Assembly: GCF_026410385.1 (NCBI RefSeq)
Contig: NZ_JAPMLT010000001.1
Span: forward strand, 310,001 to 374,000
Reading direction: 5' to 3'
Length of the DNA stretch: 64,000 bases
From: Tumebacillus lacus
Lineage (GTDB): Bacteria > Bacillota > Bacilli > Tumebacillales > Tumebacillaceae
Both the position numbers and the translations under genes were made by a program. The notes beneath the pieces are model-generated. The model searched no databases and was not told where the DNA came from. It saw only the letters and a list, made by a program, of their open reading frames with translations. Shown here one piece after another: positions 1-64,000 of this stretch. Every line of letters starts with the position of its first letter. Positions within the stretch are counted from its first letter, which is position 1.

Positions 1-1958
1 AGTACGAAGGCGCGCTGAAAATGGCGCAGGGGATGGAGGAGATCTTGGGGTCGTTTCTGGCTCAACCGCAGGTGCCGGAGTATGTGTTTTACCACGCGTT
101 GACCCTTTGCGCGCTTTATCCTTGTGCCAAAAAAGGCGAGCAAAAAGGGTACCGGAAAAAACTGAAAAGCCTCCTGCGCCAGTTGAAGAAGTGGTCGGTG
201 AACGGACCAGAGAACTTTTTGCATAAATACTGGCTGATCAGCGCGGAGATCGAACGGATCGAAGGACGAGATCTGACGGCGATGGAACTGTACGATCGGG
301 CGATTGAATCGGCACTGGAGCATGGTTTCATCCAAAACGCCGCCATCGCGCAGGAGTGCGCCGGACGCTACTATCTGAAATGCGGCCGGGAAAAGGTGGC
401 CAAAGCCTATCTGACCGATGCGCTGTATACCTATTTAAAATGGGGGGCGACGGCAAAGGCGAGCGATCTGTCGGAGCAATACGGGCATCTGTTGACCCAC
501 CTGTGGGAGATGGACGCGTCCCGCGCCGAATTGGCGATGACGTCGTCCACGCATCAGACTTCGGAAGGCGGGCGGCAGATCGACCTCGTGACGCTGATGA
601 AAGCATCGCGGGCGATCTCCGGCGAGATCGTGCTGGACAAACTGCTGGAAAATCTGATCAACATCGTCGTGGAAAACGCAGGTGCGCAAAAGGGCGTGCT
701 GTTGGTCAAGCGGGGTCCTGAACTGTTCATCGAAGCGGAGAAAATGGATGGCGAAACGGTCGAAGTGTTGCAATCGGTGCCGCTCAGCAAACGCGGCGAT
801 CTGCCGGTCAGCGTCTTGCAGTATGTGCGACGGATGAAAGAGCAGGTCGTGTTGCACGATGCTTCGGAGAGCGACATCTTTGCCAAGGACGTCTATTTCC
901 GGGACGTGCGGCCCAAGTCGGTGCTGTGCATGCCCTTTCTCAATCAGAGTCGTCTGGTCGGCGTGCTCTATCTGGAGAACAACCTGACCACGGGAGCGTT
1001 TACCGCCGACCGCTTTGAACTGCTCAACCTGCTTTCGACGCAGATCGCAGCGGCGATTGAAAATGCCAAGCTGTATCGGCGTCAAGTGGAGCTGAGCGAG
1101 GCGTACGGCAAATTTGTGCCGCATCAGTTCCTGCAACTGCTCAACAAGCAGAGCATTACCGACATCACGGTCGGCGATCATGTATCGGCGGAGATGACGG
1201 TGTTGTTTTCCGACATCCGCTCCTTTACGACGATGGCGGAAAAGATGACGCCGGAGGAGACGTTCCGTTTTCTCAACGAGTATCTGAGCCGCATGGAGCC
1301 GTGCGTGATCGAAAACCGCGGCTTTATCGACAAGTACGTGGGTGACGGGATCATGTCGCTGTTCGATAAAGGGGCGGACGACGCGCTGCGAGCCGCGATT
1401 GCGATGCAGCATCGGGTGTATGAGTACAATCGCGAACGCGTCGATGCGGGAGAAGAGCCGATTGAGATCGGCATCGGAATCAACACCGGGCGGCTGATGC
1501 TCGGCACGCTGGGCGGTCTGCGCCGGATGGACTCGACGGTCATCTCTGACGCGGTCAATCTCGCCTCGCGGATCGAAGGGCTGACCAAACTGTACGGCGT
1601 GTCGTTGCTGATCGCGGAGGCGACGCTGCGGCGGCTGCAAGATCCGGCCCGGTACTCGATCCGCCTGCTCGACCGCGTGCGCGTGCGGGGCAAGACGGCA
1701 GAGATCGTGCTGTACGAAGTGTTTGATGCCGACCCGGACGACGTGCGCGAGGGCAAGCGACAGACGAAACTGCGCTATGAGACGGCGATCCGGCTGTTCC
1801 AACGGGGCGAGACGGAGGTCGCAAAAGAGATGTTTGCCGACTGTCTCGCCACCGTGCCGAATGACCGCATGGCCCGGATCTGGATGGAGCGTTGTTCGCA
1901 GCCGACAGGGCGCGGTTATGAGGCCAGCCAGACGGTACTGCTCGACGAGGGAGTTTGA
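1..1958 (+). CDS. GAF / class III adenylate cyclase, 5' end outside window
   Basis: The frame is open from the first base of the window, so this is the C-terminal part of a longer protein; residues are counted from the Met at 21. Helical TPR-like sequence comes first, then a GAF sensor (about 195-350) and a class III nucleotidyl cyclase domain (about 385-560). The two metal-binding Asp sit in FSDIRSF (about 396) and YVGDGIM (about 438). The Lys just before the second motif and the Asp of SDAVNLASR form the pair that selects ATP, and the Asn and Arg of that motif are the transition-state residues, so cAMP synthesis is expected. A short helical tail follows. In related proteins kinase and AAA-ATPase modules precede this region; whether that holds here cannot be seen. 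Confidence 0.85.
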   Translation, partial: YEGALKMAQGMEEILGSFLAQPQVPEYVFYHALTLCALYPCAKKGEQKGYRKKLKSLLRQLKKWSVNGPENFLHKYWLISAEIERIEGRDLTAMELYDRAIESALEHGFIQNAAIAQECAGRYYLKCGREKVAKAYLTDALYTYLKWGATAKASDLSEQYGHLLTHLWEMDASRAELAMTSSTHQTSEGGRQIDLVTLMKASRAISGEIVLDKLLENLINIVVENAGAQKGVLLVKRGPELFIEAEKMDGETVEVLQSVPLSKRGDLPVSVLQYVRRMKEQVVLHDASESDIFAKDVYFRDVRPKSVLCMPFLNQSRLVGVLYLENNLTTGAFTADRFELLNLLSTQIAAAIENAKLYRRQVELSEAYGKFVPHQFLQLLNKQSITDITVGDHVSAEMTVLFSDIRSFTTMAEKMTPEETFRFLNEYLSRMEPCVIENRGFIDKYVGDGIMSLFDKGADDALRAAIAMQHRVYEYNRERVDAGEEPIEIGIGINTGRLMLGTLGGLRRMDSTVISDAVNLASRIEGLTKLYGVSLLIAEATLRRLQDPARYSIRLLDRVRVRGKTAEIVLYEVFDADPDDVREGKRQTKLRYETAIRLFQRGETEVAKEMFADCLATVPNDRMARIWMERCSQPTGRGYEASQTVLLDEGV

Positions 1959-2004
1959 TGGACGACGAAAGAGGGGACGTTTACTACGCGTCGTTTTTAT
2001 AAAC

Positions 2005-2033
2005 TTGGCGAATTCAAGCACCCATGTTAAAAT
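2005..2033 (+). promoter_or_regulatory. sigma-A-type promoter upstream of the HD-GYP gene
   Basis: TTGGCG and TAAAAT are separated by 17 bases, about 50 bases before the start codon at 2082. This gives the HD-GYP gene its own promoter after the cyclase gene. Confidence 0.6.
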
Positions 2034-2081
2034 GAATTTGTAAAACAGTTATAAATCTGATTCATAAGGTGCTGAATAGCC

Positions 2082-3248
2082 ATGCACGTGCCACAACATG
2101 AAGTAAATCCTGATGCTCTGCTCAAAACGATCTTTACCTATACATCGCGCATCGCGGACGAACGCAGTCTGGACAAGCTGTTGACCTTGATGGCCGACAT
2201 GGGACGGGAGATGATCTTGGCCGACCGCTGCACGCTGTGGCTGCTCGACAAGGAGAAAGGCGAGCTGCGGACGCAGGTCGCGCACGAGGTCGGCGAGATC
2301 CGCACTCCGATGCATGCCGGTGTGGTCGGAGACACGATCCGCACCGGGCAGCCGCTGATCATCAATGACGCCTATCAGGATCGCCGGTTCAACCCGGAGA
2401 TCGATCTGCAGACCGGCTACCGGACGCATGCGCTGCTCGTGATCCCGATCCGCAACAATCAAGGCGAGGTGATCGGCGCGTTTCAGGCGATCAACAAACG
2501 GACGCCGGACGGCCTGTTTCACCAGCGCGATCTCGACTATCTGTCGCTCGCCGCGTACTATGCGGGCAAATCGTTGGAGGCGGCGATGCTCGCCAACGAG
2601 ATCGCGGAAACGCAGCGGGAAGTGATCTATATGATGGGCGAGGTCGGCGAGTCGCGGTCGCGGGAGACAGGCTATCACGTCAAGCGCGTCGCCAAATACT
2701 CCAAGATCCTCGCTGTCGGCTACGGGCTGAGCGAGAGCGAGTCGGACCTGATCCAGATGGCCTCGCCGATGCACGACATCGGCAAGGTGGCGATCCCCGA
2801 CTCGATTCTGAAAAAGCCGGGCAAGCTGACCCGCGAGGAGTACGAGCTCATGAAGACGCACACCACCGTCGGCTACAACATCCTCAGCAAGTCGCGGCGC
2901 GAGATCCTCTCTTCGGCGGCGATCATCGCCGGACAGCATCACGAGCGCTGGGACGGCAAGGGGTATCCGCACGGCATCGGCGGCGAGAACATCCACCTCT
3001 ACGGACGGATCACCGCTGTCGCCGATGTGTTTGACGCCTTGAGCAGCCACCGCTGTTACAAGCGGGCCTGGGATCTCGACCGTGTCTTGGACCTGTTCCG
3101 AACGGAGCGGGGCTCGCATTTTGACCCGACGTTGGTCGATGTGCTGTTCGACACGCTGGCGGAGATCGTGCAGGTGCGCGATCAGTATGTGGATGTGTTT
3201 GACGAACTGGAAGACGCCGATTTCAGTTCATGGACGTTTACGATTTGA
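2082..3248 (+). CDS. GAF / HD-GYP domain phosphodiesterase
   Basis: The 388-residue protein has an N-terminal GAF sensor (about 20-170) and a C-terminal HD-GYP domain (about 195-370). The HD metal site HDIGK starts at His231, and the hallmark HHERWDGKGYP starts at His286, followed by the conserved ADVFDAL helix. HD-GYP enzymes with these residues hydrolyse cyclic di-GMP in the cytoplasm. The N-terminal part resembles the GAF region of the preceding cyclase, so both may read related small-molecule signals. No membrane segment is seen. The ribosome binding site is weak, but a promoter at 2005-2033 supports independent expression. The family assignment is secure; the substrate is inferred. Confidence 0.9.
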   Translation: MHVPQHEVNPDALLKTIFTYTSRIADERSLDKLLTLMADMGREMILADRCTLWLLDKEKGELRTQVAHEVGEIRTPMHAGVVGDTIRTGQPLIINDAYQDRRFNPEIDLQTGYRTHALLVIPIRNNQGEVIGAFQAINKRTPDGLFHQRDLDYLSLAAYYAGKSLEAAMLANEIAETQREVIYMMGEVGESRSRETGYHVKRVAKYSKILAVGYGLSESESDLIQMASPMHDIGKVAIPDSILKKPGKLTREEYELMKTHTTVGYNILSKSRREILSSAAIIAGQHHERWDGKGYPHGIGGENIHLYGRITAVADVFDALSSHRCYKRAWDLDRVLDLFRTERGSHFDPTLVDVLFDTLAEIVQVRDQYVDVFDELEDADFSSWTFTI

Positions 3249-3282
3249 AGATACAGCGTGTTGACTAGCAGAATGCAGAAAG

Positions 3283-3314
3283 CCCCCTTTTTCAGAGAAA
3301 AGGGGGTTGTTTTT
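3283..3314. terminator. intrinsic terminator between convergent genes
   Basis: A 9-bp stem CCCCCTTTT/AAAAGGGGG with a 6-base loop is followed by a T-rich run. The A/T ends of the stem could let it work in both directions, and it lies between the convergent HD-GYP and YdcF genes. Confidence 0.8.
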
Positions 3315-3320
3315 GAAGGA

Positions 3321-3887
3321 TCACTTCCCGATGTACGTCTTCAAGATCGCCGCCGTCTCCCGCAGTGTCCAATACGGCTCATACATCGACTGTGAGACAC
3401 CGCCGTGGAAGGAGACCGAAAGTCCGATCTGATCGGCCAACACGGCGGCCCGCTTTTGATGGAAATGGTGGGTGACGATCACCGCGGTCCGCATGCCTTC
3501 CCGCTCCATGATCTTTTTGGAGTTTTGGAGATTTTGCCGGGTGGAGTAGGAGTTTTCTTCGAGGAGCATCGCGTCCTCCGGCACGCCCAATCGACCCAGA
3601 TACCGCTTCATCGCTTCGGCCTCGGAGATCTCGCCGCTGCCTTTGGCGCCGGAGAGGATCAACTTCGGGGCGAGCCCTTTTTCATACGCCTCAAACGCCC
3701 AGCGGCATCGCTCGGCCAGCGCGGGACTCGGCTCTGTGCCGCGCACCTCTGCGCCGAGGACGATGATCGCGTCGGACGGTGTCGGGACCTCTCCTTCGCC
3801 GAAATGGGCGATGGTGTAGTACTGCCACGCCAGATAGACCGCACCGGCGACGACGCCCGCTGTGAAAAACAACAACCATTTTTTCAT
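3321..3887 (-). CDS. YdcF/SanA-like DUF218 membrane-anchored protein
   Basis: A protein of 188 residues with one N-terminal membrane segment (about 5-22) and a DUF218 domain. Seen motifs are DAIIVLGAEV (about 40), the KLILSGAKGSGEISEA loop, the ENSYSTRQN stretch and VTHHFHQKRA. DUF218 proteins (YdcF, SanA, ElyC) are implicated in envelope maintenance, and some bind adenosylmethionine; the reaction is not established. The start is supported by AAAGGAG 11 bases upstream. It is divergent from the gene at 3959 and shares a 71-bp intergenic region with it. Confidence 0.85.
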   Translation of the reverse strand: MKKWLLFFTAGVVAGAVYLAWQYYTIAHFGEGEVPTPSDAIIVLGAEVRGTEPSPALAERCRWAFEAYEKGLAPKLILSGAKGSGEISEAEAMKRYLGRLGVPEDAMLLEENSYSTRQNLQNSKKIMEREGMRTAVIVTHHFHQKRAAVLADQIGLSVSFHGGVSQSMYEPYWTLRETAAILKTYIGK

Positions 3888-3958
3888 GGACTTTCCAACT
3901 CCTTTGCCTTATAGTAGTCGGGAAACGGACGATTTGCGTTACAGGAGGAAAGAGTCGG

Positions 3959-4297
3959 ATGGAAAATCGCTTGCTCCCTGTGGAACGGCAATTGGAAGCG
4001 TACAACGCTCGCGATCTGGAAGCTTTTTTGAACTGCTATGCGGAGGACTGCCTCGTCGAGGACGGTGTCGGCCACGTGCAGATGCAGGGCCGTGACGCGA
4101 TGCGCGAACGGTACGCCAACCTGTTTGCCAACTCGCCGAATCTGCATTGCCGGATCATGAACCGCATCCCGGTCGGCTCCTATGTGATCGATGAGGAGCG
4201 GGTGACCGGCTCGATGGGCAGCGAGGAGGAGCGGCACGTCGTCGCGGTCTACCTCGTGGAGGACGGGCTGATCCGGCGCGTGCGTTTTTTGCGCTAG
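3959..4297 (+). CDS. SnoaL/NTF2-like protein (steroid delta-isomerase-like fold)
   Basis: A protein of 112 residues with the compact NTF2-like pattern: an N-terminal helix ending in LEAYNARDLEAFLNCYAED, a GRDAMRERYANLF helix, and beta strands rich in charged residues (RVTGSMGSEEERHVVAVY). Members of this fold act as isomerases, hydrolases or ligand-binding proteins, so no substrate can be named. AGGAGG lies 11 bases before the ATG. It is a single gene, divergent from the YdcF gene and convergent with the GGDEF-EAL gene. Confidence 0.7.
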   Translation: MENRLLPVERQLEAYNARDLEAFLNCYAEDCLVEDGVGHVQMQGRDAMRERYANLFANSPNLHCRIMNRIPVGSYVIDEERVTGSMGSEEERHVVAVYLVEDGLIRRVRFLR

Positions 4298-4349
4298 AGC
4301 CTGCGGGATACAAACAGAAAGACCAACTGCCGCGCGGGCAGTTGGTCTT

Positions 4350-6500
4350 TTATGCGTTGACGCGGACTCCTGCAAACAAGTCGCGTCCGCTCGCCAGCAA
4401 CTGAGCGAACTCCTCGACAGGCAGCGGGCGGGAGAAGTAGTAGCCCTGCATCATGTCGCAGTTTTGGCACATCAGGAAGTGGAGCTGGGCTTCCGTCTCC
4501 ACCCCTTCGGCGACGACGCGCAGTTTGAGGCTTTGGGCGAGGGAGATGACCGCTTTGGCAATCGTCTCTTCTTCCTCTAATTCGCCGGTGATGTCCTTGA
4601 CGAAGGAGCGGTCGATCTTCAGCGAGTCGATCGGTAACTTTTTCAGATAGGACAGCGACGAGTAGCCGGTGCCAAAGTCGTCGATGGCGATGCGAATGCC
4701 CATCATCTGCAGGTCTCGGAGGGTGGAGATGACCTTTTCCGTATCTTGGATGATGATGCTCTCGGTGATCTCCAGTTCCAGCCACTCTGCGTCGAGGCCG
4801 GTGTCGGCGAGCGCCGCTTTGACCTGTTCGACGATGTTGCCGTACTGGAACTGGGAGACGGACAGGTTGACCGCCACGCATAGCGCGGGCAGGCCTTGAT
4901 CTTGCCACTGCTTGTTCTGGCGGCAGGCCTCGCGGAGCACCCATTCGCCAATCGGGCCGATCATGCCGATCTCCTCCGCCAGCGGAATGAAGACGTAGGG
5001 CGGGATCTGACCTTTCGTCGGATGTTCCCAGCGCACGAGCGCTTCCATGCCGACCATCTTGCCGGTGGCGAGGTCGACTTTGGGCTGGTAGTGCAAGATC
5101 AGTTCGCCGCGGTCGACCGCTTTGCGCAGCGCGTTTTCCATCTCGATGCGACCGGAGTTGTCCATGTCGTCGGTGTAGAAGCGGCAGCGGTTGCGACCGG
5201 ACTCTTTGGCGTGGGAGAGGGCGAGGTCGGCCTGTTGGAACAGCGTGTCCGGATCGATCTGCCGTGTCGCCGTCGAGATGCCGATGCTCGCGGAGATGAA
5301 CAGTTCATAGTCGTCGACGAGCATCGGCTGTTTGATCGACTGGATCAAGCGCTCGGCCAGTTGTTCGACGGTCAGGCTGTCGAACGGACCGGGCAGGAGG
5401 ACGGTAAACTCGTCGCCGCTGATCCGCGACACGAAGGCGCGAGGACCTGCGCAGTCCTTGATGCGCTTCGCCGCTTCGATCAACAGCAAGTCGCCGATGT
5501 GATGGCCGAGCGTGTCGTTGATGTTTTTGAAGCGGTCGAGGTTTACGAACAAGAGAGCCGGAAGCGCGTCTTGGTCGTCGCACGAGAGAGCTTCGGTCAA
5601 TCGCTCCTGGAACAACACGCGGTTGGGCAACTGAGTGAGCGTGTCGTAGTGAGCGAGAAAATGGAGCCGAGTCTCCGTCTGTTTGCGCGTGGTGATGTCG
5701 CGTTGGATCGAGACGAAGTAGCGCACGTTGCCCGCCTCGTCGAGCACGGGAGTCACCGTCAGCTCGCTGTCGTAGCGGGTGCCGTCTTTGCGTCGGGTCA
5801 GAACTTCGCCGCTCCAGGGGCTGCCGTTGTTGACCGCTGTGCGGATCTGGTGGAACGTCGCTTTGTCCTCCGGATTGTCATCGGGGACCAGCATGCGGTA
5901 GGTGGGCAGTTCCCGCGCTTCGTAACCGGTCAGTTCGGTGAAGGCCGGGTTGACCCATGTGATGTCCCCGTCGATGGTCACGATGGCGACCGCGTTCGGG
6001 GTCGCTTCCAGAGCCATGCTTTTTAATTGGAAATTCGCCGCCAACTGTTCGAGATCGAGGGCGTGCGAGAGAAATTTTGAAAGGTGCGTCATGATGCCTT
6101 GCTCATCTTGGGTGAAATCGTACGGTTCGCTGTTCAGCGCGCACAGCGTGCCAAACATCGTACCGTCGGCGAGCAGGATCGGCACGCCGAGATAGGAGCC
6201 GATATTTCCCGATTTGGTGATCGGGAGGTCTTTGGTAACGGGATGCTGGGAGGCGTCAGGGATGACCAGCGGCTCACGGCCGCCGAGGTAGATCATGCCT
6301 CAGTAAGACGACTCAAGCGGCAGACTGTCCGGGCGCAGCGGGCTGTTTTCCTCGCTGATCAACTTCAGCACGGTGAAAACTTCCTGGTTTGTATACGCGA
6401 TAAAAAACGTTTTTGCTCCGACCAGATCGCGCACCAGACTGAGAACGTTTTCCGCGATTTCATGAAAATGAAACGCGTTGCGCAGAATCGCACTTTGCAT
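4350..6500 (-). CDS. GAF-PAS-GGDEF-EAL protein interrupted by an in-frame TGA
   Basis: The reading frame 4350-6500 is continuous except for a TGA at 6300-6302. The upstream part (66 residues, starting at the ATG at 6500 behind AGGAGGTGA) is the first half of a GAF domain; the downstream 650 codons finish the GAF, then hold a PAS domain, a GGDEF domain with SGDEF in the active-site loop, and an EAL domain with EALVRWEHP and DDFGTGYSS. The domains suggest cyclic di-GMP synthesis and/or breakdown. The TGA lies after LESSY, where related GAF domains commonly have Cys. It could be a nonsense mutation, a sequencing error or a recoded codon. Translation could restart at the ATG at 6296, but no convincing ribosome binding site is seen and the GAF would be cut. 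Confidence 0.75.
6300..6302 (-). other. in-frame TGA inside the GAF domain
   Basis: The flanking codons read LESSY-TGA-GMIYLGG, and both sides match one GAF domain in the same frame. A small GC-rich hairpin can be drawn within 30 bases downstream, but such short stems are common by chance in this GC-rich DNA. Confidence 0.7.
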
Positions 6501-6636
6501 GCTCCTCACCTCCTCTTGAATCCTTAAATCATGTACCCTATGCTTGAAGTGGTGACTTCTATGAGGGTAACTAAAAATCAAAATACCATAGTTTAATTGA
6601 ATTGACAACGTGTACTTGCGGAAGGGATGACAATCG

Positions 6637-7092
6637 ATGAGCAAACGGCTTGGGATCGTACAATGCGGAAAGACCAAGATCTGGGACAAAGATCCAAACG
6701 CGGGCCCGGTGGCGGCGAGACATGCCTATACGGGCACGTTTGCCAAACTGTCGGTGCAGTACGCGGACTTGTTCTTCGACCGCTGGGTGATTTTGTCGGC
6801 CAAGCATGGATTTTTGCTGCCGGATGACGTGGTGCCGGAAGCGTACGATGTCTCGTTTTCGAGCGGAAAGTCCGGGGTGATCATCCCGGACGCACTCCGG
6901 CGGCAGTTGGCGGAGAAGGGGCTGGCGGATGTACAGGAGGTCGTGCTGCTGGGCGGACAAAAGTATGCGCGGGTCGTGGAGGCGGTGTTTGGCGGGCAGG
7001 CCGTGATTCACCGACCGTTGGCGGGGCAGAAGGGGATCGGCTATATGTTGCGCGCATTGAAAGAAGCGGTGGAGCGGAGGGAGCGTTTATAA
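6637..7092 (+). CDS. DUF6884-like protein
   Basis: A protein of 151 residues starting with KRLGIVQCGKTKIWD and containing RHAYTGTFAKL, DRWVILSAKHGFLLPDD and VVLLGGQKYARVVE. This pattern (an early Cys-Gly-Lys and a SAKHG motif) is that of the DUF6884 family, small cytoplasmic proteins of unknown biochemical role. The start is supported by GGAAGGGATG nearby. The gene is divergent from the GGDEF-EAL gene and convergent with the tusA-like gene. I cannot assign a substrate. Confidence 0.7.
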   Translation: MSKRLGIVQCGKTKIWDKDPNAGPVAARHAYTGTFAKLSVQYADLFFDRWVILSAKHGFLLPDDVVPEAYDVSFSSGKSGVIIPDALRRQLAEKGLADVQEVVLLGGQKYARVVEAVFGGQAVIHRPLAGQKGIGYMLRALKEAVERRERL

Positions 7093-7103
7093 AGAAGAAA
7101 AAA

Positions 7104-7136
7104 ACGAGCGTGCCAGTGCGGCAGGCTCGTTTTTTA
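7104..7136. terminator. bidirectional intrinsic terminator
   Basis: Outer stem ACGAGC/GCTCGT, one mismatch, inner stem TGCC/GGCA and a 5-base loop, with A and T runs on either side. It separates the DUF6884-like gene from the convergent tusA-like gene. Confidence 0.85.
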
Positions 7137-7409
7137 GTCGGGAGCGGTGTGTTTGACGCGGATCGTGAAATAGAGGTCTTGCCGGTCACGGATCGGATCG
7201 CCGACCATTTCATAGCCGTGCTTGATGACTTCCTCCGGGACGCTGCGGAACGACTGCGGGCAATCGGCGATCACCTGCAGGACTTGGCCCGGATCCATGT
7301 TTTGCAGCGCATCCAGCGCATACATGATGGGAAACGGTCAAGGTTCGCCGCGGATGTCGAGGACGTAGTCGATGTCGAGGTTCTGGTTTTCGGTGAGATC
7401 GAGGTTCAT
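7134..7409 (-). CDS. TusA/YeeD-family sulfurtransferase with TGA at the catalytic Cys (selenoprotein candidate)
   Basis: The 91-codon frame begins MNLDLTENQNLDIDYVLDI, then RGEP-TGA-PFP, and continues to a normal TusA C-terminus. TusA/SirA/YedF proteins carry a CPxP motif whose Cys is the persulfide-carrying residue, and the TGA at 7338-7340 stands exactly at that Cys (codon 24). The ATG overlaps the yeeE stop codon by 4 bases (ATGA) and has AAAGGAGG upstream, so the frame is intact and coupled. Downstream of the TGA the sequence can form a hairpin (7293-7328). Either the TGA is read as selenocysteine, or the gene is a nonsense mutant. The N-terminal MNLDLTEN-type start and the partner gene are typical of the YeeE-YeeD thiosulfate pair; YedE/YedF relatives have been linked to selenium metabolism. 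Confidence 0.75.
7293..7328 (-). promoter_or_regulatory. candidate bacterial SECIS-like hairpin
   Basis: Counting from the base after the TGA, bases 10-16 pair with 38-45 (one bulged G), and GCGC at 19-22 pairs with GCGC at 28-31 around the loop TGGAT. The loop starts 22 bases after the TGA and has a G at its second position, which agrees with the general bacterial SECIS layout as I remember it. The fit is modest and could be chance. Confidence 0.3.
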
Positions 7410-8767
7410 GAGTAGACCTCCTTTGCGTTGGTTGCTTCGCCTTTTTCGCCGCCGCCAATCTTCAGACCGCGACCGTAGCGATACTGTTTCTCCCACCAGT
7501 GGGCGAGCGCGTACCAAATGCCGAGCATTGCGAGGGTGCCGATCAGCGCCCATGCTGCGCCCCAAGAACTGATGAGGTTGATCGGTTGCCAGCCTGCCAC
7601 GAGCAGAGCGGCGATGCCGAGGTGATCCCAGCCGTACGCGAGAAGTGTCGCGCCTAGTACGTTGCCGATGCCAACGACGAGAAACAGCACTTGGCCCTCC
7701 ATCATCCGGTACATCATCCCCGTCTCACAGCCGCCGGCGAGCACGATGCCAAGCCCGAAGAGCAACCCGCCCACGAGCGTGCCGGGAGCCGCGATTTTGA
7801 TGAGCGCGGTGGAGCCGGTGTAGAGAAAGAGGAAGGTGAGGACGACGCTGACCGCCATGCCGACGGCAATGGCTTTGGTCATCACTGCACGACCGCTGAT
7901 CCAGAGATCGCGGAAGGCGGAGGTAAAGCAGATCTGACCGCGCTCGATGAGCACGCCAAATCCAACGCCCGCAAGGAGAGCGACGCCGAGCATCGGTCTG
8001 GCCGTGGCGAAGTAGAAGACGGCGAGGGCTGTGAGGAGGACGGCGACGATGGTGCCGAGGATGGGCTGGATGCTGCGAGATTGAGGAGTGCGAGATTGAG
8101 GAGTGCGAGATTGGGAAGTGCAAGTTTGGGAAGTGCGGGAGTCTGTGTTGGGTTGGATGGTGGTGTGAGTGATGGCTGTGGTTGGGTGTGGGGTGCTATT
8201 TGTAAGGTTGGTCTTTGTTGTTCCATCGGTAGCGAATGCTTTTTTCGTCGCAGTCACCTTCTTCAAATTCGGCCTGCCGCGCCACCAGCGCGTGTTGACG
8301 ACCTTGACCCCGAGGTATGTACCGACCGCCGTGGCAAACATAAAGATCCACGCATGAAACGAAAACTGCGGCACCCCGGTGAAAAACGCGGCCAAATTGC
8401 ACCCCAAAGCCAACCGCGCCCCAAACCCGGCGATGATCCCGCCGATGAAGCCTTGCACCAGCCGCCGCTTCTGCTGCGGCATGCGGATCTTGAACGAACG
8501 ACTGAGCAACACCGTCATCAACGCCCCGCCCAGCATCCCGATCACGATCCAACCGTCGGTTCGGGTAAGCGGCGTGCCGTTCATACTGACGAGATTGAAA
8601 TACGCCCAACCGGACGTGTCGATCCCGACCGCGTGGAGCAGATGCCCGCCATACCGCGTAAACTCCCCGGTGACCGCCCAGACCGTTCCGGTGATGCCGA
8701 AGTAGAGAGCAGCCAGCACACCCGCGAGGATCATCGCGAGATAGGGGTTCCAGTATCGAGTGAACAT
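7406..8767 (-). CDS. yeeE: YeeE/YedE-family sulfur (thiosulfate/selenium) transporter
   Basis: A protein of 453 residues with two homologous membrane halves. Conserved Cys motifs typical of YeeE are present: LGCNLAAFF in the first half, RGQICFTSAF and GGCETGMMYR in the second. YeeE imports thiosulfate with YeeD as its cytoplasmic partner; the related YedE is proposed to move selenium compounds. The start is set at 8767 by AAAGGAGGTGA eight bases upstream rather than at codons further upstream. The two halves are joined by an unusually polar linker encoded by a 15-bp tandem repeat at 8074-8133. The stop overlaps the tusA-like start, implying one operon. Confidence 0.9.
   Translation of the reverse strand: MFTRYWNPYLAMILAGVLAALYFGITGTVWAVTGEFTRYGGHLLHAVGIDTSGWAYFNLVSMNGTPLTRTDGWIVIGMLGGALMTVLLSRSFKIRMPQQKRRLVQGFIGGIIAGFGARLALGCNLAAFFTGVPQFSFHAWIFMFATAVGTYLGVKVVNTRWWRGRPNLKKVTATKKAFATDGTTKTNLTNSTPHPTTAITHTTIQPNTDSRTSQTCTSQSRTPQSRTPQSRSIQPILGTIVAVLLTALAVFYFATARPMLGVALLAGVGFGVLIERGQICFTSAFRDLWISGRAVMTKAIAVGMAVSVVLTFLFLYTGSTALIKIAAPGTLVGGLLFGLGIVLAGGCETGMMYRMMEGQVLFLVVGIGNVLGATLLAYGWDHLGIAALLVAGWQPINLISSWGAAWALIGTLAMLGIWYALAHWWEKQYRYGRGLKIGGGEKGEATNAKEVYS
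8074..8133. repeat. yeeE: 15-bp tandem repeat (4 copies) inside yeeE
   Basis: Two identical units of TGCGAGATTGAGGAG are followed by two diverged units. In the protein this gives repeated SQTCT/SQSRT/PQSRT/PQSRS pentapeptides in the linker between the two membrane halves. The unit keeps the frame, so copy number could vary without breaking the gene. Confidence 0.85.
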
Positions 8768-8898
8768 GTGATGTGTCACCTCCTTTGACAAGACAGTATA
8801 TTGGGACGGGGAGGGAAATATGGCGGGGGAGTATGCTTTGGAATGAATGATTATATACTTAGTAATAACGCAGTTGTGATTTTCATCCAAAGAAATGA

Positions 8899-8927
8899 TT
8901 GTAACACAAAAACCTCCTGTGTTATAT
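8899..8927 (+). promoter_or_regulatory. candidate promoter within the left arm of the inverted repeat
   Basis: TTGTAA and TTATAT are spaced by 17 bases, upstream of the gene starting at 8989. The -10 box lies in the left arm of the 8912-8981 inverted repeat, so the repeat could act as an operator. Confidence 0.45.
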
Positions 8928-8981
8928 TTATTTCTAGAGAGACCGCCATCTCTCTGTGAAATAAATATATACTCAGGAGGT
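8912..8981. repeat. 70-bp near-perfect inverted repeat covering a ribosome binding site
   Basis: The left arm ACCTCCTG pairs with CAGGAGGT, then 14 mostly A/T pairs, then AGAGAGA/TCTCTCT around the loop CCGCCA; about 29 base pairs in all, with two small interruptions. The right arm contains the AGGAGG that serves the GTG at 8989, so in RNA made from upstream it would be buried. No T-run follows, so it is not a terminator. Confidence 0.85.
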
Positions 8982-8988
8982 AATGTGA

Positions 8989-9864
8989 GTGAATCAGACA
9001 GAACAGTATTTCGAGAGCATCAGCAAGTCCTTGGAAAGCTTGGTTGAGGTTCAAAAACAGAACAACCAGTTCCTACAAATGCTGATCGAGAGTTTGACGG
9101 GAAAGAACCTCTCTGCTGTGTTGAACACCCCTGTCTTGGCACAACAGATTAAACGGCTCATCCCAAACTCGGGTGACCATACGCCTTATTCTCGCACGCA
9201 TGAGCTCTTCATGCAAGTGACGAAGGTGTACATGGAGGAGGAGGCTCTGCGCCTTGCTAACTTCAAACGTAAAAAAGCGGCACGCCGTGTCTCGATCAAT
9301 ATAGGGACTGCACTCGAAGACTTTTTTATGGAACAACTCGATGATGACCGGATCACGGTGGAGCGCGCAAAGGATGGCTTGATTGTTTTCTATAAGGAAG
9401 AAAAACCGTGTGCAACATTGAAGTTCATGACTGATCTGGGCTTTCACCGTGGTGAGGGATGGTACGATTACATCAAAGCAGTTGTGAAAGAATCGCAAGA
9501 GATATACGGTGTTCCGAATGATCGAGTGTATTTCATCGTCAGTTCATTGCGCAATGGGATCGAGAAGCCGCACGTTGAAAAGTTGTTGGGCAGGTCTATC
9601 TCCTCGAATTGGGATTTCTTGACGGACGATACTGCTGTCGATGAGTTTCTTGATCGTTATCTGGCAGGGGTTCCAGCTTTGGCTGATCCGATGAAACAGG
9701 TCTATTTTATGGCGGCCGCCATGCATCCGAATGTCCTGGGGGATGAGTTGTATGACTCTAAGAAAAATGAAAGCGAGTATGCAAGATTTGTGAAGGCAGC
9801 TGAGGACTGTCGCTGGTTGAGCGATATTAATGATCTGATCGGCGATTTGAATCAGAAGATATAG
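8989..9864 (+). CDS. hypothetical protein with N-terminal coiled coil
   Basis: A protein of 291 residues that I do not recognise. The N-terminus (about 1-45) is a predicted coiled coil (YFESISKSLESLVEVQKQNN); the middle is basic (FKRKKAARRVS, about 92-102) and is followed by an alpha/beta region with GTALEDFFMEQLDDDRITV and VYFIVSSLRNG. An antiparallel beta run with charged residues could belong to a nuclease-like core, but no ExK or other catalytic motif is clear. The GTG start is chosen because AGGAGG lies eight bases before it. The gene is AT-richer than its left neighbours and lies beside the toxin locus, which suggests transfer. Confidence 0.7.
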   Translation: MNQTEQYFESISKSLESLVEVQKQNNQFLQMLIESLTGKNLSAVLNTPVLAQQIKRLIPNSGDHTPYSRTHELFMQVTKVYMEEEALRLANFKRKKAARRVSINIGTALEDFFMEQLDDDRITVERAKDGLIVFYKEEKPCATLKFMTDLGFHRGEGWYDYIKAVVKESQEIYGVPNDRVYFIVSSLRNGIEKPHVEKLLGRSISSNWDFLTDDTAVDEFLDRYLAGVPALADPMKQVYFMAAAMHPNVLGDELYDSKKNESEYARFVKAAEDCRWLSDINDLIGDLNQKI

Positions 9865-9895
9865 ACCTCCTTATTGTTAAAACTGCCATTCATGG

Positions 9896-10173
9896 GACTC
9901 CCTGATTAGGTCGTATCATTTAGAAGAGAGGTCTCCTGCAGATGGGGTTTCGTTCGCCGATGATTCGGGCGGTAATCGTTTAGGCTTTGATTTTAGCTAT
10001 GAGGACAAAGATAACCCGAGCATCGTGTTTTGGTATCGCGAGTATGCGTTGACGAGGGAGGTTTACGAGGGCGGAGAGACTTGGGTAAGTCGTAAGAGGA
10101 AGTGACGCGGGAGGAGGCAGTCCGACCGAATTGCGGTTCGGTTACGGAGTTGTTGTCGATGCGTAAGGAATTG
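9896..10173 (+). pseudogene. decayed SMI1/KNR4 immunity gene remnant
   Basis: The stretch closely matches the last 95 or so codons of the immunity gene at 11657-12157: DSLIRSYHLEER, then FADDSGGN, FDFSYEDKDNPSIVFWYREYAL, and after a frameshift TREEAVRPNCGSVTELLSM. The 5' half is missing, the frame is broken and the stop is lost. The same terminator type (AAAAACCACTA stem) follows both copies. It is best explained as a second immunity gene, perhaps for an earlier toxin tip, now decayed. Confidence 0.8.
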
Positions 10174-10188
10174 TATAAAGGGGTAATG

Positions 10189-10221
10189 AAAAACCACTAT
10201 CGTTGGATTAGTGGTTTTTCA
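10189..10221 (+). terminator. terminator of the decayed immunity gene
   Basis: AAAAACCACTA pairs with TAGTGGTTTTT around an 8-9 base loop. It resembles the terminator at 12171-12201 after the intact immunity gene. Confidence 0.7.
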
Positions 10222-10312
10222 TTATATTAGAAGGATCTACCGGCGATCATGTGGAATCATCTATGTGAACAATTTTCGTTATTTAAATAAAATTATTATG
10301 GCAGGTGTAGAA

Positions 10313-11641
10313 ATGTACGTACAAGCAGATTCAGCCCGTATGCGAGAGGCAGGATATAAATTTGCAGCGGCCGCACAGGAGTTGCGAATACAGGTCAATC
10401 GCTTTCGACAAATCGCGGAGCAACTGGTCACAGGCACTCAGGGCTGGTCAGGTGAAGGAGCTACTTCATTTGAAGAGTCCAGTGAGTGGATGGAAGGAGA
10501 AATGTTAAAAGCAGGCTCTGCATTGGAGCAAGCATCTAGAGTGTTTCTAACGTTCGCATATAAAATGGAACACGTCGAACAACTGAAGATGGAAATCAAA
10601 CGATTAGAGAACACGCTCGGGAGCCCACATAACCTCACACCAGACGAAGAAGCACATCGTCGGCATATCATCCAGCGAATTCGGGAGCTGGAATGGCAGA
10701 TGGAGCGTGAGGCTGGAATTGCCGATGCGCAGGCATCTGCAGCATTCCGCGAGATCGCGGATTCATTGCCAAAAACGGAATCTGAACAGTGGTGGTCGGA
10801 AGTGATCTCGGCTGGTGCACATATGATCCCGATCGTTGGGAACGTTTTGTCCTTTTTTGACGCAGTAACTGGTCGTGATGTCATCACCGGTGAAGAACTG
10901 TCCAGTGTGGAGCGAGGAATGGCGGCGGCAGGTATCTTCTCCAGCGGCGCATTGCGCATGGCGGGGAAAGCGTTGACGAAAGGTGCGCGAATGTTCAAGC
11001 TTGAACGAAGCATGCCGCTCGCTTTTGAGGGAGCAGGGGCAGGTGGTCCGAGTGGGCGAACTATTTTCCGCATTACTGGCGGATCATTTGAGGGCACGCG
11101 TGTTTTGCGCCCCTATAAAAAAGTTTTGCCCAAAGGTTATGACAGTCTCGACGAATTTTTGCTATCTGTGGACGAAGTGAAAGGGTACACGAACAAAGAG
11201 GAGTTCAAGCGCGTGGTCGAGAATGTGGAAGTGTATCTCAATCAGGATACGGCTCGAGCGCGTTCGATCATGAATCAAAGCAAGGCGGGGACTGTTTATA
11301 ATGGGGTTGAGTACGATGTTTTAGGCTTCCCGATCTTCGACAAGTTCTCGAAGTTTGAAATGAAACTCGACCCGGATGATTATTTGAAACGAGATACGTT
11401 TCAATTCCGAAAAGCAACCAAGCAATTGTCAAAAGCAATTGATGAAGGTAAGGTTGATTCGAAGCAATTTACGGATTTTCAACTTGAACTGATCCGGGAC
11501 GGTGAAGATCAGATTGACGGATACACATGGCATCATCATCAAGTGGAAGGAAAACTCCAACTAGTAGACATCAGTATACATAAAAAAGCCACACACACCG
11601 GAGGGCGTGCGATCTGGGGCGGTGGAGATAAATATAGATGA
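10313..11641 (+). CDS. WXG100/LXG-like polymorphic toxin with C-terminal WHH nuclease
   Basis: The 442-residue product has three parts. The N-terminus is a WXG100-like helical hairpin (WSG at residue 45, GWSGEGATSFEES), the type exported by the type VII system. The middle (about 165-215) carries the pre-toxin motif AGAHMIPIVGNVLSFFDAV followed by GRDVITGEE. The C-terminus contains YTWHHHQVEGKLQLVD (Trp406, His407-409) and a KKATHTGG motif, the signature of WHH-type HNH/endonuclease VII toxins. It is predicted to be a secreted antibacterial nuclease. An ATG at 10313 with AGGTG in front is preferred; frames further upstream run through the preceding terminator. The immunity gene follows 15 bases downstream. 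Confidence 0.85.
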   Translation: MYVQADSARMREAGYKFAAAAQELRIQVNRFRQIAEQLVTGTQGWSGEGATSFEESSEWMEGEMLKAGSALEQASRVFLTFAYKMEHVEQLKMEIKRLENTLGSPHNLTPDEEAHRRHIIQRIRELEWQMEREAGIADAQASAAFREIADSLPKTESEQWWSEVISAGAHMIPIVGNVLSFFDAVTGRDVITGEELSSVERGMAAAGIFSSGALRMAGKALTKGARMFKLERSMPLAFEGAGAGGPSGRTIFRITGGSFEGTRVLRPYKKVLPKGYDSLDEFLLSVDEVKGYTNKEEFKRVVENVEVYLNQDTARARSIMNQSKAGTVYNGVEYDVLGFPIFDKFSKFEMKLDPDDYLKRDTFQFRKATKQLSKAIDEGKVDSKQFTDFQLELIRDGEDQIDGYTWHHHQVEGKLQLVDISIHKKATHTGGRAIWGGGDKYR

Positions 11642-11656
11642 CGAGGAGGATCACTT

Positions 11657-12157
11657 ATGAATAATTTGGTTTGGAAGTACGTGAAAAGAAGAAGTAGTTT
11701 GGAAGAGATTCGAAAAGTGGAACAGGAGTTGGGTGTTGGTTTTCCTACAGATTACGTGGAATGCGTGCTGGTGAATGACGGGGGACGACCTAGACCCAAT
11801 GAAGTACAATTGCCTAGCGGGCATGAAGTCGTTTTTGGAGTGCTACTCAGCTTCGCGGAAGATGACTCAAACTCCCTGATTGAGTCGTATCGTATTTTGG
11901 AAGAAAGGCTCCCCACAGGTGTGGTTCCGTTCGCCGATGATCCCAGTGGTAACTGCTTTTGCTTTGATTTTAGCCAGGATAAAGACAACCCGAGCATCGT
12001 GTTTTGGTATCACGAGTATGCGTTGGCGAGAGAGGATTACGAGTACGAGGGGCTGGGGGACTCAGGCAAGTCATATGAGGAAGTGCTGCGGGAGGAGGCC
12101 ATTCGGCCGGTTTGTGGTTCGTTTACGGAGTTGTTGTCGATGTTGAAGGAATTGTAG
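11657..12157 (+). CDS. SMI1/KNR4 (SUKH) family immunity protein
   Basis: A protein of 166 residues with SUKH features: an N-terminal helix with EIRKVEQELGVGFPTDY, the VNDGGRP turn, the GVLLSF strand and FADDPSGNCFCFDF followed by NPSIVFWYHE. SUKH proteins bind and neutralise cognate nuclease toxins. It sits directly behind the WHH toxin with GAGGAGG before the ATG, so it is the expected antidote. A damaged relative lies upstream of the toxin at 9896-10173. Confidence 0.9.
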   Translation: MNNLVWKYVKRRSSLEEIRKVEQELGVGFPTDYVECVLVNDGGRPRPNEVQLPSGHEVVFGVLLSFAEDDSNSLIESYRILEERLPTGVVPFADDPSGNCFCFDFSQDKDNPSIVFWYHEYALAREDYEYEGLGDSGKSYEEVLREEAIRPVCGSFTELLSMLKEL

Positions 12158-12170
12158 AAGAGAATTATGG

Positions 12171-12203
12171 AAAAACCACTATCTCTGCGATAGTGGTTTT
12201 TGC
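12171..12203 (+). terminator. terminator after the immunity gene
   Basis: A perfect 13-bp stem AAAAACCACTATC/GATAGTGGTTTTT with a 5-base loop. Confidence 0.9.
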
Positions 12204-12215
12204 TATTTGCGCTTC

Positions 12216-12671
12216 TTACGCCTTCTGCTCTGCGCGATCCAGCAGATCCTCGTTCCAGCCTTTTTCCATGATGGCGGCCCCGAGCTCTTTTACTTTCGCC
12301 GTAGCATAGACCACGGCATCGTTCGGGTTCAACGAGATGCTGAGTTTCAGCCCTTGTGCTCGTACCAAATGCAGAACCAGTTCCAGGAACTCGTCGTTCA
12401 GTCCCACCACGCGCCATTCCGGGTTGCTCTTGTTGAGCAGTGCTTCGGATTGACGGGCGATCTCTTCTGTCGGGAAGAGGGTGACGGTGAGGACGTGGAC
12501 ATCAAAGCCGAAGGAGACGCCCGGGTAGGCGAAGATTTCGCCGAGGTTCTTGTCGTCGTTAAATTTCATAAGTGTATAGAAAGGGGCACCTTTTTCTTCC
12601 AAAGAAGGAAGGAGTTCGGCCCATTTGGTGCGAAGTTGTTCAATGTCGAGTTGTTGTTGGCTGGTGGTCAT
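12216..12671 (-). CDS. hypothetical cytoplasmic protein
   Basis: A soluble protein of 151 residues that I do not recognise. It begins MTTSQQQLDIEQLRTKW, has a central mixed beta region (GVSFGFDVHVLTVTLFP) and ends with charged helices (KVKELGAAIMEKGWNEDLL). No signal peptide or membrane segment is present. The start is set at 12671, with AAAGGGAG ten bases before it, rather than at frames further upstream that would run into the divergent lipoprotein gene. It is convergent with the immunity gene. Confidence 0.65.
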   Translation of the reverse strand: MTTSQQQLDIEQLRTKWAELLPSLEEKGAPFYTLMKFNDDKNLGEIFAYPGVSFGFDVHVLTVTLFPTEEIARQSEALLNKSNPEWRVVGLNDEFLELVLHLVRAQGLKLSISLNPNDAVVYATAKVKELGAAIMEKGWNEDLLDRAEQKA

Positions 12672-12769
12672 TGGATGATCGCTCCCTTTGTTTTTGTTTT
12701 GAATGGTTCGTGGTTTGATTTCATTATACATGAAAATTCTAAATTTACATACAAAAAGGATGGGATGAA

Positions 12770-13234
12770 TTGAAAAAGTGGATAGCGGCGGTGGCGGTGT
12801 GGAGTGTGGCGTTGGTGATGGCGGGCTGTACGGGTTCGGGGATTGAGAAGATCGGCAAGGATGAGAAACAGATGTTGGAGCAGCGGATCGAGGAGAATAT
12901 CGGAAAGAAGCCGCGGGAGTTTCAGAGCATCGGCATCGCGGATTGGGCGCCGGAAGGATGGGCGATGATCCAGGAGATGTCGGATGATGTGTTGGAGTCG
13001 CTGGAGCCGTATGGGATCGGGATCGCGCATTCTCCGGTCTATACGAAGATCCAGTATGAGAAGATGAATGTGTACGTGCAGATGGGGATCGAAGACCCGG
13101 AGGATCTGGTGTTGCTTGAGATCGGGGAGCAGTTGTACGTGGCGAAGGGGAACAAGAAGGCTGTGCAGAGACTGATCGATTGGATGGAGATTCAGAATGT
13201 CGATCCCTCGCCAAAGATCTTGCCGAAGTCCTGA
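12770..13234 (+). CDS. putative lipoprotein
   Basis: The 154-residue product begins at a TTG behind AAAAAGGATGGG and carries a lipoprotein signal (KKWIAAVAVWSVALVMAGC; lipid-modified Cys at about 19). The mature part is hydrophilic, with DWAPEGWAMIQEMSDDVLES and KIQYEKMNVYVQM, and shows no known domain. It would be anchored to the outer face of the membrane. It is divergent from the hypothetical gene at 12216. Function unknown. Confidence 0.7.
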   Translation: MKKWIAAVAVWSVALVMAGCTGSGIEKIGKDEKQMLEQRIEENIGKKPREFQSIGIADWAPEGWAMIQEMSDDVLESLEPYGIGIAHSPVYTKIQYEKMNVYVQMGIEDPEDLVLLEIGEQLYVAKGNKKAVQRLIDWMEIQNVDPSPKILPKS

Positions 13235-13290
13235 TGTGCCATACTCTTGATGCGGCGAAACCTCAAGCTGTGTGGATCGACCTATTTTAA

Positions 13291-13332
13291 AAAAAGGCAA
13301 CCTGACACATGTTGTGCGGGTTGCCTTTTTGT
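13291..13332. terminator. intrinsic terminator between convergent genes
   Basis: AAAAAGGCAACC pairs with GGTTGCCTTTTT across a 16-base loop. It can serve the lipoprotein gene on the left and the MEMO/AMMECR1 gene on the right. Confidence 0.8.
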
Positions 13333-14745
13333 TTATTTATAGCGCTCGACTCGGAACCGGTAGTACTCCACACCTTCCTCGTCTTCAAAGGCGATGCCCG
13401 CTTTTTCCTTGGTGTAGGCGATTTGTTGCTCCACCGAATCTACGCCGCTCAGGTCGGGAAGGAGGAGGGCGTTTTTCTGGCCTTGGATGACGATGAGGCC
13501 GTACACGCGAGGGTCGAGGTCTGCGAGGTTGTGTACCGGCTCCTCTTCGCCGAGGACATCGACGGTGTAGACGAGTCCTTCCAATTCATCCTCCTCCAGC
13601 GGGAAAAATCGGTCGTCTTCCGTACCGGCGTGGATCGCGTTTTGGATGATTTCCTCCGCCAGATTGGCACGCGTAGGAGCGGCAGTGCCGATGCAGCCGC
13701 GCAAGACGCCGTTTTCTTTTATGGAAACAAAGCACCCGGCCCGTCCTCGAAGTTCGGCAGGCAACGGCGTCGGCGGCTCACTCCAGGTCTCGTCGCGGAC
13801 GTAGGCTTCCAGTGCCGCACGAGCCAGTCGGACGTGAAGCGACTCCTCAGCGCGGATCCGGGTGAGCTCTGCCTTGCGATGACGCAACAGTACGGGGAGC
13901 AGGGACTCGGTCTCCTCCCCGGTCGGGGTGAATCGGGCGACGGTGTAGCCGACGCCGAACGGGCCTTCGTGGGAGAGGACCTCACCGCGCAGGGCCATGC
14001 CGTCGAAGATGCCGAGCAGCAGGGCGCAGGAGCGGACGGTGTCTTCGGCGGCGTGTTCGAGAAACTCCGGGTCTTGGGTGAGCAGGGCCAGCCAGTCGCT
14101 CTCCGCCAACGCCCGTTGCAAAAACCTGTCAAACGCAGGCCCTTCCTCGCGATACCCGGCCGGTGCGTCGTCTGCGAGGGCGTGGGAGTTGTCGCCGCTG
14201 GCGATGACGACGGCACGGCGTCCGGTGGCGAGCAGGGCGGCTCCGGCACATTGACCCGCCGCATACAGCGTCTCCGGCGGCAGGCCGCCGGGGGTGAGGT
14301 GCAGCAGGGGCCCGGGGTAGCCTGCTTCTTTGATGTGGAAATAAGGCACGGTCGCACCGTAATCGAGCTCCATGTCGATGGTGAATTCTTTTTTGATGTC
14401 GTCGTCGATCTGGTAGACCGGCACGTCGCGCGTCTCGGCTGCTTCCAGAAGAGCGTCGACGAGTGCCCCGTCATTTCCCACCACAAAACGACGGCCGACG
14501 CCGAACTCGGTCAGATGCCCCCGCAACGGGTCGCCGCCCATGACGGCGACGGCGTCGTCGAACATCGGGCCGTGCGGGGAGATGATGACGACGACGTCCG
14601 GGGTGAGCCGGGCGATCTCGGTGCTCAGTGCTTGCATCGCCGTTTGGGTGGAGGAGATGCGGGACAGTTCTTCACCGCCGATCTCGGGGATCAAGAGCGG
14701 GGGATGCGGCATGAGCACGCCGAGCAGCAGGTTTGGATTGATCAT
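13333..14745 (-). CDS. LigB/MEMO-like plus AMMECR1 fusion protein (AmmeMemoRadiSam family)
   Basis: A protein of 470 residues. The N-terminal half resembles class III extradiol dioxygenase/MEMO proteins (LLGVLMPHPPLLIPE near the start, VVVIISPHGPMFDD, and VIASGDNSHAL), and the C-terminal half (about 290-465) is an AMMECR1 domain with GCFVSIKENGVLRGCIGT. Such proteins belong to the AmmeMemoRadiSam group, whose chemistry is unknown; the usual radical-SAM partner is not in this window. The start at 14745 has GGAGGT about ten bases upstream. It is divergent from birA. Confidence 0.85.
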   Translation of the reverse strand: MINPNLLLGVLMPHPPLLIPEIGGEELSRISSTQTAMQALSTEIARLTPDVVVIISPHGPMFDDAVAVMGGDPLRGHLTEFGVGRRFVVGNDGALVDALLEAAETRDVPVYQIDDDIKKEFTIDMELDYGATVPYFHIKEAGYPGPLLHLTPGGLPPETLYAAGQCAGAALLATGRRAVVIASGDNSHALADDAPAGYREEGPAFDRFLQRALAESDWLALLTQDPEFLEHAAEDTVRSCALLLGIFDGMALRGEVLSHEGPFGVGYTVARFTPTGEETESLLPVLLRHRKAELTRIRAEESLHVRLARAALEAYVRDETWSEPPTPLPAELRGRAGCFVSIKENGVLRGCIGTAAPTRANLAEEIIQNAIHAGTEDDRFFPLEEDELEGLVYTVDVLGEEEPVHNLADLDPRVYGLIVIQGQKNALLLPDLSGVDSVEQQIAYTKEKAGIAFEDEEGVEYYRFRVERYK

Positions 14746-14869
14746 ATATGGAAAGACCTCCGGGTGGGATTTCACTGACAGTCGTGAAATTAGCTTGGGT
14801 TCTGGACTGCAAGTATTATACAATACAAGAGAGATCCAGCAGACACAGAAAAAAGGAGTACCGATATAG

Positions 14870-15841
14870 ATGCAGGAATCCATTTTACACATGCTGCGCG
14901 AACAGCCGGGCGGGTTTGTCTCCGGAGAGGCGATGTGCCAAGCCTGCGGAGTGTCGCGAACGGCGATCTGGAAACACATTAAGGAGTTGCAAGACGCAGG
15001 GTATGAGATCGAAGCGGTGCGCAATAAAGGCTACCGACTGGTGCAGTCCCCGGACTTGGTGACGGCATCGGAGATTCGCGACGGGCTCCGGACGTCGTTG
15101 CTGGGACAGAGCATCGTCTATCACGAGACGATCGATTCGACCAACACGATGGCTCAGAAACTCGCCCTCAACGGTGCGCCGGAAGGGACGCTGGTGATCG
15201 CCGATGAGCAGACGGCCGGTCGCGGCCGTCGCGGGCGGAACTGGTTTTCGCCGCCGCATTCGGGCGTGTGGATGTCGCTGATCCTGCGGCCGCAGCTACC
15301 GGTGGCGCATGCGGCGCAGATCACGCTGGTCACGGCGGTGGCGATGGCGCGGGCGTTGACGAGGCTCACCGGCGTGGAGGCCGGGATCAAGTGGCCGAAC
15401 GACATCCTGTTTGACAAGCGCAAATGCTGCGGGATCCTGACGGAGATGCATGCCGAGTTTGATCAGGTGCATCATCTGGTGCTCGGGATCGGGATCAATG
15501 TCAACGTGCCGCAGGAACAGTTTCCGGAGGAGCTCCAGTCCATCGCGACGTCGCTTCAGGGAGTGAAGGGCGTGCCGATCCCTCGTGCCGAGGTGGTGCG
15601 GGCGGTGATGGAGGAGTTGGAGCCGCTGTACCGCCGCTATGTGGACGGGGGCGGGTTTGCGTCGATCCGCGAGGACTGGAAGCGGTCGAACATCACGCTC
15701 GGACGCCAGATCGTCGCCCAGACGGCCAGAGGGCCGATCACCGGCGAAGCGCTCGACATCGACGAGTTTGGCGTGCTGCTCGTACGCCGCGAGGACGGGG
15801 AGACGGAAAAGATCTACTCGGCTGATATTTTGTTTGCGTAA
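14870..15841 (+). CDS. birA: bifunctional biotin-[acetyl-CoA carboxylase] ligase / biotin operon repressor
   Basis: A protein of 323 residues with an N-terminal winged helix (VSGEAMCQACGVSRTAIWKHI, about 16-37) followed by the biotin ligase core. The nucleotide-binding loop GRGRRGRNW starts at about 117 and the catalytic Lys lies in KWPNDI at about 174. It makes biotinyl-AMP and transfers biotin to the carboxylase carrier protein, and the winged helix suggests it also represses biotin genes. AAAGGAG precedes the ATG. It heads the birA-panBCD order known from Bacillus. Confidence 0.97.
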   Translation: MQESILHMLREQPGGFVSGEAMCQACGVSRTAIWKHIKELQDAGYEIEAVRNKGYRLVQSPDLVTASEIRDGLRTSLLGQSIVYHETIDSTNTMAQKLALNGAPEGTLVIADEQTAGRGRRGRNWFSPPHSGVWMSLILRPQLPVAHAAQITLVTAVAMARALTRLTGVEAGIKWPNDILFDKRKCCGILTEMHAEFDQVHHLVLGIGINVNVPQEQFPEELQSIATSLQGVKGVPIPRAEVVRAVMEELEPLYRRYVDGGGFASIREDWKRSNITLGRQIVAQTARGPITGEALDIDEFGVLLVRREDGETEKIYSADILFA

Positions 15842-15858
15842 GGTGCGTAAGAGCGGGC

Positions 15859-15891
15859 AGACTGCGAACACTACGTTTGCAGTCTTTTTTT
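15859..15891 (+). terminator. birA terminator
   Basis: An 11-bp stem AGACTGCGAAC/GTTTGCAGTCT (one G-T pair) with a 5-base loop and seven T. Confidence 0.95.
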
Positions 15892-15939
15892 GCGCACAAA
15901 TCAGTTCCCGGAAAAGAGTCGAAATTTTTTCAGGAAACC

Positions 15940-15968
15940 TATACATCCCTGTGATTCCCATGTATACT
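15940..15968 (+). promoter_or_regulatory. candidate panB promoter
   Basis: TATACA and TATACT are spaced by 17 bases. Transcription would start near 15975, giving panBCD a leader of about 235 bases. Confidence 0.5.
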
Positions 15969-15974
15969 TGACGA

Positions 15975-16209
15975 GGAGACAGTATCCGTGGGAACTGTAC
16001 TCTTGGTGTGTGTACGCATGACTTTTCTGTAGCACTGAATGCGTGACTTACAATTGCATCTGCTCTGAGCCGTTAGCGGACCGAGACAGGACAAACGTGA
16101 CTGTTGATCTTGTGACCTTTTCGCGCCCATATACGGCATGAAGGGGTCTTTTTGATTTTTGGCCACGGGGGTCAAGGCTGATGGCAGCAGGGACCAAGGA
16201 GGAGTAGGA
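15975..16209 (+). promoter_or_regulatory. panBCD leader with possible attenuator
   Basis: The stretch between the birA terminator and panB has no gene. It holds hairpins ACAGT/ACTGT (15980-15999) and ACGCAT/ATGCGT (16014-16044), and a terminator-like hairpin GACCTTTT/AAGGGGTC (16114-16148, two G-T pairs) followed by TTTTTGATTTTT, 57 bases before the panB start. The GGTC arm could alternatively pair with a GACC just before the panB ribosome binding site. No known riboswitch class is recognised. Confidence 0.4.
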
Positions 16210-17064
16210 ATGAGTACGAACAAGGCCACCACGGTCAAACTGCTGGATATGAAACGGGAAAAACGCAACATCGTCATGTTGACGGCCTATGACTACCCGA
16301 CCGCCCGTGTGGCGGAAGAAGGCGGCGTGGACATGATCCTCGTCGGCGATTCGCTCGGCATGGTCGTGCTCGGCTATGACTCGACCTTGCCGGTGACGGT
16401 CGATGACATGATCCACCACACGAAAGCGGTTACACGCGGCGCGAAGGAGACGATGATCGTCACTGATCTGCCGTTCCTCTCGTACCACATCTCCACGCCG
16501 GAAGCGGTGCGCAACGCGGGCCGTTTGATCCAAGAAGGATTTGCCGACGCGGTCAAGCTCGAAGGGGGCCGCGAAGTGATCGAGCAGGTGCGCGCCATCG
16601 TCCGGGCAGGCATCCCGGTGGTCGGGCACCTCGGCTTGCAGCCGCAGATGGTCAACCAACTGGGCGGCTACAAAGTGCAAGGCAAGGACTTCGCCGGAGC
16701 GCAGCGCATCCTCGAAGATGCAAAACTGCTGGAAGAGGCCGGTTGCTTTGCTCTGGTGCTGGAGTGCGTGCCGACGAAACTGGCGCAGTTGATCTCCGAA
16801 TCGCTGTCGATCCCGACGATCGGCATCGGGGCGGGGGACGGGTGTGACGGGCAAGTGTTGGTGATCCATGACATGCTCGGCATCACCGACCGCTATCTGC
16901 CGAAGTTTGCCAAAAAATACGCAGAGTTGAACGTGGCGATGACAGACAGCGTCCGCGCGTATGCGGGCGAGGTGCGGGACGGCGTGTTCCCGGGTCCTGA
17001 GCACGGGTTCAAGATGTCGGACGAGGTCTTGCAAAAAGTAAAAGAGGAGAACGGCCTGGCATGA
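16210..17064 (+). CDS. panB: 3-methyl-2-oxobutanoate hydroxymethyltransferase
   Basis: A protein of 284 residues with the KPHMT core: MLTAYDYPTARVAEEGGVD, LVGDSLGMVVLGYDST with the metal-binding Asp, KLEGG, GIPVVGHLGLQPQ and the catalytic Glu region ALVLECVP. It adds a hydroxymethyl group from methylene-tetrahydrofolate to 2-oxoisovalerate, the first step of pantothenate synthesis. The ATG at 16210 is chosen because AAGGAGG lies seven bases before it; an in-frame ATG at 16159 lacks a site. The stop overlaps panC by 4 bases. Confidence 0.97.
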   Translation: MSTNKATTVKLLDMKREKRNIVMLTAYDYPTARVAEEGGVDMILVGDSLGMVVLGYDSTLPVTVDDMIHHTKAVTRGAKETMIVTDLPFLSYHISTPEAVRNAGRLIQEGFADAVKLEGGREVIEQVRAIVRAGIPVVGHLGLQPQMVNQLGGYKVQGKDFAGAQRILEDAKLLEEAGCFALVLECVPTKLAQLISESLSIPTIGIGAGDGCDGQVLVIHDMLGITDRYLPKFAKKYAELNVAMTDSVRAYAGEVRDGVFPGPEHGFKMSDEVLQKVKEENGLA

Positions 17065-17918
17065 TGATCGTTCATACTATACAAGAAGTGCGCGCATACG
17101 TCCGGGAGCAACGGCTCGCGGGCAAAACGGTCGGGTACGTCCCGACGATGGGATATCTGCATCAAGGGCATTTGTCGCTGATCGAAGCGGCGAAGGAGCA
17201 GTGCGACGTCGCGGTGATGAGCATTTTTGTCAATCCGTTGCAGTTTGGCCCGAATGAAGACTTTGACCGCTATCCCCGCGATCTGGAGCGGGATGCGGCG
17301 TTGGCAGCTCAGGCGGGGATCGATCTGATCTTTGCCCCGAGCGTCGACGAGATGTATCCGGCCGGCAACGGCAAATCGCTGACCCACGTCGATGTGGAGC
17401 AAGTGACGACCGGGCTGTGCGGCGCGTCGCGTCCGGGGCATTTCCAAGGCGTGTCGACGGTGGTGACTAAATTGTTCAACATCGTGCTCCCGGACCGGGC
17501 CTTTTTCGGCATGAAAGACGCGCAGCAGGTGGCGGTGATCCAGCAGATGGTGTATGATCTCAATCTGCCGGTGGAGATCGTGCCCTGCCCGACCGTTCGC
17601 GAGGCGGACGGACTCGCGATGAGTTCGCGAAACGTGTTTCTCACCGACGAGGAGCGCGCTCAAGCGCTGGTGCTGTCCCGTTCCTTGAAAACAGCTCGCG
17701 AGTTGGTGGCGAGCGGAGAGCGCGATGTGGCGTCGATTGTGGCGGCCGTGCGCGAAGAGATCTCCGGGCAGCCGTTGGCGCAGATCGACTACGTGGAGCT
17801 GGTGCAGTTCCGCGGCTTGGCTCCGATACAAAAGATCGAAGAACCGGCGCTGTTGGCGCTGGCGGTGCGATTTGGCAAAACGCGCCTGATTGACAACACC
17901 GTTTTGACCACACATTAA
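17061..17918 (+). CDS. panC: pantoate-beta-alanine ligase
   Basis: A protein of 285 residues with the ATP-binding HIGH-like motif [15 protein letters not shown], the [15 protein letters not shown] pantoate site, FFGMKDAQQ and the KMS-like MSSRN stretch. It condenses pantoate with beta-alanine, using ATP. Its ATG overlaps the panB stop codon (ATGA), so the two genes are translationally coupled, and panD follows 35 bases later. Length is as usual for the family. Confidence 0.97.
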
Positions 17919-17953
17919 AGAGACAGACCTGTCACCAAAGGAGTTCATACACT

Positions 17954-18334
17954 ATGTTCCGTACGATGATGAAAGCAAAAATTCACCGGGCGACCGTCAC
18001 GGAAGCCAACCTCAACTACGTGGGCAGCATCACGATCGACCAAGACATCCTCGACGCCGTCGACATCTTGGAAAACGAGAAGGTGCAGATCGTCAACAAC
18101 AACAACGGCGCCCGTCTGGAGACCTACGTGATCTCCGGTCGCCGTGGGAGCGGTGTGATCTGTCTGAACGGGGCGGCGGCCCGCTTGGTTCAGCCGGGCG
18201 ACACGGTGATCATCATCTCTTACGCCTCGATGAGCGACGAGGAAGCGCGCCGTCACCAACCGACCGTCGCGCTGATGGACAAAGACAACAAGATCGCCGA
18301 TCTGATCAAGGAAAAGCAAGGCGTCATCGCCTGA
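17954..18334 (+). CDS. panD: aspartate 1-decarboxylase proenzyme
   Basis: A protein of 126 residues with the self-cleavage site Gly24-Ser25 in NYVGSITID, which generates the pyruvoyl cofactor. Lys9, Tyr22 and the [12 protein letters not shown] loop are conserved. It makes beta-alanine for panC, so the three pan genes cover pantothenate synthesis apart from ketopantoate reduction. AAAGGAG lies ten bases before the ATG. Confidence 0.97.
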
Positions 18335-18429
18335 TCCACTTCGATCCAGTTCTGCAAAAACAGGGATAAAAGAGACCCTCGGGAACCAAACTAGTCACTA
18401 AGACATTTTGGGGAACGGGGGTTTTTGTC

Positions 18430-20013
18430 ATGTTTGAAAAACCGTTTGATCTGCTCAACAAGGCGGTCGACCGGATCGAGACGCAACTGACGGAGGCGGA
18501 CACCGACCAGCGGCACATTCTCGGCGAAGAGTTGATCGCACTGCGCAACGCCTGCGACAAATTTGTCGAGCAATGGCTGTCGTTTGAGGAGCGGGTCACG
18601 GAGCTTGGCGAGCGTTATCAGCTCGACCTCGACGGCTCGCTGCCGACGCCGGAGTTGCAGGATCTGCAGAACAAGCTGGCGGCGTTGCAGAGCCTGAACA
18701 TTTTCCCGCAGGAGCCGAAAGCGAAGAAAGCGGTCAAACCGGCGGAGACCGATTCGCAGGAGGCGGCGAAAGGCGCACCCACGGGCAAAAGCAAAGGCAA
18801 AAACCCGCCGGGCGTGTTTACCTGGCAGGTCGGCGACGGGATGACGATGCGCCCGAGCGACGAGCACATGGTGCGGTCGTTCCGGCGGGCGATCGGCTAC
18901 TTCGACCTGCTGATGTATCCGGAGGCGATCAACGAGTTTAAACGGGTGGTGGAGATCGACGGCGAGTTCCTGATCGCGCGTCTGTATCTGGCGTTCGGCT
19001 ATCTGGCGCAGGGAAATCTGGAAGAGGCCGACCATCAGTTGAACATGATCCAAGCGGATGAAGAGGATGAATTTTTGCAGGCGACGGTGCACGCCACCTA
19101 CGGGCACATCTACGCGGAGCAGGAAAAATATGAACAGGCGCTCGTCGATTTTGAAGCGGCGGCGCAGTTGGTGCCCAATTTTAAAGATGTCAACTACAAC
19201 ATCGCCTGCTGCCATTTCAACCTCGGCAATCTGCGCGAGGCGCTGACTCATTTTCAGCGGGCGTTGGTGCTCGATCACGAAGACTGGGAGTCACACCGTC
19301 TCTGCGGCCTGATCTGGGAGCAGCTCGGTCACCGCGAGCGGGCCTACCGCCATCTGGCGCGCTCGTACGACGTGAACGGGGCCCATGAGCAGGTGCTGCT
19401 CGACTTTGCCCGGCTGTCGGAACTGATGGGCGAGAAAGATCAGGCGCGGGCGCTGTATAAGAAGGCGTTGCGCTACTATCCGGGCTCGGGTCCGGCGTAC
19501 GGGGGCCTTGGCTGGCTGGCGATGCGGGACGGCGATGTGGACGGAGCGTATGCGTTGTTTAAAAAGCAGGTGTCGTGCGACCCGACAAATCGACAAGGGA
19601 CGTTTAACATCGGCTGGGCGGCGTATCAGTCCAAGCAATACCAGACGGCGGAGTCGTGTTTCAACAAACTGCTGACCAAAAACAAGCGCGACGCGCACGC
19701 GCTGGCAGGACTCGCCCGCACGTGGAGTCAGATGGGCAAGCGGGAGGCGGCCAAGGAGCAACTGTTGCAACTGGTGGCGATGGAAGGCAACGCGGAGAAA
19801 AAGCTCGGCCTGTATCATCTCGGGCGGCTGGCTTTGGAGGAGGAGACCTACACGCAGGCGTTGCGCTATTTCAACGCGGCGTTGGTGTACGACCGCGACT
19901 GTCTGGAATCGCTGTTCTACAAAGGGATCGCGCATTACGCGCTCGGCGAGCGGGAGCGGGCGCAGCAGTGCTTTGAACGGTGCAAAGTGGTGCGTGCGGA
20001 GATGACGGTGTAG
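18430..20013 (+). CDS. tetratricopeptide-repeat protein
   Basis: A protein of 527 residues. The first 130 are charged and helical with a low-complexity Lys/Ala linker; from about residue 145 the sequence is a series of TPR units (for example YPEAINEFKRVVEIDGEFLI, YEQALVDFEAAAQLVPNFKD, LREALTHFQRALVLDHEDWE, YTQALRYFNAALVYDRDCLE). There is no signal peptide. TPR arrays mediate protein contacts, so a scaffold or regulator role is likely but no partner is indicated. It lies between panD and dinG; the ribosome binding site is G-rich rather than a clear AGGAGG. Confidence 0.85.
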   Translation: MFEKPFDLLNKAVDRIETQLTEADTDQRHILGEELIALRNACDKFVEQWLSFEERVTELGERYQLDLDGSLPTPELQDLQNKLAALQSLNIFPQEPKAKKAVKPAETDSQEAAKGAPTGKSKGKNPPGVFTWQVGDGMTMRPSDEHMVRSFRRAIGYFDLLMYPEAINEFKRVVEIDGEFLIARLYLAFGYLAQGNLEEADHQLNMIQADEEDEFLQATVHATYGHIYAEQEKYEQALVDFEAAAQLVPNFKDVNYNIACCHFNLGNLREALTHFQRALVLDHEDWESHRLCGLIWEQLGHRERAYRHLARSYDVNGAHEQVLLDFARLSELMGEKDQARALYKKALRYYPGSGPAYGGLGWLAMRDGDVDGAYALFKKQVSCDPTNRQGTFNIGWAAYQSKQYQTAESCFNKLLTKNKRDAHALAGLARTWSQMGKREAAKEQLLQLVAMEGNAEKKLGLYHLGRLALEEETYTQALRYFNAALVYDRDCLESLFYKGIAHYALGERERAQQCFERCKVVRAEMTV

Positions 20014-20047
20014 GGCGAGAGGCAGCAAAAAGAAAAAGAATAAGAGG

Positions 20048-20079
20048 AAGACCCGTCTCGGAAAGGGACGGGTCTTTCT
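20048..20079 (+). terminator. terminator after the TPR gene
   Basis: A 10-bp stem AAGACCCGTC/GACGGGTCTT with a 9-base loop and a short T-rich tail. Confidence 0.85.
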
Positions 20080-20212
20080 CGTTTATGAATTCTTCCCATG
20101 ATCATGAATCAGGAAAAACTTTCGCAAAAGGTGAAACCTTTTCCATGTCTCACGCATCGTACTGTGTAGTGAAATAAATTCAGAACGCTAGATCACAAGG
20201 AGGCATTTTTCA

Positions 20213-21175
20213 ATGAAAAAAGCTACGGCTCTGCTCTTCGCCGCTGCCCTGCTCGCAGGCTCGACGGCATCTGTAAGCGCATCGACTGACCATGTGAAAC
20301 CGGTAAACGGCGACTATGATGTTCATATCCAGGATGTGAAAGAAGAAGGTCACGTCCACGAAGGCCATGCAAAAGTCAACCTGTCCAACACCGTGACGCT
20401 GGGGTACAACGATCTGGCGGATCATTACGCCAAAGATTCGGTGCACCGTCTGGTGAAGATGGGCTTCATGGCCAACAAATCGGAAGCCTACAAACCGTCC
20501 GAAAAGATGAAGCGCTCTGAAGCAAAAGCGCTGATCGAAAAGGTGCTCGGCAAGTCGATCAACGACGCAAACAAATCGAATGACGAGTATGTCCGCCGTG
20601 CCGAAGTGGCGGAGTGGATCGCGCAAGTGATGCCGCCGTCCAACACCGGCATCGCAGGCGGGATCAACTTGAACCCGTTCACCGACTTGACCGCCGCTAC
20701 CGAGTCGCAACAAAAGGCAGCGGAACTGATGTACAAACTCGGCTTCATGGTCGGCGACGGCCAAGGCCACTTCTCCCCGGATCATGGCCTGATGAAAGGC
20801 GATGCGGCGATCCTCGCGGAAAACATTCTCGCTCGCTCTTTGCAATCGGCGAAAAAGGTCGAGTTTGAACGGGTGACCGGCGATCTGCCGGAGACGGTCT
20901 ACACGGTCGTACAGGAGAACAAGACGGTCACCGGCACGTTCCGCGTGGTCGAAGGCGACTACACCTACGTGATCATCACCGGCGGCGAAGTGCCGGATGC
21001 AAGCTTCAGCGTTGAGATCGAGAGCCTCGATGAAACGGACGCAGGCGTGTTCGTCAAAGCCAACCTGAAAGAGGACGCAGGCGATGCGCATGCGCAGGTC
21101 GTGTCCTTCCCGTATCAAGTTTTGAAGATCAAGGAAAACAAAAAAGCGGTCTATCTGCTCGACAGCAACGAGTAA
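20213..21175 (+). CDS. secreted SLH-domain protein with PrcB-like C-terminus
   Basis: A protein of 320 residues with a cleavable signal peptide (ATALLFAAALLAGSTASVSA, cut near residue 24). Two to three S-layer-homology units follow (LADHYAKDSVHRLVKMGFM, and FTDLTAATESQQKAAELMYKLGFMVGDGQGHFSPD), which usually bind pyruvylated wall polymers. The C-terminal 100 residues (YVIITGGEVPDASFSVEIES through AQVVSFPYQVLKIK) look like the PrcB/protease-complex domain. It is probably a wall-bound surface protein. AAGGAGG precedes the ATG, and the gene stands alone between two terminators. Confidence 0.8.
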   Translation: MKKATALLFAAALLAGSTASVSASTDHVKPVNGDYDVHIQDVKEEGHVHEGHAKVNLSNTVTLGYNDLADHYAKDSVHRLVKMGFMANKSEAYKPSEKMKRSEAKALIEKVLGKSINDANKSNDEYVRRAEVAEWIAQVMPPSNTGIAGGINLNPFTDLTAATESQQKAAELMYKLGFMVGDGQGHFSPDHGLMKGDAAILAENILARSLQSAKKVEFERVTGDLPETVYTVVQENKTVTGTFRVVEGDYTYVIITGGEVPDASFSVEIESLDETDAGVFVKANLKEDAGDAHAQVVSFPYQVLKIKENKKAVYLLDSNE

Positions 21176-21190
21176 GATAGGGTATAAAGA

Positions 21191-21226
21191 AAGACGACCG
21201 TCCTTTTTTCGGGCGGTCGTCTTTTC
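21191..21226 (+). terminator. terminator after the SLH gene
   Basis: A 10-bp stem AAGACGACCG/CGGTCGTCTT with a 13-base loop and T-rich tail, just before dinG. Confidence 0.9.
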
Positions 21227-21278
21227 TCTATTTTGCGACGTGATTTCCTAAAGAACAGAAACAGGAGTTGACCCTAGG

Positions 21279-24167
21279 GTGTCCGAGACATACGTGGTCT
21301 TCGATTTGGAAACCACCGGCCTGCAGCCGACGACCGATCGGATCATCGAGATAGGCGCAGTGCGGGTGGAGAACGGTCAGATCACCGATACGTTCCAGTC
21401 CTTGATCGACCCGGGAGTTCCGCTCCCGCCTTTGATAAAAGATTTGACCGGGCTGACCGATGAACAATTGAAGGAAGCCCCGGTGATCGATGACGTGATC
21501 GGTGAGTTTTTGCGCTTTATCGGCGACAGTGTGCTGGTGGCGCACAATGCGGAGTTTGATCTGCGCTTTTTAAATGAAGCGCTCGAAGAAGGCGGCTATC
21601 TCGCGTTCGCAGGCGAAGTGATCGACACGCTGAGCCTCGCGCAGATCCTGTGGCCGCGGCAGGCGAGCTATGCGTTGGAGGCGTTGACCCGCCATCACGG
21701 GATCGTGCATGACAGCGCTCATCGGGCGATGCACGATGCCACGGCGACGGCAGAGGTGCTGAAGCTGTTGCTGGCCAAGGCGGAGGAGATGCCGTTTTTG
21801 ATCCTGCAGCAGATCCATGCCTTGACCGAGTACGGCGACTGGCCGCTGCGCCACTTCTTCCGCCGGTTGGCTGAGGGCAGCACCAAGCTGATGCAACTCG
21901 ACGAGCCGGAGGGCTGTGTGACGATCGACCGGCTGATGCACCGCCCGGTGCCGGTCACGATCAAAGAAAATGAGACGGGCGGCACCCTCGACGGATTTGA
22001 GATCGAGGAGGTCGCCGGTGTGCTGGCGAAGGGCGGGCCGATGTCCGATCTGATGAGCGGCTATGAGGAGCGTCCGGAACAAATGCAGATGCTGCGCGCG
22101 GTGGCGGAGGCGTTCGACGAGGGCAAGCATCTGATCGTCGAGGCGGGTACCGGCACCGGCAAGTCGCTGGCTTACCTGATCCCGGCTGTCTACTACGCCA
22201 AGGCGAAGGGGCAGCGGGTGGTGGTGGCGACGCACACGATCAACCTGCAGGAGCAACTGCGGGAACGGGACATTCCGCTGCTGGAACAAGTGATGCCGTT
22301 CCCGTTTGACATCTCGGTGTTCAAAGGCCGGGCGAACTATCTGTGCATGCGCAAAGTGGCGACGCAGATCAACCACCAAGGGTGGATCGCCGACAACCAC
22401 GAGATCACCTTTTTCGTGCGGATGCTGACGTGGCTCTTGGAGACGGACGGCGGCGACCGTGAAGAACTGACGCTGGCGGGGCCGCAGGGCGACCATTGGG
22501 GCAAGGTGGCGTCCGGGGCGGACTCGTGCATCAACAAGGCGTGCCCGTGGTTCCGCAACTGCTACTACCACCGGGCGCGCTCGGGGGCGCAGCATGCTGA
22601 TGTGCTGATCACCAACCACTCGCTGGTGCTGACCGATGTCAAGACGGATCACAACGTCCTGCCGGGCTACGACTATCTGGTGATCGACGAGGCGCATCAC
22701 ATGGAAGACGAAGCGACCAAGCATCTCGGGTCGGAAGTCTCCTACCTCCAGATGTACGGGGCGCTGAACCGCCTGCTGCGCGACAAAAACAAAGGCCTGC
22801 TGTTCCAGTTGCTCCAAGCGGTGGACGGGCTTCAGGGCGACGAGGCGACCGCTTACGGCGATCTGCGCGACGTGCTGGAGCGGCTGATGGAGCAGATCGG
22901 CGAGGTGCGGGAGAGCAACGAGGACGTATTTCGCCAGTTGCACGACTTTATCCTCAAACATGCGACCGGCATGGACAGCGGCCGCGTGACGATGCGGCTG
23001 AAACCGGACGCGATGGAGAACGAAAAGATGGCCGAGGCGTGGACTGGAGTCGCATCCGCCTGTGAAAACCTTCAGTCGGAAGTGCAGACGATGCGCAAAT
23101 TGGCCGGGAAGATGGAAGAGTACGCGGAAGAATTGATGCGAGATGAGATCTACGCAGGTCTCATCACCGACATCAACGGGCAGGTCAAAGAGATCGACCA
23201 AGGCTGGATGGATCTGGCCTCGTTTATGCGCTCGGTCGGCAGTGAGACGTCGGTGCTGTGGCTGGAAGCGGACGAACGGGCGTCGCGACCCATCGTGTTC
23301 CTCTACTCGGCGCCAATCGACGTCGGCCCGCTTCTGCACACGCATCTGTTCTCGAAAAAGGAGAGCGTGGTGCTGGCGTCGGCGACGCTGACGATCAATC
23401 AAGACTTCAAGTACGCGATTCATCAACTGGGGCTGTACGAGTCGCAGGAGATGGGGCGTCTGTTGTCCCTGCAGGTCGACTCGCCGTTCCACTATAAAAA
23501 TCAAGCGTTGCTCTGCGTACCGACCGACTCGCTGCCGGTCAAAGGCGTGCCGGAGGATCAGTTTACGACGTCGTTCGCCGAGTCGCTGACCAACCTCGCC
23601 CGCGTCTCGCAAGGGCGGATGCTGGTCCTGTTCACGTCGCACCGGATGTTGCGCGAGACGTACCACAAAATCAAGCCGCAGTTGGCCGAGCACGGAATCA
23701 CCGTCCTCGGGCAAGGCGTGGACTCGACCTCGCGCCACCGCCTCGTGACGGAGTTTCAACGTCATGACCGGGCGGTGCTGTTTGGAGCGAGCTCGTTTTG
23801 GGAAGGGGTCGACATTCCGGGCGACGACCTTACGCTGCTCGTGATCGCCCGCCTGCCGTTCTGGCCGCCGAACCAGCCGATCGTCGAAGCGCGGACGGAG
23901 AAGTTGGAAGGGGAGGGGCGCAACGCGTTTATGGAGTACAGCGTCCCGCAAGCGATCATTCGCTTCAAACAGGGCTTTGGCCGCCTGATCCGCACCAAGC
24001 GCGACCGCGGCGCCATCGTCGTATATGATCGCCGGATCACCGAAACGCGCTACGGGCGGCATTTTATTAAGTCATTACCCGATCCGTGGACGTACCAGGG
24101 CACGGAGCGCGAAGTGTTGCGCACCGTCTACAATTGGTTAAAATCGCCGTTGCCGGCAAAAGAGTGA
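21279..24167 (+). CDS. dinG: ATP-dependent helicase DinG with N-terminal DEDDh exonuclease domain
   Basis: A protein of 962 residues. The N-terminal 170 residues form a DnaQ-like 3'-5' exonuclease (FDLETTGL, HNAEFDLRFL, HRAMHDATAT). The XPD-like helicase follows with Walker A EAGTGTGKS (about 288-296), VIDEAHHMED (about 468) and the C-terminal QGFGRLIRTKRDRG. Four Cys are spaced as in Fe-S cluster DinG (one in YLCMRK, then C-x4-C-x5-C in SCINKACPWFRNC), a feature lost in some Firmicutes homologues. It unwinds DNA 5'-3' and should trim 3' ends. The GTG start has AGGAG 11 bases before it. Confidence 0.95.
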   Translation: MSETYVVFDLETTGLQPTTDRIIEIGAVRVENGQITDTFQSLIDPGVPLPPLIKDLTGLTDEQLKEAPVIDDVIGEFLRFIGDSVLVAHNAEFDLRFLNEALEEGGYLAFAGEVIDTLSLAQILWPRQASYALEALTRHHGIVHDSAHRAMHDATATAEVLKLLLAKAEEMPFLILQQIHALTEYGDWPLRHFFRRLAEGSTKLMQLDEPEGCVTIDRLMHRPVPVTIKENETGGTLDGFEIEEVAGVLAKGGPMSDLMSGYEERPEQMQMLRAVAEAFDEGKHLIVEAGTGTGKSLAYLIPAVYYAKAKGQRVVVATHTINLQEQLRERDIPLLEQVMPFPFDISVFKGRANYLCMRKVATQINHQGWIADNHEITFFVRMLTWLLETDGGDREELTLAGPQGDHWGKVASGADSCINKACPWFRNCYYHRARSGAQHADVLITNHSLVLTDVKTDHNVLPGYDYLVIDEAHHMEDEATKHLGSEVSYLQMYGALNRLLRDKNKGLLFQLLQAVDGLQGDEATAYGDLRDVLERLMEQIGEVRESNEDVFRQLHDFILKHATGMDSGRVTMRLKPDAMENEKMAEAWTGVASACENLQSEVQTMRKLAGKMEEYAEELMRDEIYAGLITDINGQVKEIDQGWMDLASFMRSVGSETSVLWLEADERASRPIVFLYSAPIDVGPLLHTHLFSKKESVVLASATLTINQDFKYAIHQLGLYESQEMGRLLSLQVDSPFHYKNQALLCVPTDSLPVKGVPEDQFTTSFAESLTNLARVSQGRMLVLFTSHRMLRETYHKIKPQLAEHGITVLGQGVDSTSRHRLVTEFQRHDRAVLFGASSFWEGVDIPGDDLTLLVIARLPFWPPNQPIVEARTEKLEGEGRNAFMEYSVPQAIIRFKQGFGRLIRTKRDRGAIVVYDRRITETRYGRHFIKSLPDPWTYQGTEREVLRTVYNWLKSPLPAKE

Positions 24168-24200
24168 GGAAAAATCATCGCGATTTTTCCTCTTTTCTTT
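24166..24200 (+). terminator. dinG terminator
   Basis: A perfect 11-bp stem GAGGAAAAATC/GATTTTTCCTC with a 5-base loop; its left arm overlaps the dinG stop codon. Confidence 0.9.
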
Positions 24201-24245
24201 GGAGTGCAACATTTTTCGACATTATTTTCTAAATATTCTCCTACT

Positions 24246-24275
24246 TTGAAAGACGTGTCGAGTTGCATATGTAAT
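24246..24275 (+). promoter_or_regulatory. candidate promoter upstream of sigH
   Basis: TTGAAA at 24246-24251 is followed by TGTAAT at 24270-24275 (spacing 18) or TATGTA (spacing 16). This leaves a leader of about 120 bases before the start codon. Confidence 0.4.
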
Positions 24276-24403
24276 CGTGTCGAAACGGGAGCTAATTCGT
24301 TTATATCGCCTATTTTCGTCGATTGACGGAAGTTAGCGAATGCGAGTAGGATTAGAACTAGAAAAAGACTCGTTTAGATGGGTGCCTCGGGGGGATCGCG
24401 GTA

Positions 24404-25075
24404 ATGGCAGCTACGGTAATCGAACAACAGAACGCAATGATGATGCTCGTCCCGGAAGAAGGGACGGCGGAGGAACTGGTCTTGCGGGCCCAGCAAGGGG
24501 ACGCAGAGGCGGTCGACGACATTCTCCAGCGTTTTCAGCCGGTCGTGCGGATGAAGGCGCGCTCGTATTTTATGGCGGGCGCTGACAACGAAGATTTGAT
24601 TCAGGAAGGCATGATCGGTCTGTACAAGGCGATCCGCGACTATCAGCCGGAGCGCAACATCCCATTCCGCGCGTTTGCGGAGATCTGCGTCACCCGCCAG
24701 TTGATCACGGCGATCAAGACGGCGATGCGTCTCAAGCATCAGCCGCTGAACTATTACCTGTCGCTCAACCGTCCGATCTATGAGGAAGACACCGACCGCA
24801 CCTTGATGGATACGCTGCCGGGTCCTTTGATCGCCGATCCGGAGTACGTGTTTCTCGCTCGCGAACAGTTGAAGGAACTGCGTGAGGAATTGACAGAGTC
24901 TCTGTCCGCTTTTGAACTGCGCGTGTTGCTCTTGTACGTCGATCACAACACGTACAAGGAGATCGCCGATGAGATGGGTACGACGACCAAGGCGGTCGAC
25001 AACGCCTTGTGCCGGGTGAAGCGCAAACTGATGCACCACTACGGCACGAAAGACTTAGAAAAATTATCCTCGTAA
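24404..25075 (+). CDS. sigH: SigH-type sporulation sigma factor
   Basis: A protein of 223 residues with sigma-70 region 2 (ARSYFMAGADNEDLIQEGMI, about 47-66, then KAIRDYQPERNIPFRAFAE) and region 4 (YKEIADEMGTTTKAVDNALC). These strings are close to SigH of Bacillus, which directs early sporulation and competence genes. In Bacillus sigH lies near the ribosomal protein genes, so this may be a paralogue or a relocated copy. The site before the ATG is G-rich but not canonical. Between dinG and rex. Confidence 0.8.
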   Translation: MAATVIEQQNAMMMLVPEEGTAEELVLRAQQGDAEAVDDILQRFQPVVRMKARSYFMAGADNEDLIQEGMIGLYKAIRDYQPERNIPFRAFAEICVTRQLITAIKTAMRLKHQPLNYYLSLNRPIYEEDTDRTLMDTLPGPLIADPEYVFLAREQLKELREELTESLSAFELRVLLLYVDHNTYKEIADEMGTTTKAVDNALCRVKRKLMHHYGTKDLEKLSS

Positions 25076-25155
25076 AAGGCGACGGGACAGGAATTCCAAC
25101 GCTTGCGGCGAAGTAAAATGTTAGGGAGGACTCGTCTCGCAAGGGGAGGGATACT

Positions 25156-25776
25156 TTGAAAACGCCGAAGATCTCGGAAGCTGTCGTCCGGCGGCTGCCG
25201 GTCTATCTCCGCTATCTGCAACACTTGGTCGACATGAACATCCGGACTGTTTCCTCTTATGAACTCGGTCAGAAACTCGACATGAACCCGGCGCAGATTC
25301 GCAAAGACCTCGCGTACTTTGGCGAATTTGGACGCAAAGGGATCGGATATGAAGTGTCCTACCTGATTGAAAAGATCAAGGGAATTCTCAAGCTCGACCG
25401 CAACTTGAACGTCGCGCTGGTCGGAGCCGGACATCTGGGCATCGCCCTGTCCAACTACAACCGCTACACAAAGGAAAAAATGTCGATCGTCGCGATCTTT
25501 GACACCGATCCGGCCAAGATCGGGTTGAGCGTCGGCAACATGCCGATCCGCCACATCGACGAACTGGACCGCGTGGTGAAGGAACTGGACATCCGCATCG
25601 GCATGATCACCGTGCCGGCGACGGCCGCTCAGCAGGTCGCCGACCGTTTGGTGGAAGCGGGCGTATCGGGGATTTTAAACTTTGCTCCCGTCTCGCTGCG
25701 CGTCCCGAGCGAGGTGCATGTCAGAAGTTCCGACGTGACGACCGAACTGCAGGCACTCGCCTACTATATCGACTAA
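25156..25776 (+). CDS. rex: redox-sensing transcriptional repressor Rex
   Basis: A protein of 206 residues. The N-terminal winged helix (VRRLPVYLRYLQHLVDMNIRT and MNPAQIRKDLAYFGEFGRKG) is followed by a Rossmann fold with LVGAGHLGIALSNY that binds NADH/NAD+. Rex represses fermentation and respiration genes when NADH is low and releases DNA when NADH rises. The TTG start is placed behind GGGGAGGG. It stands in its own unit before a terminator. Confidence 0.96.
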   Translation: MKTPKISEAVVRRLPVYLRYLQHLVDMNIRTVSSYELGQKLDMNPAQIRKDLAYFGEFGRKGIGYEVSYLIEKIKGILKLDRNLNVALVGAGHLGIALSNYNRYTKEKMSIVAIFDTDPAKIGLSVGNMPIRHIDELDRVVKELDIRIGMITVPATAAQQVADRLVEAGVSGILNFAPVSLRVPSEVHVRSSDVTTELQALAYYID

Positions 25777-25780
25777 TGAG

Positions 25781-25812
25781 AACCTCTCATGGAAATCATG
25801 AGGGGTTTTTTG
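25781..25812 (+). terminator. rex terminator
   Basis: AACCTCTCATG pairs with CATGAGGGGTT (one T-G pair) around GAAAT, followed by T. Confidence 0.85.
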
Positions 25813-25860
25813 CATGTCGTCGCATACTAACCTCATCACCAAGAGAGGGGCGTGGGCGGT

Positions 25861-26763
25861 ATGCATACGATGTGGAAAGGTTCGATCTCGTTTGGTCTGG
25901 TCAATGTGCCGGTCAAGATGTTCGCGGCCACGGAAGACAAGGATGTGAAGTTTAAATATCTGCATGCGGAGTGCGGCTCGCCGGTGAAAAACATTCGGAC
26001 CTGCCCAACGTGTGACAAGCAGATCGAGTGGAATGCAGTCACCCGCGGCTATGAGTATCAACCCGGTCAGTTCGTGCTGATGAGCGACGAGGAACTGGAG
26101 CAGATCGCGCCGCAGCGGACGAAGACGATCGACATTCTGAACTTTGTCGATCTGAAGGAGATCGACCCGATCTATTTCAACAAATCGTACTATCTCGCGC
26201 CCGAGGACACCGGAAGCAAAGCGTACGCGCTGCTGCGTCGGGCGATGGAGGAGACAGGCAAGATCGCGGTGGCCAAAATGATCATCCGCTCGACGCAGAC
26301 GCTCGGCGTGCTGCGGACGTATGAAAATGTGCTGGTGATGGAATCGATCTTCTACCCGGACGAAGTGCGGTCGGTGTCGCAACTGCCGGCGGTCGGGGCC
26401 GATCTCGACGTGGCCGAGACGGAGATGCAGATGGCGCGGCAGTTGATCGAGAGCCTGGCGATCCCTTTTGAGCCGGAGCGGTACAAAAACGAGTACCGTG
26501 AGGCGTTGCAGCAGGCCATCGAGCAGAAGATCGAAGGCGAGGAGATCACGCAGGCGGCCGAACCGAAGCGCGACCAGATCCACGACCTGATGGCGGCTCT
26601 GCAGGCGTCGCTCAACGTTACGCGCGGCGAAGAAGCATCGCGCCCGGTCGCAGTGGGCGAGACGGTCGTCGACCGCCCGGAAGCGGCCAAAGCGGACGGG
26701 GAAGGGGTCGAACAGGCTGCGGCAGCGAAGCCGAAGCGGCGTCGGCGTAAAACGGCCGAATGA
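25861..26763 (+). CDS. ku: non-homologous end-joining protein Ku
   Basis: A protein of 300 residues with the bacterial Ku core (MWKGSISFGLVNVPVKMF at the start, QFVLMSDEELEQIAP, IYFNKSYYLAPED, YALLRRAMEETGKIAVAK) and a basic tail (KPKRRRRKTAE) that may aid DNA contact. A CxxC pair (CPTC, about residue 45-48) lies in a small insert. Ku binds double-strand ends and recruits LigD. The ATG at 25861 fits the spacing from AGAGGGG better than the GTG at 25852. The stop overlaps the ligase gene by 4 bases. Confidence 0.95.
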   Translation: MHTMWKGSISFGLVNVPVKMFAATEDKDVKFKYLHAECGSPVKNIRTCPTCDKQIEWNAVTRGYEYQPGQFVLMSDEELEQIAPQRTKTIDILNFVDLKEIDPIYFNKSYYLAPEDTGSKAYALLRRAMEETGKIAVAKMIIRSTQTLGVLRTYENVLVMESIFYPDEVRSVSQLPAVGADLDVAETEMQMARQLIESLAIPFEPERYKNEYREALQQAIEQKIEGEEITQAAEPKRDQIHDLMAALQASLNVTRGEEASRPVAVGETVVDRPEAAKADGEGVEQAAAAKPKRRRRKTAE

Positions 26764-27701
26764 TCCAACCCTTTATCCCGATGGCGATGGTGCTGGTGGA
26801 CGAGCCGTTTGACGACCCGAACTATCTGTACCAGATCAAGTGGGACGGCGTGCGGATGGTGGCTTATTTAGACGAATCGGGGGTGCGGCTGGTCAACCGG
26901 CGGTTGAACGATCACACGGACAACTACCCGGAGTTGCAGGCGTTGCCGTCGATCATCCAGGGACGTTCGGCTGTGCTCGACGGGGAGATCGTGGCGATCG
27001 GGACAGACGGAAAGCCGTCGTTTTCGAATATTTTAAAACGGGATCTGTCGAAGAGCCCGGAAAAGATTCGGATGATGAGCCGCAGCATTCCGATTTATTT
27101 CATGGTGTTTGATCTGTTGTACCTCGACGACCGCTGGCTGGTGGACGAGCCGCTGGTGCATCGTCAGGAGAAGTTGGCGAGCGTGCTGACGGAGACCGAG
27201 CAGGTGAAGATCGTCGGCAACCAGCCGAGCGGCACGGCGTTGTTTCACGTGATGCGCGAACAGGGGATGGAAGGCATCGTCTGCAAGGAAAAGCAGGGCC
27301 TGTACAAGATCGGCGAGCGCAGCGACACGTGGAAAAAGGTCAAATACATCCGCACGATCCACGCGGTCGTCGGCGGGGCGACGCTCAAGGGCGGGCGGGT
27401 CAACTCGCTGGTGCTCGGGGCGTACGCGGACGGAAAATTGATCTGCATCGGCAAGGCGGGGTCGGGACTGAGCGGATCGGACATTCAGGCGCTGACAGCG
27501 TTTTCGCGCGGGGTGAAGGATCAGCCGTGCCCGTTTGCTGTCAGGCCGAAGCTGCTGCGGAGCACGTATGACGAGCTGATCTGGTTCCCGCCGCAGTTGG
27601 TCGCGGAAGTGAACTACATGGAATGGACATCCGATCTGACGCTGCGGGCTCCGGCGATTCAGGGGTTTGTGCAGCGCGATCCGGCATCCTGCGGGCTGTG
27701 A
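26760..27701 (+). CDS. ligD: ATP-dependent DNA ligase (LigD ligase domain as a separate protein)
   Basis: A protein of 313 residues holding only the ligase module: nucleotidyltransferase motif I KWDGVR with Lys27 as the adenylated residue, DGEIVAI, FMVFDLLYLD, GMEGIVCKEK and WKKVKYI, then an OB-fold domain. It seals breaks held by Ku. The polymerase module is encoded by the next gene, and no phosphoesterase module is seen. Start overlaps the ku stop (ATGA), so the operon is tightly coupled. Confidence 0.95.
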   Translation: MIQPFIPMAMVLVDEPFDDPNYLYQIKWDGVRMVAYLDESGVRLVNRRLNDHTDNYPELQALPSIIQGRSAVLDGEIVAIGTDGKPSFSNILKRDLSKSPEKIRMMSRSIPIYFMVFDLLYLDDRWLVDEPLVHRQEKLASVLTETEQVKIVGNQPSGTALFHVMREQGMEGIVCKEKQGLYKIGERSDTWKKVKYIRTIHAVVGGATLKGGRVNSLVLGAYADGKLICIGKAGSGLSGSDIQALTAFSRGVKDQPCPFAVRPKLLRSTYDELIWFPPQLVAEVNYMEWTSDLTLRAPAIQGFVQRDPASCGL

Positions 27702-27714
27702 GGAGGTGTGCGCG

Positions 27715-28647
27715 ATGGCAAAGGGACATACGCTGATGGCCGAGTATCCGGTACATGTCACCAACCTCGACAAGGTGCTGTGGCCGGAAGCGGGCGTGAC
27801 GAAGGCGGAATACATCCAGTACATGATTACGATGGCGCCCGTGATGTTGCCGCATTACCGCGAGCGGCTGCTGACGGTGATCCGGTTTCCGAACGGAATT
27901 CACGAGAAGTCTTTTTATCAGAAAAACATCCCGGACGGGGCGCCGGAGTGGATCGAAACGCATCCGGTCTGGTCGGACGACTCCAAGCGGGACATCGAGT
28001 ACATCCTCGCCAACAATACGGCGACGCTCGTGTGGCTGGCGAATCAAGCGGCGATGGAACTGCATCCGTCGTACTCGCTGATCGGCGATCTGGATCGGCC
28101 GACCAACATCGCCTTCGACCTCGACCCGACCGTGAAGGGGGTCGACGCGGAAGGGTTTCGCAAGGCGTGCCGGGTGGCGTTGCATTTGAAAGCGGCGCTC
28201 GATGATCTCGGACTGCCGAGCTATCCGAAAACGTCAGGGGCGACGGGCCTTCAGGTATTTGTGCCGCTGGCTCAGGGCTACACGTTTGACGACACGCGGG
28301 TGGTATCCAAATTCATCGCGGAGTTTATGGTGCAACAGGCGCCAGAGATCTGCACCGTCGAGCGCTTGAAAAAAGACCGGGGAGACAAGGTCTATTTTGA
28401 CTATCTCCAGCATCACAAGGGCAAGACGCTGTCCGGCCCTTACACGCCGCGCGCCGTCGCGTCTGCTGCCGTTTCCGCGCCGCTGCGGTGGGAGGAGATC
28501 GAAGCGGGCGTGCTGCCCGGCCAGTTTACGATCCGCACGATGCAAAAGCGGATCGAGGATCTCGGCGACCTGTTTGCCCCGATGACGGGTCCGGGCGCAG
28601 ACATCGGAGAGATCCTGCATTTTATCAAGCATCATCCGTTGAAATAG
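27715..28647 (+). CDS. ligD: LigD-type primase-polymerase domain protein
   Basis: A protein of 310 residues matching the LigD polymerase domain: VTNLDKVLWPEAGVTKAEYI, HEKSFYQKN, the metal-binding FDLDPT and the downstream PKTSGATGLQVFVPL and GPYTPRAV strings. Such enzymes fill in or add nucleotides at ends during NHEJ. AGGAGGTG lies before the ATG at 27715, whereas upstream in-frame codons overlap the ligase gene without such a site. It is the last gene of the ku operon. Confidence 0.93.
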   Translation: MAKGHTLMAEYPVHVTNLDKVLWPEAGVTKAEYIQYMITMAPVMLPHYRERLLTVIRFPNGIHEKSFYQKNIPDGAPEWIETHPVWSDDSKRDIEYILANNTATLVWLANQAAMELHPSYSLIGDLDRPTNIAFDLDPTVKGVDAEGFRKACRVALHLKAALDDLGLPSYPKTSGATGLQVFVPLAQGYTFDDTRVVSKFIAEFMVQQAPEICTVERLKKDRGDKVYFDYLQHHKGKTLSGPYTPRAVASAAVSAPLRWEEIEAGVLPGQFTIRTMQKRIEDLGDLFAPMTGPGADIGEILHFIKHHPLK

Positions 28648-28689
28648 AAATAGTAACTCCTCTGGTGGTTACGAATTTTCAAGATCACC

Positions 28690-28718
28690 TTGACGAACGA
28701 ATCGTTCCTCTGTTTAAA
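28690..28718 (+). promoter_or_regulatory. promoter of the mtn operon with palindromic spacer
   Basis: TTGACG and TTTAAA are spaced by 17 bases. The spacer contains the palindrome GAACGAATCGTTC (28695-28707), a plausible operator. Confidence 0.5.
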
Positions 28719-28764
28719 TGGGTATGACCTGATTTTTTCTTCCAGCTAGGAGGCTTAACCTGAG

Positions 28765-29556
28765 ATGAATGCGGAATATGCGATCATCGGCGGGACTGGC
28801 GTATACGATCCCGCTCTGCTTGAAGACGCAGAACGCCATACGATAGAGACCCCATACGGCCCCGCAGAGATCACGCTCGGCACCTACGCGGGCAAGCGCG
28901 TGGCTTTTATGCCGCGTCACGGCTACAACCACGGCGTCGCCCCGCACAAGATCAACTACCGGGCGAACATCCGCGCCCTCAAGGAGATCGGCGTGCACAC
29001 CGTGCTGGCGACCGCTGCGGTCGGCTCGTTGAAAGAGGAGTACAAGCCGGGCGACCTCGTGCTGGTCGATGATTTCATCGACATGACCAAGTCGCGCCCG
29101 CTGACCTACTATGAAGGCGCGCCGGAGGGCGTCGTCCACATCGACCTGTCGGACGCGTATTGCGGCCGCATCCGCGGGCATGTCCGCGAGACCGCGCAAG
29201 AGCACGGCATCGAGTTGGTCGACGGCGGCATCTATGTCTGCACGGAAGGACCGCGCTTTGAGACGCCGGCGGAGATCCGCATGTATGCTGCCTGGGGCGG
29301 CGACGTGGTCGGCATGACCACCGTCCCGGAAGTGATCCTCGCCAAAGAGTCGGAGATGTGCTATGCGACCGTCGGCATGATCACCAACTATTGCGCGGGC
29401 ATCGCGCCGCATCCGCTGACTCACCAAGAGGTGATCGACACGATGAAGGACAACGTGCAGAAGATTCGCGAGCTGTTCTTCCGCGTGATCGAGCGCGGGA
29501 CCGGGGAGCGCACCTGCGCCTGCCCGCACGCCTTGGCCGAACTGGGTTCGCTGTAA
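28765..29556 (+). CDS. mtnP: S-methyl-5'-thioadenosine phosphorylase
   Basis: A protein of 263 residues with the family pattern YAIIGGTGVYDP, FMPRHGYNHGVAPHKINYRAN, DLVLVDDFIDMTKSRP, YVCTEGPRFETPAEIR and GMTTVPEVILAKE. It cleaves methylthioadenosine with phosphate to adenine and methylthioribose-1-phosphate. It heads a four-gene unit (mtnP-mtnA-aldolase-mtaD) with spacings of 33, 10 and 37 bases. AGGAGG is 11 bases before the ATG. Confidence 0.95.
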   Translation: MNAEYAIIGGTGVYDPALLEDAERHTIETPYGPAEITLGTYAGKRVAFMPRHGYNHGVAPHKINYRANIRALKEIGVHTVLATAAVGSLKEEYKPGDLVLVDDFIDMTKSRPLTYYEGAPEGVVHIDLSDAYCGRIRGHVRETAQEHGIELVDGGIYVCTEGPRFETPAEIRMYAAWGGDVVGMTTVPEVILAKESEMCYATVGMITNYCAGIAPHPLTHQEVIDTMKDNVQKIRELFFRVIERGTGERTCACPHALAELGSL

Positions 29557-29589
29557 GTATCAGACAGACTGAAGGAGAGACGAGACGCT

Positions 29590-30618
29590 ATGCAACCTTT
29601 GCGCTGGAACGGCCGGACGCTCGACGTCCTGGATCAAACCAAACTCCCGGAACACGAGATCTGGGACACCTGCGATACATACGAACTGGTGGCTGAAGCC
29701 ATCGAAAAAATGAAAGTGCGCGGCGCACCCGCCATTGGAGCGACCGCTGCGTACGGCGTCGCCATCGGCGCGCAACAAGGCCGTGAGCTGGAAAAAGGCG
29801 AGTTCCTCGCCTACATCGACGGCGTGTGCGAACGCCTCGCCAAGACCCGGCCGACGGCTGTCAACCTGTTCTGGGCGATCAAGCGCATGCGCGGCCTGAT
29901 CGAGAGCAACTCCGACCTCGACGTACCGGCGTTGGTCGACCTGATCAACCGCGAGGCGGAGCTGGTCGCGGAGGAAGACGTGCGCCTGAACAAGACGATG
30001 GGGCAGAACGGCCTGCCGCTGATCCCGGACAACGCCCGCATCCTGACGCACTGCAACACCGGCTCGCTGGCGACCGTCGACTACGGCACGGCGCTGGGCG
30101 TGATCCGCGCGGCGCAAGAGGCCGGCAAAAACGTCTCCGTCTACGCGGATGAGACGCGTCCGTACCTGCAAGGGGCACGCCTGACCGCCTTCGAACTGCA
30201 CCGCGACAACATCCCGGTCACCGTCGTCACCGACTCGATGGCGGGCTACCTGATGCAACAAGGCATGGTCGATCTCGTCATCGTCGGCGCGGACCGCATC
30301 GCGGCAAACGGCGACGCGGCGAACAAGATCGGTACCTACTCGCTGGCCGTGCTGGCGAAGCACCACGGCGTACCGTTCTACGTGGCCGCTCCGATGTCGA
30401 CGCTCGACTACGAGATGGAGACGGGAGCCGAGATCGAGATCGAGCAACGCTCGTCCGACGAGGTCGTCTTTATCGGCGGCCAGCGCATGGTGCCGGAGGG
30501 CGTGCCGGCGCTGCATCCGGCGTTTGATGTCACGCCGCATGAGTTGATCACGGCGATCATTACCGACAAGGGCGTCGTGAAACATCCGAACACGGACACG
30601 ATGAGCCGCTTGAAGTAG
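29590..30618 (+). CDS. mtnA: S-methyl-5-thioribose-1-phosphate isomerase
   Basis: A protein of 342 residues with the eIF2B-like isomerase motifs KVRGAPAIGATAAYGVAIG, RPTAVNLFWAI, ILTHCNTGSLATVDYGTA (catalytic Cys), YADETRPYLQGARLTA and VGADRIAANGDAANKIGTY (catalytic Asp). It turns methylthioribose-1-phosphate into methylthioribulose-1-phosphate, the substrate expected for the following aldolase. Confidence 0.96.
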   Translation: MQPLRWNGRTLDVLDQTKLPEHEIWDTCDTYELVAEAIEKMKVRGAPAIGATAAYGVAIGAQQGRELEKGEFLAYIDGVCERLAKTRPTAVNLFWAIKRMRGLIESNSDLDVPALVDLINREAELVAEEDVRLNKTMGQNGLPLIPDNARILTHCNTGSLATVDYGTALGVIRAAQEAGKNVSVYADETRPYLQGARLTAFELHRDNIPVTVVTDSMAGYLMQQGMVDLVIVGADRIAANGDAANKIGTYSLAVLAKHHGVPFYVAAPMSTLDYEMETGAEIEIEQRSSDEVVFIGGQRMVPEGVPALHPAFDVTPHELITAIITDKGVVKHPNTDTMSRLK

Positions 30619-30628
30619 GAGGAACAGC

Positions 30629-31291
30629 ATGATTGACCATCCAGACCTTTCGAGGACCAAAACAGAAGTCGTCGAAGCCTCGAAGAAAATGCACGCCACC
30701 GGCCTCGTCACCGCCGTGTGGGGCAACGTCACCGCACGCGTGCCGGGCACCGATCTGATCGTCGCCACCCCGAGCGGCGTCGAATATGAGACGATGACCG
30801 AAGACATGCTCGTCGTCATCGACCTGAACACCGAGGAAAGAGTCGGCGGCACGCTCAAGCCGACCTCCGAACTGTTGCTGCACCTGGCGATCTACCGCGC
30901 CCGCGCGGACGTGTTTGGCGTCATGCACACCCACAGCCTCTACGCGAGTGCCTGCGCGGTGGTGCACAAAGAGATCCCGCCGCTGGTGGAAGACATGGCG
31001 CAGGTCGTCGGCGGCTCCGTCTCCGTGGCCAAATACGCGCTGCCGGGCGGCACCGAACTGGCGAACAACGCCGTCAAAGCTCTGGGCAACAAAAATGCTG
31101 TTTTACTGGCAAATCACGGGATGGTCGGAGTCGGCGACACCGTTGCCGAGGCGTTGCGCGTCTCGCAGGTCGTTGAAAAGAGCGCCCAGATCTTTGCCGT
31201 TGCCAAGCAACTCGGCAATCCTTTCCTGCTCTCACACGAAGACGTAGAGTGGTTGCGGGATGCTTATAAAACTTCGTATGGACAAAAGTGA
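30629..31291 (+). CDS. class II aldolase (methylthioribulose/5-deoxyribulose-1-phosphate aldolase-like)
   Basis: A protein of 220 residues of the fuculose-phosphate aldolase family: GNVTARVPGTDLIVATPSG, KPTSELLLHLAIY with the catalytic Glu, MHTHSLYASA (zinc His pair) and LANHGMVGVGD (third zinc His). No mtnB/C/D genes of the full methionine salvage route follow. The position after mtnA therefore fits the DHAP shunt, in which such an aldolase splits methylthioribulose-1-phosphate into DHAP and methylthioacetaldehyde. AGGAGG precedes the ATG. Confidence 0.85.
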   Translation: MIDHPDLSRTKTEVVEASKKMHATGLVTAVWGNVTARVPGTDLIVATPSGVEYETMTEDMLVVIDLNTEERVGGTLKPTSELLLHLAIYRARADVFGVMHTHSLYASACAVVHKEIPPLVEDMAQVVGGSVSVAKYALPGGTELANNAVKALGNKNAVLLANHGMVGVGDTVAEALRVSQVVEKSAQIFAVAKQLGNPFLLSHEDVEWLRDAYKTSYGQK

Positions 31292-31328
31292 GGCATCACG
31301 TTCGTAGAGTCGAAGGGAGACAGAGAAA

Positions 31329-32624
31329 ATGGGACGCATTTTGATCAACGGCGCGGTTGTCGTGCCGGTTACCGAAGAGACCTACATCAAAGAGGGCTAC
31401 CTGATCATCGAAGGTCAGCGCATCTCCGAGATCGGCGAGGGCCTGTACACGGGCTCCACGGAAGGCTTTGACCGCGTCATCGACGGCAAAGGCAAACTGG
31501 CGATGCCGGGCCTGATCAACACGCACGGCCATGCGGCTATGACCTTGCTGCGCGGCTACGCGGATGATCTGCCGCTGCAACAGTGGCTGGAAGAGCGCTG
31601 CTGGCCGATCGAGGACAAAATGACCGCAGACGACATCTACTGGGGCACGCAACTGGCGATCCTCGAGATGCTCAAAGGCGGCACCACCACCTTCACCGAC
31701 ATGTACTTCGAAATGGACGGTGTGGCGAGCGCGACTCAGGACGCCGGCATCCGCGGCGTGCTCTCCCGCGGTCTGATCGGGTTCCCGCCGAAGGGTGAGG
31801 CGTCGAAGGCGCAGGCCATCGAGTTCAACCAAAAATGGCACAAGCAAGCGGACGGCCGCATCACCGTCATGTTTGGCCCGCACGCGCCGTACACCTGCCC
31901 GCCGGACTACCTGAAGAGCGTCGTGGAGGAGTCCAAGAAATACGACCTGCCGATCCAGATCCACCTCTCGGAGACGGCGTTCGAAGTCCAGCAATGCAAA
32001 GAGCAGCACGGCATGAGCCCGATCCAGCTGATGGAGGAACTCGGCGTCTTTACCCGCCCGACCCTTGCGGCGCATTGCGTACACCTCAGCGACGAGGACA
32101 TCGCGATCATGGCCAAATACGACGTGCGCGTCGCGCACAACCCGGACTCCAACCTCAAGCTCGGCTCCGGCGTCGCACCGGCGAAGAAAATGCTCGATGC
32201 CGGCCTGACCGTGGGCCTTGGCACCGACGGCGCAGCATCCAACAACAACCTCGACATGTTCGAAGAGCTGCGCATGGCCGCGATGCTGCACAAAGGCGTC
32301 CACCAAGACTCCATCGCGATCTCCGGCTACAAAGCCCTCGAGATGGCGACCAAGGACGGCGCAAAAGCCCTGTTCCTCGAAGACAAACTGGGCACCCTGC
32401 AAGCGGGCGCTCTGGCCGACGTCATCCTGCTCGACATCGACCAACCGCACTTCCACCCGCGCCACAACATGATCGCGCACATCGCGTACTCCGCGTCGTC
32501 GCATGATGTGACGCACGTCATCGTCAACGGCGAGCTCGTTGTCGAAAACCGCAACGTGCTGACGATGGATGAGAAGAAGATCTACGCAGAGATCGAGCGC
32601 GTGTGTGCGCGTTTGTTCGCCTAA
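31329..32624 (+). CDS. mtaD: 5-methylthioadenosine/S-adenosylhomocysteine deaminase
   Basis: A protein of 431 residues of the amidohydrolase family with metal-ligand motifs NTHGHAAMTLLRGYADDL, QIHLSETAFEV, AAHCVHLSDED and GTDGAASNNNLDMFEEL. It deaminates methylthioadenosine or adenosylhomocysteine to the inosine form. With mtnP in the same unit the cell has both phosphorolysis and deamination of methylthioadenosine. It ends the operon before a strong terminator. Confidence 0.93.
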   Translation: MGRILINGAVVVPVTEETYIKEGYLIIEGQRISEIGEGLYTGSTEGFDRVIDGKGKLAMPGLINTHGHAAMTLLRGYADDLPLQQWLEERCWPIEDKMTADDIYWGTQLAILEMLKGGTTTFTDMYFEMDGVASATQDAGIRGVLSRGLIGFPPKGEASKAQAIEFNQKWHKQADGRITVMFGPHAPYTCPPDYLKSVVEESKKYDLPIQIHLSETAFEVQQCKEQHGMSPIQLMEELGVFTRPTLAAHCVHLSDEDIAIMAKYDVRVAHNPDSNLKLGSGVAPAKKMLDAGLTVGLGTDGAASNNNLDMFEELRMAAMLHKGVHQDSIAISGYKALEMATKDGAKALFLEDKLGTLQAGALADVILLDIDQPHFHPRHNMIAHIAYSASSHDVTHVIVNGELVVENRNVLTMDEKKIYAEIERVCARLFA

Positions 32625-32640
32625 TCAATAAGCAGTACAC

Positions 32641-32674
32641 CAAAGACCAGCGATCACATCGCTGGTCTTTGATT
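32641..32674 (+). terminator. terminator of the mtn operon
   Basis: A perfect 14-bp stem CAAAGACCAGCGAT/ATCGCTGGTCTTTG with loop CAC. Confidence 0.9.
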
Positions 32675-32762
32675 TTGTCTAAAAACGCCTAACCTCCTTG
32701 AACAATTTCCAGATATAATAGGTCTAGAAGATTTTATAGTTGATAGAAAGAGGAATGGGTGT

Positions 32763-33773
32763 ATGTTTTCAGAGATTCAACAATTTCTTCTTGCTTACAA
32801 GAAGAAGACGATCGAACTTCGGACGATACAGGAAGAATTTCGAATGATCGAGTATCGGACGCTCGCTGCGCATGTTCAAACGTTGATGGCAGACGGCCTA
32901 CTAGAAGGAATGAAAGATCTCAACAGTCAAGAACCGCAATTGCCAAAAAAATATCGCGTTTCGCATACGAAGTTGCAAGGCGATTTCTTTGAACAACTGC
33001 GCAGCGAGCAAGTCAGGTTGCATCCGATGATCAGTTTAGACGCTTACTACAAACTCGGACGATCCGCTTTCCACGCCGATCTGCCTTGGATTCACCAGAT
33101 TGACCTATACTTGCAGCATCGCACCGATTCAGTGTCGGGGATTCCAATACCCGAGGCTTCCTTTCACATGGTCGGCGATGAGAAGTGGTTGGAAGAGGGC
33201 GGTGGAGAAAAGACAATCAAACGCCTCGGACTCTCTCTGGAACAACTCGGGATCGTACAGATCCCGGAGCCGTTGATGATCGCCGTTCACAGACAGGCGG
33301 CTCAGCACTCCCGGCACAGGCATCTCATCATCGAGAACAAGACGCCGTTCCACGCTCTGCTTCAAGGGTTTCATCGTCAGACCTTTTATACGACCATGAC
33401 GTTCGGAAGAGGAAAAACGATCTTGTCCAATATCGGGCAGATCGATCAGCAGACCGGGCTCGATCAACAGTGTGAGTGCGAGTTTTATTATTTCGGCGAT
33501 CTGGATTATGAAGGGATTGGAATTTGGTATTCCTTGTTCCAATCGCGACAGGTACAGCCTGCTCTGGAGTTGTATCGGGAGTTACTAAAGAAACGTGCAG
33601 TCCCTGGCAAAGAGCATCATCGAGTGCAGGCAGAAGCTCTGCAAGCACTGTCGTCACAGTTTGGCCAGGACGAGGCGCATGTGATTCAAACGATGCTGGG
33701 CACAGGCCACTATCTGCCGCAAGAAGCGGTGACCTCCCGTGAGTGGGGGATCTATTGGGAGCGTGAAGCATGA
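32763..33773 (+). CDS. jetD: Wadjet system nuclease subunit JetD (TOPRIM, DUF2220-like)
   Basis: A protein of 336 residues. The C-terminal half is a TOPRIM-like domain with the Glu of LIIENKTPF (about 191) and the DxD of YFGDLDYEGIG (Asp246, Asp248); the N-terminal half is helical and probably binds DNA. JetD cleaves plasmid DNA that the JetABC motor has identified. A TATAAT at 32714-32719 lies 45 bases upstream, but a good -35 is not seen. It is first in the operon and overlaps jetA by 4 bases. Confidence 0.9.
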   Translation: MFSEIQQFLLAYKKKTIELRTIQEEFRMIEYRTLAAHVQTLMADGLLEGMKDLNSQEPQLPKKYRVSHTKLQGDFFEQLRSEQVRLHPMISLDAYYKLGRSAFHADLPWIHQIDLYLQHRTDSVSGIPIPEASFHMVGDEKWLEEGGGEKTIKRLGLSLEQLGIVQIPEPLMIAVHRQAAQHSRHRHLIIENKTPFHALLQGFHRQTFYTTMTFGRGKTILSNIGQIDQQTGLDQQCECEFYYFGDLDYEGIGIWYSLFQSRQVQPALELYRELLKKRAVPGKEHHRVQAEALQALSSQFGQDEAHVIQTMLGTGHYLPQEAVTSREWGIYWEREA

Positions 33774-35305
33774 GCGACCGAATGCAGGATCTGTTGCAAG
33801 GATTTGGGGAACGCATTCAACGTTTGTCGATCTTTGCCCCTTTATTTGAATTGAGCACAAAGCGAAAAACGGACCGGGAAGGCAATTCGATCGATTGGTT
33901 TTCCCTTGGTGTATTGGGATTGTTGTTTTTCTTTGAAAGCATGCTCACACGCAACCGCGACACGTCGATTGATGATCTCGGCGAGTTTTTGTATCAGCAA
34001 AATGCAGACGGTCCCATCCGTGAAGACCGCGAAGGGTTTATCAAACTGGCTCGTGAGATCGTCGAGGCTTTTCGAGACCCGACAGGTCAGCGCAAATCGT
34101 TCACGGTGTACGACTGGGAGACGCGAAAAGAGGAGACGTATTACTTTACGTTGCTGGATGTCAGGGACTACAACCTCAAAGAGAATCGCCAGTATTACCA
34201 ACTGACAGACAGGGGATTGGAACTGGTGTTTGCCACAAAGGAGTATTTCAGCGAATATCAGATCTCCATCAACCAATTGGTCCTGCGAAAACAGCTTGAA
34301 AAAGGTGAGTTCAACAGCGCGTTGCGGGAGATCGACGAGATGCGTGTCGCGGTGGAGGAATTGCGCAAAAAGTTGATTCAACTGGGTCATGAAGTGCAAC
34401 GGAACATCGTCTCGTCGGAGACTCAGGACCGGTACAGCCGACTCGTGGACGATATCACGTATCGGCTGGAGCGCGAGCAGGCGGAGTTTGCCGATCTGGA
34501 AGAGTTTGTCCGTACGGCCCGTCAAAAGTTTGAGTACGATCAGCAAGGGGAGAAAGAGCAACGTTCGTATCGGCTGATCGTCAAGATCGCCAATGAGCTG
34601 CATCAGGTGCATCATCTGCATCGGACTCTTTTGGATGAAAGCATCACGTTAAAGCGCAAGGTGTTGCACGCTGCGAAAGAGTCACTGTATCATGTCGGCC
34701 GGGCTTCGCTGAATTTTGATCAGGACCTTGTCTCCCGAACGGTCGCTTCCCCGCTTCCACCCAAAGCGGTGCACAGTTTGGTGCGCCCGATGGCGTTGTT
34801 GGATCGATACGCCGGGTGGTCGCCGTTGACGCTGTTTGCGCCGCAACGGATGGAAAAGCACGAAGAGCCGGATGAGGCGAGAGGCGAGTTTGCAACGGCG
34901 ATCTCGGAAGAGGAGCGTCCCCCGTTTGTCAAACTCCAACGAGAGAATTTTATGAAAATAGCGGAGGTCGTGGATCAGTTCTTACATGGCAAAAAAGAGA
35001 CGCGGCTTTCCGAGTTTGTCGAGTGGTTGCGAGATCAGCCGCAAGGGGTGGCGATGCTCGAACATCGTTCCTTTTATGAGTTCTGGCTGTTGCTGCATCA
35101 ACGTTCGCCGCTTTTCCCCGGATCGGACCCGGAAGAAGCGGGACTGCTCGACGGTGTTGTCGACAGAATCGGGCGGGGAGAAACGCTCGTCGTCAAGGAG
35201 GTCGATCAGCTACTGAGACCCCATGAGAGGTTTACCATTCAAGAGATGATTTTGCGCAGGGGAGAGGAATCGAATGACGACGAGTCAGATGTATCATCGC
35301 GATGA
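33770..35305 (+). CDS. jetA: Wadjet subunit JetA (MukF-like kleisin)
   Basis: A protein of 511 residues, mostly helical. An N-terminal winged-helix region (SIDWFSLGVLGLLFFFESML through YYQLTDRGLELVFATKEYF) is followed by a coiled coil (about 190-300, REIDEMRVAVEELRKKLIQL) and a C-terminal helical domain. This is the layout of the kleisin that bridges the SMC-like JetC heads. The ATG overlaps the jetD stop (ATGA), and the 3' end overlaps jetB by 32 bases. Confidence 0.9.
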   Translation: MSDRMQDLLQGFGERIQRLSIFAPLFELSTKRKTDREGNSIDWFSLGVLGLLFFFESMLTRNRDTSIDDLGEFLYQQNADGPIREDREGFIKLAREIVEAFRDPTGQRKSFTVYDWETRKEETYYFTLLDVRDYNLKENRQYYQLTDRGLELVFATKEYFSEYQISINQLVLRKQLEKGEFNSALREIDEMRVAVEELRKKLIQLGHEVQRNIVSSETQDRYSRLVDDITYRLEREQAEFADLEEFVRTARQKFEYDQQGEKEQRSYRLIVKIANELHQVHHLHRTLLDESITLKRKVLHAAKESLYHVGRASLNFDQDLVSRTVASPLPPKAVHSLVRPMALLDRYAGWSPLTLFAPQRMEKHEEPDEARGEFATAISEEERPPFVKLQRENFMKIAEVVDQFLHGKKETRLSEFVEWLRDQPQGVAMLEHRSFYEFWLLLHQRSPLFPGSDPEEAGLLDGVVDRIGRGETLVVKEVDQLLRPHERFTIQEMILRRGEESNDDESDVSSR

Positions 35306-36023
35306 TGTGGAGCGCAGTTTCCGTGTGTTCGCTCAGTTGATGAGAGAGGGCAAGGTGGCACGCGAGCAGGACGGGTATCGCGATTATACGGTGCACAGCG
35401 CTGTGCGGGATCTTGCGGAACTGTACAGTGCGGAGGTCGATGCGGTCCTTGAGAAGACGAGCGATTATCTGTATTTGATTCCGAAGGTGACTGATTCGTA
35501 TTTTCATATCAAAAACAGCCGGATCAGACAGTATCTCCCCACCGGGGCGACCAATCTCGATGTGTATCTGATGTATTTCGCGATCTTGGTGTTGTTTGGC
35601 GCGTTTTACAACAGCTATGAGAGCTCTGAGCCGACCCGTGATTTTTTGACGTATGACGAATGGATGAGGTTGATCGACGAGCGGATCAAAAGCCTCGCGG
35701 AACATCAGGCGGAGACGGAAGAGGCCAGTGAGGATCTGGAGTGGAACTGGGCTGGAGTGGTCAAGCGCTGGGGGGAATTGGATCATCTGCGCGAGAATGC
35801 CAAGAAATTGGACGCTCGGCAGAATACTCGTTTTGGTTATATGCAACGTTACTTCAATTTTTTGCAGGACCAAGATCTGGCTGTTGATCAGAGCAATCAA
35901 GAAATCGTGCTCACCGAGAAGGCCAAGGTGATCATCCAACGGTATTTTATGAACAAAGAATACAACCGCGGCATTCTTCAGTTCATGTACGAGTTTGATC
36001 AGGTGCAAGGGGAGGAAGAGTAA
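35274..36023 (+). CDS. jetB: Wadjet subunit JetB (MukE-like, DUF4194)
   Basis: A protein of 249 residues with the DUF4194/MukE-like pattern: VERSFRVFAQLMREGKVARE, HIKNSRIRQYLPTGATNLDV, LMYFAILVLFGAFYN and the C-terminal winged helix LTEKAKVIIQRYF. JetB associates with JetA in the SMC-like complex. It starts inside jetA behind GGGGAGAGG and ends directly against jetC with no spacer. Confidence 0.9.
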   Translation: MTTSQMYHRDDVERSFRVFAQLMREGKVAREQDGYRDYTVHSAVRDLAELYSAEVDAVLEKTSDYLYLIPKVTDSYFHIKNSRIRQYLPTGATNLDVYLMYFAILVLFGAFYNSYESSEPTRDFLTYDEWMRLIDERIKSLAEHQAETEEASEDLEWNWAGVVKRWGELDHLRENAKKLDARQNTRFGYMQRYFNFLQDQDLAVDQSNQEIVLTEKAKVIIQRYFMNKEYNRGILQFMYEFDQVQGEEE

Positions 36024-39000
36024 ATGCCGGCGATATCGAAAGTTCGCTTTGCCAACGTTAATTATGAAGGGGGCAACAAGCGCTACAACGATGAGACGTT
36101 CATCTTTGACGGGCACAACGGGGCACTGCTTTTGGAAAACGGCGGCGGGAAGACGGTCTTTATTCAGACGCTGATTCAATGTGTGTTGCCCAACAGCACA
36201 ATGGCGGAGCGCAAGATGCGAGATACGCTCGATGTATCGCTCGGACCGGCGCACGTGGCGGTTGAATGGATTTTGGAGGAATCGCCGCGCGAGTATTTCG
36301 TCACCTGCGTCACGTTTTACATGGGGCGGGATGGTTTGTCGTATTTGATGTACGCGTTTGACTATCGGGAAGGCAGTCCGCACGCGATCGGACAGATCCC
36401 TTTTGTCAAAGAGACAGCGAAAGGGAAGCGGGTGGCGAACCGGGACGAGATCCAAGAGTACTATGATCGCATGTCGCGGGACTATCGCAGCAACGCAGCG
36501 TTTTTCACGAAGCGCGGCGAATATATCGATCATTTGGAAGAGCGGTATCGTCTCGTACCTGGCGAGTGGGAGGCGATGTTGAAGATCAACGGAGCCGAGG
36601 GGGGCGTCGATGCGTTCTTTGACGGGTGCAAGACGATGACCCAACTCGTGGACAAACTGCTGATCCCGACTGTCGAGCAGGGACTTGCCAGCAATGGCAC
36701 CCAAGATTTTTATAAGTTGTTTGAAAATCACCGCGAGCATTTTCGCGAATATATGGCGTTGGGCGAGCAACTGAAAGAATATCAAAAGATCGACGAAGAG
36801 CTGCAAGGCATCGTCGACCGATACCGGCAAACCGACATGATCGAACACGATTATCAGCGTTTGCAGGGCAAAGGCAAGACGCTGTGGTTGAACATGACGG
36901 CGGAACTGGAGCAGGTGGGGGAGCGGCTGGAGCAGTTGAAAGCCGAGCGTGATGACCTGGCAGTTGCAGAGGAGGCATGGAAGCGCCGGAAAACCGGGCT
37001 TGCCGTACTGGTCAAGAAGATCGCCTATGAAGAAAAATTGCGAGCGTTTGAGGCGTACCTCCCTGTCTATCAGCAGATTCAACTGGCGGAGCGGGATGCA
37101 CAGGGACGTTTTCGCAGTCTTGAATACAAGCAGATGACAGCGGATGCCGAAGAGACGCAAAATAAGATCCTTTGGCACGAAGAGCAGTTGCGGAACATGG
37201 AGAGCGACCAGACGACGGAGAGCTTGGAACGCGCGCGCAGTGAATATCTGAGTCAGGCCGCGTATCTTTATCGGTCGATCTTGCAGACCTTGCAAGAACA
37301 GAGACAAGCCGCTCAGACTCGTTTGGAGGAGATCGAACGCGATCTTCGCGCAACGGAAGGGCAAGAAAAGCAAGCGGCCGACAAGCGAGAGGATTTGGTG
37401 AAAAATCGTTCGAAGTGGGAAACTTTGGTCGAGACTTTTGCAGGACAGATGAGCGAGATTGAGTCTGAGATTTTGATCGATCCCAAAGATCATGTTCTGC
37501 AACAGCGTGTCAAATGGTCTGAGCAACTGAAGGCGATTCAAACCGAACTGCCTCGGCTCATGAAGCAAAAGACAACAACAAAGCAGGAGAAAGAATTGCT
37601 TCGGGGACAGATCAAACGAGTGCACGAGGACTTGCTCGCGAGCAATCAGGCGTTGCACGAAGCCGAGTCGACGCTGTCCTTCTTTCAGGAGGAAGAGCAG
37701 CGAGTGCTGAGAACGCTGCAATCGGTGATGGACGATCTCTCCGAAACGCAAGGTTTGCATCGAAAGGAAGAGACGATTCGCCACCGTCTGGACGATAAGA
37801 TCCATCATTTGGAGAAGCGGGTGGAGACGTCTCTGGAGAGCGAGCGTTTGGCTTATCGCTTTTACGATCTGTACAAGGAGAACGGCGTGTTCTCGGCAGA
37901 CCCGGAATTGGAGCAATGGGTGGAGGGGGCGCTTAAAGACCTGCCGTCACTCGAATTGGGGACGCAGTATGTCCTGCGAGTCGCCGCTGAGTCTGGTCGG
38001 ACGTTGAACGAACTGTATGAAATGTATCCGCTCTGGCCGATGACAGTCATCACCGCCGCTCACGATCTTGAAAAAGTCAAGCAACGTCTGAGTCATGGAA
38101 ACACGTGGACTCATCCGATCCATCTGCTCACGACAGCACAGGCACATTCTTATCTGCTAGGAGTGTGGCAGGACCCGGCTTATTTGTTCACCCCCCGCCA
38201 ATGGAAAGACCTGACGGAGCCTGATTCGTTCCGAAACTGGTTGGAAGAGCAAAAAAACAGAGCGACTCGTGAAAAAGAGCAACGAAAGATCCTCGAACAA
38301 GAACGTCAACAGGTCGCCAATCTCGCCCACAGCACCAAGCAGTTTTTTGCAAACTATCCGATGGATCTCATCCAGACCTGGCGGCGACAGCGGGACGAGG
38401 CTCTGCAAAAAGGCAAGGACAGCACTCGTCTTTTGGAGACTTTGGAATTTGACGAGGAGCGGATTGATGATGAGATGGAAACGATCATCAGTCGGATCGA
38501 TCTGCTGAACGACCAAGAAAGAGATCTGACAGACCGGATTCGCAAAGCGACGCGCTGGGAAGGGATCGCTCAACAGCGGCAACAGACGCTTGTGGATTTG
38601 GAACAAGAGCGTGCGCGGTTGGCTGCGTGTGAAGGCGTTCTTGAAAACCTGAAACAAAAGATCAAACATTTGCAAGAAGAGCAGGCCGTCTTTACGGCAA
38701 GGGTGCAAGAGGCGAGAGGAAATGAACATGTGACGCAAGGAGAGGATCTGTACAAGCGGGTGCAAGACCTGACTCCGCAGAGCACACAAAGCTCTTTGCC
38801 TGTGTTAAAGGATCAAATCCGTGATCTGGACTTGAAATTGATGGGGATCAATGCGCGGAAGGAAGACATTGAGAACCGATTGATGCAATTTCGGGAAAGT
38901 CTGAAACGCATTCGTTCAAGTCTAGCTCACTATCTGGACGAATACGCAGATTGGATCGATCAAGAACTGGTGTTCGCCGGTGATCTTCTAGCGGCTGTCG

Positions 39001-40469
39001 AATCGGCTCAGGCCCATTGGAAGGACCGAAAAGAACGTTTTCATGAGGCTCAGATCAAGTATCAGCGATTGGATCAGGCGAGAGAGGATGCACGGAGAGG
39101 TTTTGATGTAAAAAAAGACTCGTACTTGGACAGATACGAAGTCGCATGGGACGGTACCGTGTTCGGAGATTCCAGCGTGGAAGTGATCGAGGAACAGTTG
39201 GAACTGGACCGCATTTCGATCCAAAACAGATCGGAGCAAAACAGTGCCGATCAACGAGAGGCGACCTCCTTACAAAAGGAGTTGGCAGGAGTCAAATATC
39301 AACTCGATCTGTTATCTCTGCAAAACGGTCACAGCATCGGCGACCCGGAACTCTCGGTCGTTGCGTTGAGCGAGCAGGAGCAGCGGGATTTCCCTTACCA
39401 GCGACTGAAATTTGTCAAAGTACTTGCCAAGCAATTGCAGGAGCAGAAAGACCGACTGCAAACGTCCGTCGATGCGCGAAACGGACAGATCGCGCAGTTC
39501 CGACGATATCTCGCACAGGACGTGCAGGAAGAGCGCGTGCGGCAACAGATTCTCGATGGACTGCGGGTCAAGATCACGTATCAGGATATCTCGGACTGGT
39601 CATCCGCCATGCACACTCGCATTCAGCAAGTGATCCAGATCGCGGAGCAACAGCAGCGGGAGAGCGACCAGCAAGTGCAGCATGTGATCTCGCATTTGCA
39701 CTCCTACCTCAAAAACATCTGCCAAGAACTCAATGCGATTCCGAAGATGACCAAAGTCCGATTCGAATCGGGAGTCAAGGACATCTACGACTTCACCGTC
39801 CCGGAGTGGGAGGATGAAGAAGGGCTCTTGCGAATGCGCGCCCATCTGGAATGGATGATGAAAGAGTTGGAGAAAGACAAATACAAAAATGCCCAAGGCC
39901 ATGAAGAAAAAGACAAGGTCAAGAAGCAGGTCGAGTCGTGGCTGCATCCCACGACGCTGTTGCAGGTGATCAACTCCGCGAACGCGATCAAAGTTCGTTG
40001 TCGCAAAGTGACCAATGACGGAAAAGTATCGGGTGCCTTCACAGAATGGCCGAGCACCGAACATTGGTCGGGAGGAGAGAAGTGGAGCAAAAACATGACC
40101 TTGTTCCTCGGCATCCTCAACTATTTGGCAGAAAAACGGGGTCATCTGCGGCCTGGTCATCTGAACCACCGCGTCGTCATCTGTGACAATCCTTTTGGCA
40201 AGGCGTCCAGCGACCACGTCTTGAGCCCCGTCTTTCACATCGCCAAACAGTTGGGTTTCCAGATCCTTGCGTTGACGGCGCACGCAGAGGGGAAATTCCT
40301 GCGCGATTATTTCCCGATCGTATACAGTTGCAAACTGCGTCCGACCAAAGATCCTTCCATTGCTGTGATGACAAAAGAGAAAGAGTTGCACACCGCCTAT
40401 CTGCAAGATCATGCCCCAAAGTCGTTGGATCGCTTGGGCGAAGAGGAACAGTTGTCCATGTTGCTGTAA
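36024..40469 (+). CDS. jetC: Wadjet SMC-like ATPase JetC (MukB-like)
   Basis: A protein of 1481 residues with split ATPase head and long coiled coils. Walker A is ENGGGKT (Lys43); the ABC signature WSGGEKWSKNM starts at about 1348 and Walker B VVICDNPFG at about 1384. Two coiled-coil arms flank a hinge-like region around 610-720. JetC extrudes DNA loops and, with JetD, leads to cleavage of small circular DNA, giving protection against plasmids. The ATG follows the jetB stop directly. Confidence 0.95.
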   Translation: MPAISKVRFANVNYEGGNKRYNDETFIFDGHNGALLLENGGGKTVFIQTLIQCVLPNSTMAERKMRDTLDVSLGPAHVAVEWILEESPREYFVTCVTFYMGRDGLSYLMYAFDYREGSPHAIGQIPFVKETAKGKRVANRDEIQEYYDRMSRDYRSNAAFFTKRGEYIDHLEERYRLVPGEWEAMLKINGAEGGVDAFFDGCKTMTQLVDKLLIPTVEQGLASNGTQDFYKLFENHREHFREYMALGEQLKEYQKIDEELQGIVDRYRQTDMIEHDYQRLQGKGKTLWLNMTAELEQVGERLEQLKAERDDLAVAEEAWKRRKTGLAVLVKKIAYEEKLRAFEAYLPVYQQIQLAERDAQGRFRSLEYKQMTADAEETQNKILWHEEQLRNMESDQTTESLERARSEYLSQAAYLYRSILQTLQEQRQAAQTRLEEIERDLRATEGQEKQAADKREDLVKNRSKWETLVETFAGQMSEIESEILIDPKDHVLQQRVKWSEQLKAIQTELPRLMKQKTTTKQEKELLRGQIKRVHEDLLASNQALHEAESTLSFFQEEEQRVLRTLQSVMDDLSETQGLHRKEETIRHRLDDKIHHLEKRVETSLESERLAYRFYDLYKENGVFSADPELEQWVEGALKDLPSLELGTQYVLRVAAESGRTLNELYEMYPLWPMTVITAAHDLEKVKQRLSHGNTWTHPIHLLTTAQAHSYLLGVWQDPAYLFTPRQWKDLTEPDSFRNWLEEQKNRATREKEQRKILEQERQQVANLAHSTKQFFANYPMDLIQTWRRQRDEALQKGKDSTRLLETLEFDEERIDDEMETIISRIDLLNDQERDLTDRIRKATRWEGIAQQRQQTLVDLEQERARLAACEGVLENLKQKIKHLQEEQAVFTARVQEARGNEHVTQGEDLYKRVQDLTPQSTQSSLPVLKDQIRDLDLKLMGINARKEDIENRLMQFRESLKRIRSSLAHYLDEYADWIDQELVFAGDLLAAVESAQAHWKDRKERFHEAQIKYQRLDQAREDARRGFDVKKDSYLDRYEVAWDGTVFGDSSVEVIEEQLELDRISIQNRSEQNSADQREATSLQKELAGVKYQLDLLSLQNGHSIGDPELSVVALSEQEQRDFPYQRLKFVKVLAKQLQEQKDRLQTSVDARNGQIAQFRRYLAQDVQEERVRQQILDGLRVKITYQDISDWSSAMHTRIQQVIQIAEQQQRESDQQVQHVISHLHSYLKNICQELNAIPKMTKVRFESGVKDIYDFTVPEWEDEEGLLRMRAHLEWMMKELEKDKYKNAQGHEEKDKVKKQVESWLHPTTLLQVINSANAIKVRCRKVTNDGKVSGAFTEWPSTEHWSGGEKWSKNMTLFLGILNYLAEKRGHLRPGHLNHRVVICDNPFGKASSDHVLSPVFHIAKQLGFQILALTAHAEGKFLRDYFPIVYSCKLRPTKDPSIAVMTKEKELHTAYLQDHAPKSLDRLGEEEQLSMLL

Positions 40470-40477
40470 TATTTACA

Positions 40478-40506
40478 GGCCCACTCTTAAGAGTGGGCTT
40501 CTTTTC
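40478..40506 (+). terminator. terminator of the Wadjet operon
   Basis: GCCCACTC/GAGTGGGC stem around TTAA, followed by T-rich sequence. Confidence 0.85.
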
Positions 40507-40596
40507 GTCCCAGAAGGAATTGCAACAAAATTCGCAAATAATATAAGTCAAGCAACCGTGAAAGCGTTTGCACTAACAGACAGGGAGGAAACATCC

Positions 40597-42321
40597 ATGC
40601 ACTTCAAAAAAGCATTTGCCGTCCTCGCACCGTCAGTCGTCGCAGTCAGCCTGCTCGTCGAGCCTGCGTCCGCAGGCGTCATGATGCAAGGCTTCTACTG
40701 GGACGCCAGTGCCTCGGGCACCTCGTGGTGGAACAACCTTGGGAGCAAGGCGAACGAACTCAAACTGGCCGGTTTCACCGCCGTGTGGATTCCACCGGTG
40801 ACAAAAGGCGCATCGGGCGGCTACTCAAACGGCTACGATCCGTTTGACGACTACGACATGGGCAGCAAAAACCAGATGGGCACCGTCGCGACCCGATGGG
40901 GCACGAGGGAGGACCTGCAAAAGTCTGTCGCCATGATGCGCGCCAACGGTCTCGATGTCTACGTCGACATGGTGCTCAACCACCGCAACGGCGACGACGG
41001 CTCGTGGAACTTCAAATATGCGGACGCATACGGCGTCGTCGGCAATGGCAACGGCCGCTTTGGCAAAGGCTACTACGACTTCCACCCTGGTTTCAAATCT
41101 CAGGATGCCAACGTCCCCAACGACGACTCGTCCTTTGGCCGGGATCTGGCGCATGACAGCGCCTACGTAGCAGACGGACTCAAAAAAGCGGGCGACTGGA
41201 TGACCAAGTCCCTCGATATTCAAGGATACCGCCTTGACTACGTCAAGGGCATCTCCTACACCTTCCTGAAAGACTACCTCAACTACGGCGCAATGGCGGG
41301 CAAATTTGCCGTGGGCGAGTACTGGGACGGCAACCGCGACACCCTGAACTGGTGGACCTCGTCGGCGATGGGCAACCGCTCCACCGTCTTTGACTTCGCC
41401 CTGCGCGATGAGCTCGCCAGCATGGCGAACAGCGGCGGGTACTACGACATGAGCCGCCTCGACCATGCCGGACTGACCGGCATCAACCCGTCGCAATCGG
41501 TCACATGGGTCGAAAACCACGACACCGACGGGCACAACCCGATTTCCAAAAACAAGCACCTCGCCTACGCCTACATCCTCACCTCGGAAGGCTACCCGAC
41601 CGTCTTCTACAAAGACTATTACAACTACGGCATGAAATCGACCATCGACAACCTGATCTGGATTCACGAAAAAATCGCGTCCGGCAGCACCCAGCAGCGG
41701 TGGAAAGACGGCGACGTCTTTGCCTACGAGCGCATGGGCGGCAACCATCTGCTCACAGCGCTCAACGACAATGGTTCCTCTGCGCGAACCATCACCGTCC
41801 AGACCGGTTTTGGCGCGAACGTCAAATTGCATGACTACGCGGGTCGAGGGGCGGACGTCTGGACCAACGGCAGTGGTCAGGCGACCATCACCATCCCGGC
41901 CAACAACTACGTTGCCTACTCCAAAGACGGCATCGGCGGCACCTTCGCGACCGCCAACTACGCGGTCACCCAAGAGTTCGCGGGCGCGAGCGACCTTGAC
42001 ATCAAACCAGCCGACAACACCCAACTGGTCACCGTCGGGCGCGTGTATGCCCAGTCGGGCAAGCCGATCACTGCCAACCTCTACTACGACGCGGCCTCCT
42101 GGACAGGTTCCACCTACATCTACCTCGAACTAGACGGCCCCACGGGAACCAAAATCACCTCGAACAACTTCTACACTTCGACCGCACAGCCTGGCACCAT
42201 CACCTACACACCGACCAGCACCGGCTGGTACACCTTCAAGATCCGCAGCTACAACACGCCAACGGCGAACCAGAAGCCCAACTACTGGCTCAAAACCACC
42301 TACACAGCGCCCCAAAAGTAA
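40597..42321 (+). CDS. secreted alpha-amylase (GH13)
   Basis: A protein of 574 residues with a signal peptide (KKAFAVLAPSVVAVSLLVEP, cut after ASA near 26). GH13 regions are present: DMVLNHR, GYRLDYVKGI with nucleophile Asp214, FAVGEYWD with acid/base Glu241, and WVENHDT with Asp309. The catalytic barrel is followed by an all-beta domain C and a further beta domain (from about 450) that may aid starch binding. It hydrolyses internal alpha-1,4 bonds of starch outside the cell. The start at 40597 lies behind GGGAGGAA; the frame extends upstream without a better site. Confidence 0.93.
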   Translation: MHFKKAFAVLAPSVVAVSLLVEPASAGVMMQGFYWDASASGTSWWNNLGSKANELKLAGFTAVWIPPVTKGASGGYSNGYDPFDDYDMGSKNQMGTVATRWGTREDLQKSVAMMRANGLDVYVDMVLNHRNGDDGSWNFKYADAYGVVGNGNGRFGKGYYDFHPGFKSQDANVPNDDSSFGRDLAHDSAYVADGLKKAGDWMTKSLDIQGYRLDYVKGISYTFLKDYLNYGAMAGKFAVGEYWDGNRDTLNWWTSSAMGNRSTVFDFALRDELASMANSGGYYDMSRLDHAGLTGINPSQSVTWVENHDTDGHNPISKNKHLAYAYILTSEGYPTVFYKDYYNYGMKSTIDNLIWIHEKIASGSTQQRWKDGDVFAYERMGGNHLLTALNDNGSSARTITVQTGFGANVKLHDYAGRGADVWTNGSGQATITIPANNYVAYSKDGIGGTFATANYAVTQEFAGASDLDIKPADNTQLVTVGRVYAQSGKPITANLYYDAASWTGSTYIYLELDGPTGTKITSNNFYTSTAQPGTITYTPTSTGWYTFKIRSYNTPTANQKPNYWLKTTYTAPQK

Positions 42322-42365
42322 GCCCCTTGGCCTTCAAAACAACCCGCCTGCCGCTCGGGCGATGC

Positions 42366-42460
42366 CTGAGTTGGCGGGGGGGGGGCCTTTCGAGGAGCGA
42401 GTTTTTCATAACATTTGTCATGAATGTCTGAGCGGGGGAAAGGCCCCCCCGTCAACTCAG
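42366..42460. repeat. inverted repeat with a ten-G run
   Basis: CTGAGTTGGCG plus G-run plus CCTTTC (42366-42391) is mirrored by GAAAGG plus C-run plus GTCAACTCAG (42438-42460), around a 46-base middle. The left arm has ten G in a row, the right arm seven C. The 283-bp stretch between the amylase and the gene at 42605 has no coding frame that I can support. Confidence 0.7.
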
Positions 42461-42512
42461 ACCACTCAGCAAGCGAAGACCGTCAGCCACAAATCCCCCT
42501 ACATTATCACCC

Positions 42513-42562
42513 AAAAAACCGCCAGCCACGAGACCTTTCTCCCTCGCAACTGACGGTTTTTC
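42513..42562. terminator. terminator-like hairpin
   Basis: AAAAACCGCCAG pairs with CTGACGGTTTTT (one mismatch) across a 24-base loop. It could end amylase transcription and also the minus-strand gene at 42605. Confidence 0.65.
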
Positions 42563-42604
42563 TCCGTGACATTTCACGTATAGTCACATTTTGTATCGGA
42601 AAAC

Positions 42605-42811
42605 CTAATGTTTGTCATTCTCACCAATCCGCATACGCAACTGAGTATTCCGCAATTTCAAAGGTCCTTCATCAAGCTCCACAGCCTTCAAATGCGGATG
42701 CGCCCAACACTCCATCTGCAACAAATCCGCAATCCCAAGCTCCTTCGCCATCTCTTCAGCAAACCGTTTGACTTCCTCGGTGGAGACCGTGCTGATCGTG
42801 GATACTGTCAT
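42605..42811 (-). CDS. small hypothetical protein
   Basis: A hydrophilic protein of 68 residues beginning TVSTISTVSTEEVKRFAEEM and continuing AKELGIADLLQMECWAHPHL. No known domain or membrane segment. The ATG at 42811 is preferred to the GTG at 42820 because AAGGGGGTGA lies five bases before it. It is divergent from surE. Confidence 0.55.
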   Translation of the reverse strand: MTVSTISTVSTEEVKRFAEEMAKELGIADLLQMECWAHPHLKAVELDEGPLKLRNTQLRMRIGENDKH

Positions 42812-42914
42812 CCGGCTCACCCCCTTGGTGTTGTGCCATTAGTATCTCCGCGAGGTAGACCGCTATGTTGATTGCTTTTTACCATTCGACTGGCAGACGA
42901 TTCCTCGTCCACCA

Positions 42915-42923
42915 TGATACAAT
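42915..42923 (+). promoter_or_regulatory. extended -10 promoter of surE
   Basis: TGATACAAT has the TGn extension and a TACAAT box, 28 bases before the surE start; no good -35 is seen. Confidence 0.4.
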
Positions 42924-42950
42924 GAGCCAAAGAAAGGGGAGTGGAACACA

Positions 42951-43715
42951 ATGAAAATCTTAATCAGCAACGACGACGGCGTACTCGCACCCGGCATCGC
43001 CGCCGTAGCAGCCAGCTTGCAAACCATCGGTGAAGTCTTTGTCGTCGCCCCCGACCGTCAACGCAGTGCCGCCGGCCACGGCATCACCTTACATAAACCG
43101 CTCTACGTCGACGAAAAGACGCTCCCGAACGGCATCCGAGCATACGGCGTGAGCGGCACCCCTGCCGACTGCGTCAAATTTGGCATCGATCAAATCATGG
43201 GCCCTGCCAACAAACCGGACATCGTCGTCTCCGGCATCAACGCCGGTCCCAACCTCGGCAGCGACGTCATGTACTCCGGCACCGTCTCCGCCGCCATCGA
43301 AGGCGCCATCCAAGGCATCCCTTCCATCGCCGTCTCCCTGTGCGGCCATGCGCCGTATGACTTCACCCACGCAGCTACCTTCACCGCCACATTGGTCCAA
43401 GAAGTCATGAAAAACGGCTTACTCGCAGATACTGTATTGAACGTGAACGTGCCGGCACTCAAAGAGGGCCAGACGATCCAAGGCACCCGGATCACCACCC
43501 TCGGCACCCGTCGCTATCACAACGAATACGACAAACGCGTCAACCCCCGCGGCGTCGACTACTACTGGTTGGCCGGCGAACTGATGGACCTGCATCCCGA
43601 GCAAGGCTCCGACATCGAAGCCATCAAAGAAAAGCACATCAGCGTCTCACCGCTGCACTTCGACTTTACCAACCGGAAGCTGATCGACGCGCTGAAAGGG
43701 TGGACGCTCGACTGA
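42951..43715 (+). CDS. surE: 5'/3'-nucleotidase SurE
   Basis: A protein of 254 residues with the SurE signature ILISNDDGVLAPGIAAV (metal-binding Asp8, Asp9), APDRQRSAAGHGITLH, GTPADCVKFG and VSGINAGPNLGSDVMYSGTV. It removes phosphate from nucleoside monophosphates in the cytoplasm. It is followed after 19 bases by ypmA, so the two are probably cotranscribed. Confidence 0.96.
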   Translation: MKILISNDDGVLAPGIAAVAASLQTIGEVFVVAPDRQRSAAGHGITLHKPLYVDEKTLPNGIRAYGVSGTPADCVKFGIDQIMGPANKPDIVVSGINAGPNLGSDVMYSGTVSAAIEGAIQGIPSIAVSLCGHAPYDFTHAATFTATLVQEVMKNGLLADTVLNVNVPALKEGQTIQGTRITTLGTRRYHNEYDKRVNPRGVDYYWLAGELMDLHPEQGSDIEAIKEKHISVSPLHFDFTNRKLIDALKGWTLD

Positions 43716-43734
43716 CAAAAGGAGGTCTCTTTGT

Positions 43735-43914
43735 ATGGACAGCACGAAGCTCGTCACACTGGGCACGCAGACCGTCGCGGACCCGAGCGAATGGTATGAG
43801 GTGGTCGATTTTCTCAACCGCACCTGCAAGGAGCGGGGACTGGTCTTCGGCTTGACGAAGGGACAGGAAGAGGGTACATTTAACATAACCGTGTACGAAG
43901 AGCGGGACTGTTAA
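43735..43914 (+). CDS. ypmA: YpmA-like small protein (DUF4264)
   Basis: A 59-residue protein, MDSTKLVTLGTQTV onward, with YEVVDFLNRTCKERGLVFGL and a C-terminal ITVYEERDC. This matches the YpmA/DUF4264 pattern (VDFLN-T-K-GL-FGL). In Bacillus ypmA follows dinG and precedes ypmB; here ypmB follows 38 bases later, but dinG is 19.5 kb away. AAAGGAGG precedes the ATG. Function unknown. Confidence 0.85.
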   Translation: MDSTKLVTLGTQTVADPSEWYEVVDFLNRTCKERGLVFGLTKGQEEGTFNITVYEERDC

Positions 43915-43952
43915 TCGTACACAGCGAGACTTCCGAAAGAGAGTAACCCCCC

Positions 43953-44525
43953 ATGAAAAAATACATCGGCTTGTCACTGGTCATCGTGCTGCTCTTGCTC
44001 GGCGGAGCGGTGTTTGCCATCCGCGAGATCACCTATGCGCAGTACACCGGAGCCGAGATCTCCGCCCAGCATGCGCTCGACACCACGCCGCTGGCGAAGA
44101 TCGCCGAAGTGACCCCGTACACCGGCGGATTCAACGGCTTTCTGATCACCGGTCATGACGAACTCGGCCGTGATCTCTACGTCTGGGCAGCAGACGAAAA
44201 GGTCGTCGCCACCCAGTACGCAGACCAAGGGATGACCCGCGAACAGGCGATCGAAGCGTCCAAGCAACCGGTCTGGGCAGAACGACTCGTCCGCGAGACG
44301 ATGCGTGAACAGGCCTTGCAGCCGGTCGCCGAGGTCGTGCAGGCGTTGCCAGGCCCGGTGCTGGCGAACAGCAAGGTCGAGTATCGCACCGCCCCGAGCC
44401 GCCATGTCTGGGAGATCTATGGCCGCTTTGCAAACGGCACGCCCGGCTACACCTACCTCGACTTCAAAACCGGTCAGGTGCTGTGGCAGATCGCGTTGCC
44501 CGAGCAGAACCAAGACGCGAAGTAA
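43953..44525 (+). CDS. ypmB: YpmB-like PepSY-type membrane-anchored protein (DUF5590)
   Basis: A protein of 190 residues with one N-terminal membrane helix (IGLSLVIVLLLLGGAVFAI) and an outer part with two short alpha/beta repeats of cystatin/PepSY type (DLYVWAADEKVVATQYADQG and VWEIYGRFANGTPGYTYLDF). It matches YpmB by size, layout and position after ypmA. Likely outside the membrane; role not established. Confidence 0.85.
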   Translation: MKKYIGLSLVIVLLLLGGAVFAIREITYAQYTGAEISAQHALDTTPLAKIAEVTPYTGGFNGFLITGHDELGRDLYVWAADEKVVATQYADQGMTREQAIEASKQPVWAERLVRETMREQALQPVAEVVQALPGPVLANSKVEYRTAPSRHVWEIYGRFANGTPGYTYLDFKTGQVLWQIALPEQNQDAK

Positions 44526-44559
44526 CGTCACGTCACATAATGTCTATTCTTGTCACCTA

Positions 44560-44600
44560 GAAAACACCTCGTCCGTACCCAGCGACGAGGTGTTTTCCTC
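44560..44600 (+). terminator. terminator after ypmB
   Basis: A 14-bp stem GAAAACACCTCGTC/GACGAGGTGTTTTC with a 10-base loop. Confidence 0.85.
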
Positions 44601-44631
44601 TACATTCCTAGGGAAATTCCCAGCATGCCTG

Positions 44632-44640
44632 TGCTATACT
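44632..44640 (+). promoter_or_regulatory. extended -10 promoter of the membrane protein/FtsH-like pair
   Basis: TGCTATACT combines the TG extension with TATACT; the -35 is weak. It lies 70 bases before the gene at 44710. Confidence 0.5.
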
Positions 44641-44709
44641 GACGGGGATGCTTTTTCGTTATGTAAACTAAAAATACCGTTCACATAGAAGGACGAGGAG
44701 GGATGTCAC

Positions 44710-45252
44710 ATGTCTCGAATTCGTATAGTTCCGGTCTTCGTCGTCCTCGCTGTGGCACTGTCTGTCTTGTTTGGCGGTTGGGAGCTGTACCGCAATTTCG
44801 GCTTGGTGCGCCCCCTCGAAGATACACTGCTGCAAGACAGCGCGGTCAAACGCGTCGAGACGATCGTCCAAGGTTCGGATCGTGAAATCAAGATCGAGAT
44901 GAAACCGGTCGCCGATCTGCAGGTGACCTATGAAGCGCTGGAGGAGAAAGTCTACAACTCGCTCGGCACAAAACAAGTCAAGATCGACCTGCTCGACACT
45001 CGCGACGAAGGCCTGAAGACCTTCTATCGCGATCTGCAACCGACCCTGTACGCCGGGATCGCGCAAGGGGACTTCCCGGCGATGATCGAACGCGTGCAGG
45101 CTGAGGCTGGCAAAGCCGGTGTGGAGTCGAACCTGTCGATGAACGACCGCTATATTTTTGTTCAACTGGAAAAAGGGGATCACTACCTCTACGAAGTGTT
45201 GCCATATCAAGCGGTGACCGTTGAACAGCTGATGGGGGTGTCGTCGCTGTGA
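44710..45252 (+). CDS. membrane-anchored protein coupled to an FtsH-like protease
   Basis: A protein of 180 residues with one N-terminal membrane helix (VPVFVVLAVALSVLFGGWEL) and an outer alpha/beta domain (REIKIEMKPVADLQVTYEAL, then KVYNSLGTKQVKIDLL) with no recognised family. The stop overlaps the start of the FtsH-like gene by 4 bases (GTGA). Since that protease lacks the usual extracytoplasmic domain, this protein may supply a substitute or act as an adaptor; this is inference from coupling. Confidence 0.75.
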   Translation: MSRIRIVPVFVVLAVALSVLFGGWELYRNFGLVRPLEDTLLQDSAVKRVETIVQGSDREIKIEMKPVADLQVTYEALEEKVYNSLGTKQVKIDLLDTRDEGLKTFYRDLQPTLYAGIAQGDFPAMIERVQAEAGKAGVESNLSMNDRYIFVQLEKGDHYLYEVLPYQAVTVEQLMGVSSL

Positions 45253-46751
45253 AGACCTATTTGAAAGAAGTGGTGCTCGGGCTCGGCTTTGCGACGCTCG
45301 TGTTCGTCGGCTTTACCTTCCCGGGCTATCTGTTCCCGTTTTTCCTGCTGTTCTCGCTGCTGTTCGCCGCGAGCGTGATGATCGAAAAAAATCGCAGTGC
45401 CGCAGCCGGCGTCACCGGCGAAGTGGCCAAATCGCATCAGATCGAGTTTCACCAGATCGGCGGCCAGGACATGGCCAAGCGCGAGATCATGGAGGCGCTT
45501 GATTTCCTCAAGCACCGTGACCAGATCCAAACGCTTGGCATCCGTCCGCTCAAGGGCCTGATCCTCTCCGGCCCGCCCGGCACCGGTAAAACGCTGCTGG
45601 CCAAAGCGGCGGCGACCTACACCGACTCGGCGTTTGTCGCCGCATCGGGCTCGGAGTTTGTCGAGATGTACGTCGGTGTCGGCGCATCCCGCGTCCGCGA
45701 CCTGTTTAAAAAAGCGCGTCTGGCCGCGAAAAAAGAAGGCAAAGACACGGCGATCGTCTTCATCGACGAGATCGACGTGATCGGCGGCAAGCGGGGTAGC
45801 ACCGGTTCGCACCAAGAGTACGACCAGACGCTGAACCAACTGCTGACCGAGATGGACGGCATGGGCACGACCACCTCGCCGATGGTGCTGGTGATCGCCG
45901 CGACCAACCGACTGGACATGCTCGACCCGGCACTGATCCGCCCGGGCCGCTTCGACCGTCAGATCAAAGTCGATCTGCCGGACAAGACCGGCCGACTGCA
46001 TATCCTCGAGATCCAGACCAAAAACAAACCGCTGGCCGACAGCGTCGACCTGGAGCAGGTCGCTCGCGAAACGTACGGCTTCTCCGGCGCGCAGCTCGAG
46101 AGCCTGTGCAACGAAGCGGCGATCCTCGCGATGCGCGAAAGCAAGGAACAGATCGAGCAGCTGCATTTCCGCGACTCGGTCGACAAAGTGCTGCTCGGTG
46201 AGCGCACCGGCAAGCGCCCGCGTGAAGAAGAGCTGGAGCGCGTCGCCGTCCACGAACTGGGTCACGCGATCACCAGTGAACTGGTGCGCTCCCAGTCGGT
46301 GTCGCACATCACCATCGCCCCGCGCGGCAACGCGCTTGGATTTGTGCGCCAAGTCCCGGAGAGCGACGGCTATCTGTACACGTACGACCAACTGGTCAAC
46401 CAGATCATCGTCGCCCTCGGCGGCACCGTCGCCGAAGAACTGATCTACGGCAACCGCTCCACCGGCGCACAAGGCGACATCCAGCAAGCGACCAACATGG
46501 CACGCACGATCATCGCCTGCGGTCTGTCTACGCTGGGCATCGTCGACATCGAGAACCTGCAAAAGAACATCCTCGATGAGGAGATCCGCCGCATCTTCGC
46601 AGAGATCTACGACCGCACCCGCGAGATGCTGTCCGTCTATGAAGAAGGCATCCGCACGCTGTCGGTCGACCTCGTCCGCGACGAGAACATGACGGGCGAC
46701 GAGTTCCGCACGTGGCTGCAAGCGCAGATCAAGGAGCCTGTTTCTGTTTAA
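45249..46751 (+). CDS. FtsH-like AAA+ zinc metalloprotease
   Basis: A protein of 500 residues. Two close membrane helices (about 8-45) lack the outer domain of normal FtsH. The AAA domain has GPPGTGKT (108-115), IVFIDEIDVIGG and the second-region-of-homology string PALIRPGRFDRQ. The protease domain has the zinc site HELGH (335-339) and the third ligand Asp in GAQGDIQQAT (about 410). It probably degrades membrane proteins in an ATP-dependent way. The tail after 480 is shorter than in the housekeeping FtsH, so this is likely a specialised paralogue. Confidence 0.9.
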   Translation: MKTYLKEVVLGLGFATLVFVGFTFPGYLFPFFLLFSLLFAASVMIEKNRSAAAGVTGEVAKSHQIEFHQIGGQDMAKREIMEALDFLKHRDQIQTLGIRPLKGLILSGPPGTGKTLLAKAAATYTDSAFVAASGSEFVEMYVGVGASRVRDLFKKARLAAKKEGKDTAIVFIDEIDVIGGKRGSTGSHQEYDQTLNQLLTEMDGMGTTTSPMVLVIAATNRLDMLDPALIRPGRFDRQIKVDLPDKTGRLHILEIQTKNKPLADSVDLEQVARETYGFSGAQLESLCNEAAILAMRESKEQIEQLHFRDSVDKVLLGERTGKRPREEELERVAVHELGHAITSELVRSQSVSHITIAPRGNALGFVRQVPESDGYLYTYDQLVNQIIVALGGTVAEELIYGNRSTGAQGDIQQATNMARTIIACGLSTLGIVDIENLQKNILDEEIRRIFAEIYDRTREMLSVYEEGIRTLSVDLVRDENMTGDEFRTWLQAQIKEPVSV

Positions 46752-46769
46752 ACAAAATATTGTTGCATC

Positions 46770-46798
46770 TTGCACAACTCTCAACTTGCCTGTAAAAT
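46770..46798 (+). promoter_or_regulatory. promoter of the YiaA-like gene
   Basis: TTGCAC and TAAAAT are spaced by 17 bases, 30 bases before the start codon. Confidence 0.65.
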
Positions 46799-46811
46799 AT
46801 TAGCAGGCAAG
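46785..46811. repeat. 8-bp inverted repeat around a -10 box
   Basis: CTTGCCTG and CAGGCAAG flank the TAAAAT box of the preceding promoter with an 11-base gap. The right half touches the ribosome binding site, so it could be an operator or a 5' hairpin. Confidence 0.6.
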
Positions 46812-46827
46812 GAGGGGGTGCATACTC

Positions 46828-47070
46828 ATGAGAAACAGAAAACGCAACACGCCAGCCTTCACGTTCCTCGCATGGGCCTCGTTCGTCGCAGCGTTCGCCG
46901 CGATGTACATCGGCATCTGGACGTTGGAAGAGCCGCTGTCGGTTAAGGGATATTATGCAGTGACCGCGATGTTCTTGGTGATGTCGTCGTTTGTCTTGCA
47001 AAAGACGATTCGCGATAATCAAGAGGACGCGGACAGCATGCCGCCAAACTCTCAAAACACAGACCAGTAA
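46828..47070 (+). CDS. YiaA/YiaB-family two-helix membrane protein
   Basis: An 80-residue protein with two membrane helices (AFTFLAWASFVAAFAAMYIG and GYYAVTAMFLVMSSFVL), a short loop and the conserved VKGYY and KTIRDNQ strings of the YiaAB domain. It sits in the cytoplasmic membrane; its role is unknown. GGAGGGGG precedes the ATG, and a strong promoter/operator lies upstream. Confidence 0.8.
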   Translation: MRNRKRNTPAFTFLAWASFVAAFAAMYIGIWTLEEPLSVKGYYAVTAMFLVMSSFVLQKTIRDNQEDADSMPPNSQNTDQ

Positions 47071-47084
47071 TGGTTGGAAGCAAT

Positions 47085-47128
47085 AAAAGAGCGATTCTGC
47101 GACTGATGCGCGGAATCGCTCTTTTTCT
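47085..47128 (+). terminator. terminator after the YiaA-like gene
   Basis: AAAAGAGCGATTC pairs with GAATCGCTCTTTT across a 15-base loop, with T-run. Confidence 0.85.
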
Positions 47129-47205
47129 TGTTTACAAACATTCGCTTCTTATATACGATGCCTTTTGCGAGTATTTCAGCCATGTGATCGGCAACTTCCT
47201 TATCT

Positions 47206-47406
47206 GTGTTCGGGAGAAGGTGCCCATACTGGACGAGCGCGACTGGTACTGGGCACGATGAAGTGGCTGGCGATCTACGTCAAGCGGGCTCGTACCTGCT
47301 GGAGCAACCGTATATGCGAAGCAAGAAGGTCGCTTCTGTGATCGACGGCATGATTTACGAACGGATGTGTGAGGAAGGCTTGGCAGAAAGCACGTACCAC
47401 GTCTGA
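47206..47406 (+). CDS. short unassigned ORF, possibly a gene fragment
   Basis: The coding-like part is the last 40 residues (LEQPYMRSKKVASVIDGMIY, then ERMCEEGLAESTYHV); the first 25 codons look non-coding and no ribosome binding site is seen. It may be the end of a decayed gene. I do not recognise the family. The remaining bases from 47129 to 47463 show nothing else that I can support. Confidence 0.2.
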   Translation: MFGRRCPYWTSATGTGHDEVAGDLRQAGSYLLEQPYMRSKKVASVIDGMIYERMCEEGLAESTYHV

Positions 47407-47463
47407 CTTTGCTAAAAACGGTGGAGTTTTTTCAGAGTAAAATCAGAGTCATATTAAAGGGAA

Positions 47464-47494
47464 TTGGAGTCAAGCCCTGTTACTATGATAGTAT
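47464..47494 (+). promoter_or_regulatory. extended -10 promoter of the structured leader
   Basis: TGATAGTAT (TG extension plus TAGTAT) at 47486-47494 with TTGGAG 19 bases upstream. Transcription would begin near 47501, at the first hairpin. Confidence 0.45.
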
Positions 47495-47500
47495 GAGGTG

Positions 47501-47760
47501 CTTGAGGGGAGACCTCAAGAGAGCGTCGGAAGACGGATAAATAAGACCGCTGCGAGACTGAGTGTGAACTCAGTCTGCTGGACACAGGCGTTTGTTTTCG
47601 TCCTTAGAGGAAAATGTCGAACAACGTGGAATAAATCACCGAATCCGAAAAAGGACGCCCCCTCCAGGACTCAGGCTTTGTTCCTGGGTTGTCTGCGCAC
47701 TTGGTTGACTCGTGTTGCAATGGGGACATTAGGCCGGTGTCTTGATCCACAACATTTCTA
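47501..47760 (+). ncRNA. candidate structured RNA or long 5' leader, class unknown
   Basis: No coding frame fits here, but several compact hairpins follow each other: CTTGAGG/CCTCAAG with loop GGAGA (47501-47519), CGTC/GACG with tetraloop GGAA (47524-47535), AGACTGAGT/ACTCAGTCT with tetraloop GTGA (47555-47576), and CCAGGA/TCCTGG (47664-47687). Two have GNRA-type tetraloops, typical of folded RNA. It could be a riboswitch-like leader of the gene at 47832 or a free RNA. I matched it to no known family. Confidence 0.45.
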
Positions 47761-47831
47761 TAAGTAGCAGGAATTTGTTTATGAAAGTAGTATATAGTTT
47801 CTTGGTGGTTGCGATAAAAGGGAGTGTTCAT

Positions 47832-48581
47832 ATGTTCAAAAATGCAAAGGGTCTCATTGCCGGTATCATCATCGGCGCGGTGGTGGCCGGCACGGGTGTA
47901 GCGGCCGCAGACCAGACGGTTAACGCTTATCTTAGCTCGTTCAAATTCAAGTTCAATGGCGTGGAGAAGCAATTGCCGGAGGGCTACACGGTCCTCAACT
48001 ACCAGAACCGATCCTACGTCCCTGCGCGCTTCGTTGCAGAGTCGATGGGCGGGAATGTGGAGTTCGATGTGGCAACAGGGACGGTCAATATTCATGCCAA
48101 CAGCAATGAGCAAAACAAGCAGGAAATCAAAGATTTAGTCGGTATCGCGGATGTGTACCGCAGACTGGGCGACCTAGAAGACCACCTAGACGAGTTAAAC
48201 AGTTCGCTTAGTTTAGCTTGGACGGGAGTTGAGTATCGCTATACCACCGAGGGGCTCGATCTATCAAAAAAGCGACATGAATTTACCACGAAGGTAATGA
48301 TGGATTTCGCAACATATACTGATTCATATTTTTCTACTATCGGAGGTGAGTCAAACCCGCACTATAAGGCGATAGAACCGATTTACAAAAAATATCTCGA
48401 TTCACTCATTGCTTTGGATGAATCTATTAAGGGTTTGCGGGCTTATTACGATACACGCAATCAAACATCGTACGATTATTATATGAGAAACCGTGAAAAA
48501 GCTTTAGACCTATACTCGGCTGCTGACCAAGAAACTGCGTTTCATTACAATGGTATCTTGCAATTGATTCGTAATAAATAA
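47832..48581 (+). CDS. secreted or anchored protein with copper amine oxidase N-terminal-like domain
   Basis: A protein of 249 residues. A signal or anchor segment (KGLIAGIIIGAVVAGTGVAA) is followed by a stalk domain of the copper amine oxidase N-terminal type (FKFNGVEKQLPEGYTVLNY, then SYVPARFVAESMGGNVEFD), found in many Bacillales surface proteins. The remaining 150 residues are helical and AT-rich, with no known domain. The ATG at 47832 has AAGGGAG seven bases before it. It lies downstream of the structured leader. Probably exported; role unknown. Confidence 0.7.
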   Translation: MFKNAKGLIAGIIIGAVVAGTGVAAADQTVNAYLSSFKFKFNGVEKQLPEGYTVLNYQNRSYVPARFVAESMGGNVEFDVATGTVNIHANSNEQNKQEIKDLVGIADVYRRLGDLEDHLDELNSSLSLAWTGVEYRYTTEGLDLSKKRHEFTTKVMMDFATYTDSYFSTIGGESNPHYKAIEPIYKKYLDSLIALDESIKGLRAYYDTRNQTSYDYYMRNREKALDLYSAADQETAFHYNGILQLIRNK

Positions 48582-48595
48582 TATCGCATAGGCGT

Positions 48596-48624
48596 TGTGT
48601 TAATGATTATGGGGTGTTACAATA
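48596..48624 (+). promoter_or_regulatory. promoter for a short RNA/leader
   Basis: TTGTGT and TACAAT are spaced by 17 bases, about 65 bases before the terminator at 48687. Confidence 0.5.
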
Positions 48625-48630
48625 ACTACA

Positions 48631-48716
48631 ATTGATAGCTTATCTCGAGCCTGCGAACGAATTGCACAAGCGTAACGCGCCGCCCGAGCCCCGGTAAACA
48701 ACGCCGGGGCTTTTCT
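48631..48716 (+). ncRNA. candidate short RNA or attenuator
   Basis: The promoter at 48596-48624 and the terminator at 48687-48716 frame an 85-base transcript with no coding frame. Since the gene at 48739 begins 23 bases after the terminator, this may be an attenuated leader rather than an independent RNA. Confidence 0.35.
48687..48716 (+). terminator. intrinsic terminator directly before the gene at 48739
   Basis: An 8-bp GC-rich stem AGCCCCGG/CCGGGGCT with a 9-base loop and TTTTCT tail. Confidence 0.85.
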
Positions 48717-48738
48717 ATTAGCAAAGGAGGTTCACATC

Positions 48739-49701
48739 ATGTATGAAGGTAAAAGCGTAAAGCAAGTTACGGAAGAATTGAAAATGATATCAGAACAATT
48801 TTCGGAATCAAGAAAGGCAATCACTGAATCAATACGTGCGACATCTGAACAGATTAACCGCGCTTTTGAACCGATTAACGAAGGGCTACAGAACATAGCG
48901 CAGCAAATTGATCAAAGTTGGAGACAACCGATCATAAAAATGTTAGGCAGTATCGTCTTTTTTCCAGACCTTACTGAACTTGCAGAACGATTGCAGGAAT
49001 CTGCAGGCGAGTACGAAAGCATCATGGATGCATACCCAGTTGCTATGGTGGCGCTGGGGTGGCCACCTGATCTCAATATACCGATGCCTATGGTGCCAGA
49101 GGTCGTAGAAATATATAACGATAAGCCAATAGATGAGGCAAAGGGAATTGTCTCGAAAATGATCGTGGACTTTTACGATGATGAAGAGGTGATAAAGCTA
49201 ATTATTAGTACTTGGGGAAAATACGAGTGGCTTGCTCATAGGTATCCAATACTTGAGGATAGCGTAAATGCACACCTTGAAGGCAAGTATAATCTATCAA
49301 TCCCCGCAATGTTGCCTCATTTTGAAGGTGTTGTCGTTGATTGGGCCCAAAAGGTAGGAAAAATGCAGAACGGGGAGCTCAAAGAATACATTCTTTCGAT
49401 GAAATTGAACAATAAACGGGATCGTTTTTTAGTCGAGATACAAAAGTTCTTCATCGAAAAGTTGTTGGAAGGCTTTGAGCACGGTGCTCAACTTAGCGAA
49501 CCCTTAAGTAGACATGCCATACTTCACGGAGCTGATTGGCGATACGGAACAAAGGAAAATTCGCTAAAAGTGGTTCTGTTTTTCGATTGCGTGATCGACT
49601 CAATTTCGAGACTGAGAGAAAATGGTGTTACTGCTAACCCAAGGCCCAAAAAGGTTAGGGAAAGAAGCCACAAGTCTAAAAATAGTAAGGTAAGAACGTA
49701 A
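48739..49701 (+). CDS. hypothetical protein with HEPN-like C-terminus
   Basis: A protein of 320 residues. The N-terminus (about 5-65) is a coiled coil (EELKMISEQFSESRKAITES). The C-terminal region contains SRHAILHGADWRYGTKENSL followed by KVVLFFDCVIDSI, a pattern like the R-x-n-H end of HEPN-type ribonuclease domains found in abortive infection proteins. This is a weak, motif-based match. The gene is AT-rich, has AAAGGAGG before the ATG and sits beside HicAB and another HEPN-like gene, so a defence role is plausible. Confidence 0.65.
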   Translation: MYEGKSVKQVTEELKMISEQFSESRKAITESIRATSEQINRAFEPINEGLQNIAQQIDQSWRQPIIKMLGSIVFFPDLTELAERLQESAGEYESIMDAYPVAMVALGWPPDLNIPMPMVPEVVEIYNDKPIDEAKGIVSKMIVDFYDDEEVIKLIISTWGKYEWLAHRYPILEDSVNAHLEGKYNLSIPAMLPHFEGVVVDWAQKVGKMQNGELKEYILSMKLNNKRDRFLVEIQKFFIEKLLEGFEHGAQLSEPLSRHAILHGADWRYGTKENSLKVVLFFDCVIDSISRLRENGVTANPRPKKVRERSHKSKNSKVRT

Positions 49702-49723
49702 TATGCTGCTTTTATTGCTAATA

Positions 49724-49765
49724 AACCCCGCATGACAGGAGGGACTCTGTCATGCGGGGTTTTCT
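49724..49765. terminator. terminator after the HEPN-like gene
   Basis: A 15-bp stem AACCCCGCATGACAG/CTGTCATGCGGGGTT with an 8-base loop. It lies between convergent genes. Confidence 0.9.
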
Positions 49766-49792
49766 ATCAGCGCACTTATATTTTTTTTACTT

Positions 49793-50218
49793 TTATTCCT
49801 TGGCCTTAGATGGATCTACAACCCCAAGGGTCTGTTTCAGGGCGTCCTGCAACACCTGAGAGAAATTCACGTTATGCTCTTCTGCCATGTCATTGAGCCA
49901 CTGGGGGATGGTGAGTGTTTTCTTTACAGCCTTGTTCCTCATCATTGAGCGGAAAGGAATCATTCGTACTTCCACGTATGAAACGTACTCATTTTCACTC
50001 AACGTTTTGAGAAGAGATTCTAGACCAAATGGTTCGGGGATTTGTTCGCCATCCTGCTCCATACCGTAGATATGAAGTCCAAGTGCTTCTTTGGCGTTTT
50101 GATTCGCGGTTTCTGGATCGGATCCGCCGGTGTAACATCCGGGAAGCTCGGGAAATCTCACCGAGATACCGTCTTCGTCGCGGCTGCAGATCGCCCAGAA
50201 CCAGTAGATATCTTTCAT
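49793..50218 (-). CDS. hicB: HicB family antitoxin
   Basis: A protein of 141 residues with the HicB fold (ISVRFPELPGCYTGGSDPE, then ANQNAKEALGLHIYGM) and a C-terminal ribbon-helix-helix (KTLTIPQWLNDMAEEHNVNF) for DNA binding. It should neutralise HicA and repress the operon at the repeats near 50493-50539. It is downstream of hicA, 39 bases apart. Confidence 0.93.
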   Translation of the reverse strand: MKDIYWFWAICSRDEDGISVRFPELPGCYTGGSDPETANQNAKEALGLHIYGMEQDGEQIPEPFGLESLLKTLSENEYVSYVEVRMIPFRSMMRNKAVKKTLTIPQWLNDMAEEHNVNFSQVLQDALKQTLGVVDPSKAKE

Positions 50219-50257
50219 GCTGATGCGCCTCCTTTGTTCCGAGTGAAGCGGAGGGGG

Positions 50258-50464
50258 TTAGTCCCCCTCAACCTCGATCTCGGCTTGCTTCAGGATGTTC
50301 TTGACAGTCCCGAGTGGTGTGTCCTTCTGCGGGTGCGGCACGGTGACCCTGTTCTTCTTTGTGGGGTGCTTTAGTTGGATGTGGCTCCCAACTTGGTGGG
50401 CGATGCGCCAGCCGTCCCGCTCCAGCAGACGGAGCATCTTGCGTGAGTCTCTGTATTCTTTCAT
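50258..50464 (-). CDS. hicA: HicA family mRNA interferase toxin
   Basis: A protein of 68 residues with the double-stranded RNA-binding-like HicA fold: MLRLLERDGWRIAHQVGSHI with the catalytic His28 in GSHIQL, and RVTVPHPQKDTPLGTVKNIL. It cleaves mRNA when free of HicB. GAAGGAGGGA precedes the ATG, and a near-consensus promoter lies upstream. Confidence 0.93.
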   Translation of the reverse strand: MKEYRDSRKMLRLLERDGWRIAHQVGSHIQLKHPTKKNRVTVPHPQKDTPLGTVKNILKQAEIEVEGD

Positions 50465-50485
50465 CGTGTCCCTCCTTCTGACTAT

Positions 50486-50514
50486 AGTTTAACACGTGCT
50501 TTTGTACGTGTCAA
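50486..50514 (-). promoter_or_regulatory. hicAB promoter
   Basis: On the minus strand TTGACA and TAAACT are spaced by exactly 17 bases, a near-ideal sigma-A promoter. Confidence 0.8.
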
Positions 50515-50539
50515 AGAGGTGGCACGTGCGAATGTACGT
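50493..50539. repeat. direct repeat pair, likely HicB operator
   Basis: CACGTGC-N4-GTACGT occurs at 50493-50509 and again at 50523-50539, 30 bp apart (about three helical turns). Each copy is itself partly palindromic, and the first covers the promoter spacer. Confidence 0.7.
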
Positions 50540-50542
50540 ATC

Positions 50543-50852
50543 AAGATGAGTCATCTCCCTTCAAGCCGCACTTCCATCGATCCCCTCTACCTTACATAGC
50601 TCCACCATGTGACAATCAGCATGAGGTGCGACCTATGTTGTTCACACCCATCAAGCCTATGCTACTCGGTATGCGGCACGAGGCTTTTGATGATTACCGA
50701 TAATAGCATCTTGATAAAGACACTGAGAAATCAATAGTTTCTACGATGTAGATATACGCATAATGATATATAGCAGACAAATACTTCCCATCTTAAACTA
50801 AAAAATGTATTATAGTATAGGTGTTTCTAGATTGAAATAGGGAGGAATAATA
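50543..50852. other. intergenic region without a supported gene
   Basis: About 310 bp between the hicAB operator and the frameshifted gene. I see no coding frame or RNA gene. AT-rich sequence with a possible -10 (TATTAT at 50808-50813) lies before the next gene, without a good -35. Confidence 0.4.
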
Positions 50853-51864
50853 TTGGATAACGAGAAAAATATAGCCATTGCAGAGTTGGCTACTGTTTTA
50901 ACTAACAACTCTATTCTTGATCCTCAATCGTTTGGACGCCAGGAAATTTGGGGGAAGATCCTTCTAACATCGGGCCAAAAACAATTGTGGGATGAACACG
51001 CTCAGTATCTTGTACCCACAAATGTGGATGACTGGGGGACAAAAAAAAAATAAGCAGTATGATTATCGTTTCACATCTGTTTATGAGATATTAAGAGAGG
51101 TTTATTCGGAAGGGGCGGAAGGGGCTTTCAACAAATTGATTGGAACGATTGCTTCTTTCATGGAGGTAGAAGATATTTGTTTTGGTCTCACTAAAACTCG
51201 AGATGAGATGGCGTGGGATAGAAAAGAAGTTCTGGAGAGATGCACAGATAACGGTTTTTCAAATTATATTACCCCTTTTCTGACGGATGATTTTAAGAAA
51301 TTTGAAAATTGCATTCGAGTTTTGGGCTTTGATCTTGAGATTCTTCCCCAAAATATAATTGTAAGGCCTGCTATTAATGGAGTGTTTCAGAGGTCCAAAG
51401 ATGTAAGTTTACTAGAGATCTGGCTTGAAAGGAATTATCGAAATTCTGCGGTCAATTACAGAGAAGCATTGAGCTCGGTATTGGAAGGCAATCCGATAGC
51501 TTGTATAACAGCATGTAGAAATATGCTAACGGGGGTTTATGAGCAGCACATTCAGCCTCCGAATCAACACTGGCACAACGGGTTATTTCATATACTTCCC
51601 GAGGAACTTGTTGGCACGGACACTTACTCTTCGATTCTAAATGCTGTACAACAAAGTAAAAAGCAAGGACTCCAAGCTGGATACAAGAGGTTTAACGTGG
51701 TTTACTCCTTGTATTCGCTTTTAAGTCACCTTGGTGCGCATCAAGCAGAATGTATCCCTATGTTAAAAGAGAAACAGGTATCAAACGAGGATGCCCTTTT
51801 ATGTCTGCGCATGACAGAGGATGTTCTGATTTATACAATGAACCTACTTGGCAAGAATACTTAG
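50853..51864 (+). pseudogene. HEPN/Abi-like gene with a frameshift at a run of ten A
   Basis: Two frames are joined at the run of ten A at 51041-51050. The first gives 66 residues from a TTG behind GGGAGG and stops right after the run; the second continues without a stop to 51864. Removing one A yields a single 336-residue protein through DDWGTKKNKQYDYRF. The C-terminus (VLEGNPIACITACRNMLTGV, then LLSHLGAHQ) resembles the helical Abi-C/HEPN domains of abortive infection proteins, a weak match. It may be a real mutant, an assembly error, or a gene expressed by slippage on the A run. Confidence 0.6.
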
Positions 51865-51903
51865 CAAGCGTTACAGTGCAACCCATTTGTTTTACCTCCG
51901 TCT

Positions 51904-51929
51904 AGAGACCTTTTTAGGTCTCTTTTTAA
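51904..51929 (+). terminator. terminator after the HEPN/Abi-like gene
   Basis: AGAGACC/GGTCTCT stem around TTTTTA, followed by TTTTT. Confidence 0.85.
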
Positions 51930-52034
51930 AATTTGGTAGTATTATTGATTTACAAAAGGAAAGACAAAGATTCAATCAAGATAGAGGTATGACTGAGCTG
52001 TGAGTGGAATTTTACACATAAAGGAGTGAGTGCT

Positions 52035-52115
52035 TTGGATATATCTAAGACGCTTCCACTAGTTTTCTCGATGGCTGCAATGCCGTTCTGGAGTCTCCCG
52101 TTCTGCTGGTATTAA
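52035..52115 (+). CDS. possible 26-residue hydrophobic peptide
   Basis: A TTG behind AAAGGAGTGAG opens a frame of 26 codons, MDISKTLPLVFSMAAMPFW and so on. It is hydrophobic with several aromatic residues, as in small membrane peptides. A different frame just after it (ESPVLLVLKQGGKSFSVSLG, ending at about 52180) also looks coding-like, so the region could instead hold the remains of a broken gene. Confidence 0.25.
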   Translation: MDISKTLPLVFSMAAMPFWSLPFCWY

Positions 52116-52186
52116 AACAAGGTGGGAAATCGTTCTCGGTATCACTCGGCAAAATGCGACTAGTTAATTGGGAGTTGTGATATTTT

Positions 52187-53017
52187 TTGAAAACCATACA
52201 GTTGCGTATTCTTACGCGGATCGTTTGTTGCGTGGTAATGGCTGCTACCTATTGGAAGTTCACCCAAGTTATGTTTTCTGAAACCGATCGACTCTTTTAT
52301 TCCATAGGTTATCCGTTGCTTCTGCTCCTGCCGGCCTTCTTGATTGGTGCTGCGTTGGAACGCTTTATCTTGCAACGCAGAAAACCTTGGGGTCTCGTGA
52401 GTGCTAGCCTGCTGTTTCTCTTCTTCTCGCTTGGCAACATCCTGAATGCCGATGTGGAAACGGTCTCGTACTCCAGACCCGTCCCCATCTTACCTCAAGA
52501 GGTTTCGGCTTTCCTTCAAGATATGAAAGAAGACCTAGATGGCATCCACGGACGCTTTCAAGCGGACGCCTCTTCCGTAGAAGGGTTGTTAGACCCGGAT
52601 GCACTGACCAACCCGATGATATTTGATGAAGTACGGGAACTGTTTCCAGCTTTGAAGGTTTCCCTCAATTTGTATGACAGCGAGATACATCGTCATTATA
52701 ATGTCACCTTGTCCGAGAAGTCTGAAGCACTCGATCTCGATCCAAAGTTGCAAAAAGAGATGTGGTTATTTGTACAGCATGCTCGTCTTGACGTGTTGCC
52801 GATGGAGGAGCAATTTATCGAACTCCAGCATCAGGAGTTAGCTTTGTTGGAGGAATACTTCGTCTTTATGGAAGATCGATTGGGTCAGTTCACTGTGGTG
52901 GACGGAGAGGTGATATTCGAGAACCCCGCCGACCATGCCAAGTATGAGTCCTTCATCGACCGCTCGGAACAGCTGCTGACCGATGAAAGTGAATTGTTCG
53001 AGGATTCCGGAGAATAA
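52187..53017 (+). CDS. hypothetical membrane protein
   Basis: A protein of 276 residues with about three N-terminal membrane helices (IVCCVVMAATYWKF, GYPLLLLLPAFLIGAALERF, GLVSASLLFLFFSLGNI) and an acidic helical domain of about 190 residues (MKEDLDGIHGRFQADASSVE and so on). No family is recognised. The TTG start has GGGAG about 13 bases before it. It precedes the ECF sigma pair but is separated from it by a terminator. Confidence 0.65.
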   Translation: MKTIQLRILTRIVCCVVMAATYWKFTQVMFSETDRLFYSIGYPLLLLLPAFLIGAALERFILQRRKPWGLVSASLLFLFFSLGNILNADVETVSYSRPVPILPQEVSAFLQDMKEDLDGIHGRFQADASSVEGLLDPDALTNPMIFDEVRELFPALKVSLNLYDSEIHRHYNVTLSEKSEALDLDPKLQKEMWLFVQHARLDVLPMEEQFIELQHQELALLEEYFVFMEDRLGQFTVVDGEVIFENPADHAKYESFIDRSEQLLTDESELFEDSGE

Positions 53018-53035
53018 AATCTTTCGAGTCCTTCG

Positions 53036-53063
53036 AGACGCGTCAATTGGCGCGTCTTTTTTG
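53036..53063 (+). terminator. terminator before the ECF sigma gene
   Basis: AGACGCG/CGCGTCT stem with an 8-base loop and TTTTTT. Confidence 0.85.
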
Positions 53064-53090
53064 TGGATAGATGTTTCGTACAGAAAAAAG

Positions 53091-53117
53091 GGAACCTTTT
53101 TCACTCCCGGTTGTTCT
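53091..53117 (+). promoter_or_regulatory. possible ECF-type promoter
   Basis: GGAACCTTTTT resembles the GGAAC/GAAAC -35 of ECF sigma factors, and GTTC follows about 17 bases later. It would fit autoregulation of the sigma gene at 53151. Confidence 0.35.
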
Positions 53118-53150
53118 AATCAGTACCAACCAACAAAGGAGGTACATCAC

Positions 53151-53678
53151 GTGCCGCAAGAAGCGCTCGTCCGGTCGGCTCAACGAGGCGACAAGGACGC
53201 ATTCGTCCGCTTGGTCAAAGATGCGGAACTCACGATGTACCGCATCGCCAAGTCGATGGTCAAGACAGACGAAGCCTGTGCGGACGCTTTGCAGGAGACG
53301 ATTCTGAAAGCGTACGGTTCGCTTCGCTCTGTCAAGGAGCCGCGATATTTCAAGACCTGGCTGGTCCGCATCCTGATCAATGTCTGCAACCAGATGCTCC
53401 GCACGAACCGCCAAGTCGTCCTGATCGAAGAATGGATGGACACGCCTGCTGCTTCCACCTCGTCCTACGACAAGGTGGAGATCCAGGAAGCGGTCGATTC
53501 GCTGGAAGACGATCATCGGGTGATCGTCACGCTGTATTATTTTCATGACCTGAGCATCAAAGAGATCGCGCAGTCGCTGGACATTCGCGAAGGAACGGTG
53601 AAGTCGAGGCTGAACCGGGCGAGGGGCAAGCTCGCGAGATTCTTTGGGGTGAATCAACGAGAGGAGGGACTATCATGA
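53151..53678 (+). CDS. ECF-type RNA polymerase sigma factor
   Basis: A protein of 175 residues with region 2 (AFVRLVKDAELTMYRIAKSM, ADALQETILKAYGSLRSVKE, YFKTWLVRILINVCNQML) and region 4 (VIVTLYYFHDLSIKEIAQSL, REGTVKSRLNRARGKL). It would redirect RNA polymerase on a cell-envelope or stress signal. The GTG start is fixed by AAAGGAGG eight bases upstream. Its stop overlaps the next gene (ATGA), the usual arrangement for a sigma factor and its antagonist. Confidence 0.93.
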   Translation: MPQEALVRSAQRGDKDAFVRLVKDAELTMYRIAKSMVKTDEACADALQETILKAYGSLRSVKEPRYFKTWLVRILINVCNQMLRTNRQVVLIEEWMDTPAASTSSYDKVEIQEAVDSLEDDHRVIVTLYYFHDLSIKEIAQSLDIREGTVKSRLNRARGKLARFFGVNQREEGLS

Positions 53679-54682
53679 AAAATACGACGGTAACGGAGCA
53701 AGAACTCCCGGAGATCGTCCGCCATCGAATCGACGAGACGCTCGCGTCTCTGCCTGCTAGCAGACGCAGCGTGAACCCATCGCGTCTGCGCAATCGAATG
53801 GTGCTCTCCGCCGTCCTCGCGTCTTCGGTCGCCTGCTTGATGGTCGTCGGCTTTACAGTGCCGAGTTTCGCTGAAGTGTTGCGGGAAGCCCCGGTGATCG
53901 GGTCGGTGTTCAAACGGGTCGGCGACGCGCCTTTGCAGTCCGCTCATGAAAAGGGAATTGTCACGGAGATCAACCAGAGCGCGACCGACCAAGGATATGA
54001 AGTTAACATCACGGAGGTGCTCTTCGACGGTTCGCAACTGTCGATCGGCTATGTGCTCTCCTCCGACAAAGTGCTGCCGGAGCAGACCAATCCGCACACC
54101 TATATTGAAATCAATGGCGAGCGCCTTGGCACGTACGGCTCCAGCGGTACAGGAGACAGGATCGACGCTTACTCGTATGCCGGACTCGTGTATGTGTTCC
54201 CGGCTGCGACGCTGCCCGAGAGCTTCGACTTCGGACTGACTTTCCGCCAGTTCGGGGACATCAAGGGGAAGTGGGCCTTCACTTTTCCTGTCAAGAAACA
54301 GACCGCGGGCAACAAGGTCATCATGCCGATGCAGGCAAAAACGTACGGCGACACCACGATCTTGATCGAAAAGGTCTCGTTCGCCGCTACGGCTACTGAG
54401 ATCGTCGGGCGGACCATCCAGCCGAGCGCAAAGGGCGAGGCGGGTCTGGCGGGCCTCATGGAGTTTGAAGTCGTGGACGACAAAGGGAATCGTCTCGAAC
54501 AGATCAGCCGCACAGGGAACGGTGACTGGTTCAAAGGCCTGTTCGAATCTGTGACAGACTTGCCGCAATCAATCACGATACGGCCCGTTCGCCGACATCA
54601 AACACAGTTCGATGCCGCGACGATAAAAGGGTTGGAGATCACGATACCCGTTGAACAGACAGAAAAACTGTGGCGCAAATAG
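53675..54682 (+). CDS. transmembrane anti-sigma-like protein (DUF4179 type)
   Basis: A protein of 335 residues with a short cytoplasmic N-terminus (about 1-45), one membrane helix (VLSAVLASSVACLMVVGFTV) and an outer DUF4179-like part (FAEVLREAPVIGSVFKRVGD, VNITEVLFDGSQLSIGYVL). Proteins of this type sit next to ECF sigma genes and sequester the sigma factor until a signal outside the cell. The start overlaps the sigma stop codon by 4 bases. The cytoplasmic part is short and lacks a zinc motif. Confidence 0.85.
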   Translation: MKNTTVTEQELPEIVRHRIDETLASLPASRRSVNPSRLRNRMVLSAVLASSVACLMVVGFTVPSFAEVLREAPVIGSVFKRVGDAPLQSAHEKGIVTEINQSATDQGYEVNITEVLFDGSQLSIGYVLSSDKVLPEQTNPHTYIEINGERLGTYGSSGTGDRIDAYSYAGLVYVFPAATLPESFDFGLTFRQFGDIKGKWAFTFPVKKQTAGNKVIMPMQAKTYGDTTILIEKVSFAATATEIVGRTIQPSAKGEAGLAGLMEFEVVDDKGNRLEQISRTGNGDWFKGLFESVTDLPQSITIRPVRRHQTQFDAATIKGLEITIPVEQTEKLWRK

Positions 54683-54804
54683 AGAAAAAAAGCAGAGACC
54701 TAGGGAGGGGTCTCTGCCAAAGAAGGGTATGGGGTACAAACAAAGCGTGAGATTCACAAAAGGGTTAGTTCGATGCGTCTCGTCTCCCTGGGGGAGGGAG
54801 CGAT
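54683..54804 (-). ncRNA. candidate C-rich small regulatory RNA
   Basis: On the minus strand a good promoter (54811-54839) is followed after about 85 bases by the stem GCAGAGACC/GGTCTCTGC and seven T, giving a transcript of about 120 bases. It is C-rich with repeated CCC runs (CTCCCTCCCCC, AACCCTTTTG, TACCCCATACCC), and the terminator loop is CCTCCCTA. C-rich loops complementary to ribosome binding sites are typical of trans-acting sRNAs in Gram-positive bacteria such as the RsaE/RoxS family. No protein frame fits. Assignment to a family is not possible here. Confidence 0.5.
54685..54717 (-). terminator. minus-strand terminator of the candidate sRNA
   Basis: A perfect 9-bp stem with an 8-base loop and a seven-T tail on the minus strand; on the plus strand no T-run follows. 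Confidence 0.8.
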
Positions 54805-54810
54805 AATTTA

Positions 54811-54839
54811 AGTATAGTGTACAGCTTTGCAACGTTAAA
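54811..54839 (-). promoter_or_regulatory. promoter of the candidate sRNA
   Basis: On the minus strand TTTAAC and TATACT are spaced by 17 bases. Confidence 0.55.
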
Positions 54840-54953
54840 GCGGGAAGTGCAGGGGGATGTGGTATTGTCATTGATTGAAACAGTCGGTAGGGAGAGTACA
54901 AGGCAGTGACTGCTTTAGCCTTTGCCTATTGATACCTGCTCGAACCGCCTACG

Positions 54954-54998
54954 AAAGAGCGATGCCGCACCCCACCTACGTGCACATCGCTCTTTTTT
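54954..54998 (+). terminator. terminator in the intergenic region before the YjcZ-like genes
   Basis: AAAGAGCGATG pairs with CATCGCTCTTT, with an inner GCAC/GTGC stem and six T. No protein gene lies just upstream on this strand; a GCAG-TGA-CTGC hairpin at 54903-54913 precedes it, so a second short RNA starting around 54890 is possible. The rest of 54840-55143 shows nothing else that I can support. Confidence 0.8.
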
Positions 54999-55060
54999 CC
55001 TGTCCCCGAAAATGGGCAGGCCCCAGTAGGCCATCGCCTTTCCACTGCTGGCGGACGGGA

Positions 55061-55069
55061 CATAGAGTA
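55061..55069 (+). promoter_or_regulatory. SigK-like -10 box before the YjcZ-like genes
   Basis: CATAGAGTA fits the CATA-N3-TA form of late mother-cell promoters; a matching AC in the -35 region is one or two bases off the usual spacing. It would suit sporulation expression. Confidence 0.3.
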
Positions 55070-55143
55070 TAACAAAACCAAGCAACACACCAAGTCGCAA
55101 CGACGCTATCGACGCGAAACCACACTGAGAGGAGGAATGAACC

Positions 55144-55263
55144 ATGTACGGTACTTTTGGTCCCTACACCCAATGGGTCGTCGTGTTTCTGATCATCTTC
55201 GTCTTGTTCTTCCTGTTGGTGCCTGGTCTGGGCGGCTACGGTGAAGGTCACTCTGTTCGCTGA
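55144..55263 (+). CDS. YjcZ-like small sporulation/membrane protein, copy 1
   Basis: A 39-residue protein starting MYGTFGPYTQW with one membrane helix (VVVFLIIFVLFFLLV) and a Gly-rich tail. AGGAGG precedes the ATG. It is the first of three tandem related genes. The Gly/Tyr-rich start and single helix are like YjcZ sporulation peptides; the precise family is inferred. Confidence 0.75.
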   Translation: MYGTFGPYTQWVVVFLIIFVLFFLLVPGLGGYGEGHSVR

Positions 55264-55297
55264 CGAAAACAAAAAAATACGAAAAGGGGTATGTGAA

Positions 55298-55402
55298 ATG
55301 TACGGTGTATTCGGTGCTTACACGCAATGGGCGGTTGTGTTCTTGATCATCTTCGTGCTGTTCTTCCTGCTCGTCCCGGGCCTCGCTGGCTACGGCGCGT
55401 AA
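55298..55402 (+). CDS. YjcZ-like small sporulation/membrane protein, copy 2
   Basis: A 34-residue protein starting MYGVFGAYTQW, with the same helix as its neighbour and a shorter tail ending AGYGA. GAAAAGGGG lies before the ATG, and the gene is 34 bases from copy 1. Confidence 0.75.
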   Translation: MYGVFGAYTQWAVVFLIIFVLFFLLVPGLAGYGA

Positions 55403-55447
55403 GGGAAACGGCAAACTCGCAAAATTCTGAGAGAGGGGGATGGTTTC

Positions 55448-55570
55448 ATGTACGGTGTATTCGGACCTTACACGCAATGGGCGGTTGTATTCCTGATCAT
55501 CTTCGTGCTGTTCCTGCTCCTCGCAGGAACCGGCTACGCAGCTCCGGTTCAAGGCAAATGCGGCTGCTAA
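55448..55570 (+). CDS. YjcZ-like small sporulation/membrane protein, copy 3
   Basis: A 40-residue protein starting MYGVFGPYTQW with the same hydrophobic helix, but a diverged tail ending in CGC, where two Cys could be cross-linked or bind metal. GAGAGGGGG lies before the ATG. It is followed by a strong terminator. Confidence 0.75.
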   Translation: MYGVFGPYTQWAVVFLIIFVLFLLLAGTGYAAPVQGKCGC

Positions 55571-55586
55571 CTCGGTGACACATCCA

Positions 55587-55622
55587 GAAAAGCCCTGACC
55601 TGATGAGGTCGGGGCTTTTTTG
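55587..55622 (+). terminator. terminator after the three YjcZ-like genes
   Basis: AAAAGCCCTGACCT pairs with AGGTCGGGGCTTTT (one T-G pair) around GATG, with T-run. Confidence 0.9.
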
Positions 55623-55673
55623 GTTATCCTAGGGTGGACGAGCAAGTCAGGGAACGTGAAGGAGGGTCAGCTT

Positions 55674-56555
55674 TTGAACATCAACAGTGTGGGGATCGTC
55701 GGCGCTGGCACGATGGGGATCGGCCTCGCGGAGATGATCGCGGAAAAGGGTCTCGACGTCGTGCTGATCGACAAGTCGGAAACCGAGCTGAACGCCGCCC
55801 GGGTGGGGCTGGAGTTGTCGCTCGACCGGCGTCTGACCAAGTGGGGGATCACGGAAGCGGAAAAAAAGGGCATCCTCTCGCGCATCCGGTTGGCGAGCGA
55901 TCTGACTCATCTCGCCGAATGTTCGCTGGTGGTGGAAAGCGTGTGGGAAGTGCTGGAAGATAAAATCCAAGTGCTCCAGCAGATCGAAGCGGTCGTCGGG
56001 GCGGAGACGGTGATCGCCTCCAACACCTCGACGCTGTCGATCACGGAGATCGCCGCCCAGATCAAGCATCCGGAGCGCGTGATCGGGCTGCATTTTCATT
56101 ACCCGCCGCTGCAGCGTGATGTGGTGGAGCTGGTGCGCGGGTTGCACACGTCCGAACAGACGGTGGACGATGCGATGGCGCTCGTTCGCGAATTGGACAA
56201 GACGGCCGTCCGGGTGTTTGAGTCGCCGGGTTACATCACATCGCGCCTGATGATGCCGCTGATCAACGAGGCGACGCTGATCCTCGCGGAAGGGGTGGCG
56301 ACGTCGGAGGACATCGACCTCGCGATGAAGGCGGGGTATGGATTCAGCCACGGGCCGCTGGAACTGGCCGATCGCTTTGGTCTGGACTCCTGCCTCGACA
56401 TCCTGGAATCGCTGTTTCACGACACGGCCGACCCCAAGTACCGTCCGGCCGCTTATCTGCGCAAACTGGTGCGAGCCGGACATCTCGGGATCAAGTCGAA
56501 GATCGGATTTTACCGCTATGACGAAAGCGGCGAACGACTGGAGGGCAGGCGATGA
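55674..56555 (+). CDS. 3-hydroxyacyl-CoA (3-hydroxybutyryl-CoA) dehydrogenase
   Basis: A protein of 293 residues with the N-terminal NAD-binding GIVGAGTMGIGLAEMIAEKG, the CoA-site ASNTSTLSITEIA, IGLHFHYPPLQRDVVELV with the catalytic His, and the C-terminal domain GYGFSHGPLELADRFGLD. It oxidises 3-hydroxyacyl-CoA, probably 3-hydroxybutyryl-CoA. In most relatives the string after the His is FFNP, here HYPP, so the substrate may differ. The TTG at 55674 is chosen because GGAGGG lies seven bases before it. The stop overlaps ackA. Confidence 0.88.
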   Translation: MNINSVGIVGAGTMGIGLAEMIAEKGLDVVLIDKSETELNAARVGLELSLDRRLTKWGITEAEKKGILSRIRLASDLTHLAECSLVVESVWEVLEDKIQVLQQIEAVVGAETVIASNTSTLSITEIAAQIKHPERVIGLHFHYPPLQRDVVELVRGLHTSEQTVDDAMALVRELDKTAVRVFESPGYITSRLMMPLINEATLILAEGVATSEDIDLAMKAGYGFSHGPLELADRFGLDSCLDILESLFHDTADPKYRPAAYLRKLVRAGHLGIKSKIGFYRYDESGERLEGRR

Positions 56556-57787
56556 AAATCCTCGTGCTCAACTGCGGCAGTTCCTCGCTGAAATACCAAC
56601 TGTTCGCGATGCCGGAAGAGGCGGTGCTGATCAAAGGGACGGTCGAAAAGATCGGCAGCGACGACGCGATCCATGCTTATAAAACGGACGGGCAAAAAGG
56701 GGAGACGGTCTCCGAGATCCTCGACCACCGCGAGGCGATCCGGCAAGTGGTGGCGGCGTTGACTTCCCCCGAGGTCGGGGTGCTCAAGGAAGCGGCGGAG
56801 ATCACGGCGGTCGGGCATCGCGTGGTGCACGGCGGCGAACGGTTTTCACTGTCGACGCTGATCAACGGCGAGGTCAAACAGGCGATCCGTGACACGTTCG
56901 ACCTCGCGCCGCTGCACAACCCGGCCAATCTGCTCGGCATCGAGGCGATGGAAGAGGTGTTGCCCGCCGTGCCGCAAGTGGCGGTGTTTGACACGGCGTT
57001 TCACCAGACGATGCCGATGGAACATTTTCTCTATCCGATCCCCTATGTGCTGTATCAGCGGCACAAGGTGCGTCGCTACGGGTTTCACGGCACGTCGCAC
57101 CGTTATGTCACCTCCCGTGTGCCGGCGCTGGTCGGACGTGACGTGACGGGGTTGAAGGTGATCTCTTGCCACATCGGCAACGGGGCGTCTGTGGCAGCGA
57201 TCTGGCGGGGGCGTTCCATCGACACGTCGATGGGCATGACGCCGTTGGAGGGGCTGATGATGGGCACCCGCTCCGGGGACATCGACCCGAGCATTCACGA
57301 GTATGTGATGGAAAAGGAAGGGCTGACGTTCGACGAGCTGAACTCGATGCTGAACAAGCACAGCGGGTTGTACGGCGTCTCCGGAATCACCGGTGACATG
57401 CGTCAGATCGTCGAGGAGCGGAGCAAAGGCAACACGCGGGCCGGGGTGGCGTTTTCGATGTACACGTATCGCATCCGCAAATACATTGGTGCGTACGCGG
57501 CGGCGATGAACGGTGTGGATGTGATCCTCTTCACAGCCGGGGTCGGGGAAAACAGCCCGTTGCTGCGCCGTTCGGTGCTGGAGCGGCTGACCTATTTGGG
57601 CATCGAAGTCGATGATCGGGCCAACGAAGAGGGCAAGGGGGAGCGGCTGATCACGACGCCGAATTCCAAAGTGGCGGTGTGCGTGATCCCGACCAATGAG
57701 GAATTGATGATCGCACGGGATACGAACTCTCTGGTCACTGGCTTGTCCACGACTCCAGATCGTGATAGTATAAGTTTTGATACATAA
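56552..57787 (+). CDS. ackA: acetate kinase
   Basis: A protein of 411 residues with the AckA motifs VLNCGSSSLKYQLF, GHRVVHGGERF, VFDTAFHQTMP, YGFHGTSHRYV, CHIGNGASVAAI and FTAGVGENSPLLR. It interconverts acetyl phosphate and acetate with ATP. The ATG overlaps the dehydrogenase stop (ATGA), an unusual partner for ackA that suggests a short-chain acid pathway. No phosphotransacetylase gene is adjacent. Confidence 0.96.
   Translation: MKILVLNCGSSSLKYQLFAMPEEAVLIKGTVEKIGSDDAIHAYKTDGQKGETVSEILDHREAIRQVVAALTSPEVGVLKEAAEITAVGHRVVHGGERFSLSTLINGEVKQAIRDTFDLAPLHNPANLLGIEAMEEVLPAVPQVAVFDTAFHQTMPMEHFLYPIPYVLYQRHKVRRYGFHGTSHRYVTSRVPALVGRDVTGLKVISCHIGNGASVAAIWRGRSIDTSMGMTPLEGLMMGTRSGDIDPSIHEYVMEKEGLTFDELNSMLNKHSGLYGVSGITGDMRQIVEERSKGNTRAGVAFSMYTYRIRKYIGAYAAAMNGVDVILFTAGVGENSPLLRRSVLERLTYLGIEVDDRANEEGKGERLITTPNSKVAVCVIPTNEELMIARDTNSLVTGLSTTPDRDSISFDT
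57743..57771 (+). promoter_or_regulatory. asnS promoter inside the end of ackA
   Basis: TTGTCC and TAGTAT are spaced by 17 bases within the last codons of ackA. A short hairpin (AGCGCG/CGCGCT) follows in the leader; no T-box features are present. Confidence 0.5.
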
Positions 57788-57848
57788 AAAGGACAAGTAC
57801 CAGCGCGATAACCGCGCTGTTGTTTGAAACAGGTGGAGGGATATTGAC

Positions 57849-59147
57849 GTGAGCACGAAAGCGAAGATCGCGACGATTGGTCAATACGTCGATCAAGAAG
57901 TTTTGCTTGAAGGCTGGCTGTGGAACAAGCGTTCGAGCGGCAAGATCGCCTTTTTGAATATCCGGGACGGTTCTGGCTTCATCCAAGGCGTCGTCGCCAA
58001 AGAAGACGTGCCGGAAGAGCTGTTTGCGCTGGCAAAAGGCCTCTCCCAAGAGACCTCGATCCGCGTCACCGGCAAGGTGCGCGCCGAAGAGCGTTCGCCG
58101 ATCGGCTACGAACTGACGGTCACCGGCATTGAAGTGGTCTCCCGCACGGAAGACTATCCGATCACCCCGAAGGAGCACGGTGTCGACTTCCTGCTCGACC
58201 ACCGTCATCTGTGGATTCGTTCCCCGCGCCAACGGGCGATCCTGAAGATCCGCGCAGAAGTCATCAAAGGCATGCGCGACTTCTTTGACAAAAACGGGTT
58301 TACCCAGGTCGATCCGCCGATCCTGACCCCGTCGTCGGCAGAAGGCACGACCAACATGTTCCAAACCGAATACGTAAACGGCGAAAACGCCTACCTGTCC
58401 CAATCCGGCCAGCTCTACATGGAAGCGGCTGCGATGGCGCTGGGCAAAGTGTATTCCTTCGGCCCGACCTTCCGCGCCGAAAAGTCCAAGACCCGCAAGC
58501 ACATGAACGAGTTCTGGATGATCGAGCCGGAGATGGCGTACGTCGAGCACGCGGAAAACATGCAGATCCAAGAGGCGCTGGTCAAACACACGATCAAGCA
58601 TGTTCTGGACAACTGCCCGCAAGAGCTCAAAGCGATCCAGCGCGACACTGCGCCGCTGGAGCGTGTCGTAAACGAAAAGTTCCCGATCATCACCTATGCG
58701 GAAGCGGTCAAGATCCTGCAGGAGAAAGGCCATGATTTCCCGTACGGCGAGGACTTCGGCGCACCGCACGAGACGGAGCTGACCAACCACTTCGATCTGC
58801 CGGTGTTCGTTGAAAAATGGCCGGCCAACATCAAGGCGTTCTACATGCAGCCGGACCCGGAAGACAACTCGGTCATCCTCGGCGCCGACTTGCTCGCTCC
58901 GGAAGGCTACGGCGAGATCGTCGGCGGCTCGCAACGCATCCACGACTACGAGCTGATGAAAGAGCGCTATGCGGAGCACGGCTTTGACGAGTCGTACAAC
59001 TGGTACCTCGAACTGCGCCAGTACGGCTCCGTGCCGCACTCCGGCTTTGGCATCGGTTTGGAGCGTACGATCGCGTGGATCTGCGGCATCGATCACATCC
59101 GTGAGACGATCATGATCCCGCGTACGCTGTACCGTCTCTACCCGTAA
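57849..59147 (+). CDS. asnS: asparagine-tRNA ligase
   Basis: A protein of 432 residues, class IIb synthetase: N-terminal OB-fold anticodon domain ([20 protein letters not shown]), motif 2 around [20 protein letters not shown] and motif 3 [15 protein letters not shown]. It charges tRNA-Asn. The GTG start has GGAGGG about ten bases before it. Asn-specific strings ([21 protein letters not shown]) distinguish it from the Asp enzyme. It precedes dnaD as in Bacillus. Confidence 0.96.
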
Positions 59148-59169
59148 ATTCAGACCTTTTTTAAACGCG

Positions 59170-59198
59170 AAAGGGCAGGAAAATTACCTGTCCTTTTT
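59170..59198 (+). terminator. asnS terminator
   Basis: AAAGGGCAGG pairs with CCTGTCCTTT (one G-T pair) around a 7-base loop, with T-run. Confidence 0.8.
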
Positions 59199-59213
59199 GT
59201 GTTTTTAGGTGCC

Positions 59214-59241
59214 TTTCAAAACGGCAATCCTGTGTTATACT
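59214..59241 (+). promoter_or_regulatory. dnaD promoter
   Basis: TTTCAA and TATACT are spaced by 16 bases, 32 bases before the dnaD start. Confidence 0.5.
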
Positions 59242-59273
59242 AAGACGCGACCTGAGATAGAGGGGGAGATGGA

Positions 59274-60050
59274 ATGGCTGAGAGACCACGAGAAGACAAC
59301 GCCGTGACGATGCTGATGACATCCGGCTTTCTCGCCATACCGAGCATCCTATTGCGCTCTTATAAACGCATTGGTCTCGGAGACGAAGAGATGATGCTGC
59401 TCTTGCACCTGATCGATTTTCGGCAACAGGGCATCGGACTGCCGACACAACGCGAATTGGCCGAGCGGATGATGATGCCGGAAGCGATGATCGCCAGCAC
59501 GATGAACGTCCTGCTGCGCCAAGGCTTTCTCGCCATCGAGGACGGGGTCGGCATCGGCCAAGAGTCGTACGATCTGCGCCCGCTGTATCATAAATTGAAC
59601 GATCTGTTGACTCCCAAGCGTCCGCCTGTCAACTCCTTGCAGATCCTCGAGAAAAAGGAGACGGGCGTCTTCGAACTGTTCGAGCAAGAGTTTGGCCGTC
59701 CGCTGTCACCGCTCGAGTATGAAAAGATCGTGCGCTGGCTGGACGAAGACCGTTACCAAGAAGAGATCATCCGCGAAGCACTGCGCGAAGCGGTGCTCTC
59801 CGCAAAGTTCAATTTTAAATACATCGACCGGATCTTGTTTGAATGGCAAAAGAACAACATCCGCTCTCTGCAAGAGTTGACCGCGTATCGCGAACAGTTT
59901 CGCAACCGGCTGTCCGGCCCCCGCAGCGGCGGTCCGGCCAACGCGAAAGGTCAGCAGAATCGGGGACGCGAAAAAGCTCCGGAGAAGATCGAGCCGGAGC
60001 AAGAAAACAAATATGATGCGTTTTACCGCTTGTACGGACGCGAGACCTGA
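59274..60050 (+). CDS. dnaD: DNA replication initiation protein DnaD
   Basis: A protein of 258 residues. The N-terminal winged helix (about 15-110, LLLHLIDFRQQGIGLPTQRE, LAERMMMPEAMIASTMNVLL) is followed by the DnaD/DnaB C-terminal helical domain (FELFEQEFGRPLSPLEYEKI, FNFKYIDRILFEWQKNNI) and a basic tail. It acts with DnaB and DnaI to load the replicative helicase at origins and restart forks. Position after asnS is conserved in Bacillus. GAGGGGGAG precedes the ATG. Confidence 0.95.
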   Translation: MAERPREDNAVTMLMTSGFLAIPSILLRSYKRIGLGDEEMMLLLHLIDFRQQGIGLPTQRELAERMMMPEAMIASTMNVLLRQGFLAIEDGVGIGQESYDLRPLYHKLNDLLTPKRPPVNSLQILEKKETGVFELFEQEFGRPLSPLEYEKIVRWLDEDRYQEEIIREALREAVLSAKFNFKYIDRILFEWQKNNIRSLQELTAYREQFRNRLSGPRSGGPANAKGQQNRGREKAPEKIEPEQENKYDAFYRLYGRET

Positions 60051-60071
60051 GGAGACTCAGGTCTTTTTTTC
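60043..60071 (+). terminator. dnaD terminator
   Basis: A perfect 9-bp stem AGACCTGAG/CTCAGGTCT around GAGA with seven T; the left arm covers the stop codon. Confidence 0.9.
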
Positions 60072-60094
60072 TTGATAAAAAATCGATCAGGCCC

Positions 60095-60319
60095 TCAGGA
60101 GTGTTTGTGCGGCAGAACTTCATAGGCCGGCTGTTGATCGGCTGCCGTGCGGCCGGGGAGACGGATGATCCGGGAGACCCGTGCCGCGATCAGACGGGAA
60201 CTGTGATACGTGAAGCGCACCAAACGGTACAGCGGACGCAGCGGACGGAAGGAGTCAAACACCACATAGCGATGTTTGGACATCGGGCGCTTTTGGTCTT
60301 CTAACAAGACGAGCGACAT
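60095..60319 (-). CDS. small basic hypothetical protein
   Basis: A protein of 74 residues, basic and aromatic in the middle (KHRYVVFDSFRPLRPLYRLV, then RFTYHSSRLIAARVSRIIRL). An ideal AAAGGAGGTG six bases before the ATG at 60319 makes translation very likely, although no family is recognised. There is no signal or membrane segment. It is convergent with dnaD. Confidence 0.7.
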   Translation of the reverse strand: MSLVLLEDQKRPMSKHRYVVFDSFRPLRPLYRLVRFTYHSSRLIAARVSRIIRLPGRTAADQQPAYEVLPHKHS

Positions 60320-60633
60320 GACGAGCACCTCCTTTCGCGGGATGTTCTTATCCCTACGCAGGGGAACGCTTGTTTGATGCGTGTAAAATAAAAAGTGTGA
60401 ATTGTGAAACGGAATCATTATCGGTGAAAAAAATTTGCAAATCCTGATCGTTTCTTGAAGGACATTGTCATTCATTGTCGAAATGGACTGTACTGGTTTG
60501 TAAACCAGATTTATTTAGGGGTCTGTCTCTGGTGTTTTCTTATCGTTTACATCAGCAGTTGGATTTTCAAAAAACTTACAATCAAGCGGACGCCGGCGGG
60601 GGGCTGGCGTTGCAGCTACGGAGGGGTATGAAA
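60320..60633. other. intergenic region with a 16-bp palindrome
   Basis: The stretch between the divergent small gene and the gene at 60634 has no supported coding frame. It contains CTGGTTTGTAAACCAG (60493-60508), a near-perfect palindrome that could be an operator, and the hairpin GGGAT/ATCCC near the start of the minus-strand gene. No convincing sigma-A promoter is seen on the plus strand, so another sigma factor is possible. Confidence 0.4.
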
Positions 60634-61068
60634 ATGAGAGACAAATTTGTAATCGACATCGACAAGGTGAACCAAGTGGTTGCTTGGCAAATCAAGGACA
60701 ACCTGACTGTCGAGGACGTGGCGGAAGCTTCGACCTTGATCAAAAATGCGTTTGCACAACTGGAAAAAGGCAAGATCAAGGTGTTGGCCGACAACCGCCT
60801 GATGGTGAAGAACGGCCACCCGATCGTCTTCCGTCCGGAAGTAAACGCAGCTTGGGAAGAACTGCAGAAGTGGACGATGAGCTATCTGGAGAAGGTCGCG
60901 GTGCTGTGCAACGGCCCGCTGATGAAGATGCAGATGGACCGCGTTGCAAAGAACAGCGGCATCTTCCAATTCTGCAAACACAGCTGGGATGACGACGCAA
61001 ACAAGATGAAGGAAGAAGCGTATGCATTCCTGGAAATCAGCAGCAATCGCCTGCTGGATGTCGCTTAA
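60634..61068 (+). CDS. hypothetical protein, STAS-like in layout
   Basis: A protein of 144 residues: RDKFVIDIDKVNQVVAWQIK begins a beta strand, then VEDVAEASTLIKNAFAQLEK helix, KIKVLADNRLMV strand, and helical parts with KVAVLCNGPLMKMQMDRVAK. The strand-helix pattern is like STAS/SpoIIAA-type proteins, a tentative view. GGAGGGG lies nine bases before the ATG at 60634; an ATG two codons earlier is too close to it. A strong terminator follows. Confidence 0.65.
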   Translation: MRDKFVIDIDKVNQVVAWQIKDNLTVEDVAEASTLIKNAFAQLEKGKIKVLADNRLMVKNGHPIVFRPEVNAAWEELQKWTMSYLEKVAVLCNGPLMKMQMDRVAKNSGIFQFCKHSWDDDANKMKEEAYAFLEISSNRLLDVA

Positions 61069-61110
61069 CAGACATAGCATACAAAACCAGAGACAGGCAC
61101 GACGAAAGAA

Positions 61111-61145
61111 AGCACCGGTGACAGGGATCACCGGTGCTCTCTTTG
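61111..61145. terminator. bidirectional terminator
   Basis: A perfect 11-bp stem AGCACCGGTGA/TCACCGGTGCT with a 6-base loop, between convergent genes. Confidence 0.85.
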
Positions 61146-61165
61146 TGTTGCTCTCTTGTCATTTG

Positions 61166-62464
61166 TTAACCTGCGATGTTGTTGCCGCCGTTGGAAGCGG
61201 TTTTCAGGCTGTTCAGGTACTCTTGGCCTTTTTTCGCGTCGTACTGACGCTCCCACTTGGCGACGACGACGGTTGCCAGCGAGTTGCCGATGACGTTGAC
61301 GACAGTGCGCATCATGTCGAGGATGCGGTCGATCCCGGCGATGAAGGCGAGGCCTTCGAGCGGGATGCCCACCGAGCCGAGGGTGGCGAGCAGGACGACG
61401 AAGGAGACGCCTGGTACGCCGGCGATGCCTTTGGAGGTCACCATCAGGACCAGCACCAGCGTGATCTGTGCGGTGATCGACAGGTCGATGCCGTACATCT
61501 GTGCGATGAACAGAGCTGCGATGGCTTGGTACAAGGTGGAGCCGTCCAAGTTGAACGAGTAGCCGGTCGGGACGACGAACGACGTGATCGATTTCGGTAC
61601 GCCGAATTTTTCCATTTTCTCGATGATCTTCGGCAGGACACTCTCCGAGGATGCGGTCGAGAAGGCGAGGATCAACTCGTCTTTCAGGATCGTGAACATC
61701 GAGAAGATGGAGATGCCGGAGATCTTGGCCACGAGTCCGAGCACGACGAGGACGAAGAAGAACATGGCGCCGTACACGACGAGGACCAGTTTGCCCAGCG
61801 GGATCAGCGAGGCCACGCCAAATTTGGAAACGGTCACGCCGATCAGCGCAAAGACGCCGAACGGAGCGAATTTCATAATCGTGTTGGTCACCCAGAACAT
61901 CGCATCGGCGACGCCTTGGAAGAAGTTCAGCACCGGCTTGCCTTTTTCGCCGATGGCCGCAACGCCCAGACCAAACATCACAGAGAAGAAGATGATCGCC
62001 AGCATATCACCTTTCATCAGCGATTCGAAGATGTTTTTCGGTACGATATTGACGAATGTTTCAGCAAAGCCGTGGCTTTTAGTCTCACCGGCTGTGTCTA
62101 CATACTTTTGAATATCCGATTGGGTCAGGGCGTTCATGTCGATGCCTGCACCGGGTTGGAACAGATTGGCGATCACCAGACCGAGGATGATCGCAACGGT
62201 GGTGATGATCTCAAAATAGAGAATCGTCTTCAAGCCCAGTCGGCCCAGTTTTTTGATATCCCCCGCGCCGGCGATGCCGACGATCAAGGTGGAGACCACA
62301 ATCGGGACGACGATCATTTTGATCAGGCGAATGAAGATATCGCCGATTGGCTGCAGGTAGGTCGCCACCGCCGGGTTGCCGTAGAAGATGGCACCGACGA
62401 GGATACCGAGAGTCAGACCGATCAAGATTTGCAACGCCAGTCCAAATTTGAATTTCTTTTTCAT
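61166..62464 (-). CDS. dicarboxylate/amino acid:cation symporter (GltP/DctA family)
   Basis: A protein of 432 residues with eight membrane helices and two re-entrant loops. Hallmarks are the SSESVLP loop (SSSS-type hairpin), GYSFNLDGSTLYQAIAALFI, TSKGIAGVPGVSFVVL and the substrate-site LAFIAGIDRILDMMRTVVNV with Asp and Arg that suit acidic amino acids or dicarboxylates. It imports glutamate, aspartate or C4-dicarboxylates with protons or sodium. GAGGTGA precedes the ATG. Confidence 0.93.
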   Translation of the reverse strand: MKKKFKFGLALQILIGLTLGILVGAIFYGNPAVATYLQPIGDIFIRLIKMIVVPIVVSTLIVGIAGAGDIKKLGRLGLKTILYFEIITTVAIILGLVIANLFQPGAGIDMNALTQSDIQKYVDTAGETKSHGFAETFVNIVPKNIFESLMKGDMLAIIFFSVMFGLGVAAIGEKGKPVLNFFQGVADAMFWVTNTIMKFAPFGVFALIGVTVSKFGVASLIPLGKLVLVVYGAMFFFVLVVLGLVAKISGISIFSMFTILKDELILAFSTASSESVLPKIIEKMEKFGVPKSITSFVVPTGYSFNLDGSTLYQAIAALFIAQMYGIDLSITAQITLVLVLMVTSKGIAGVPGVSFVVLLATLGSVGIPLEGLAFIAGIDRILDMMRTVVNVIGNSLATVVVAKWERQYDAKKGQEYLNSLKTASNGGNNIAG

Positions 62465-62573
62465 GTTAGATTCACCTCGCGAGTTGCGTACGTTCTACCA
62501 GTTGTTTGATCTATACGAGACATTGAGTAACTATACTACATACCCGACTGTTATGCTAGGATAAGTTTTTGCC

Positions 62574-62603
62574 TTGGCACCAGAGGAAAAAAAGGGGTAT
62601 AAT
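62574..62603 (+). promoter_or_regulatory. promoter of the aminotransferase gene
   Basis: TTGGCA and a perfect TATAAT are spaced by 18 bases, 56 bases before the start codon. Confidence 0.7.
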
Positions 62604-62658
62604 AAAGGGATGTAATTTTTGGAACAACTGTCAGCCAAGTGAAAGCGGGGTAGTCATC

Positions 62659-63816
62659 ATGGAACATCTATTGAACAAGCGCGTGCAAGAGATTCAGATC
62701 TCGGGGATTCGCAAGTTCTTCAATAAAGTCGTCGAATTTCCGGATGCAGTCTCGATGACGATCGGGCAGCCTGACTTTCCGACGCCCCTGCATATAAAGG
62801 AAGCGGCCAAAGCGGCCATCGATCACAATCGCACCTCCTACACTCACAACGCCGGTTTGCTGGAACTGCGTGAGGCGGCGGCACGATTTGTGCAGAGCCG
62901 GTATGATCTGACTTACAATGCCGAGGATGAGGTGATCGTCACGGTCGGCGCGAGCGAAGCGATCGACATCGCGCTGCGCACGATCTTGGAAGAGGGCTCG
63001 GAAGTAATTCTGCCAGGTCCGGTCTATCCGGGCTATGAGCCGATCATCAAGCTGTGCGGCGCCGTGCCGGTGCATGTCGACACACGCCAAAGCGGATTTC
63101 GCGTCAACGCGCAGATGATCGCCGAGAAGATCACCGACAAAACGCGCTGCGTGATCCTGCCGTATCCGAGCAATCCGACCGGCTGCGTCCTTGATGCACA
63201 GACGTTGCGCGGGATCGCCGATCTGCTGCGGGACAAGGAGATCTTTGTGATCTCCGACGAGATCTACAGTGAACTGATCTATGGGGAACGGCACCAGTCG
63301 ATCGCCCGGTTGCCGGGAATGCGGGAGAAGACGATTGTGATCAACGGTCTGTCAAAGTCGCACTCGATGACCGGCTGGCGGGTGGGGCTGGCGTTTGCGC
63401 CGAGCTATATCGCCCGTCAGATGATCAAGGTGCATCAGTACAACACCACCTGTGCGTCGTCGATCTCACAGTTCGCGGCGTTGGAAGCGCTGACGAACGG
63501 TGCGGACGACGCGCTGCCGATGCGGGAGGAGTACAGACAGCGCCGGGATTACGTATACGACCGTTTGGTCGCGATGGGGCTGGATGTGGTCAAGCCGGAC
63601 GGGGCGTTCTACATCTTCCCGTCAATTGAAAAGTTTGGCCTGCCGTCGTTTGAGTTTGCCATTCGGATGCTGGAAGAGGCCCGTGTAGCGGTCGTGCCGG
63701 GCGATTCGTTCTCTTCGTACGGCGAAGGGTACGTGCGGTTGTCGTATGCGTACTCGATGGAGCAGTTGGAAGAAGGACTGAATCGCATGGAGAAATGGAT
63801 CAGCGCCAGGACTTGA
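62659..63816 (+). CDS. PLP-dependent class I aminotransferase (PatA/AspB-like)
   Basis: A protein of 385 residues of fold type I: TIGQPDFPTPLHIKEAAKAA, TVGASEAIDIALRTIL, PSNPTGCVLD, VISDEIYSELIYG and the PLP Lys in INGLSKSHSMTGWRVG, with the carboxylate-binding Arg in GYVRLSYA. It closely resembles aminotransferase A of Bacillus; an aspartate or aromatic amino donor is possible. An aspB-type gene normally lies between ypmB and asnS, so this may be a displaced relative. The site before the ATG is weak; in-frame codons upstream overlap the promoter. Confidence 0.9.
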   Translation: MEHLLNKRVQEIQISGIRKFFNKVVEFPDAVSMTIGQPDFPTPLHIKEAAKAAIDHNRTSYTHNAGLLELREAAARFVQSRYDLTYNAEDEVIVTVGASEAIDIALRTILEEGSEVILPGPVYPGYEPIIKLCGAVPVHVDTRQSGFRVNAQMIAEKITDKTRCVILPYPSNPTGCVLDAQTLRGIADLLRDKEIFVISDEIYSELIYGERHQSIARLPGMREKTIVINGLSKSHSMTGWRVGLAFAPSYIARQMIKVHQYNTTCASSISQFAALEALTNGADDALPMREEYRQRRDYVYDRLVAMGLDVVKPDGAFYIFPSIEKFGLPSFEFAIRMLEEARVAVVPGDSFSSYGEGYVRLSYAYSMEQLEEGLNRMEKWISART

Positions 63817-63854
63817 GTTTCACATCTTTCGAAGCGACAGGTGGTTTTTTGAGG

Positions 63855-64000
63855 ATGACGGAGTGGGAAGGCAAAGAATTTCATGATGAGACATTTTCCG
63901 GCGACGATCTGACCGGCTTTACGATGCGGGATTGCCGATTTTTCAATTGCAACTTTCGCGGTGTCAATCTTTCGGAGGCGGCCACAGAAAAATGTTTGTT
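63855..64000 (+). CDS. pentapeptide-repeat protein, 3' end outside window
   Basis: From the ATG at 63855 the frame reads MTEWEGKEFHDETFSGDDL, then TGFTMRDCRFFNCNFRGVNL with the A(D/N)Lxx-like periodicity of pentapeptide repeats, and runs off the window. Such right-handed beta-helix proteins have varied roles. It lies 38 bases after the aminotransferase gene without a terminator, so it may be cotranscribed. Confidence 0.65.
   Translation, partial: MTEWEGKEFHDETFSGDDLTGFTMRDCRFFNCNFRGVNLSEAATEKCL

Follow-up and report, generated by a model that had tools for sequence, protein, structure and literature searches.

The stretch of Tumebacillus lacus DNA analysed here (64,000 nucleotides, further referred to as the window) contains a small gene, yedF, located directly downstream of a transporter gene and interrupted by a single in-frame TGA. 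The relevant features, all on the minus strand, are:

7406-8770, minus strand: yedE/fdhT, membrane transporter gene upstream of yedF (NF033796, Sulf_transp)
7134-7409, minus strand: yedF, predicted to encode a 91-aa selenocysteine-containing (UPxP) protein of the TusA fold; ATG at 7409-7407, TAA at 7136-7134
7338-7340, minus strand: in-frame TGA, read here as selenocysteine (Sec); residue 24, the CPxP cysteine of homologues
7303-7324, minus strand: bSECIS-like hairpin with a lower stem, a bulged U at 7320, an upper stem (7319-7316/7310-7307) and the loop UGGAU (7315-7311)
7100-7133, minus strand: inverted repeat with a T-run resembling an intrinsic terminator, identified by reading the sequence and matched in part by computation
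6500-4350, minus strand: GAF-PAS-GGDEF-EAL gene, 1 kb from yedF; ATG at 6500, in-frame TGA at 6302-6300

The yedF frame is open apart from the TGA at 7340-7338 and carries no other disabling change. With this TGA given as U, its translation is MNLDLTENQNLDIDYVLDIRGEPUPFPIMYALDALQNMDPGQVLQVIADCPQSFRSVPEEVIKHGYEMVGDPIRDRQDLYFTIRVKHTAPD. The ATG is preceded by the Shine-Dalgarno sequence AAAGGAGGTC and overlaps the TGA stop codon of yedE by 4 nt (ATGA). The two genes form one operon-like unit of which yedF is the last; the terminator-like hairpin and T-run adjoin the TAA of yedF, and nothing of the kind follows the internal TGA. The yedE gene itself has no in-frame TGA, and its ORF starts at 8890 if counted from a TTG codon. 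Positions 8085-8145 of the window, inside the yedE coding sequence, are a repetitive linker where GAGGAGTGCGAGATT repeats encode SRTPQSRTPQS.

The original prediction, made from the DNA letters of the window, considered yedF a selenoprotein candidate: a TusA/YeeD-like gene with a frame intact on both sides of a TGA placed exactly on the CPxP cysteine, and coupled to a YeeE/YedE transporter. The frame and the position of the TGA were confirmed, with the gene on the minus strand. The TusA fold was also retained (PF01206, 62.8 bits), but the YeeD identity was not. With C substituted for Sec, the protein scores 90.9 bits against the NCBIfam YedF model NF008242 (cut-off 79), whereas the models of YeeD/TsuB (NF041048, 26.6 bits, cut-off 147.5) and TusA (NF001423, 34.1 bits, cut-off 78) fall below their cut-offs, as does that of the two-domain selenium YedF (TIGR03527, 20.8 bits, cut-off 110), the protein having only 91 aa. 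The coupling to a transporter holds, given the 4-nt overlap; the partner is of the YedE/FdhT type (NCBIfam NF033796, 549 bits, cut-off 350) and not the thiosulfate-type YeeE, since the TsuA model stays below its cut-off. The closest solved structure by sequence is 1je3, an entry titled hypothetical 8.6 kDa protein, which we take to be E. coli YedF. The E. coli-type YedF (NF008242; 1je3) and the protein studied here share the single TusA domain, the CPxP site and the DCPQS and HGY signatures. They differ in the catalytic cysteine, for which the T. lacus gene would have Sec, specified by a UGA and the hairpin that follows it; at the DNA level CPxP becomes UPxP, that is, Sec replaces Cys and the site is kept. 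In Clostridia and other SelD-containing organisms, the two-domain YedF (TIGR03527) likewise has a TusA-like domain and a genomic link to SelD, but it also has a DsrE-like domain, which is absent here.

The four components of the Sec machinery that the original prediction had proposed to look for are present in the genome. SelA (C21:166382-167743, 614 bits) is directly followed by SelD (C21:167793-168722, 414 bits). The gene of tRNA-Sec with the anticodon UCA (C21:40839-40931, 65.8 bits) and selB (C25:59586-61466, 389 bits) are located apart from the selA-selD pair. In the SelD gene the codon of the catalytic residue is TGA, the only one in frame (AGUGCK, the UGCK motif); thus, a well-known selenoprotein is encoded by the same genome. 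Three genes match the formate dehydrogenase alpha model TIGR01591 (C1:272893, C1:126736 and C12:178501). As none of them contains an in-frame stop, they do not explain Sec decoding, and a Sec-containing formate dehydrogenase among these three was rejected as its reason.

YedF was then searched for in 250 relatives, which yielded 23 close loci (E < 1e-18). The CPxP codon is TGA in 15 of them (UPYP or UPFP) and TGC or TGT in the remaining eight. The 15 TGA genomes, the T. lacus genome included, span different genera and families of the class, and the YedF sequence downstream of the UGA is strongly conserved, the matches being about 47-74% identical. No Sec-YedF was found outside the class in the phylum sample, where eight further YedF-like genes all encode Cys. 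Apparent TGA codons in other TusA matches of genomes G004 and G012 lie 5' of the start codon, and these genes encode ordinary CPMP proteins. In the alignment at the CPxP site and in the tree, which comprises 31 sequences, every sequence has either Cys (16 genes) or TGA (15 genes). The tree requires three changes between Sec and Cys, at least two of which are forced by well-supported branches.

These data leave practically no room for yedF being a pseudogene produced by a nonsense mutation or a sequencing error at the cysteine codon: an in-frame TGA is indeed the commonest mark of a broken gene, and the program-made ORF list shows yedF as two fragments, but the TGA recurs at this codon in 15 genomes of different genera, the downstream frame is conserved, there is no further disabling change and the genome has the Sec machinery, which excludes both causes. 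The original prediction had considered a chance nonsense hit on this codon unlikely, and the 14 other genomes bear this out while ruling out a misread base at 7338-7340. None of the three observations that it had named as evidence against itself (a genome lacking Sec machinery, a miscalled cysteine codon, other disabling changes) was made, and the selenoprotein candidate stands.

The presence of Sec-YedF follows the capacity to decode Sec. SelA scores above its cut-off in all 15 Sec-YedF genomes, in two of the eight Cys-YedF genomes of the class, and in 61 of the 250 relatives overall; Fisher's test for Sec versus Cys genomes gives p = 2.8e-4, which is indicative only because related genomes are not independent. 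YedE adjoins YedF in all 23 loci examined. SelD is above the cut-off in 27 of the 30 YedF genomes tested, the exceptions being G054, an assembly of 280 contigs, and G162 and G569, which encode divergent Cys-YedFs. Given the two latter genomes, the link between YedF and selenium is strong, not absolute. A Cys-containing SelD was found in five Cys-YedF genomes without SelA and in no Sec-YedF genome. Eight genomes (G191, G217 and six others of the phylum) retain Cys-YedF beside Sec-SelD; hence, YedF does not depend on Sec for its function, and the exchange of Sec and Cys occurred within Sec-using lineages. Taken together, YedF tracks SelD, and the Sec residue occurs only where Sec can be made.

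The hairpin after the TGA, with the loop 22 bases away, was noticed in the original prediction as compatible with a SECIS, and comparison with relatives strengthens this observation. In bacterial SECIS elements the loop is located 16-37 nt from the UGA and has a G among its first two bases; the E. coli fdhF element also contains a bulged U. In yedF the loop UGGAU begins 22 nt 3' of the UGA, and the bulge resembles that of fdhF. The four-pair stem is complete in 15 of 15 Sec genes, whereas all four pairs are found in none of the eight Cys genes of the class, and the loop consensus U-G-G-A-N lies 22 nt after the UGA in every Sec gene. The stem reads GCGC/GCGC except in two Tumebacillus genes, where it is ACGC/GCGU. 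This replacement of G-C by A-U is compensatory and affects one of the four core pairs only, in a hairpin that overlaps coding sequence. The RNAalifold consensus has eight pairs in all; an unpaired base, mostly U, bulges out below the upper stem. Codon usage is biased: within the hairpin, GCG encodes alanine in all 28 cases, compared to 8 of 37 in the rest of these genes, and CTG encodes the first leucine in 15 of 15 cases, compared to 29 of 89. Of 400 synonymous recodings of the same peptide, 98.5% give a weaker hairpin than the native yedF sequence, and 1.5% reach its stability. Therefore third codon positions of the Sec genes are under selection at the RNA level. The Rfam scan of the window at the gathering threshold yielded no match, so no curated family backs the hairpin.

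Alternatively, a suppressor tRNA or near-cognate readthrough might place cysteine, tryptophan or some other residue at the UGA, which would equally preserve the downstream frame. We consider this very improbable. Among the tRNAs examined, tRNA-Sec is the only one with the anticodon UCA, those for Trp and Cys having CCA and GCA, respectively; the TGA form is restricted to SelA-bearing genomes and is accompanied by the SECIS-like hairpin. Furthermore, as originally predicted, TGA is an ordinary stop in the window (yedE itself ends in TGA), by which a global change of the code was also rejected. Based on the gene, its relatives and the Sec machinery, yedF very probably encodes a YedF in which the CPxP cysteine is replaced by selenocysteine. 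The UGA would be recoded by SelB and tRNA-Sec(UCA) together with the hairpin 22 nt downstream, and it is a well-supported inference that in the presence of selenium the full 91-aa YedF is made.

The UGA could also serve as a selenium-dependent switch: at low selenium, a 23-residue peptide and the terminated ribosome would regulate yedE-yedF, full-length YedF being secondary. Since yedF is the last gene of the unit and is coupled to yedE through ATGA, termination would respond to selenium, and such a switch is compatible with Sec insertion. As the main role of the UGA we find it rather improbable, as the residues encoded beyond the UGA show strong conservation, also in Cys forms having no UGA, which indicates that full-length YedF is the selected product.

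As to the function of the Sec-containing YedF, several characterized systems are relevant. In the YeeE-YeeD (TsuA-TsuB) thiosulfate pair, likewise composed of a transporter and a small TusA-fold partner, the catalytic residue is the CPxP cysteine, which lies beneath the channel, receives thiosulfate from it and reacts with this substrate (PMC11073785). The substrate of the pair studied here is probably selenium. YedE and YedF have been tied to SelD by comparative genomics, with no mechanism given (PMC5322559; PMC2432076). In Campylobacter jejuni a similar pair, YedE/FdhT (FdhT) and a TusA-like accessory protein (FdhU), controls a selenium-dependent formate dehydrogenase, according to a title cited in PMC4178425 and to the citation in PMC5322559; the portion of the literature covered describes no Sec form of FdhU. 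The known Sec-containing YeeE/YedE transporter (GUxSG; PMC13188914) belongs to the same transporter-carrier system, but has Sec in the transporter, whereas here it would be in the soluble partner.

It is conceivable, although unlikely, that YedE-YedF takes up sulfur (thiosulfate) rather than selenium, and that Sec merely accelerates a sulfur carrier. Homology to YeeE-YeeD agrees with this possibility, as does the absence of SelD from two YedF genomes. On the other hand, the proteins pass the YedF and YedE/FdhT models and fail those of TsuB and TsuA, SelD accompanies YedF in 27 of 30 genomes including five without SelA, and the literature ties the pair to selenium (PMC5322559; PMC2432076; in PMC4178425, by a cited title).

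The analogy with YeeE-YeeD and the selenium links thus favour delivery of selenium from YedE through YedF to SelD. In this relay, which we infer to be the most likely function and to which we give about an even chance, YedE would load a selenium species onto the Sec of YedF, where it would form a perselenide or selenosulfide, and YedF would hand it on towards the selenophosphate synthetase SelD, here a Sec enzyme. More tentatively, Sec-YedF may be a perselenide carrier: selenium would enter through YedE, form a Se-Se bond on the YedF selenol and pass to the Sec of SelD.

The GAF-PAS-GGDEF-EAL gene is the second candidate in the window. Its ATG at 6500 is preceded by the Shine-Dalgarno sequence AGAGGAGGTGAG, and its only in-frame TGA falls on the GAF cysteine in the context SSY-U-GM. 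Two other genomes of the genus, which match T. permanentifrigoris DSM 18773 and T. flagellatus GST4 over 600 nt of the GAF gene with no mismatch, have TGA at the same codon, with frames open to the end and about 50-57% protein identity over the N-terminal part; homologues from other phyla have Cys at this position. A GC-rich hairpin is located at 6283-6269, and the two other Tumebacillus genes have a stem GCGGC/GCCGC with its loop 18-21 nt downstream of the TGA; the recoding test for this hairpin is weak when taken alone, as 6.8% of trials reach native stability. A second cysteine of the protein (GTLC, residue 120) is invariant in 10 of 10 aligned sequences. In the GAF domain as modelled by AlphaFold (pLDDT 89), a helix begins with the Sec, and Cys120 belongs to a strand. 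The structure matching this model best is that of the diguanylate cyclase 4zmu, where the residue aligned with Sec is Cys (SFCGH). The inventories PMC13188914, PMC9312934 and PMC12013277 list no GAF or GGDEF selenoprotein, and from its sequence the gene looks like a second unlisted one. A testable guess is a redox switch or sensor formed by Sec and Cys and acting on cyclic di-GMP turnover.

The May 2026 inventory, which covers 119 families of prokaryotic selenoproteins (PMC13188914), the 2022 list (PMC9312934) and the deep-Sep paper (PMC12013277) all lack a member of the TusA/SirA/YedF group; the Sec-containing YeeE/YedE transporter is included in the first two. Searches of openly accessible main texts returned no report of a Sec form of TusA, SirA or YedF. 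Sec-YedF therefore seems to be a selenoprotein family so far missing from these lists and adds to the selenoproteome inventory. Genes of this kind are split in two when TGA is taken as a stop, as in the standard reading.

The tie between YedF and selenium has so far consisted of gene neighbourhood and co-occurrence only, and the literature covered calls the function of YedF unknown or undefined; the selenium route to SelD is incompletely elucidated according to a May 2026 review. Sec at the reactive residue, switching with Cys along with the capacity to decode Sec, points to direct chemistry at this site. Sec-YedF offers a handle, through 75Se and Sec-to-Cys mutants, on the route of selenium to SelD. 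If it is indeed a perselenide carrier, the supply line for selenocysteine would itself be made of selenocysteine and would be self-reinforcing.

Follow-up and report, generated by a model that had tools for sequence, protein, structure and literature searches.

Does the minus strand behind an anti-sigma-like gene of Tumebacillus lacus, a spore-forming bacterium of soil, encode a small RNA (sRNA), and if so, of what kind? The question concerns a short spacer within a stretch of 64,000 nucleotides, here called the window. We lean, with modest confidence, towards a lineage-specific gene for a C-rich, trans-acting RNA that would block Shine-Dalgarno sequences; transcription, base pairing, repression and targets of this candidate are predictions from the sequence.

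Terminator, promoter and fold of the candidate sRNA

The locus and its neighbours comprise the following features.

54684..54804, minus strand: candidate sRNA of about 121 nt, based on terminator, fold, terminator survey and a match to covariance model R2 (see below)
54811..54838, minus strand: promoter-like site TTAACG-16-TATACT, 9 of 12 matches
near 54804, minus strand: expected transcription start, placed by the promoter-like site
54784..54800, minus strand: 5' hairpin CUCCCU-CCCCC-AGGGAG of the minimum free energy fold, its loop being C-rich site 1
54758..54765, minus strand: ACCCUUUU motif, an 8-mer common to the mnmA-side RNAs of two Tumebacillus genomes
54723..54740, minus strand: single-stranded stretch UUUGUACCCCAUACCCUU, C-rich site 2, from sequence and predicted fold
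54684..54718, minus strand: intrinsic terminator GGCAGAGACC-CCUCCCUA-GGUCUCUGCU-U tract, its loop being C-rich site 3
53675..54682, plus strand: anti-sigma-like gene (DUF4179, DUF5643), the convergent neighbour
52983..53678, plus strand: ECF sigma factor gene upstream of the anti-sigma gene, with its true start inside this frame

The terminator is clear. Ten perfect pairs (54718-54691, minus strand) enclose the loop CCTCCCTA, and the T run extends to 54685. The T tract is confined to the minus strand; read on the plus strand, the hairpin runs into CAAAGAAG, and with no T tract behind it there it is therefore not a plus-strand intrinsic terminator. The minus-strand terminator of the original prediction is thus confirmed. 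The promoter, predicted with a spacing of 17 bp, fared less well, as the best -35 element gives a spacing of 16, and the site is weak and no better than chance, with one site of 9/12 quality found against 0.8 expected from shuffles of the 2-kb region. The predicted transcript folds at -33.2 kcal/mol (z -3.8 to -4.05; 0/200 shuffles as stable) into the 5' hairpin, a weak middle hairpin, the single-stranded UUUGUUUGUACCCCAUACCCUUCUUUG and the terminator, in this order. Inspection by eye of the transcript revealed no reading frame with a ribosome binding site. Of the originally proposed unit, the terminator is clear and the promoter stays at chance level. The best reading remains a C-rich sRNA gene, and likely kin of it occur in the genus.

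The description of the body as C-rich holds for its C runs rather than for its composition. The 123 nt contain 42 C and 21 G, a C excess that is common, being matched by 300/6388 minus-strand and 68/6388 plus-strand segments of the same length in the 64 kb. However, 11 CCC starts per 123 nt are reached by only 15 of 12,776 segments on both strands, taken in 10-nt steps, and some of these 15 overlap the candidate locus itself. Moreover, 167 strong terminators were collected from 464 kb of the genome (the 64-kb window and 20 stretches of 20 kb): 13 are preceded by at least three CCC starts within 60 nt of the stem, five carry at least five C in the loop, and the candidate alone combines both marks. 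By the summed score two terminators, located in L155 and L167, exceed it; the latter, ranked just above the candidate, belongs to the independently conserved metK RNA described below. By predicted fold, C-run counts and terminator survey, unpaired C-rich motifs are present in the candidate sRNA.

Locus L155 of the same genome also contains, at 18960-19070 on the plus strand (G000:C1 near 259 kb), three stable hairpins, two of them with C-rich loops (UCUCCCCAA and CCCCCA), followed by a T run. This element is a further C-rich sRNA candidate of this genome, though perhaps a 3' UTR.

The candidate ends 2 nt from the stop codon of the convergent anti-sigma gene, and the earlier assertion that its terminator has no other explanation was too strong. 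A cis-antisense RNA could pair with the 3' UTR of the sigma/anti-sigma transcript or read into the anti-sigma gene and so tune the operon. The plus strand contains no terminator between the anti-sigma stop codon and the sRNA, and the operon transcript may cross the sRNA, perhaps as far as a hairpin with a T run near 54950-54996. However, antisense action does not need C-rich loops, and the kin of three congeners, described below, sit at tatD without such an operon; we consider this explanation quite unlikely. An attenuator of a downstream gene was rejected at this locus, where the downstream gene is convergent.

The anti-sigma protein had no relative in six other genomes of the family and none among 42 pattern-matching stretches of GTDB contigs, and the sigma/anti-sigma pair appears to be lineage-specific. 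Likewise, no orthologue of the candidate sRNA was found at the same place, the anti-sigma gene being without a match in the six family genomes and, by pattern, in the GTDB contigs. At its own locus, the candidate sRNA is restricted to this species or close relatives.

Candidate kin beside tatD and mnmA

Four Tumebacillus genomes (the window's own, G000, and G001, G002 and G003) were compared with 10 others of the order. The stem pattern GCAGAGAC-N5..10-GTCTCTGC has a single occurrence in every one of the four Tumebacillus genomes, and one of the 10 others also contains it. In the three congeners, G001 to G003, the pattern stands at the end of a conserved element, ACGACCUUUUUUUACCCUACACCUAUUUAUGUUGGCAGAGAC-loop-GUCUCUGC-U run, located about 50 nt upstream of a member of the tatD family; we take this gene to be tatD from its sequence rather than from a family search.

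L051, L052 and L053, about 1499-1565, minus strand: tatD-side C-rich elements with terminator

The element, on the same strand as tatD and about 50 nt before it, may be an sRNA or an attenuator. The candidate sRNA does not share the position 5' of tatD; in the window's genome tatD sits elsewhere, and its locus lacks the element. The candidate sRNA reads UACCCCAUACCC where the tatD-side RNAs read UACCCUACACCU, and the three differences, all C/U and in register, would be tolerated by a G-rich partner. Conservation of the C-rich loops in relatives is partial: all three Tumebacillus kin retain the single-stranded UACCC motif, whereas a C-rich terminator loop is seen in one of them alone.

The covariance model R2, built from the tatD-side elements of the three congeners with the window sequence left out, returned the candidate locus at 33 bits (E 0.0018) as its only match at E <= 0.1 in the window's genome and aligned over the whole length of the candidate sRNA. 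This match is good but not overwhelming, because the model also gave weak matches in other genomes (E 0.013 in G005, 0.031 in G003 and 0.068 in G012). Much of the candidate's score with R2, and with the model R3 introduced below, comes from the terminator stem; outside the stem, its similarity to the tatD-side RNAs is no better than that of shuffled sequences, of which 830 to 1678 in 5000 do as well. A further model, R1, which combines the tatD-side elements with the window sequence, was run on 398 genomes of the class and matched 17 of the 394 outside the genus at E <= 0.05. This number equals chance, and the tatD-side type therefore seems confined to Tumebacillus as far as sampled.

G001 and G003 contain a second tiny C-rich RNA candidate, GUACCAACUAUCACCCUUUUACCCCAUU-hairpin with the loop CCCCCC, beside a gene that is presumably mnmA.

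L065:1502-1557 and L067:1495-1549, plus strand: mnmA-side candidate RNAs

Model R3 was built from these two RNAs and a similar element in G009. It scored the candidate sRNA at 24 bits (E 4e-05 in 85 kb); in searches over whole genomes, the window locus was not returned at E <= 1. Outside the stem, the candidate resembles the mnmA-side RNAs weakly better than shuffled sequences do (479 and 511 of 5000 as good), and it shares with them two 8-mers in the same order, which 43 of 20,000 shuffles equalled. These observations, namely the terminator stem and short shared words, point to the candidate as a likely sibling of the RNAs beside tatD and mnmA, and the genus probably has a set of C-rich RNAs of which it is a member.

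The prediction of an sRNA gene has to be weighed here against a chance terminator, an unused hairpin with a T run in a C-rich spacer that has neither promoter nor function. A promoter at chance level and the lack of an orthologue in place are compatible with this view, strong terminators are frequent (the 167 in 464 kb), and runs of C are not unusual at a G+C content of 55%. Yet the candidate is the sole one of these terminators with both C-rich marks, R2 matches the locus, and no other minus-strand gene here requires a terminator. Taken together, we hold a chance terminator to be unlikely and retain the sRNA gene as the preferred reading.

As a separate observation, a C-rich stretch at L066:1501-1580 on the minus strand (G010) precedes a MarR-like gene and lies 2.8 kb from a metK RNA. 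It has the 16 nt TTTGTACCCCATACCC in common with the candidate sRNA (8/5000 shuffles), a likeness that is post hoc, having been found by a model containing the window sequence.

A conserved C-rich RNA near metK

Searches with R3 also gave matches in other genera, namely G004, G005 and G006 (E 7e-7 to 8e-7) and G012 (2e-5), with weaker ones in G010 (1e-4), G011 (5e-4) and G007 (8e-4); G008 and G013 gave none at E <= 1. Common to the matches of other genera is the core UAUCACCCUUACCCCAUU, with a GC-rich hairpin behind it. We assume the flanking gene to be metK, and we refer to the element as metK RNA. It consists of the core CACCCUUACCCCAUU and a covarying terminator and is present in all four Tumebacillus genomes, including that of the window, as well as in relatives from other families.

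L172:2881-2935 (G000:C12 near 335.4 kb), minus strand: metK RNA of the window's genome
L169, L170, L171, L118-L125, L137 and L138: metK RNA elsewhere

Among 10 loci checked outside the genus, metK lies within the 1.5-kb flank in six (L118, L122, L124, L125, L137 and L138), and a homologue of one response regulator follows in nine, the exception being L118. The four Tumebacillus members, which emerged from the terminator survey and from inspection of the 1.6-1.7 kb beyond metK, have the core ACCCUUACCCCAUUGC and carry ACCCA in their terminator loops. Across an alignment of 11 sequences, 97.2% of the cells of the terminator helix pair and 13 cells are changed on both sides; none of 500 shuffles reached this pairing, which collapses when the helix is slid. 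The alignment A8 left out L120, near-identical to L119 and L121; L118 (G009) and the mnmA-side RNAs are part of alignment A7 and not of A8, and neither alignment includes L134 and L137, both of which have the core. The A8 ranges for G000 and G002 end short of the upstream ACCCCC motif, which is present in both.

When the class was searched with R3 under stricter filters, which missed G010 and G011, 11 of 384 genomes outside the order matched at E <= 0.02, about the number expected by chance. Three of these matches, all from family f11 (G042, G288 and G386), share the core, and two of the three adjoin metK. Rfam 15 gave no match to mnmA- or metK-type elements in the loci tested. A survey of open-licence papers found none on a small RNA of Tumebacillus or on a metK sRNA of Alicyclobacillus and, among the matches listed, none on a C-rich RNA of this kind in Alicyclobacillus. 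The metK RNA is apparently undescribed, and it is better supported than the window sRNA. It combines an invariant core with a covarying hairpin, and Tumebacillus strains are culturable. The window sRNA itself was rejected as a metK RNA, as the genome has a separate one and the window RNA carries ACCCCAU and ACCCUU in the opposite order.

In the same loci Rfam does find c-di-GMP riboswitches. Those of the c-di-GMP-I type scored above the Rfam cut-off at L172:234-329 (minus strand), at L155:17447-17537 (plus strand) and in L169, L170 and L171.

Putative targets and comparison with known C-rich sRNAs

How would such an RNA act? In the proposed mechanism, a C-rich trans-acting sRNA of about 121 nt, transcribed from the minus strand, would pair through three C-rich sites, the CCCCC loop, the single-stranded ACCC-rich stretch and the loop CCUCCCUA, with G-rich Shine-Dalgarno regions, and pairing there would block translation. 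The part of the RNA preceding the terminator pairs with 306 start regions at a mean of -11.80 kcal/mol, compared with -10.91 (sd 0.17) for 60 shuffled start-region sets. The mean is better than with shuffled start regions, but no single target goes beyond shuffles by energy.

25131..25151, plus strand: rex leader and Shine-Dalgarno sequence, a possible target (lead only), complementary to the 5' part of the sRNA at 18 of 21 positions

The rex start region, in whose duplex with the sRNA CUCGUCUC-GCAA-GGGGAGGGA faces UCCCUCCCC-CAGG-GAGACGAG, ranks first of the 306 by duplex energy; 59 of 60 shuffled RNAs nevertheless find a stronger partner somewhere. An ungapped 18/21 complementarity with any of the 306 start regions arose for 6/1000 and 13/1000 shuffled RNAs, the length of 21 nt having been chosen after the duplex was seen. 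At 20, 22 and 24 nt the complementarity was equalled in 31 to 35 of 1000 shuffles, and at 9, 12, 15, 18, 26 and 30 nt it was not significant. When the cost of opening the 5' hairpin is included, rex drops out of the top eight, and the first place goes to a gene in L149 that looks ECF-sigma-like by eye, a result equalled in 11/60 shuffled sets. We treat rex as a lead among putative targets.

The presence of rex in the window bears on the suggestion that the RNA resembles RsaE/RoxS and is linked to Rex. The C-rich regions of RsaE/RoxS (RF01820) are able to pair with Shine-Dalgarno sequences, according to an extract of the source (PMC4409812), and B. subtilis RoxS is repressed by Rex through a site downstream of the promoter that is said to be conserved, as an excerpt of a second report has it (PMC5419742). 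If the RNA were a divergent RsaE/RoxS controlled by Rex and ResD, this would account for the C-rich single-stranded sites, for rex in the window and for the 18/21 complementarity of its start region to the RNA. However, Rfam at gathering scores gave no match in the window, RsaE none in 54600-55100 at E up to 10, and RF01820 none in the window's genome at E up to 1 and none above the cut-off in 14 genomes of the order; as a control, the model, with its cut-off of 79 bits, passed in one of 14 well-known genomes. Nor was a Rex operator found near the candidate promoter with up to three mismatches; the five 3-mismatch sites in the window (2.44 expected) all lie away from it. Membership in RsaE/RoxS was rejected on these grounds, a divergent member being exceedingly improbable. 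The window RNA and RsaE/RoxS are alike in their C-rich regions, as far as the excerpts describe the latter, but the former fails the covariance model and lacks a Rex site.

The layout is that of LhrC1-5 of Listeria monocytogenes, for which an extract of the report (PMC4132741) gives three redundant CU-rich (UCCC) sites that can bind the lapB Shine-Dalgarno region and lie in a stem-loop, a single-stranded stretch and the terminator loop. In the window RNA the three sites are likewise spread over two loops and a single-stranded stretch; unlike LhrC, this RNA occurs in one copy in its genome, and no sequence kinship was found, Rfam giving no match. sX13 of Xanthomonas (RF02232) has stable stems with apical C-rich loops and represses mRNAs with G-rich motifs independently of Hfq, as stated in the portion of the paper used here (PMC3771888). 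The stems with C-rich loops are alike, but the window RNA is no member, since the terminator hairpin alone scored a sub-threshold 17 bits (cut-off 50, E 0.71), and sX13 comes from another phylum. Finally, C-rich motifs of FsrA of B. subtilis and IsrR of Staphylococcus bind Shine-Dalgarno sequences, according to a passage of the source (PMC9410917); these motifs are similar, whereas FsrA and IsrR are under Fur and no Fur site was evident by eye at the window locus. C-rich sRNAs are known from Bacillus, Listeria and Staphylococcus, and the candidate would extend the kind to a barely studied order.

A broader scheme is conceivable but doubtful: the spore-formers of the order may carry an undescribed set of C-rich RNAs, with the metK RNA as the old member and lineage-specific siblings at tatD, at mnmA and in the window, which share ACCC words and similar terminators and would act as parallel blockers of ribosome binding sites, here with rex among the targets. 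Such a set would give a clean example of sRNA turnover, with one conserved member and several relocated siblings.

In the window, at 55145-55570 on the plus strand, three tandem genes encode tiny, near-identical membrane proteins (MYG..G.YTQW.VVFLIIFVLF), which we assume to be YjcZ-like. Ahead of the start of the second gene is AAAAGGGGTATG, a possible pairing partner for CAUACCC of the candidate sRNA.
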